DNA of 23,603 nt. Origin: a virus. The notes below the pieces were generated by a model. The model had not been told where the DNA came from and ran no database searches. It worked only from the letters and a program-made list of their open reading frames with translations. The stretch spans positions 1 to 23,603 of IMG/VR virus record IMGVR_UViG_3300008108_004932. One strand, 5' to 3'. The translations under genes and the position numbers were made by a program. This document shows, piece after piece, positions 1 through 23,603 of this stretch (positions are counted from its first letter, which is position 1; every line of letters begins with the position of its first letter).

Positions 1-158
1 GTCATACCTGCACAGTTCACAACCCAATCATAAACGCCATCTGCTGCTTCTGCCAACGCATTCTTATGATCGGAAATCGTCACAACATGATTGCGATTCA
101 TAAGTTCCGTTAAAACTTTTTTACCTGTCCATCCACGCCCAACAACTAAAATTTTCAT
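1..158 (-). CDS. RmlD-like NAD(P)-dependent sugar-nucleotide reductase, N-terminal part
   Basis: Only the first 52 codons are inside the window; the gene runs off the left edge. The N-terminus reads MKILVVGRGWTGKKVL, a Rossmann-fold nucleotide-binding start of the GxGxxG type (here GRGWTG), followed at about residues 44-51 by DWVVNCAG, which fits the end of the third beta strand in extended SDR/RmlD proteins. A Shine-Dalgarno GAGGTG lies 6 bases upstream and overlaps the stop of rmlA, so the genes are probably translationally coupled. Coming after rmlB and rmlA it is likely the reductase step of dTDP-deoxysugar synthesis, but with only 52 residues an epimerase or another SDR cannot be excluded. 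Confidence 0.6.
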   Translation of the reverse strand, partial: MKILVVGRGWTGKKVLTELMNRNHVVTISDHKNALAEAADGVYDWVVNCAGM

Positions 159-166
159 AGCACACC

Positions 167-1045
167 TCAATTATGTTTTCCCAGTTTAATGATCTTCTGC
201 AAATATTTACCATAGTCCGACTTAATATACTTGTTTGCCGCTTCTTGAAGTTGGTATTCTGTAATCCAAGCATTACGATATGCAACCTCTTCAGGGCAAG
301 CAATCATTGTTCCAGTTCGTCTTTGAATTGAACCAACAAAGGTTGATGCCTCTGCAAGTGATTCAAACGTACCAGTATCAATCCAAGCAATACCACGATT
401 CAAATATTCAACTTTACAATCGTGATCTTTCATATAAAGATTATTAATGTCTGTGATTTCAAGTTCACCGCGAGCAGACGGTTTGATTTGCCACGCATAA
501 TCTACGACTTTATTGTCATAGAAATATAGACCAGTTACAGCATAGTTTGTTGGCGCAACGGCTGGTTTCTCGAGAATTGCTTTTGGATCACCATGCTCAT
601 CAAGTTCAAGAACGCCGAAACGTTCTGGGTCTTGTACATGATATGCGAACAAAGTGCAACCTGTATTGTTCTTTGCGTAATTGAAACGGTTGATCAAATC
701 ATTACCGTAAAAAATATTGTCACCAAGAACAAGAGCAACATCATTCTTACCAATCCAATCTTGAGCGAGACGGAAGCACTCGGCAATTCCGTTTGGCTTT
801 TCTTGAATCATGTAATCAATTTTCAAACCCCACTGCGAACCATCTTTCAACAAACGTTTGAATTGTTCGCTATCATTTGGTGAGTTGATGATTAAAATAT
901 CGCGAATTCCCGCTAACATCAAAGTCACAAGAGGATAATAAACCAATGGCTTATCATAAACTGGTAGCAATTGTTTCGATGTCACTTCAGTACATGGATA
1001 CAAACGAGTACCCATACCACCTGATAGAATAATCCCTTTACGCAT
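167..1045 (-). CDS. rmlA: glucose-1-phosphate thymidylyltransferase (RmlA)
   Basis: Makes dTDP-glucose from dTTP and glucose-1-phosphate, the first step of dTDP-rhamnose and related deoxysugar synthesis, in the cytoplasm. The 292 residues match the usual family length. Visible signatures are the nucleotide-binding loop GGMGTRLYP (residues 9-17), SKQLLPVYDKP (23-33), LGDNIFYG near residue 107, the EKP motif near 160, RGELEITDIN near 193, and WIDTGTFESL near 221. The start codon overlaps the last 8 bases of rmlB. All key motifs are intact, so an active enzyme is expected. It probably supplies activated sugar for the glycosyltransferases encoded at 10955-13860. Confidence 0.96.
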   Translation of the reverse strand: MRKGIILSGGMGTRLYPCTEVTSKQLLPVYDKPLVYYPLVTLMLAGIRDILIINSPNDSEQFKRLLKDGSQWGLKIDYMIQEKPNGIAECFRLAQDWIGKNDVALVLGDNIFYGNDLINRFNYAKNNTGCTLFAYHVQDPERFGVLELDEHGDPKAILEKPAVAPTNYAVTGLYFYDNKVVDYAWQIKPSARGELEITDINNLYMKDHDCKVEYLNRGIAWIDTGTFESLAEASTFVGSIQRRTGTMIACPEEVAYRNAWITEYQLQEAANKYIKSDYGKYLQKIIKLGKHN

Positions 1046-1988
1046 TATAATACTCCAAAGTTTTAATTAAGCCATCATTAATATTCGTTTTTGCTTGCCA
1101 ACCCAAGTCATGAGCAATTTTACTCGCATCCATTGAGTATCTAAAATCATGACCTTTACGATCAGGAACAAAATTAATCCAGTTTTGATACATGTGAACT
1201 GGCTTACCCATCAGATCAAGGATGAGTGTAATCATATCAAGATTACTCATCTCAACGCCACCACCGATGTTATAACGCTCACCTGACTTAAAGTTTTGAC
1301 CAATAGTCAGCAATGCATCGCAGTGATCTTCAACAAACAACCAGTCGCGAACATTTTGACCTGTGCCATAAACTGGAATTGGTGTATTGTTCTTAATGTG
1401 ACGAATCACAGTTGGAATGAATTTTTCTGAGTGTTGTCGCGGACCGTAGTTATTTGAGCAATTTGTCACAACTGCTTCAATGTTATGCGTGTTTACATAA
1501 GCGCGAACTAAATGATCGCTGGCTGCTTTGGTTGCAGAATACGGATTGCGTGGATTGTATGGTGTATTTTCTGTGAACGCTGGATCATCATGACCCAAAC
1601 TACCATATACTTCATCAGTAGAAACGTGAACTAATTTCCCTCCGTACTTTTTGATACACTTGAGGATATTGTGAGTTCCGTTAATATTTGTATCCAAGAA
1701 AACGTCGTCGCCGCGAATGGAATTATCCACATGAGATTCAGCAGCAAAATGGAAAGTAATATGCGGTTCGTAATCATGATACAAACTCTCCAAATGTCCG
1801 AAGTTGCGAATGTCGCAACGTTTGAGTTTGAGTCGCCAATCGTTCCAATAACCGTCTAAATTGCTTTCGTTTGCCGCATATGAACAATTGTCAATAACGA
1901 TGATCTCATCTTCAGGATACTTTTTCAGATGAGAGATTACGAAATTAGAACCAATAAAACCCAAACCGCCAGTCACAAATGTAGTCAT
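1038..1988 (-). CDS. rmlB: dTDP-glucose 4,6-dehydratase (RmlB)
   Basis: Converts dTDP-glucose to dTDP-4-keto-6-deoxyglucose. The 316-residue protein is an extended short-chain dehydrogenase: NAD-binding TGGLGFIGSN (residues 6-15), the STDEVYG strand with catalytic Asp-Glu near 123-129, and the YSATK catalytic YxxxK near 150. NCSNNYGPRQ and NVRDWLFVEDHC are typical RmlB segments further on. Its length is slightly below the bacterial 350-360, as in many phage copies, and the C-terminus is intact (GLIKTLEYY). The start has a GGGTG Shine-Dalgarno 5-6 bases upstream. It overlaps rmlA by 8 bases, so the pair is one operon. Confidence 0.95.
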   Translation of the reverse strand: MTTFVTGGLGFIGSNFVISHLKKYPEDEIIVIDNCSYAANESNLDGYWNDWRLKLKRCDIRNFGHLESLYHDYEPHITFHFAAESHVDNSIRGDDVFLDTNINGTHNILKCIKKYGGKLVHVSTDEVYGSLGHDDPAFTENTPYNPRNPYSATKAASDHLVRAYVNTHNIEAVVTNCSNNYGPRQHSEKFIPTVIRHIKNNTPIPVYGTGQNVRDWLFVEDHCDALLTIGQNFKSGERYNIGGGVEMSNLDMITLILDLMGKPVHMYQNWINFVPDRKGHDFRYSMDASKIAHDLGWQAKTNINDGLIKTLEYYNA

Positions 1989-2011
1989 AATTCACCCAAG
2001 TTATAATTAAA

Positions 2012-3274
2012 TCATGCTGATGTAGCAATCAACGAAGTTAGGAGTTTTCCTTTTTCTATATAGTTTCTAATATAGGTAGACCCATCAGGTTTACCTTCTG
2101 CTTTCACACGCACTTCCAAAAATGATTCTTCATCTTTGTCTTCAATAATCATTCTTGGTTTACCGCTGGAGTCAATAATCTTTACTTTCAAATCCAAATT
2201 TTGAATTGCGCCCATCACTTTACCGAAATCATAAACTTTAGCAGCACCACCAGCAAGTTGAACCAAAGTTACATTTTCTTCACCGCTTGTTGCAAACTTT
2301 TGTATACCACTACCCAAATTGTTTAACAAAGTCGTTTTAGTTCTTTTGTTTTTTAGCATAGTGTTCATTTTGTTTGACACATAATCATATACTAGATACA
2401 CAGCCTTTTCAACTTTTTTCTTCTTTAAAAGGTTAGTGTAATCGTCTTCCAATTCTGAAACATCAATACCTGCAAGTTTATTCCAAAGTGTAATTTGTTT
2501 TTCAAACTCAGAACCGCCAACCTGACCGAACTGTTTAACATCATCTGCTTTTAGAGAGATATTAACGTTTGTTGCTTTACCATCGACCTTAACTTTCACG
2601 TCAACCTTTGTGCCTTTCTGGTCACCGACGCCATCACTGATTACATCAATTACATTTTCTTGATTGTTTTCGTAAAGTAGTTTAGACCATTTCGTTATGG
2701 TTTGACCGTTTGCGTATTTTGCTGCCGCATCAAAAAGATCACTGTACGAGTCCCATGAACTTTGATCTAAAAAGAATTTCATATTGGATTCAGCAAGCGA
2801 CAAATAGAATTGAACTGTATCTTTGATTTTGGGATTCTTATTTGGTGATGGGAATGATTTTTCTACAACCTTACCATTTTTAGTTGAAAGGGAGGAAATG
2901 ATTTCCTTTACTTTACTTGAGTCAATCGGTTGATTCTTATTTACAAATCGAGCAGCAATTGCTGCGGCAAGAATACCTTCAGCAATGTCGCCTTTGTTAC
3001 CCTTGTCTTTAGGTTTATCAATAGCACCAATAGCAACCAAACCGCTAGTTGTTTCTAGGATCAAATCTAAGGCTGCTCTTTCTGTACTGGATGATGATGC
3101 AAGTTGCGAGTACTTTTTCAATACTTGCTTGTTTTTATCGTTATTTTTTATAATGACAGTTTTGATGCCCGCTTTTATGCCAGTTCTACTATTCATAGAA
3201 GAACCAACAACACTTAAAAGACCAGCAGTGTATTTGGCTAACTGTCCTTTACTTGTAGTTCTTAATTGCGCCAT
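2012..3274 (-). CDS. putative PD-(D/E)XK nuclease-like phage protein
   Basis: A 420-residue protein without a securely recognised name. The middle holds a plausible PD-(D/E)XK nuclease core: GDIAEG with Glu near residue 99 in a helix, then VDVKVKV with Asp near 225, and a strand ending in SLK (240-242), followed by ADDVKQFGQVGG. The spacing E...D...xLK, with the acidic residue in an extended beta strand, resembles restriction-like endonucleases. The N-terminal 90 residues are basic and Ser/Thr/Lys-rich. Its ATG overlaps the stop of the upstream metallopeptidase by one base (TAATG). It lies downstream of gene 41 and before the dTDP-sugar genes. The function is inferred from motif order only; a structural or DNA-binding role is also possible. 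Confidence 0.45.
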   Translation of the reverse strand: MAQLRTTSKGQLAKYTAGLLSVVGSSMNSRTGIKAGIKTVIIKNNDKNKQVLKKYSQLASSSSTERAALDLILETTSGLVAIGAIDKPKDKGNKGDIAEGILAAAIAARFVNKNQPIDSSKVKEIISSLSTKNGKVVEKSFPSPNKNPKIKDTVQFYLSLAESNMKFFLDQSSWDSYSDLFDAAAKYANGQTITKWSKLLYENNQENVIDVISDGVGDQKGTKVDVKVKVDGKATNVNISLKADDVKQFGQVGGSEFEKQITLWNKLAGIDVSELEDDYTNLLKKKKVEKAVYLVYDYVSNKMNTMLKNKRTKTTLLNNLGSGIQKFATSGEENVTLVQLAGGAAKVYDFGKVMGAIQNLDLKVKIIDSSGKPRMIIEDKDEESFLEVRVKAEGKPDGSTYIRNYIEKGKLLTSLIATSA

Positions 3275-3657
3275 TACTCATAAATTTTAGGATTTTGCTT
3301 CCCATAATTCCTCATTATAACACCAGCAACGCTATTTGCTTCATTCTCAAAGTCACTGCCAGTTTCGCCAGCATTTCGGGTTAAAATTCCCTTCAAGTTT
3401 TGCTGATGATGAACCATTTCGTGAGCCAAAGTGCGAAGCACGTCAGCTAGGTGACGACCACCTGTATTTAAATAGATTTTCTTTTCGCTTGGACTATACC
3501 CACCGAAACTTTTGTTTTCAATTGCAACGTTTTTGTCTGGGATCAACTCAAGTGCAGGCATTTCTTCAAGTTGCAGGAAGTCGCGAACATAGTTCATAAA
3601 GTCATCTATGTGCTCGGTCTTTTCTTCTTCCTTCAGGTACTGTTTGAACTTCAACAT
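3274..3657 (-). CDS. small zinc metallopeptidase-like protein with capsid-targeting-like N-terminus
   Basis: A 127-residue protein whose core is LAHEMVHHQQ (HExxH at residues 79-83), the zinc-binding and catalytic signature of zincins, followed by DFENEAN (Glu 104/106), which can provide the third gluzincin ligand. The N-terminus MLKFKQYLKEEE resembles the capsid-targeting sequence of T4 internal proteins (MKTYQEFIAE), with a possible prohead-protease site after LKE. The ATG at 3657 gives a 56-base overlap with the upstream gene and only a weak AAGG 13 bases upstream, so the start is less sure; the next Met (residue 21) would remove the whole targeting-like segment and has no Shine-Dalgarno. 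The substrate is unknown. Confidence 0.65.
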   Translation of the reverse strand: MLKFKQYLKEEEKTEHIDDFMNYVRDFLQLEEMPALELIPDKNVAIENKSFGGYSPSEKKIYLNTGGRHLADVLRTLAHEMVHHQQNLKGILTRNAGETGSDFENEANSVAGVIMRNYGKQNPKIYE

Positions 3658-4264
3658 TGAGTTTATAAACCTTTTTTAAGAATTTTTTCCAAACTTTAGG
3701 ATCGGCAGTACGAAAGTGCATACGATACATAAAGATCGCTTCGCTTTCTCGCCAACCTATTTTATGGGCTGCTCTTAATTTATTTATATTCAATCTTTCG
3801 GCTTGAGTTTCGTATGCATGAGCGTCCAATTCGTCTGGATTCCCATAATACATCGCCTTCAATTTATGCTGTTTTGGTTTAGGTTTATACTCTTTCTGTA
3901 TGAGCCAATGACGCCCTCTTTGCTGATGTTTATGGCGATACTCATGATGAATAGCCCGAACAATCTTTATCGCCAGGTTTTTAGCACCCTTTTGAGTTAT
4001 GATCGCCTTTTTAACTTCTTTTGGAAAGTTTAATTGAATGTATATGTGTTCGGGGATAATATCCCGTATTCGATAACAATAATGACCGTTTACAATTACA
4101 TTATGATCTGGATAGTATTCTTCGTCAAATCGACCTGAAGAAAAACAAACAATGTACTTCTTAAAGGCAGCATTTAACTCGCGGATCATAGAGGGAATAT
4201 GCTTTTCGCCGACCCAATTTTCGGCAAGAGCAAAAACCTTCTTTTCGATCCGCTCTAACTTCAT
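3602..4264 (-). CDS. zincin-like phage protein with HEYRH motif
   Basis: A 220-residue basic protein. Residues 107-111 read HEYRH, an HExxH zinc signature inside a helix (KIVRAIHHEYRHKHQQ), and PDELDAHAYE at 143-152 offers an acidic third ligand about 35 residues later. This resembles phage metallopeptidase-like proteins, but the family is not one I can name. The C-terminal 40 residues are Lys/Arg-rich. The start overlaps the stop of gene 41 (ATGA type, 4 bases). With the next gene, which also carries HExxH but has different surrounding sequence, it makes a pair of different zincins. Activity is inferred from the motif; some HExxH phage proteins are structural. Confidence 0.6.
   Translation of the reverse strand: MKLERIEKKVFALAENWVGEKHIPSMIRELNAAFKKYIVCFSSGRFDEEYYPDHNVIVNGHYCYRIRDIIPEHIYIQLNFPKEVKKAIITQKGAKNLAIKIVRAIHHEYRHKHQQRGRHWLIQKEYKPKPKQHKLKAMYYGNPDELDAHAYETQAERLNINKLRAAHKIGWRESEAIFMYRMHFRTADPKVWKKFLKKVYKLNVEVQTVPEGRRKDRAHR
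3781..3788 (-). promoter_or_regulatory. perfect match to T4 late promoter TATAAATA, inside a gene
   Basis: The minus strand reads TATAAATA here, identical to the T4 late -10 element recognised by gp55-type sigma factors. It lies inside the HEYRH protein gene and 124 bases before the ATG of the small metallopeptidase at 3657, so it could drive late expression of that gene. In AT-rich DNA such an 8-mer is expected once or twice per strand by chance in a window this long, so this is only a candidate. Confidence 0.2.
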
Positions 4265-5646
4265 ACCTTGATGCCGCTAAACTTGTTCTTTGGTTTCTCG
4301 TATGACCCGCCGCGATCTAACTCTTGCCCAGAGTCAGCCAAGGTAGTTTGAGCAGCAGCCTCTACGTCGTATAGTTTCATCTTGGAACGATCAACTCCCA
4401 CAACGAACCTTTTATTTAGGGTCGGGTCGTTATAACGATTCTTCAACTGCTTCACCATAATGTGATTCAGTTTTTCTAATTCCTCAGAAGTGATAAGCGC
4501 AAACATAAAGTCAGCCGTCGCAGGGAGACCGAACGACTCTGAAGTATCTTCCAAGCCAGGATCGGTATTGGTATAACCTGAACGAGTCGTTTGAGTAGCC
4601 GAAACGATCGGAACCTTAAACTCAACTGCCAAGCCGCGAAGTTCCTCGGCGATGGCTTTAATGTAAGAATACGAGTTTACGTTAGCGCCATGTTTCAGAC
4701 GAGCAGAGGCGCAAATATTCAAATAGTCGATGAATACGATATCTGGCTTGAAGTTCTTTTTGATTGCCAATTCATTCAACAGAGTACGGAAGTGAATAGA
4801 ACCTGCCGATGCCGTCGGGTATTCTTTAATGATCAACTTACCCTTGATGTTCTCTTTAATACGAGAGATCTTTCTTTCGTAAGTATCTTTCGGAAGATTG
4901 GCAAGGTCATCAAGTTTGACGTTAAGAAGATTCGCGTCAATGCGCTCGGCGATTTTTTCTTCAGCCATTTCAAGGGTAATGTATAGAACGTTATAGTTCT
5001 GACTCAACGCACCTGCTGCCACATGGCACATGAACAAAGACTTACCGACACCTGTACCAGCAAGTGCAATATTCAAAGTCTTGGTTGGCAATCCACCCTT
5101 TGTAATGCGATTGAAGAAGTCAAGATCAAACGGAATGCGCTTTTCAACTTGATGATAAAAGTCAAATCGCTTTGATGCATCTTCAATATAGTCGTGACCG
5201 ATATTAGGATCGAAGGATACTGAAAGCGCATCTGAAAGAATTTTAGGAATTGCGCCTTTAGTCTTGTCGCTCTTTTCATCAAGAATATGAATAGACTCAA
5301 GAATAGCATTATGAAGTGCTTTCTCTTGACAAAACTTTTCGGTCAGTTCAATAAGCCATTCAAGTTTACTTGAGTCATCACTCGCTTGAAGATTATCAAT
5401 CAATTCATTTGATTGACGGAAATCTTCTTCGAATAAATTATCTCTCTGCGTAAGAGAGATATTGATGGCTTCAAACGAAGGAAGATTATTATACTTTAGA
5501 ACATAACTCTGAACTTCTTCAAAAACGATCTTTTCAATTCTTTCTTGAAAGTACTCGCTTTTTAGAAACGGAAGGGTTTTTCTTACGAACTGCTCGTTTT
5601 TGAACAGGTTCTTCAATATAATCTGTTCGATCTTCGTCAAATTCAT
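4261..5646 (-). CDS. 41: replicative DNA helicase (T4 gp41 family)
   Basis: DnaB-type hexameric helicase that unwinds DNA at the fork and works with the gp61 primase. The 461 residues can be followed along T4 gp41: N-terminal FLKSEYF, the central linker IPKILSDALSVSFD, Walker A GTGVGKS (197-203), LYITLEMAEEKIAERIDANL (RecA-core helix), Walker B PDIVFIDYLN (301-310), and ATQTTRSGYTNTDP with SFGLPATADFM further on. The ATG has a strong GGGGAG Shine-Dalgarno, so this start is sound although the preceding gene overlaps it by 113 bases. It follows uvsX and one small gene, as in T4 (uvsX-40-41). All catalytic motifs appear intact. Confidence 0.96.
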   Translation of the reverse strand: MNLTKIEQIILKNLFKNEQFVRKTLPFLKSEYFQERIEKIVFEEVQSYVLKYNNLPSFEAINISLTQRDNLFEEDFRQSNELIDNLQASDDSSKLEWLIELTEKFCQEKALHNAILESIHILDEKSDKTKGAIPKILSDALSVSFDPNIGHDYIEDASKRFDFYHQVEKRIPFDLDFFNRITKGGLPTKTLNIALAGTGVGKSLFMCHVAAGALSQNYNVLYITLEMAEEKIAERIDANLLNVKLDDLANLPKDTYERKISRIKENIKGKLIIKEYPTASAGSIHFRTLLNELAIKKNFKPDIVFIDYLNICASARLKHGANVNSYSYIKAIAEELRGLAVEFKVPIVSATQTTRSGYTNTDPGLEDTSESFGLPATADFMFALITSEELEKLNHIMVKQLKNRYNDPTLNKRFVVGVDRSKMKLYDVEAAAQTTLADSGQELDRGGSYEKPKNKFSGIKV

Positions 5647-6034
5647 TATCTACTCCCCTCAACTCTTGTTCTAAAGATTTCATTCTGTCGTCGGCTGCCT
5701 TAATTGCATCTTCAAGAACAACCAATAAAATGTCACCAGTTATTTTATTAAATCCTTCATCAAGAGTCAAGTCGCGTTTAAATTTACTGGGCTGTTGAAT
5801 AACATCAACATCAAAAGTGGCTTTCGCTGAACCGTCTGGTAAAGTCTCACCAACTTTAATTGCGCCAATAGAGAATACAACATCTTTGTACTTACCTTTA
5901 AGAATTTTAAAGGCAGCGACATGATTTTCATTTTGATATAGTTTATCGTCAGAGTAGATTTCATAAAATCTTCCTCTACGATATTTGTAATCGCGATACC
6001 ACGTATTGAATTTGTCACGAAGATTATTCAGCAT
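5534..6034 (-). CDS. conserved phage protein between uvsX and gene 41
   Basis: A 166-residue protein of unknown function at the position that gene 40 holds in T4, but it has no membrane segment and does not look like gp40. The ATG at 6034 is chosen because AAGGA lies about 8 bases upstream; an in-frame ATG at 6055 has no Shine-Dalgarno. It begins MLNNLRDKFNTWYRDYKYRRGRF. The middle (about 35-100) looks like a small beta-rich fold, followed by a coiled-coil-like helix DAIKAADDRMKSLEQELRG, an acidic segment and a strongly basic tail (KRAVRKKNPSVSKKRVLSRKN). The tail overlaps the first 113 bases of gene 41 in another frame. Confidence 0.75.
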   Translation of the reverse strand: MLNNLRDKFNTWYRDYKYRRGRFYEIYSDDKLYQNENHVAAFKILKGKYKDVVFSIGAIKVGETLPDGSAKATFDVDVIQQPSKFKRDLTLDEGFNKITGDILLVVLEDAIKAADDRMKSLEQELRGVDNEFDEDRTDYIEEPVQKRAVRKKNPSVSKKRVLSRKN

Positions 6035-7082
6035 CTTCCTGTTCCTTAACAACATCTAGGTTGCCAGCAACTGCTGAACTGAATTGATAGTTTTTACGAA
6101 TCCATTCCTTAAAGGCATCATCAGCAAGAATGCTATCCCAGAATTCAGGACATTCGGTGTCAGCCAAACGCCACTTCTTCGCATCAACTTCACCAGTGCC
6201 AGTATTGACCTTTGCGTACCAACCGACATTTGGCTTGGTGACGTGACCAGATTCTAGAGCCATTTCAAGAAGACCGCTATACTTGCTAATGCCACCGTCA
6301 AAACGAACAGTAACAGGAATCTTTGCCTTCTCTCTAACATATCGAGACTTTTCAACATTAATAATAAAATTGTACCCAATGAGATCTTGTCCATCTTTTT
6401 CCTGCTGGCGTCCGAGAATATAAATGTTATCAGCCGAGTAATAGGAACCTGTTCCGCCACCGACGATGTCTTTTGGATACAAACCGATTTCCTTATAGGT
6501 GTGGTTGACTACAACCATCGGAATGTCCTTCAAGGTGAGGTGTGGGGTCACCATACGGAACAGGGATTTTATTTGCTTTGCGCGACTCATATCAGCAACT
6601 GACTTCTGATCTAGCGCGTCCTCAACTTCTTTCTTAGAAGCAAGGTTGCCGATAGAATCGATGACGATCATAACACGTTCGCCGCGCTCGATCTGAGTCA
6701 ACTGCTGCATAATATCAAACTTCAATTGTTCAACATCCGTAATCGGAGTGTGAACAACGCGATCAGTGTCGATACCAAACGAAGTGAAATAGTTTTGCGG
6801 AGTACCGAACTCTGAATCATAGAAAAGAACAACTGAATCGGGATACTTATCTTGGTATGCCTTTACCATCAAAAGACTGAATGCAGTTTTGAAGTGCTTT
6901 GAAGGACCAGCCCACATGGTGAGACCAGGAGTGAAACCACCATCAAGGTCGCCAGAGAACGCAACGTTCACGACTGGAATCTTTGTTTGAATCATGTCCT
7001 TTGCAGCAAAGAACTTGGAACGAGCAAGAATTGCAGAATCCTTAATCGTCGAATTTTTCTTAATCTTATCAAGTAAACTCAT
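6024..7082 (-). CDS. uvsX: RecA-like recombinase UvsX
   Basis: Strand-exchange ATPase for recombination-dependent replication and repair. The 352-residue length is close to T4 UvsX (about 390). Walker A is AGPSKHFKTAF (58-68), the UvsX variant of GPESSGKT; Walker B is RVMIVIDSIGNLASKK near residue 140, and IPMVVVNHTYKEIGLYPKDI is the typical L1/L2-adjacent region, followed by GGGTGSYYSADNIYILGR. The C-terminus is acidic (KEQEDAE), as in T4. Shine-Dalgarno GGAGAGA precedes the ATG. It is separated from gene 43 by 12 bases and overlaps the next gene by 11. Confidence 0.95.
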   Translation of the reverse strand: MSLLDKIKKNSTIKDSAILARSKFFAAKDMIQTKIPVVNVAFSGDLDGGFTPGLTMWAGPSKHFKTAFSLLMVKAYQDKYPDSVVLFYDSEFGTPQNYFTSFGIDTDRVVHTPITDVEQLKFDIMQQLTQIERGERVMIVIDSIGNLASKKEVEDALDQKSVADMSRAKQIKSLFRMVTPHLTLKDIPMVVVNHTYKEIGLYPKDIVGGGTGSYYSADNIYILGRQQEKDGQDLIGYNFIINVEKSRYVREKAKIPVTVRFDGGISKYSGLLEMALESGHVTKPNVGWYAKVNTGTGEVDAKKWRLADTECPEFWDSILADDAFKEWIRKNYQFSSAVAGNLDVVKEQEDAE

Positions 7083-7094
7083 TTGTATCTCTCC

Positions 7095-9647
7095 TTATGA
7101 GAAGAAGTCATCTAGGGAATTTGTTTTCTCGCTTTTCCAATTAATACTATTCAACACAATAGTCAATGGGTCAAGAAATGATTTCTGGAATTGAGTATCA
7201 TAATCTAGATACGGTCCCAAGTCAAATTCTTTTGGGATAGTTGTTAGGAACGAGATCACACTACACTGTAATGGATTTGGTTCTTTTACATAAAGGAATT
7301 TGATCTTTTCGCCTTCTTTGATTTCTTGATACTTCTTTTCAAGACCCTTTGAACGGATCGCATTATTAAAAATAAGCGCACCCTTAACATGAATTGGTGT
7401 ACCTTTCGCATAAACACTATTTTTGTCAGCATATTCTTTTACACCATTCACTGATCGTGGAAACGCAATATCTTCAACAGGCAACGATTTAAAATGTCGA
7501 CGGAAATCTGCAATGAACTGAATCAAAGCGTCTTGATCTTTTGTAAGAATAACTTCAAACGCTTCTTTAATCTTTTCACGACAAGCGTTCGGCGTTGATG
7601 ACTTAACTGCTTCAAGACCCATGATCTTCAATTTAGGCTTCTTGTATTCAACGCCTTCGTTATTATACACGTTGATCAAATATCTTTTCTTCGCAGTCCA
7701 GATTGCTTTATCCGCAAGAGCCTCGCGCTTCATCTTCATCTTCTGCGCATAAGCATTTACATATTCAGACAACTGTTGATACGAAGAATCAATATATGGC
7801 TGAAGTTTCTGTTCACAAAACTGATCCATCGCACGAATGATCTTAAGACGATCAACCTTATCAATATTTGGAATAGACTTTTTAATCATCGGACCAAGAT
7901 TCAAGTAGATTGAATCGGTATCAGAAGCAATTACATAATCAGCATTTCGCGTTTTAAGAATCTTATTGATGTAATCGTTAAGTTGATTTTCAATCCAACG
8001 AATTGATAACTGACCGCTCAAAGTAATCGCTTCAGCAATACGAATATCAAAGAAACGGAAGTACTGATTACCGATAGCACCGTAAGCAGAATTCAGCGTA
8101 ACCTTTTTAGCCAACTGAATGTTATTGAACTTTGCTATTTGCTTTTCAAGTTCGCGTTTCTCAGATTCAGAGACAGACTTCTCAAGCAACTTCTTTGCTT
8201 CCGTAGCCTTGTTCTTATACATGGCGCGATCTTCATACATGCGCTCCATGATTTCAGACAAGAACCCTTGCTTACTGATATCAAACAACTGACCGTTTGG
8301 AGTCAGAGTTACTTTCAGTTTTTTCAAATCGGCTGTTGGAATATTACCAGCGAGTAATGAATCAACATTGATCTTACTACCATACGCTGCCATATAATTG
8401 CGCATGTCTGGCGTATAGTCTTTCGGTTCAATGAGCATCTCTGGCGAAAGATTATATTGCATGATCAAGTGAGGATACAGACTGTTCAAGTCAAACGATG
8501 CAACCCATTCATGCATACCAAGGATCGGATCCTTAACGAACGCACCAGCATATTGACTATCCTTCGCTGAGTTTTTGCGAGGAGGAATAACCATATGCTT
8601 GGCTTTAAGGGTATTGTATGTGATCGTATCCCACATTCTTACCTGCGAGAATACGTCATCATAGTTTACCTTGGCGTCATATGCCAGAGTCATCGCCAGT
8701 TCAATCAATCGAATTTTATCTTCAAGTTTCTGAACAAGTTCTACGTCGCGAATATTATACTCGATGAACTTCTGATAATCCAAACGATACAATTGATGCA
8801 GATTTTCGTATTCAGAATAATCGAGTTTACGTTCACCTAATTCAACGCTGCAGATATGATCGAGTTTGTATGACTCTTGGTTTGGATTTGACGAATACTT
8901 ACGATACAATTCATAATAGTCAAGAATGGCAATACCCATCAAGTCATAACAAACTTGAACCTTACCTCTGAAGTTTACTTCGCTTGAAGAAACTTTACCC
9001 CATGGAGAAAGTTTCAACGCCTTATCCTCGCCAAAAAGGCGAGTGATGCGCTTTACGAGATAAGGGAAGTCGAAGAAGCGAACGTTCCAGCCACTCACAA
9101 TATCAGGATAATATAAAGTCCACTTGTCGATGAACTTTTCAATCAGTTCAAATTCATCCTGACATTTGATATACTCTGTATTCTCAAATGTATTATTGAA
9201 CTCACCACAACCAAAGACATAGTTGCGACCATTCATTCCAAGAGTGATTGCTGTAACTTCTTCGTTTGCTTTACTTGGTTCAGGGAAGCCATTCTCAGAA
9301 CCCACCTCAATGTCGATATATGCAACGCAGATATGAGTCAAGTCCCAATCAATTTCCTCTGGGAAGATATCTGAGATAAAAGCATATTCAAAACGGTTTG
9401 ATCCATAAATTTCAAAGTTGTTTACATCTTTGAATTCTTCTATAAACGATCTGGCTTCGCGAATAGATTTGAATGTCTTTTCTTCAACATACTCTTTGTT
9501 TAGAGTTTGCCATTTGGTCGGTGTTTGAGACTTCACATACAACTTTGGATTGTAGTGAACTTTTTTGCGGAATCGTTTACCGTCTTTAATTCCGCGAAAC
9601 AACACATTGTCGCCTATAAGGGCGACATTAGTGTAGAATGCACTCAT
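7095..9647 (-). CDS. 43: family B DNA polymerase (T4 gp43)
   Basis: Replicative polymerase with 3'-5' proofreading; 850 residues against 898 in T4. Exonuclease motifs: DIEVGS (112-117), GWNVRFFDFPY (186-196) and YNIRD (297-301). Polymerase motifs: A SFDLNSLYPHLIM (384-396), B KKVTLNSAYGAIGN (514-527) and C IASDTDSIYLNL (574-585). The last residues NSLDDFFS match the T4 clamp-binding tail SLDFLF, so gp45 contact is expected. The ATG overlaps the stop of the upstream Sm-like gene (ATGA) and I see no clear Shine-Dalgarno, which suggests translation by coupling. No intein or intron is present. In T4 regA sits directly upstream; here it is about 11.9 kb away. Confidence 0.97.
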   Translation of the reverse strand: MSAFYTNVALIGDNVLFRGIKDGKRFRKKVHYNPKLYVKSQTPTKWQTLNKEYVEEKTFKSIREARSFIEEFKDVNNFEIYGSNRFEYAFISDIFPEEIDWDLTHICVAYIDIEVGSENGFPEPSKANEEVTAITLGMNGRNYVFGCGEFNNTFENTEYIKCQDEFELIEKFIDKWTLYYPDIVSGWNVRFFDFPYLVKRITRLFGEDKALKLSPWGKVSSSEVNFRGKVQVCYDLMGIAILDYYELYRKYSSNPNQESYKLDHICSVELGERKLDYSEYENLHQLYRLDYQKFIEYNIRDVELVQKLEDKIRLIELAMTLAYDAKVNYDDVFSQVRMWDTITYNTLKAKHMVIPPRKNSAKDSQYAGAFVKDPILGMHEWVASFDLNSLYPHLIMQYNLSPEMLIEPKDYTPDMRNYMAAYGSKINVDSLLAGNIPTADLKKLKVTLTPNGQLFDISKQGFLSEIMERMYEDRAMYKNKATEAKKLLEKSVSESEKRELEKQIAKFNNIQLAKKVTLNSAYGAIGNQYFRFFDIRIAEAITLSGQLSIRWIENQLNDYINKILKTRNADYVIASDTDSIYLNLGPMIKKSIPNIDKVDRLKIIRAMDQFCEQKLQPYIDSSYQQLSEYVNAYAQKMKMKREALADKAIWTAKKRYLINVYNNEGVEYKKPKLKIMGLEAVKSSTPNACREKIKEAFEVILTKDQDALIQFIADFRRHFKSLPVEDIAFPRSVNGVKEYADKNSVYAKGTPIHVKGALIFNNAIRSKGLEKKYQEIKEGEKIKFLYVKEPNPLQCSVISFLTTIPKEFDLGPYLDYDTQFQKSFLDPLTIVLNSINWKSEKTNSLDDFFS

Positions 9648-9937
9648 ACGATCAATTGTTTAGGAGGGGTGACGATTCCACCGAACATTGAGCTGTAAGT
9701 GTTTTTAACTTCGTCCGTTGGGTTACCCATTGTGACTACGTTACTCAGTCCTATTGAAACGAGCCTCTCGCCCTCTATCAGACTACACCAAGGCATGAAG
9801 CCAAACGTGAAACCGTCTTGTCATGGGCGAATAACAATTGCTAGCGGATTCTTTAATGTGATGAGCGTTTCATCTTCAAGAGTTACCTCACCAATAATCT
9901 CTTCACCTGTAATTAATTTAAGAATTTTAATATTCAT
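9644..9937 (-). pseudogene. Sm/LSm-like phage protein interrupted by an in-frame TGA
   Basis: The frame is open over 97 codons except for one TGA at 9823-9821 (codon 39). The first part reads MNIKILKLITGEEIIGEV, the second part includes FTFGFMPWCSL and ends FGGIVTPPKQLIV, whose stop overlaps the gene 43 ATG. The pattern of a small beta-strand protein starting with I.L.sGe.iI..V, then a LKNP strand and a later FMPW segment, is what I know from Sm-like proteins of marine T4-like phages. Both halves are needed for one fold. AGGA lies 7 bases before the ATG. If the stop is real, the product is a 38-residue fragment unless TGA is read through; a sequencing error is possible. TGA clearly ends other genes here. 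Confidence 0.6.
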
Positions 9938-10208
9938 TTTCATTTCCTGTTTTTCTTTGTTTGGACATTGCCTTCCATCTCCTTACAGTAGGAGTGGTTT
10001 CAACTTCCTCTGGCGTCTCTATTATAACTCTTTCGTAACCGTCAAGCAAGGTTTTTTCCTTTATACTTCTCGGTAAATTGTTACAATAAAACACATCGTT
10101 GTGCATTGTCCAGGTATCTTTTCCAACTTTAAGATACCAACCCTGAAACTCTTTGATTTTTATTTCGTTGCGAGCGAAGTAATCACGCAACTCAGAAAGA
10201 GAGTGCAT
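9927..10208 (-). CDS. hypothetical phage protein, 93 aa
   Basis: I do not recognise this family. The protein starts MHSLSELRDYFARNEIKIKE, has a WYLKVGKDTWTM segment with aromatic residues, which suggests a small beta hairpin, and ends in a basic, polar tail (RRWKAMSKQRKTGNENEY). It has no signal peptide or membrane segment. The start overlaps the upstream stop by one base and its end overlaps the Sm-like gene start by 11 bases, so it belongs to the same operon. The tight packing supports a real gene. Confidence 0.6.
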   Translation of the reverse strand: MHSLSELRDYFARNEIKIKEFQGWYLKVGKDTWTMHNDVFYCNNLPRSIKEKTLLDGYERVIIETPEEVETTPTVRRWKAMSKQRKTGNENEY

Positions 10209-10414
10209 TATTCACCATCAGATGCGTCGCGATTCTCTGACGATTGTCGCTTCATCTTGAATCCAACATGATTAGCATGAGCAGCCATCATTGCTCGACG
10301 AAGATCACCACGTGCATGTTGATCACCAGTCCAGCCATAAACTTGACCCATTGTAAGCATACGCTTGATGCTGCGTGGGAGTTTAGCGTTAAAAAAATCA
10401 CTACGATTAGCCAT
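10208..10414 (-). CDS. small conserved phage protein, 68 aa
   Basis: Starts MANRSDFFNAKLPRSIKRML and continues MGQVYGWTGDQHARGDLRRAMMAAH; proteins of this look (DFFxAKLPRSxKRML, then ARGxLRRxxxxAH) are familiar as small conserved ORFs of T4-like marine phages without a known role. It is basic and probably all-helical. An AAAGGTG Shine-Dalgarno lies 7 bases upstream of the ATG, which overlaps the end of the broken methyltransferase by 8 bases. Confidence 0.7.
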   Translation of the reverse strand: MANRSDFFNAKLPRSIKRMLTMGQVYGWTGDQHARGDLRRAMMAAHANHVGFKMKRQSSENRDASDGE

Positions 10415-10962
10415 TTAATTCACCTTTATCAATTATCATTAAAATACTGTCGTTCTTTTCGTCAGTTTGACGAAGGTCGAACACTTTAATACATTTTTGC
10501 AATTCACTTGGTACTGCATCTGATAGCTGACGCAACCAACTGTACTCAACAATGTCCTCAATACACATTATACCATTATCTGACAATTTACTCAAATAAT
10601 TTTTTACACAAAACAACATTGTATCTAAAGTATGGGGACCATCATCGATGATGATATCAAAGTAGTCGTCTTTAAAAAGGTTTAATGTTTCATTTTTGTA
10701 AGCATCACCAACAATTTCAATTATTCTTGACTGATGTTGCTTCAGGAAAGTAATCTCTCCACAACAGATGTGAACCGCCAGTATACACTCCTATCTCAAG
10801 AATGTTTTTTGTTAGTCGGAATCGTTTGAACAATTCACCATATGCACTTTCAACATATGAGTGTTTTTTATCCACCCAAGTGCATATCGTGTTGTCTGTA
10901 GAAAATTTATCTGTGTCGTATTTGTTTGTGCGACACAATTCAAGTAGTTCAGTACTATTCAT
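10407..10962 (-). pseudogene. class I SAM-dependent methyltransferase with internal deletion and frameshift
   Basis: Two frames together describe one methyltransferase. The first (from 10962) has HSYVESAYGELFKRF and the SAM-binding motif I NILEIGVYTGGS (about residues 53-64), reaches DYFPEA and then stops at 10717. From about 10738 a second frame continues with RIIEIVGDAYKNE, DYFDIIIDDGPHT (motif post-II/IV) and LSDNGIMCIEDI, and ends at 10407. Related enzymes have a strand with an acidic SAM-ribose-binding residue (of the IYGIDI type) between the two parts; it is missing here. The lost length should be 3n+2 bases. As read, the gene gives no working enzyme. It is the last member of the sugar-modification cluster. 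Confidence 0.75.
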
Positions 10963-11674
10963 TTAGTGCCTTCTCGCAACGAGCCCAAAACATTTCTTGA
11001 TTACCTGGATGAGCAATTTGGAAATTATGATAATAAAGGGGACCATGTTCTTCTGTCCCGAATGTTGTGCCAATACCATAAACTGGCATACCATCTTTCA
11101 ACGCCCAATGTGGGTTTTGATCTTTTTCCCATCCATATTTGTGAGGCGCTTTATCGTAAGAAAGTGGCATAACAAGTTCAACAGGCATATTCGCAGCCTC
11201 TGCAAGCCAAGTATATTCTTCGGCAACATCAGATCGCATAGTTTCCTGAGCAGATGGTTTCCCAATTTTCAAAAAAGTTTCTCGAGAAAGAGCGATGGCA
11301 GAAGGGGCAGCAAATAGATGTTGATCGTTCTCAATATGATTTGAACGTTGAACATTTCCAATAATTTTTCCTGCTGCAGCCTGTTCAAGATAGTAATCAA
11401 TCGAATGTTCGCTTAATGGAATACAATCAATATCGAGAATTAAAATTACGTCATGATCCAACTCTTGTTTAATTTGGGCTGAGGACATATAATCTGGCGC
11501 AGCGCCATTAACAGTCCAAAAATAATCAATAAACTGACCATGAGTTGGTTGACCTTTTACTTGATATAGAGGCACTTTAGATTTGTTGAATTTCTCAACA
11601 ACTGCTCTTTGCAGTTCTGGTGTTTTATCCAGAATGTTGCCCATAAAGTAAGTTACGATACATGGATTTTTCAT
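10955..11674 (-). CDS. glycosyltransferase-like protein with DXD motif
   Basis: A 239-residue protein with a GT-A-like layout: beta-strand start PCIVTYFMGN, helix ELQRAVVEKFN, FIDYFWTVN, then ILILDIDCIPLSEHSIDYYL, where DID (81-83) is in the position of the metal- and nucleotide-sugar-binding DXD motif. Later segments AIALSRETFLKIGKPSAQ and YGIGTTFGTEEHGPLYYHNF resemble the acceptor side of such enzymes. Donor and acceptor are unknown. A divergent copy without the DXD motif is encoded at 12494-13120. It overlaps neighbouring genes by 4 and 8 bases, as in one operon. Confidence 0.65.
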   Translation of the reverse strand: MKNPCIVTYFMGNILDKTPELQRAVVEKFNKSKVPLYQVKGQPTHGQFIDYFWTVNGAAPDYMSSAQIKQELDHDVILILDIDCIPLSEHSIDYYLEQAAAGKIIGNVQRSNHIENDQHLFAAPSAIALSRETFLKIGKPSAQETMRSDVAEEYTWLAEAANMPVELVMPLSYDKAPHKYGWEKDQNPHWALKDGMPVYGIGTTFGTEEHGPLYYHNFQIAHPGNQEMFWARCEKALNE

Positions 11675-12519
11675 TTTGTACTCTCTAGTTTGTCTATTTC
11701 AGAAGAAAGATCAATCGTTAATTGATCATAGAATTTTTTGCGGGCTTGCAAAACTACATCATTAACTCTATGGTGAATGCCTCTATCGGCTTGATGATCT
11801 GATGCGGTCAAACGTCTTTGAATATTTTTCTTTCTTTTCAAAAATGATTCGGTGTATGGCGAAAGATTCATATGGCAAATTGCCAATTGATCTGTTGCTC
11901 TAGTTAAATCCCAAAAATGTCTACCGACAGAATATACTGACGTGCCCAAATAATCAACATTATAGTTGTGAATACTTCTCATCCAACGAGTGTTTAGAAT
12001 AACTCCCTCAGGCTTCTGTTGTTCAAAAACTTGGAAAGATTTGCCGCGATGTGGGTGCGGGTAATCTGACTTGTAGTGAACACCATGATGGCGCTGCTTT
12101 AACAAAGAAATTTCTGAATCAGGTTCAACATTCTCATGTTCAGGTAAATCGTTCATTAGATGACACGGTATCAACACTTGTCGATTCATTTTAAAATTAT
12201 CAAGGAACGATAAATCTCCAATTAAAAACTCTGTTGCATTTAAAGTTGTAATCCAACTGCCAGGAAATTCTTCAAGAAGATCTTTTTCAATTTTAGTTAA
12301 GACAACATCCCATAAAAAATTACTAACTTCTTTTTGTGTTACTTTATAATACCGCCAATGTGGAACGAACTTTTTGTAAAGTTCATATGTGTTATCATCG
12401 GAGTTATCATCACAATTAAAGTCAACAATAACTCCAAGATCAAACTTTTTTGCAGTGTGTGGTAGCCACCACTGCAGCATGTAGTGCTCAGTATCAGTGC
12501 TCAATACTACGATCTTCAT
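11671..12519 (-). CDS. putative family 2-like glycosyltransferase
   Basis: A 282-residue protein beginning MKIVVLSTDTEHYMLQWWLP, typical of the Glyco_tranf_2_4/GT92-like proteins that keep a short GT-A domain. VDFNCDDNSDDNTYELYKKF forms the first nucleotide-binding strand, ITTLNATEFLIG is at the position where these proteins usually carry D.DEF, and HNYNVDYLG follows later. The acidic DXD is reduced to NATE, so activity is uncertain. A basic helical tail (FLKRKKNIQRRLT) ends the protein. GAGG lies 7 bases before the ATG. Its neighbours on both sides are also glycosyltransferase-like. Confidence 0.6.
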   Translation of the reverse strand: MKIVVLSTDTEHYMLQWWLPHTAKKFDLGVIVDFNCDDNSDDNTYELYKKFVPHWRYYKVTQKEVSNFLWDVVLTKIEKDLLEEFPGSWITTLNATEFLIGDLSFLDNFKMNRQVLIPCHLMNDLPEHENVEPDSEISLLKQRHHGVHYKSDYPHPHRGKSFQVFEQQKPEGVILNTRWMRSIHNYNVDYLGTSVYSVGRHFWDLTRATDQLAICHMNLSPYTESFLKRKKNIQRRLTASDHQADRGIHHRVNDVVLQARKKFYDQLTIDLSSEIDKLESTK

Positions 12520-13120
12520 ACATACCTCTCACTAATACTTCTTCACATTTGTCCCAAAACTTTTTCTCATGATCCTCGCCACCAGATTGCCAAAAAAGAT
12601 CTTTACCATCTAGCGAATACGTTTTTGTATTGTCGACAATACTACTTACAGTTAATGTTTGTATCGGAATACGATTTTTTCGCGCCGCACTAAACAAATC
12701 TTTCATGTTTGGCTCACCCAGTTTTCTGTACGTTTCTTTACTGAAAGCAATACCATCGTATAGAGAAAAATTGATAATTTTACCTTCAGTTGCAGCATCA
12801 ACTATAACTTGAATTGAATATGGTTCAAGCGGAATAATCTTACTATTCAAAAATACAATAACTTCTGCATTAACAGAACCTTTTGAATTTTCTTTCACAT
12901 TCTTTGCGATTTCTGGATTAATTTCTTTAGGTGAACAATTGTTCATAATCCAAAGAAAATTTTGAAAATCCATAGATGACATATCTGTTCCGAACCCAAG
13001 TTTTGGGTATTCTTGAACATTAAATTTGTCGTATATTTCTCTTTGAAGTTCGATTGTTTTGCTTTTTACGCCAGCAAAATAAATGGTCGAAATCAAAACT
13101 GATGGTGTTACTTTTTCCAA
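12494..13120 (-). CDS. divergent paralog of the DXD glycosyltransferase-like protein, DXD lost
   Basis: A 208-residue protein that follows the protein of 10955-11674 segment by segment: IELQREIYDKFN against ELQRAVVEKFN, DFQNFLWIMNNCSP against FIDYFWTVNGAAP, VIVFLNSKIIPLEPYSI against VILILDIDCIPLSEHSI, AFSKETYRKLGEPN against ALSRETFLKIGKPS, and KKFWDKCEEVL against EMFWARCEKAL at the C-terminus. The DID of the partner is replaced by NSK. It is shorter and lacks the HGPLYYHNF-like part. The start is TTG, supported by GGAG 7 bases upstream; no ATG fits better. It may be an inactive partner subunit or a decaying copy. Confidence 0.65.
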   Translation of the reverse strand: MEKVTPSVLISTIYFAGVKSKTIELQREIYDKFNVQEYPKLGFGTDMSSMDFQNFLWIMNNCSPKEINPEIAKNVKENSKGSVNAEVIVFLNSKIIPLEPYSIQVIVDAATEGKIINFSLYDGIAFSKETYRKLGEPNMKDLFSAARKNRIPIQTLTVSSIVDNTKTYSLDGKDLFWQSGGEDHEKKFWDKCEEVLVRGMYEDRSIEH

Positions 13121-13860
13121 GGAAGAACTCCATTATAACGTTTCAACATAACATCATTTCCATTCAAGAAAAATTCTCCTTGTACAGAAAGACCTGTGTT
13201 ACCTACACGATATTTTACCGTATAGTCCAACACTCCGTCAAATTTTAATTTGTTATTTGGATGCATAAGCATTGCTGCAATCACACGATCAATTTCAGGT
13301 TGACCTGGTTCACGGAACTTGCGATACCAAACTGGTGACATACCAACAGCGACTTGTTTCTTTACAAAGTAACAATTTACATCTACGAAAAAATCTCTCG
13401 CATCAAGAACAGAAGCCCACTTTCCTAAACTTTCACAATCATCAAAACAAATAGATTTACCTTCCTGATTGATAATTTTTCTTAGTGAAAACGCCCAATC
13501 TAAATCTTTTTCTTTTACCAAAGCAACTAATTTTTCAACATGATCTGGTTCAAGTGCATTATCTTCATCTAGGAAAATAAAATAATCACCATTTGCAATA
13601 AAGCTGAGAGCACCATAGATGCGATGACCGTTATAACGATCAGTGCCTGTAGCAAAGGGTAGAACCATGAGTTGATCACTGCTACTTTCTCCTCTTGGAA
13701 AAGTTGCTTCATAAAGAACTGGATCGGCTTGTTTCCATCTTTCCTTTCCGTCAATAACAACGATATGTTCTATATCTTTATATGTCTGAGCACGAACAGA
13801 TTCGATACACTCTTTTAGATGAGGATTGCCGACGCTTGCTGTAATAATACTTACTTTCAT
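13108..13860 (-). CDS. GT2 family glycosyltransferase
   Basis: A 250-residue classic GT-A enzyme: MKVSIITASVGNPHLKECIE, SVRAQTYKDIEHIVVIDG (nucleotide-binding region with Asp), NGDYFIFLDEDNALEPDHVE, where LDEDN (97-101) is the metal-binding DXD equivalent, and PEIDRVIAAML, which can hold the catalytic base later. It transfers a sugar from an activated nucleotide donor to an unknown acceptor in the cytoplasm. The ATG overlaps the stop of the 2OG oxygenase by 4 bases, so hydroxylation and glycosylation may be connected. Motifs are intact. Confidence 0.88.
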   Translation of the reverse strand: MKVSIITASVGNPHLKECIESVRAQTYKDIEHIVVIDGKERWKQADPVLYEATFPRGESSSDQLMVLPFATGTDRYNGHRIYGALSFIANGDYFIFLDEDNALEPDHVEKLVALVKEKDLDWAFSLRKIINQEGKSICFDDCESLGKWASVLDARDFFVDVNCYFVKKQVAVGMSPVWYRKFREPGQPEIDRVIAAMLMHPNNKLKFDGVLDYTVKYRVGNTGLSVQGEFFLNGNDVMLKRYNGVLPWKK

Positions 13861-14609
13861 AATTGGCTTCTCTTTTTACAGAATTCCATAATACTCGGAT
13901 CATCATATTGATCTTTGTGTGGAGTGAAGAACGCTTTCTTTCGCGTCTCAGTTTCTAATGTGATTGGCGTTAAGTAATAAGTCGCTAAACTCATTCTAGC
14001 AATTTCTTGAGGACAAGTCAACTCATCTGGCAATCCGTGCCAAGAGTTATGAGTTGTATCGAAAATGACTGCGCGATTAAATTTGTTTTCGTAACGCGCA
14101 TAACATTCTTTTGGAAGATTCTTTTCGTAATCGTGCGACCAGAACTCTATTCCGCCGCCCCACTCTGCAACCCAATCAGGAGTTATGTAAACAATTACAT
14201 TAAAGTTTCTGCGCAAAGGTAGTTTTGGATGTACAGAATAGTCTTTATGGATATTCAATTTGCCACCACGGCAATGCGAGTGCATTCCGCCGCCATGCAA
14301 ACCATAGTCAGCATGAATCTCTGACATACCTGTAATGACTTTGAGTTTACTCACAAACTCTTCACTGCAAAGATAGTAAAGTGCAGAATAAATGCTTGAT
14401 GGGAATTTATCCCAGTGCGAACATGCTTTCTTTACTTCAACAGGATTATTGTACGCTACTGTCCAAACATCAGAATCGTGTTTAGGAAATTCAGCGGCGA
14501 TTTTATTTGCTAGTTCTTCTTCAAAAAAGTTATCAATTACAACATGATTGAAGGGTTCTGCTTTCTTGAACTTCTCGTTGAGTGAAACGAGATCTAACTC
14601 GTTAATCAT
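13857..14609 (-). CDS. 2OG-Fe(II) oxygenase, prolyl-4-hydroxylase-like
   Basis: A 250-residue oxygenase that uses 2-oxoglutarate, Fe(II) and O2. The facial triad is visible: HKD (His121, Asp123) in KLNIHKDYSVHP and His191 in NSWHGLP, with Arg205 in ARMSLATYYL as the 2-oxoglutarate ligand. RRNFNVIVYITPDW and GGGIEFWSHD are characteristic core strands of the P4H-like family found in marine phages and in bacterial polysaccharide operons. It is the first gene of the glycosyltransferase cluster. The substrate may be a sugar, an amino-acid side chain or a base; sequence alone does not tell. Confidence 0.85.
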   Translation of the reverse strand: MINELDLVSLNEKFKKAEPFNHVVIDNFFEEELANKIAAEFPKHDSDVWTVAYNNPVEVKKACSHWDKFPSSIYSALYYLCSEEFVSKLKVITGMSEIHADYGLHGGGMHSHCRGGKLNIHKDYSVHPKLPLRRNFNVIVYITPDWVAEWGGGIEFWSHDYEKNLPKECYARYENKFNRAVIFDTTHNSWHGLPDELTCPQEIARMSLATYYLTPITLETETRKKAFFTPHKDQYDDPSIMEFCKKRSQL

Positions 14610-14648
14610 AAAATATCCATCAGTGACATCGTATCCTTTATTTAGTCG

Positions 14649-14912
14649 TCACTGAAAGACTACTCGCAAAATCCCTGCGAATAGTATAACGCCAATGACG
14701 CCATTAAGAATTATCAACGCACGATCATTCCACTTGAATCCAACATAAAACCAACCTACAGCACCAATCCAACTACAAACTAAATCAATCCACTGAAACT
14801 GGACTAAACCACTAGCACGTATGGTGATGCCAATAAGAGTAATGATACTTGCAGTCCATTTCACATACCACGTGATGTCATACTTTGGTGTTACTGATTT
14901 AAGTGTACTCAT
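14649..14912 (-). CDS. small three-segment membrane protein, 87 aa
   Basis: Three hydrophobic segments are visible: about residues 16-33 (VKWTASIITLIGITIRAS), 40-58 (QWIDLVCSWIGAVGWFYVGF) and 63-86 (ALIILNGVIGVILFAGILRVV). There is no signal peptide. It is a likely inner-membrane protein of unknown role. GGAAG precedes the ATG by 7 bases, and the start overlaps the DUF1289 gene stop by 4 bases. The following 39 bases to the 2OG oxygenase are the only gap in this part and hold no clear signal. Confidence 0.7.
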   Translation of the reverse strand: MSTLKSVTPKYDITWYVKWTASIITLIGITIRASGLVQFQWIDLVCSWIGAVGWFYVGFKWNDRALIILNGVIGVILFAGILRVVFQ

Positions 14913-15091
14913 CTACGGCAACTTCCTTTGTTGGCTCTACGTTCGCGTTCTTCGCATTCGCGTACTACAAGTTTTTGTTCATCATGAGTCATTTTAGTCC
15001 AGCGAGATATTTCTTCTAATGTGCGAAAACACCCGACGCAAGTGCCACGTCGGGTGTCCATTTTACATATTCCTTTGCAGGGACTTCGCAT
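14909..15091 (-). CDS. DUF1289 family small Cys-rich protein
   Basis: A 60-residue protein starting MRSPCKGICKMDTRRGTCVG and continuing CFRTLEEISRWTKM: the conserved SPC.G.C.MD....C.GC.RT..EI..W pattern of DUF1289, with Cys at 5, 9, 18 and 21. The four cysteines are expected to bind a metal or Fe-S cluster. DUF1289 is common in proteobacteria and its role is unknown; in a phage it is probably host-derived. The C-terminus is Arg/Glu-rich. It overlaps the neighbours on both sides. Confidence 0.88.
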   Translation of the reverse strand: MRSPCKGICKMDTRRGTCVGCFRTLEEISRWTKMTHDEQKLVVRECEERERRANKGSCRR

Positions 15092-15300
15092 TAATCCTTT
15101 AACTTTTCTTCCGCAATAAACTTGTTGAGATAGTAATCATATGCAAGCCAACCGAACCAAGCAACCATGCTCGCAAGGATTAACCACATACCAAGTTTAG
15201 GACCAAGCAGTCCAAGAAGAAAATAAACACCGACGCCTGCAACAAGCCACAGCGCCATCACCTTTGCGGTTTCAACTAAAGCCTTCGTTTTAACAGACAT
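15091..15300 (-). CDS. small two-segment membrane protein, 69 aa
   Basis: Two hydrophobic segments (about 11-31 and 33-53, AKVMALWLVAGVGVYFLLGL and LGMWLILASMVAWFGWLAYD), with a charged C-terminal tail FIAEEKLKD. A strong AAGGAGG Shine-Dalgarno stands before the ATG. The stop overlaps the DUF1289 start. The role is unknown; it could be a holin-like or inner-membrane accessory protein, but nothing in the sequence proves it. Confidence 0.7.
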   Translation of the reverse strand: MSVKTKALVETAKVMALWLVAGVGVYFLLGLLGPKLGMWLILASMVAWFGWLAYDYYLNKFIAEEKLKD

Positions 15301-15309
15301 AAATCCTCC

Positions 15310-15630
15310 TTAACCTCGCCGCATGCGAGAGATATCTTTCATTTGCTCTTCATCAATAACAGGAACCGCATTGCTTTTGTGCATTGTCGCGATACCTTTT
15401 ACCAAAGAACCTGTATACATCAGGCTCTCTCTTTTTTCTGTAAAGATTTTATCTGAGTTTAACGACTCAACCTTTCGTGCCTCATCTGCTCCGACTCTCG
15501 GACCATAAGACAGACTCGGCAACTTCTCAACACCAAGAATAGCAGACGACTTGCTATACTTCTTGGCAATCACACCTTTGACTTTGCGTTTCTTTTTAGG
15601 TTTGAAACGCGCAGCGCAATATATCATCAT
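15310..15630 (-). CDS. conserved phage protein with GIATMHKSNAVPV motif
   Basis: A 106-residue protein with a basic N-terminus (RFKPKKKRKVKG) and, near the end, the segment YTGSLVKGIATMHKSNAVPV followed by a helix ending DISRMRRG. This C-terminal pattern is widespread in T4-like and other phages as a small ORF of unknown function. Two adjacent ATGs (15630 and 15627) could start it; the second overlaps the stop of the upstream gene. The middle (residues 25-60) appears unstructured. Confidence 0.75.
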   Translation of the reverse strand: MMIYCAARFKPKKKRKVKGVIAKKYSKSSAILGVEKLPSLSYGPRVGADEARKVESLNSDKIFTEKRESLMYTGSLVKGIATMHKSNAVPVIDEEQMKDISRMRRG

Positions 15631-15815
15631 ACAGGATATGTTTCCACGTGGGTGTTATAGAAACGATTCAGTTCAAGAATTTTCGTTCGCATCTCGTGCG
15701 GTACAGGCATATCATGAATTGCATTCAAGGCAATCATAGAATTAGCAAACTGCCGCAACACTCGCAACTCTTCAGTTGTGCCACGAGGCAATACCTCAAA
15801 ATCACCATTAGACAT
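15627..15815 (-). CDS. conserved small phage protein, 62 aa
   Basis: Starts MSNGDFEVLPRGTTEELRVL and ends FYNTHVETYPV; this short helical protein with GDFEVLPRGT is a familiar conserved ORF of unknown function in T4-like phages. The ATG at 15815 is chosen over an in-frame TTG four codons earlier because GGAG lies 6 bases upstream of the ATG. The Shine-Dalgarno follows directly on the stop of the membrane protein at 15828-15983. Confidence 0.72.
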   Translation of the reverse strand: MSNGDFEVLPRGTTEELRVLRQFANSMIALNAIHDMPVPHEMRTKILELNRFYNTHVETYPV

Positions 15816-15827
15816 TATTTGCTCCAA

Positions 15828-15983
15828 TTAAATAATTTGACTACAAGAATATACAAGCAACAATATTAAGATAATAAAAATGCTTCCGATGTATTCCCAA
15901 ACGAAACCAATACAAGCAATAAAGAATTTAATCAATAGGATTGGTAACAATAACAGAAGCAATATTACTATCAAAAATTCCAT
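15828..15983 (-). CDS. very small membrane protein, 51 aa
   Basis: A 51-codon frame that encodes almost only hydrophobic residues: MEFLIVILLLLLLPILL, then a short KFFIACIGFVWEYIG link and IFIILILLLVYSCSQII. Two membrane segments are predicted by eye (about 2-22 and 32-47). The ATG follows the stop of the upstream gene by one base, and the TAA is directly followed by the next gene's GGAG. This fills what would otherwise be a 170-base gap, which supports a real gene although it has no strong Shine-Dalgarno. Its role is unknown; phages often use such peptides to change the host membrane. Confidence 0.6.
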   Translation of the reverse strand: MEFLIVILLLLLLPILLIKFFIACIGFVWEYIGSIFIILILLLVYSCSQII

Positions 15984-15984
15984 A

Positions 15985-16206
15985 TCAAACTTTTTCTACA
16001 AGTTTAGATAAAGTGTAATCGGCAATCTTGGCTCGAATCATCGTAGGAATATCCGTGTAAGGATCTTCCAAGAAATAAGAGCAACCATCCTTCCATGTAT
16101 TGTACTTTACAAAGCGAGCGTAGTCAAGCATATGCTTTCGATTGCTTGCATCAAACGGAACTCTTGTCCTTGGCGCGAGAATAGAACGGCGATATTCACT
16201 TATCAT
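15985..16206 (-). CDS. conserved small phage protein, 73 aa
   Basis: Begins MISEYRRSILAPRTRVPFDA and contains KHMLDYARFVKYNTWKDGC, then YFLEDPYTDIPTMIRAKIAD. A pattern of FD..n..H...Y..F.....W...C.F.LE.PY...P.MI..K is familiar from small phage ORFs. The role is unknown. The ATG at 16206 is preferred over an upstream TTG (16224) because it overlaps the stop of the shifted frame of the upstream gene (ATGA). It is hydrophilic, with no signal peptide. Confidence 0.68.
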   Translation of the reverse strand: MISEYRRSILAPRTRVPFDASNRKHMLDYARFVKYNTWKDGCSYFLEDPYTDIPTMIRAKIADYTLSKLVEKV

Positions 16207-16344
16207 TTGATTGCCCAATTCCAATCTTCATCGAACATGGTACGGATTCGCGCCGCGCAACTCTTCTGGTGTGAAGACTACAACGGTGCAACCCATTGCT
16301 TCTAGTTGTCGACTCAACTCAACAATCTTTGACATGTCACTCAT
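16203..16344 (-). pseudogene. small TPEELRG-motif phage protein, apparently frameshifted
   Basis: Read from the ATG at 16344, the protein is 38 residues and ends NPYHVR at a TGA (16230-16228). It has the VVVFTPEELRGANP motif (residues 21-34) of a short phage/bacterial family that normally continues about 15 residues and ends in a Trp-containing helix. A +1 shift near 16240 gives MFDEDWNWAIK and a TGA at 16205-16203 that overlaps the next ATG (ATGA), as elsewhere here. So the intact gene is probably 16203-16344 with one extra base. The start shares one base with the preceding stop, and GGAG lies 8 bases upstream. Confidence 0.6.
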
Positions 16345-16577
16345 TAGTAATGCTCCGCATTGTAATCAATGTCACCAGGTTCAAACGTTAAATCATCATA
16401 TGAAACCATGTCAGTATCAGGCTCGTCATAATCCATATCGCGCTTTTCATACGCTGCGAGGATCTCATTTACTTCAGTTACAGACAAGCCAGTGATCTTT
16501 GCGATCTCTACTTCTCGTAGACCATCATGACGATACATCTCAATCACATCAATCTCTAAATTTTTAAAATAACCCAT
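16344..16577 (-). CDS. small HTH-like phage protein, 77 aa
   Basis: Starts MGYFKNLEIDVIEMYRHDGL, then EVEIAKITGLSVTEVNEILA, a helix-turn-helix of the sigma-70 region 4 type (residues about 22-42). The remaining half is acidic and Asp/Tyr-rich (DMDYDEPDTDMVSYDD). Such proteins are common small ORFs in T4-like phages. It could bind DNA or act as an anti-sigma or transcription modulator. The ATG at 16577 is chosen because AAAGGTG lies about 5 bases upstream; the longer in-frame version starts inside the preceding gene. Confidence 0.7.
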   Translation of the reverse strand: MGYFKNLEIDVIEMYRHDGLREVEIAKITGLSVTEVNEILAAYEKRDMDYDEPDTDMVSYDDLTFEPGDIDYNAEHY

Positions 16578-16578
16578 C

Positions 16579-16842
16579 TTACACCTTTTGTATTCTGTGT
16601 TCGTACTCAAACTGCGAAAGTTCTATTGGTACCTTCACTTGTTTTCCAACACGCGTGTAGTCTTGATTCGCAAAACTATCATACACGCAATCAATCAAGA
16701 AAACTTTAACATTGTCAATAATCGAAATTTCGCGAACAACACCGACAACGTAGCATTCAAACCCACTTCGAGGCATCATGTCGTATGCTTTGATGCACTC
16801 GCCGACTTTCACAATGCTTTCAAATTTAGGTTTTCCTGCCAT
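16579..16842 (-). CDS. conserved phage protein, member of a duplicated small family (copy A)
   Basis: An 87-residue protein with VKVGECIKAYDMMP, ECYVVGVVREI and a final EHRIQKV. It shares this layout (VG..VK..D, CY.VG.V..I, RIQ.V) with the 84-residue protein at 17277-17531, so the two are divergent paralogs. The fold is probably a small all-beta barrel. The function is unknown. The ATG overlaps the stop of the upstream gene by one base. Confidence 0.7.
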   Translation of the reverse strand: MAGKPKFESIVKVGECIKAYDMMPRSGFECYVVGVVREISIIDNVKVFLIDCVYDSFANQDYTRVGKQVKVPIELSQFEYEHRIQKV

Positions 16843-17066
16843 TAGAAGGGAACCCCCTCTCCCATCGGAATCGAATCGCGCTCTTTTGAATACTTGCGAT
16901 CACCAAGAACAAGAAGAAGATTGCTCGCTCGCTCAAGTTTCTCGGCAAGATCATAACAATTCTTCGCGTCAAGATCGTACTGTGTCGTCGTGTTCGCAAG
17001 AACAAGATCGATACCGTTCACAATATCAATCGCTTCACTCAACAACGTTTCGTTTTCAATTTTCAT
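16842..17066 (-). CDS. hypothetical phage protein, 74 aa
   Basis: A helical protein starting MKIENETLLSEAIDIVNGID, continuing LDAKNCYDLAEKLERASNLL, with a polar C-terminus ending MGEGVPF. I do not recognise it beyond a small phage ORF. The ATG at 17066 has GGGG about 6 bases upstream and follows the stop of the upstream gene by one base; a longer in-frame start would run through the upstream gene. No membrane segment. Confidence 0.65.
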   Translation of the reverse strand: MKIENETLLSEAIDIVNGIDLVLANTTTQYDLDAKNCYDLAEKLERASNLLLVLGDRKYSKERDSIPMGEGVPF

Positions 17067-17067
17067 A

Positions 17068-17277
17068 TCAACCCCAGTCTTTAAAAGCGCCAGCGGCTTG
17101 GTTTTCTCTCCAGCCGCGAGTGTATTCTTCAATCTCTTCGAGAGTCATTTCTGACTGCTGAATCTCATCAGATCTATAAGTGCCGCCCACGAAATAGTGC
17201 GGACGAAACGATCGCTGATAGTAACTGTCGGCAGAACCACGATCATACGGACTGCCGTGACCACGATCGAGACGCAT
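17068..17277 (-). CDS. conserved phage protein with DRGSADSYY motif, 69 aa
   Basis: Starts MRLDRGHGSPYDRGSADSYY and continues RPHYFVGGTYRSDEI, then EYTRGWRENQAAGAFKDWG. The pattern DRGSADSYY...PHY..GT...E..Y..G...N...G.FKDW is a widespread signature of small phage proteins. The C-terminal part recalls the ribosome-modulation-factor-like Y..G...N....D.(K)DW motif, but this is only similarity by eye. The product is very hydrophilic. The start overlaps the stop of the upstream gene by one base. Confidence 0.78.
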   Translation of the reverse strand: MRLDRGHGSPYDRGSADSYYQRSFRPHYFVGGTYRSDEIQQSEMTLEEIEEYTRGWRENQAAGAFKDWG

Positions 17278-17531
17278 TACGCCACCACCTGAATGCGCGG
17301 CTCAATCCACTCATCGTCGAACATGTGCTGACCAGGAAGGGGAGCAACGAAAGTGTCAGACCAGAACTTCTCTTCAACCTTACCCTCCCACACACGCTTG
17401 ATCTTGTTGGCGCGGAAAGTGCCATCAGGAAGAATGGCAGTCACGAGACCGACATAATAACAATCCGTCGTGCTCGGAAAATCGAGCGACTTCACGACGG
17501 AACCTACTTCAACAGTGTTTTCGTATTTCAT
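17277..17531 (-). CDS. conserved phage protein, member of a duplicated small family (copy B)
   Basis: An 84-residue protein with VEVGSVVKSLDFP, DCYYVGLVTAI, KRVWEGK and a final EPRIQVVA. It is the divergent paralog of the 87-residue protein at 16579-16842. It probably forms a small beta barrel. It has no Shine-Dalgarno; the ATG lies 6 bases after a TATAAT -10 box, so the transcript may be leaderless. It is the first gene after that promoter. The first codons (MKYE) are also shared with the gene at 17645, as part of the duplicated promoter region. Confidence 0.7.
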   Translation of the reverse strand: MKYENTVEVGSVVKSLDFPSTTDCYYVGLVTAILPDGTFRANKIKRVWEGKVEEKFWSDTFVAPLPGQHMFDDEWIEPRIQVVA

Positions 17532-17607
17532 AAGACTATTATATCAGATTTGGCTGAAAAACGCAATAGAAAAAACTTTAATAGAATCAACAACTTACGT
17601 CAACCCC
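17521..17607 (-). repeat. promoter-bearing direct repeat, copy 1
   Basis: An 87-base segment that aligns without gaps to 17892-17978 with about 15 mismatches by eye (about 83% identity). It covers the first codons of the downstream gene plus its upstream region. The equal length and equal positions relative to the ATG point to conserved function rather than a decaying duplication. Confidence 0.85.
17538..17566 (-). promoter_or_regulatory. sigma70-type promoter before the 84-aa gene
   Basis: On the minus strand TTGCGT (17566-17561) is followed after exactly 17 bases by TATAAT (17543-17538), preceded by TGA that looks like an extended -10. The ATG of the next gene begins 6 bases after the -10 box, which leaves almost no leader. 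A conserved block GTTGACGTAAGTTGTTGATT lies upstream (about 17605-17586) and may be an activator site or a second -35. Confidence 0.7.
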
Positions 17608-17644
17608 CTAAAAAGGTGAAAAACCGTGTAAAATCAATGACTTA

Positions 17645-17902
17645 TCAAGTCCAGTCATTAATAACTTCGATGATTTCGTACTGATCGTCTAAAAGCAGAC
17701 TGACTCCACCGTCGGTTTCGTTCCAGAAATCAACATACCAGCCCGAATCCTGCGGGATTACCACAAGTTCGTTACCGTCGCTGTCGGTGTATTCGCCCAC
17801 CACCTTGGCGTCGACGTATGAATGTATGAGTTTACTATTTGAAATGTGGGTGTAAGTGGCGGCTGAAGTAGCCGTGAAAAAGTTATAAGTTTCGTATTTC
17901 AT
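17645..17902 (-). CDS. hypothetical phage protein, 85 aa
   Basis: An 85-residue acidic protein starting MKYETYNFFTATSAATYTHI and continuing VVGEYTDSDGNELVVIPQDS, with GGVSLLLDDQYEIIEVINDW at the end. Probably beta-rich. I do not recognise it. It has no Shine-Dalgarno; its ATG is 6 bases behind the -10 box of promoter copy 2, so it may be made from a leaderless mRNA. The 113 bases to the next gene hold promoter copy 1 and no other gene. Confidence 0.65.
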   Translation of the reverse strand: MKYETYNFFTATSAATYTHISNSKLIHSYVDAKVVGEYTDSDGNELVVIPQDSGWYVDFWNETDGGVSLLLDDQYEIIEVINDWT

Positions 17903-17978
17903 ATAGATATTATCTCATAAAACGCCGAAAAACGCAATAGAAAAAAATCTAATAAAATCAACAACTTACGTCAACGCC
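17892..17978 (-). repeat. promoter-bearing direct repeat, copy 2
   Basis: The second 87-base copy, ungapped against 17521-17607. It starts in the first codons of the 85-residue gene and extends past the stop of the upstream 2OG oxygenase; the conserved GTTGAC includes that stop codon. Confidence 0.85.
17909..17937 (-). promoter_or_regulatory. sigma70-type promoter before the 85-aa gene
   Basis: Minus strand TTGCGT (17937-17932), 17-base spacer, GATAAT (17914-17909), then 6 bases to the ATG at 17902. Both boxes, the spacer length and the distance to the ATG equal copy 1. The -10 differs from the consensus at its first base, so it may be weaker. Confidence 0.65.
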
Positions 17979-18561
17979 AGGGAGGTCCCTCGAACCAGCC
18001 AACTAGACTGTAGCGTTTGCCTTTCGTGACGGGAGTCACGCCGTGATGTAGGAATGATGGAAAAGCCATCAATGTCCCTTGCTTTCGTATTTCATCTTTT
18101 GGTGGCTTTTCAGGGACATCATCACCAAACTCAAAGTTGCCACCTTCATATGTATTTGGATCTGACAATTGTACAATTGCAGAGATTTTTCTCTGGTGAC
18201 CTGGATTCATTGTTATATTACTTTGTTCAAGCCAATGTAAATCCATATGTAATTTATATTCGCCTTGATATTGCTCACAATATTGTGTGAATTGTAGAGG
18301 TGGCAATTTTGTAATGTGCGCTTCAAAAAAGTCATTGTTCATTTGCGTCACAATGTTCCAGAAAACTTGATGAATAAAATACATCTTTTCATCGTTTGGT
18401 TCAATCCAAACAATTTTACTTCTTCTGTGATTGAATGTCGCATCTAAATTTGGCGCGGCGCCAGTTCTCGCCCAAGTTGGCGTTTTTGTTTTTGCCGCCT
18501 CTATAATCCATTCACATTGCTCAGGTGTGAATGCTTGTGCATATGACCATAACGCTTTCAT
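17971..18561 (-). CDS. 2OG-Fe(II) oxygenase, PKHD-type hydroxylase (copy 1)
   Basis: A 196-residue oxygenase of the PKHD/prolyl-hydroxylase type common in T4-like marine phages. Iron ligands: His105 and Asp107 in KLHMDLHW and a His at 172/173 in FLHHGVTPV; Arg183 in KRYSLVGWF binds 2-oxoglutarate. ISAIVQLSDPNTYEGGNFEF is the typical core before the second His. It is complete. The ATG overlaps the stop of its damaged paralog (CAATGA), so the two were probably co-translated. Substrate unknown. Confidence 0.9.
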   Translation of the reverse strand: MKALWSYAQAFTPEQCEWIIEAAKTKTPTWARTGAAPNLDATFNHRRSKIVWIEPNDEKMYFIHQVFWNIVTQMNNDFFEAHITKLPPLQFTQYCEQYQGEYKLHMDLHWLEQSNITMNPGHQRKISAIVQLSDPNTYEGGNFEFGDDVPEKPPKDEIRKQGTLMAFPSFLHHGVTPVTKGKRYSLVGWFEGPPWR

Positions 18562-19126
18562 TGGAATTTTGGTCCCTCAAACCAGCCGACTAAACTATAA
18601 CGTGTGCCGCGCACAACAGGTTGCAAATTGTGATATACAAATGATGGAAATGCAATCACAGTACCTTGACTCTCTATTTCTTTTGAAGTTGGTGCTGGAT
18701 AAACATTTTCGAGAATCAATTCACCGCCATCATAATCGCTTCTTGGCGAGAGTTGTGTAACCAAAGTCACCTTTCTATGTCTTGACGTCTCATTAATCCA
18801 AAACACATCTTGATGACTTTTATATTCATCTTGATTTGTTTCATGATATTCTGTAAATTGAATTGGTGGAAGGTGAGTGACATTGAACCCAAAAAAGTCA
18901 CGGTTCATACGAACTAGCAGTTTCCAATATTCTTCGTAAACAAAAGAAAACTTTGGATTTTCTTCATGAATCAACGCACAGTTGATCGACGAAGTCGTTT
19001 CGTATCTTCACCAGTTAATCCACCAACAGTGGGTTGTTCTGGTGGAAGTTCTAAAGCCAAATCAATTATCTTTTCGCAAGTCTCTTTTGAGAAGTAGTTT
19101 AACCAATATGCCCATTCACCTTTCAT
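18558..19126 (-). pseudogene. 2OG-Fe(II) oxygenase, PKHD-type (copy 2), 1-nt frameshift
   Basis: From the ATG at 19126 (MKGEWAYWLNYFSKETCEKI) the frame stops at TGA 18973-18971 after RRSTVR. The matching frame then continues IHEENPKFSFVYEEYWKL to the end. Copy 1 has RRSKIVWIEPND at this place, so one base missing from a TGG codon explains the break. The remaining part keeps SHQDVFW (HxD), FVYHNLQPV and TRYSLVGWFEGP, a full catalytic set, but the N-terminal 50 residues are cut off in the read frame. The start overlaps the dCMP deaminase stop by 4 bases, with GGAG 10 bases upstream. Confidence 0.82.
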
Positions 19127-19605
19127 GGATCTAAACTCCTATCAATTTCATAATAGCGAATTTTAACACCTGCTTCGCGCAGCATTTGTTCGGCATGATC
19201 GATAGAATAATGTTCACCTGCGCCTTTACCAGTAAACTTTCGATTTGGTCCGATGACTTCTTTGATTCCTGCTTGAATCAATGCGCGAGTGCAATCAGCG
19301 CATGGTTTTGGTTCCCAGTTTAGATATGCGCGTGAGTTGTTGAGTGAAACACCAACACGAGCAGCATTGAAGATTGCGTTGCGTTCAGCATGTTCAACCC
19401 AGTGATACTTTTCTGGACGCTTCCAACGATCTTTCCAATCTTCTTCAATGCCGCGAGGGAATCCATTAAAACCCGTCGACAAGATGACATTATCATCATT
19501 TACGATAATACACCCCACCTTTGTCGACGGGTCCTTGCTTTTCTGAGCGATCAGAGTAGCCTGTAAGATAAACAATTCATCCCACGTTAATTCATCATTA
19601 TGCAT
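19123..19605 (-). CDS. cd: deoxycytidylate (dCMP) deaminase
   Basis: Deaminates dCMP to dUMP, the substrate of thymidylate synthase. 160 residues with the zinc site HAERNAI (His72-Ala-Glu74, Glu as proton shuttle) and PCADC (101-105, two Cys ligands). PSTKVGCIIVNDDN and LSTGFNGFPRG are typical of the ComE/dCMP deaminase family. T4 Cd is 193 residues, so this is a shorter form. Its Shine-Dalgarno is weak. It pairs functionally with the dUTPase at 20045-20689, both feeding dUMP. Confidence 0.92.
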   Translation of the reverse strand: MHNDELTWDELFILQATLIAQKSKDPSTKVGCIIVNDDNVILSTGFNGFPRGIEEDWKDRWKRPEKYHWVEHAERNAIFNAARVGVSLNNSRAYLNWEPKPCADCTRALIQAGIKEVIGPNRKFTGKGAGEHYSIDHAEQMLREAGVKIRYYEIDRSLDP

Positions 19606-19622
19606 AATATAGTTTTCTCAGT

Positions 19623-19982
19623 TTATTCCTTTGCTTCGATTAGCGTATCAGAAAGAACGAATTGACGAGAGAATTTACGACCCGCGATACCCTTTACAAG
19701 ATAAACGCGATCGTCTTCCTCTGCCTTCTTTCCTGTTACTTTGAGAGAGTTTCTCTCTGTAGTGATTTCAATCTCATCTAGTTTATATCCAGCAATTGCA
19801 AGTTCCACGATGAAATTGTATTCGTCAGTTTTAATGACATTTACTGGTGGAAAAGCAGTTTGAGATGCTGTGATTAGATGAGCCGCATTATCGAGAGCAG
19901 CGAACGCATTTTCAAACCCAAGAGCAGTTGGAAGAAGACGATCGAGTCCGTAATGGGATGTGAGTGTAGTGATATTTGTCAT
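19623..19982 (-). CDS. hsp20: Hsp20 small heat-shock protein, C-terminally short
   Basis: An alpha-crystallin-domain holdase: PPVNVIKTDEYNFIVELAIA (beta2-beta3), GYKLDEIEITTERNSLKVTG (beta4-beta5) and VKGIAGRKFSRQFVLSD (beta6-beta7) are clear. Phage and IbpA-type proteins normally continue through beta8-beta9 (a GxLxI segment) and an I-x-I tail, about 20-35 residues more. Here the protein ends LIEAKE at residue 119, so these are missing. AAAGGAG lies 8 bases before the ATG. Oligomer formation would probably be impaired. Hsp20 is a known marine T4-like phage gene thought to help virion assembly. Confidence 0.9.
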   Translation of the reverse strand: MTNITTLTSHYGLDRLLPTALGFENAFAALDNAAHLITASQTAFPPVNVIKTDEYNFIVELAIAGYKLDEIEITTERNSLKVTGKKAEEDDRVYLVKGIAGRKFSRQFVLSDTLIEAKE

Positions 19983-20015
19983 TTTGTTACTCCTTTAATA
20001 AGCAAGTTTAGTTAT

Positions 20016-20036
20016 GGAACCCCAAATGGGCATTCC
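20016..20036 (-). other. hairpin between dUTPase and Hsp20 genes
   Basis: The RNA of the minus strand reads GGAAUGCCC, loop AUUU, GGGGUUCC: 8 paired positions with one G-U and one bulged G. No U-run follows, so it is not a standard terminator. It lies about 34 bases before the Hsp20 ATG in the 62-base gap and may protect or process the mRNA. Confidence 0.4.
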
Positions 20037-20044
20037 ACTTCTAT

Positions 20045-20689
20045 TTAGCCAAAATTCGTTGGTCCGTCTACTTTCCACTCCTCCATCGGAGGAGTTTCGT
20101 GCGAAACCGCATACCGTTGGACTGGAGGAGTTTGAATACCTGTCGAGCCAAATCCACCAGCACGTTCAGAGTGTTTCTCTGGGCGAGTATTTGCGATAGC
20201 GATATAAAATGGTTCGTTACAAACAATCTCACCTTGAGCAATACGATCACCTTTACGAATCGTTTGATGCATCTTAGAGATGTTTGTCAAAAGCACAAAT
20301 ACTTCTTCCTGGTAATCAACATCAATTATACCTTCACAGTTTGCCAAGATCAATCCTTTCTTAAGCGAAAGACCAGAGCGAGGGTGAAGACGAATGCTAT
20401 GATTCTGAAGCGGCAATTCTGCGCGGGAAATGTCGGCGTATGTTTCGATCGTCTTTCGATGATCAATCTTACAGATCAAACCTGTTGGAATCAACAGACG
20501 ATCTCCTGGATTAATTGAAACTTCACCGAAACCATTCACTTCATACTCAACAGGCGTGTTGAATGCATCATACCCTTTAACAAGTTTGTTTGTTGGTTGA
20601 AAGGACAAATCAAAACAGTTAGAAAGTGTTGTTCCGTATGTTGGTAATTCTACATCATTATGAAGTCGGTACACATTCAAATATATCAT
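20045..20689 (-). CDS. dut: dUTP diphosphatase (dUTPase) with C-terminal extension
   Basis: Hydrolyses dUTP to dUMP, preventing uracil incorporation and supplying thymidylate synthesis. Trimeric dUTPase motifs: 1 at residues about 25-30 (CFDLSF), 2 PRSGLSLKKG (103-112), 3 GIIDVDYQEEV (120-130), 4 KGDRIAQGEIV (146-156) and 5 SERAGGFGSTG (174-184). The protein goes on for about 30 residues after motif 5, Pro-rich (ETPPMEEWKVDGP), which most dUTPases lack. An insertion of 25-30 residues follows motif 1 compared with short bacterial forms. GGAG 6 bases upstream; 4-base overlap with the cupin gene. Confidence 0.93.
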   Translation of the reverse strand: MIYLNVYRLHNDVELPTYGTTLSNCFDLSFQPTNKLVKGYDAFNTPVEYEVNGFGEVSINPGDRLLIPTGLICKIDHRKTIETYADISRAELPLQNHSIRLHPRSGLSLKKGLILANCEGIIDVDYQEEVFVLLTNISKMHQTIRKGDRIAQGEIVCNEPFYIAIANTRPEKHSERAGGFGSTGIQTPPVQRYAVSHETPPMEEWKVDGPTNFG

Positions 20690-21000
20690 ATTAACTCCTC
20701 AACATATATTTTCAAATCAGTAATACCACGTTTAATTCTATGATAGGTGTACGCAGGAATATTAATCACATCACCTATTTTCATCTCAATCGGCAATTGG
20801 TTATCTAATTGTAGATACCAACCCTCACCTTCAATTATAGTTATGACTCGCGTCGAATGATCGCGATGCCAAACTAATTCTTCGCTAACAACTTCTTTGT
20901 TGAAGATACGATAAAAAGTGTTAGCGCTGATACGTTCTTCAACGTATGGATTTACCACCAAGTCTTTCCTGAATTTGAGAAATATCTTGGCCAACGGCAT
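20686..21000 (-). CDS. small cupin-domain protein
   Basis: A 104-residue single-cupin protein: WHRDHSTRVITIIEGEGWYL (cupin motif 1, His ligands at the start, Gly-x-Gly turn) and GDVINIPAYTYHRIKRG (motif 2, with PxxxxH). A metal site and small-molecule binding are likely; the reaction is unknown. The ATG at 21000 lacks a Shine-Dalgarno and overlaps the upstream gene by 49 bases. A TTG at 20961, with AGGA upstream, would give a 91-residue product overlapping only 10 bases and still contain the whole cupin. It overlaps dut by 4 bases. Confidence 0.75.
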   Translation of the reverse strand: MPLAKIFLKFRKDLVVNPYVEERISANTFYRIFNKEVVSEELVWHRDHSTRVITIIEGEGWYLQLDNQLPIEMKIGDVINIPAYTYHRIKRGITDLKIYVEELI

Positions 21001-21569
21001 GCCCAGTAAGATGCACTGGTCTTATCTTTATTTGTTAAGCAACGATGACGAGCAACGAAAGAACGAACTCTTGCTGGATCATTATACTTCTTTGCCATTC
21101 CTGATTGACTGAAGTTTACTTTCTTAACACCACCATCGCTGGTGCGCACATAAACTGCACCACCACTTCCTTGACGAAATGGTTTGCCAATACCTTTACC
21201 GCCTGTTGGATCGTCCGCCTCATTTACAGGAACGCAGTTAGGCACCATCTTGTCACCTTTCTTCTTCATTCCTTTTTGAACGTAACCCGTCCAGCATTCT
21301 TCAAGACCTTCTTCGATTGGATAATCAAGAACAACTAATTGCCCTTCATATTCAGCAATCTCACCAATATCACTTTCTAGCAAATCAATTTCCCATTCAT
21401 CTGCTGGAACGTACAATCCACGTTCATAAAGTTTCTTGGCTTCACGAATCAACTCGAAGAACTTTTCAGAACCAGGACGAAAAACGTTTTCAGTAAATGA
21501 AATTCTTTCATCCAAGTGATACTTAACTGCTTCCGACAAAGTTACTTCTTCGTTGATTTTATGAGTCAT
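20952..21569 (-). CDS. conserved T4-like marine phage protein, 205 aa
   Basis: Two recognisable parts. Residues about 25-90 (ENVFRPGSEKFFELIREAKK, then LLESDIGEIAEYEGQLVVLD and YPIEEG) form a phage-specific domain. The middle has WTGYVQKGMKKKGDKMVPNC, a sequence seen in phage proteins of unknown role. The C-terminal part, NDPARVRSFVARHRC followed by TSASYWACRWPR, is a Cys/Arg/Trp-rich domain shared by several phage structural or scaffold-associated proteins. I cannot name a function. It directly follows regA with a 4-base overlap, and is the first gene of the insertion between regA and 43. Confidence 0.75.
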   Translation of the reverse strand: MTHKINEEVTLSEAVKYHLDERISFTENVFRPGSEKFFELIREAKKLYERGLYVPADEWEIDLLESDIGEIAEYEGQLVVLDYPIEEGLEECWTGYVQKGMKKKGDKMVPNCVPVNEADDPTGGKGIGKPFRQGSGGAVYVRTSDGGVKKVNFSQSGMAKKYNDPARVRSFVARHRCLTNKDKTSASYWACRWPRYFSNSGKTWW

Positions 21570-21973
21570 TGCTGTCTTGGCTCCAACTTACGACCGATAT
21601 TATATTTAGCAACTAATTGCCAGTCGTTTTTATCTTTGAACGCAATAATTTTAATTTGCGATAAAGGTGCACGAGGCTCTACAATTTTCTCAGGATTTAC
21701 AACTTTTAGTAAACCCCATTCTTCAAGAAGGTTTGCGATTGAATTGCGACGAGCAAGATCGTTATCCGAAATGCTTGAGGCTTTACCATCTAACAAAAAT
21801 AATTCTTTGAAGTGCACAATATAGTAACGACCTTGCTTGTGTAAAATGTGGCAAGATTGATATAGAATATTTTCTTTTTTGGCTGCTACGCCGATGCGCG
21901 TTAGTGTTTCGCGAATCTTGAGGAAGTCGTCGGCATTCTGTAGCGTCACTTCCACTAAATTATCAACACTCAT
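21566..21973 (-). CDS. regA: RegA translational repressor
   Basis: RNA-binding protein that blocks ribosome access on early phage mRNAs, including clamp-loader and polymerase genes in T4. The 135 residues follow T4 RegA almost throughout: DDFLKIRETLTRIGVAAKKE, YQSCHILHKQGRYYIVHFKE, LFLLDG, RRNSIANLLEEWGLLKVVN and a final DWQLVAKYNIG. The ATG at 21973 is chosen because AGGTG lies 6 bases upstream; an upstream GTG (21982) is also in frame. The C-terminus has about 10 extra residues (RKLEPRQQ). The start follows gene 62 by one base. Confidence 0.96.
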   Translation of the reverse strand: MSVDNLVEVTLQNADDFLKIRETLTRIGVAAKKENILYQSCHILHKQGRYYIVHFKELFLLDGKASSISDNDLARRNSIANLLEEWGLLKVVNPEKIVEPRAPLSQIKIIAFKDKNDWQLVAKYNIGRKLEPRQQ

Positions 21974-21974
21974 T

Positions 21975-22346
21975 TCAGTCACCTATTTTAGTTTTTTCTT
22001 TTATAATCTCAATTTGCTCATCTGTCAGTACTTTTAAAGCGTCTGCAGCCTTTGCGTCAGAATAATTAAAAAATAACTTTACCGATTGCAAACTATCCTC
22101 TTTTATGGGTTTTTCCCATTTGGCGAAGGATCGTTTCTTCGCTCGAACTATATTTATTAAATAGTCATATTGAGGCTTTTTGTCGAGACCGAAATTGACG
22201 TTCATTTGGTTTGCATACATAACGCAATCCATATGGTACGAAAGTGCCTTATTTACGATAAACGGATTGTAGTCTTTTTCATCCTCCAATACTGGGGTTT
22301 TGGTTTGTAAAATGCTTGGTACAATATCTTTAAATAAGTCAGCCAT
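21975..22346 (-). CDS. 62: clamp loader small subunit (T4 gp62 family)
   Basis: A 123-residue protein at the T4 position between 44 and regA. Recognisable gp62 features: YNPFIVNKALSYHMDCVMYA, MNVNFGLDKKPQYDYLINIV, AKKRSFAKWEKP and FFNYSDAKAADALKVL. T4 gp62 is 187 residues; cyanophage versions are of about the present size. It forms the gp44-gp62 clamp loader that opens and loads the gp45 sliding clamp. Its Shine-Dalgarno lies within the end of gene 44. Confidence 0.92.
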   Translation of the reverse strand: MADLFKDIVPSILQTKTPVLEDEKDYNPFIVNKALSYHMDCVMYANQMNVNFGLDKKPQYDYLINIVRAKKRSFAKWEKPIKEDSLQSVKLFFNYSDAKAADALKVLTDEQIEIIKEKTKIGD

Positions 22347-22347
22347 A

Positions 22348-23141
22348 TCACTTAAACTCGCAATCGACCATCAATTCAGTCAGGAAAGCCATTAGATTGA
22401 TTTCCTGATCTGCTGCGAATGCAGCCTGATACTGATATTTACCGAGCAAGATCACCGCCATTGGAATGGTGGCTGGATTGAGGATATCGTACAGTTTGTC
22501 ATAAATATCGCGCATGATACGGTGCGTATCATTTTCGGCATTTTGAGCGACCCACTTACGAACGTTTCGGAAATCCTTGTCTTTCAGATAAGCAATCAAT
22601 TCCGTAACCTTAACATCGCTGACCTGAGCCAGAATACCAACGTCGATATTCCCACCCACGCTGTAGCGTTGAAGTTCGTTTAGAACGCGACGATAATCTG
22701 GGAAGAATTTAGTGATGAGTTCGGCAACGACCTTCAGATCATACTGAACCTTTTCTTCTTTTAGAATCTGCTCAACACGCTTCATAAACGCAGAAGCCAT
22801 CTTGGCTTTGTTACCGTTTTGAAGTTTGAAGTCAATTACCGCACAACGAGAATGTAGCGGTTGAATGATGCGATTCTTAAAGTTACACGTGAAGATAAAC
22901 GAACAGTTTTTAGAAAACTCTTCGATCACACCACGAAACAATCACAACCAATTTCCTCGCACATGGCGCGAGCAACAGTCGTCTTACCAACACCCGCCGA
23001 TCCAGAAAGGATCATGTTCGGGATTTCTTTTCTTTCTACATATTCCTGAAATGTTTTCTTAAAGGTCTCAGGAAGAATACACTCAGCAATGGTCTTGGGT
23101 CGATACTTTTCGACCCACAACATTTCTACACTTTGCAACAT
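22348..23141 (-). pseudogene. 44: clamp loader large subunit (T4 gp44) with internal deletion
   Basis: An AAA+ ATPase in two frames. The first 71 codons have MLWVEKYRPKTIAEC and Walker A GSAGVGKTTVARAM, then stop after CDCFVV at 22926. From about 22938 another frame gives FRGVIEEFSKNCSFIF, TCNFKNRI (sensor 1), LHSRCAVIDF (SRC Arg finger) and the complete C-terminal domain. The 50-55 residues normally between (including the Walker B DEAD box) are absent. T4 gp44 has 319 residues; here about 267 remain. The two sides share TTTCGTGGT-like sequence at the joint. AGGGG lies 7 bases before the ATG. Confidence 0.88.
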
Positions 23142-23171
23142 AATATATCCCCTTCATAATAAAATATAAAA

Positions 23172-23483
23172 TCACTCAGTCACTATTCTACGCCATTTAC
23201 CGTTTGTAAGCAAGTACATTTCGCCATCTGGTCCAACAGTCATACTTGCCTTCACATGCCGTTCAGTTCCAGAAACAAACTGCGACCCAAAACGGAATGT
23301 ATTAGGTTCAATTGGACGCAGTTCGCCATACTCTGCACCAAGAGTTAGTTTACCATTGAAACCAGTGGATTCAATTTCCTTGATACATTTTGTCTTTTCA
23401 GTGTCTGGCAAAACGGCTGCGGCGGCAACTACGCCACCACCAGCAAGACCAAGGTACTTGAAGAAATTACGTCTTGTTGCCAT
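23172..23483 (-). CDS. small Tat-signal phage protein, 103 aa
   Basis: The N-terminus MATRRNFFKYLGLAGGGVVA contains the twin-arginine motif TRRNFFK followed by a moderately hydrophobic, Gly/Ala-rich stretch ending about residue 25, typical of Tat export signals. The mature part has 75-80 residues, two parallel beta-like segments (NTFRFGSQFVSGTERHVKAS and GEMYLLTNGKWRRIV) and no recognised domain. The ATG at 23483 is chosen because GGGAG lies 7 bases upstream; a longer in-frame form would reach into the upstream gene. It would be exported folded to the periplasm or stay membrane-anchored. Confidence 0.75.
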   Translation of the reverse strand: MATRRNFFKYLGLAGGGVVAAAAVLPDTEKTKCIKEIESTGFNGKLTLGAEYGELRPIEPNTFRFGSQFVSGTERHVKASMTVGPDGEMYLLTNGKWRRIVTE

Positions 23484-23603
23484 ACTTGTGCTCCCATAAC
23501 GAATAAAGTGCAATACCAATCATTAACATGACTGGAGGCGCAGAATACGGAATCCAATGGAAGTATGTGTTTACAAGAGCGAAAATTGCTGTCAACAAAA
23601 TTA
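23467..23603 (-). CDS. membrane protein, C-terminal fragment
   Basis: The window edge cuts this gene; 44 codons remain after 2 bases of a split codon. The sequence ILLTAIFALVNTYFHWIPYS followed by PPVMLMIGIALYSLWEHKYG has two hydrophobic segments. The stop overlaps the Tat-signal gene start by 17 bases. It probably is a small inner-membrane protein, perhaps connected with the exported neighbour. No family can be named. Confidence 0.6.
   Translation of the reverse strand, partial: ILLTAIFALVNTYFHWIPYSAPPVMLMIGIALYSLWEHKYGNKT

Follow-up and report, generated by a model that had tools for sequence, protein, structure and literature searches.

Among the closest described counterparts of the gene considered here are proteins that bacteriophage T4 carries in its head. 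The T4 internal proteins IPI-III, small restriction inhibitors, combine a ten-residue capsid-targeting leader (CTS) with a small globular cargo and are encoded by accessory genes in a variable locus. Ip1-3, which inhibit Type IV restriction enzymes, are injected, lie in a genomic hotspot, and have only the leader in common (PMC12373910). Targeting is governed by CTS residues 4 and 7 and processing by residues 8 and 10; aspartate at position 10 blocks processing but not targeting (review, PMC9026906). The ADP-ribosyltransferase Alt, proven in T4 virions, is a head-carried enzyme that is also injected. Enzymes were reported in cyanophage particles as well, with NMNAT-like proteins or cytidylyltransferases in virions of S-SM1, S-SCSM1, and S-CREM2. 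For Synechococcus phage S-CREM2, the virion proteome was published with coordinates (PMC10665884 Table 3), and its authors pointed out that such proteins could be contaminants surviving CsCl purification (PMC10665884). Finally, several enzyme domains per predicted packaged and injected protein are found in the polyvalent head-packaged effectors of Iyer et al. (2017), outlined in PMC9503650.

The DNA analyzed here, referred to as the window, is the 23,603-nt IMG/VR virus record IMGVR_UViG_3300008108_004932 (positions 1 to 23,603), containing T4-type genes for UvsX, a DnaB-like replicative helicase, RegA, and a clamp-loader subunit. The window contig and contigs of the same species are fragments without head genes, and gp21 and gp23 are seen in related longer records. 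The gene of interest (3274..3657, minus strand, ATG at 3657), characterized by its ORF, homologs, alignment, AlphaFold2 model, and PDB fold neighbors, encodes a metallopeptidase-like protein of 127 aa, in which a CTS-like leader is joined to a minimal zincin domain with an HExxH motif. The protein shares with IPI-III the ten-residue leader with the same hydrophobic spacing and E10, the small globular cargo, and the accessory gene in a variable locus. It differs from them in that its cargo is zincin-like with an intact HExxH, that E follows the putative cleavage site, and that its packaging, cleavage, and injection are predicted. When compared to Alt, the chemistry is different and presence in the head is predicted rather than proven. 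The cyanophage NMNAT/cytidylyltransferase is also a different enzyme, with virion presence measured for it and predicted for the HExxH protein, although it bears the same kind of leader and is fused or adjacent to the HExxH domain in relatives. Such NMNAT-HExxH-HAD fusions resemble the polyvalent effectors, whereas the window protein has a single domain with a CTS-like leader, the fusions occurring in relatives only.

It is proposed, with a probability of roughly 0.65, that the protein is a CTS-tagged, metallopeptidase-like cargo of a T4-type head, which is injected and acts on a host protein. Since its N-terminus has the form of a T4-type head-loading tag, the protein is probably carried in the particle and delivered with the DNA. 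The gene would be transcribed late, from a promoter box embedded in the upstream gene, and the ten-residue leader, working like the T4 CTS, would attach the protein to the core of the prohead. Cleavage behind LKE is then expected from gp21, the prohead protease, a step to which we give somewhat better than even odds, and an enzyme of roughly 117 residues, globular, would remain in the head with the DNA. Entry into the host at infection, in the manner of the T4 IPs and Alt, seems about as probable as the cleavage. Once inside, the enzyme would most likely cut a host protein of defense or takeover, although this choice of target is tentative. The original interpretation is thus supported in part: the leader with its LxE-type end, the fold, and the promoter motif are borne out by sequence, and entry into the virion, cleavage, injection, proteolysis, and action on host defense or metabolism are predictions.

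The window protein begins with MLKFKQYLKEEE, with aromatic residues at positions 4 and 7, L at 8, and E at 10. Its first ten codons (MLKFKQYLKE; 3628..3657, minus strand) match, position for position, the spacing of MKTYQEFIAE, the leader of T4 IPII and IPIII read from ipII and ipIII in the T4 genome (NC_000866), and have the properties of a CTS: about 10 residues, hydrophobic at 4, 7, and 8, with E at 10. The motif M..[FYLIVM]..[FYLIW][LIVMFC].E was scored at ORF starts and at internal Met residues of ten related phage genomes. It was found at 34/1890 starts (1.8%) and at 6/5654 internal Met (0.1%), a 17-fold enrichment with p=2e-15, a value that is too small because the motif was settled after the N-termini of several genomes had been seen and because homologous matches recur. 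A better control is provided by decoys in which E10 is replaced by K, S, D, N, Q, or A, none of which was enriched at starts. Variants with G10, L10, E11, or E12 also gave some enrichment at starts, indicating some general N-terminal bias. In T4, the motif selected only 4/264 ORFs, namely ipII and ipIII, which are its templates, gp24, annotated as cleaved by gp21, and gene 61.1. The last one (NC_000866 18966-19130, minus strand; L321) encodes a 54-aa hypothetical protein with the CTS-like start MKTFKEFIKED. The T4-type capsid-targeting N-terminus suggested in the original prediction was thus borne out by the T4 spacing and by a start-specific, E10-dependent motif, and the sequence gives good support to a metallopeptidase-like protein with a CTS-type leader. 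The LxE-type end, suggested at the same time as a prohead-protease-like site, is present; the next residue is E, unlike the A or S found after many other leaders. Candidate sites in gp23 of the relatives, FLSE/ASPT or LLSE/ATTT (the slash marks the site), resemble the CTS end.

The connection of the motif with virion proteins was assessed with S-CREM2, in which all 219 annotated proteins were scanned and compared with the virion set of 52 (PMC10665884). A narrower motif, fixed before any S-CREM2 sequence was read, gave three matches, all three detected in virions (p=0.013). A broader version, written after the S-CREM2 reading, gave six matches, five of them virion-detected (p=0.003), and an intermediate version the same six; the test is small, involving three to six proteins. 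In the part of the S-CRM01 record examined, the annotation contained no usable evidence codes for virion proteins. The matches include a SAM hydrolase, an APH-like kinase (VKRFDAFLTEEE, annotated with a GTG-type start), and a cytidylyltransferase with the leader MKNFSSFLTEA. By analogy with these systems and from the S-CREM2 test, packaging of the HExxH protein appears likely, more so than any later step of its proposed route. Such a leader also offers an explanation for the NMNAT, kinase, SAM hydrolase, and Cas9-like proteins in cyanophage virion preparations, for which the authors left packaging versus contamination open. The Cas9-like virion protein of S-CREM2, gp12 (L145 7704-10313, minus strand), has a CTS-like LRFASFMAEAA near residue 17, and its annotated start may be too early.

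The first 56 nt of the HExxH ORF overlap the 3′ end of the upstream gene (3602..4264, minus strand), and Met21 offers a tidy alternative start; for these reasons a start at residue 21 needed testing. In the overlap, each third position in the HExxH frame corresponds to a first position in the upstream one. For leader codons 1-10 of ten relatives, the pairwise differences, counted over pairs that are not independent, were 60, 82, and 166 at HExxH-frame positions 1, 2, and 3, respectively. Compared with one relative (L010), 9/10 leader residues are retained while half of the codons have changed, and these bases encode a diverged sequence in the upstream frame. As the differences lie at third positions when read in the HExxH frame and not when read in that of the upstream gene, the leader is taken to be translated and constrained, and the direction of this constraint is clear from the sequences. 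Translation from residue 21 was rejected, because the leader frame is the constrained one. The comparison of N-termini proposed with the original prediction gives the same answer, as close homologs do not begin at residue 21.

Loci of the HExxH family were taken from IMG/VR in two sets (50 and 80), with 93 distinct upstream segments. The leader motif directly precedes the domain in 31/93 distinct relatives, when compared to 4.2 (sd 1.9) in shuffles, and appears as MLKFKQFLAEA, MLTFKQYIAEQ, MKKFKQFLNES, MISFKDFIKEE, MRFREFLNES, or, in Synechococcus phage B23, MNYKQFLRES, a cultured phage in which the family gene is gp332 (MNYKQFLRESTEK). The motif is missing in about two-thirds of the distinct relatives; one of them, S-SRM01, encodes other CTS-like proteins. 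A universal leader was therefore rejected for the family (31/93 only), and because those other relatives do without it, the leader is regarded as widespread but replaceable. Another N-terminal element, SKxRLF[DE]..., is found in three relatives (L021, L022, L175) and near the start of an unrelated ORF of L021; it is possibly another sorting tag.

The neighborhoods and domain fusions of the family, as read from sequence, link it with head genes and with enzymes known from virions. In the MRLKALLNENIT subfamily, the gene lies directly after gp21 in 16/16 loci (L031-L044, L046, L047) and before gp22/gp23 wherever the locus extends that far. In the window's own group, it adjoins gp41/uvsX, outside the head cluster. 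The domain is fused to NMNAT-like domains in L020, L023, L025, L163, and immuto, and to HAD domains in L019 and L025; the 875-aa NMNAT-HExxH fusion of L023 (3757-6384) has YLQEARYNKFLKES twice between its domains, like tandem prohead-protease sites. Consecutive genes in L160/L161 encode an HExxH-HAD protein (MKKFKQFLNES), a DUF6267 protein (MFGFKTFLKEQ in L160), and a cytidylyltransferase. The HExxH-HAD and DUF6267 proteins have CTS-like starts; the labels HAD, DUF6267, and cytidylyltransferase reflect sequence resemblance to L019 and G001. Longer contigs with an identical gene contain a DUF6267 gene (MLSFSTYLQEE) and a cytidylyltransferase-like gene about 4 kb downstream.

Because the gene follows gp21 in one subfamily, a role in the prohead is the main rival of the proposed one. 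The protein would enter the prohead core by its leader and work there as a second maturation protease, trimming core or cargo, including the NMNAT-HExxH polyproteins, and not as an injected effector. Both the position between gp21 and gp22/gp23 in the 16 loci and the YLQEARYNKFLKES linkers repeated between domains of the fused polyproteins are consistent with such trimming, but a maturation protease should be retained more regularly than this gene, which is accessory in the window's group. Moreover, wherever the loci contain head genes, gp21 is among them, and the linkers could be accounted for by its specificity for LxE. A second maturation protease is considered unlikely.

The surroundings of the gene in the window's group are those of a variable slot. 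The upstream gene encodes 220 aa with an HExxH of its own (AIHHEYRHKHQQ...NPDELDAHA). This second HExxH protein (AIHHEYRHKHQQ...NPDELDAHAYETQAE) was found in at least 80 IMG/VR loci and gave no match in Pfam and PHROG; BLASTP did not support its homology to the immuto fusion's second HExxH. The interval between the upstream gene and rmlB contains the HExxH gene, by itself or accompanied by another gene, or only other genes, or is empty (L271, L280), and relatives with an upstream gene 75-83% identical are without the HExxH gene. The downstream gene of the slot (2012..3274, minus strand) encodes a 420-aa protein matching phrog_3560 (E 4e-95); in relatives (L236-L284), other genes take its place or it is missing. 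The pattern is similar to that of the hotspot containing T4 Ip1-3 (PMC12373910). Slot proteins of L264, L269, and L272 look PD-(D/E)XK-nuclease-like by eye and gave no Pfam match.

The T4-type late-promoter box TATAAATA occurs as one perfect copy within the upstream gene (3781..3788, minus strand), 123 nt before the HExxH ATG. The count alone was rejected as evidence, as 1.17 copies are expected, and the box is meaningful only because it is conserved. It is present, inside the upstream gene, in 37/37 distinct relatives found by protein sequence, and GAT/AAT-ATA-AAT is fixed at synonymous sites while adjoining codons vary (in segments selected by the motif). The HExxH gene stands downstream in 9/37 and is missing in 28/37, some of the 28 loci ending soon after the gene. 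The perfect late motif noticed earlier is therefore present and conserved, but specificity for the HExxH gene was rejected, as the box is also kept without that gene downstream; being conserved with or without it, the box probably serves the variable slot and not the HExxH gene alone. In S-SRM01, there are 35 copies of TATAAATA, most of them 28-39 nt before an ATG. A conserved late-promoter motif upstream of the gene is supported by these sequences.

The globular part of the protein contains the segments LAHEMVHHQQ and ETGSDFENEAN. The first includes the HExxH motif, HEMVH (residues 79-83; 3409..3423, minus strand), with H79 and H83 as presumed zinc ligands and E80 as presumed catalytic residue, and the second includes ENEAN (residues 104-108; 3334..3348, minus strand), with E104 or E106 as presumed third ligand. 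In 28 aligned sequences, 33-80% identical to the window protein, H79, E80, H83, E104, E106, and A107 are invariant. The AlphaFold2 model, with a mean pLDDT of 85.6, is a small confident fold whose first helix starts at residue 10, and residues 1-6 of the leader have pLDDT below 50. Its helices 70-88 and 102-121 give the arrangement of zincins/gluzincins, an HExxH followed by a conserved Glu in a downstream helix. Foldseek against the PDB gave minigluzincins, IrrE, and Wss1 as weak matches (best E 2e-3), and it also gave clear viral relatives, including IrrE-like and cytidyltransferase-like multidomain proteins. The minigluzincins (abylysin, jannalysin/selecase), the best PDB matches, are likewise minimal zincins with HExxH, of about 105-127 aa, but the structural match is weak (best E 2e-3, TM 0.37-0.59), the identity is 15-20%, and they are without a leader. 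IrrE/ImmA (M78), SprT, and Wss1 share the HExxH and the conserved Glu in a helix, with weak profile and fold similarity; they differ in that no match exceeds a curated cut-off and that the window protein is without an added DNA-binding domain. No Pfam model scored over its curated cut-off, the best being DUF6782 with 21.5 bits against a cut-off of 27, and assignment to IrrE/M78, SprT, M91, M76, or DUF6782 was rejected for this reason. The expectation of an HExxH enzyme agrees with these data, since the motif was confirmed at 79-83 and the modeled fold is zincin-like; a zincin-like metallopeptidase fold with predicted catalysis is supported by the residues and the fold, and proteolysis is considered probable on the same grounds.

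The similarity to IrrE and Wss1 touches on the second rival, in which the protein is a cytoplasmic metallopeptidase of the IrrE/SprT/Wss1 kind that works during infection and whose N-terminal segment resembles the CTS by convergence. It would agree with the place of the gene among replication genes in the window's group and with the relatives, S-SRM01 and most distinct ones, that are without the leader. However, the leader has the T4 spacing with dependence on E10, its frame is constrained, it is predicted to be disordered, the motif is associated with S-CREM2 virion proteins, and one subfamily lies in the head cluster; a cytoplasmic protein of this kind is, in our view, slightly less likely still than the maturation protease. 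The remaining rival, a head protein that is packaged but inactive as a protease and serves as an inhibitor or binding protein like T4 Ip1-3, recalls the inhibition of Type IV restriction enzymes by those proteins and the similarly variable slot, and is the least probable of the three, as the invariance of H79, E80, H83, E104, and E106 over 28 diverged sequences favors a working metal site.

From this analysis, the head-loading signal of T4 appears to be recognizable in the sequences of distant T4-like phages, so that injected enzymes might be listed directly from genomes, with the HExxH protein as a candidate injected protease. In the open-access literature searched, no description of an injected protease as T4-like head cargo was found. 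A wider proposal, held at a little under even odds, is that the T4 CTS serves T4-like phages beyond the T-even group as a general means of loading enzymes for injection (metallopeptidase, NMNAT, HAD phosphatase, SAM hydrolase, kinase, and a Cas9-like protein), sometimes as polyproteins whose domains are separated by repeated prohead-protease-like sites, and that the HExxH protein is an injected protease of this set.

Two further observations concern other parts of the window. A protein encoded at 20952-21569 (minus strand) contains CWTGYVQKGMKKKGDKMVPNCVPV, and a similar motif recurs in L044, close to the portal gene, and in G005, where it follows a CTS-like start. At 9644-9943 (minus strand), two short ORFs resemble pieces of one Sm-like protein (weak Sm_like match), and the split is possibly a frameshift.
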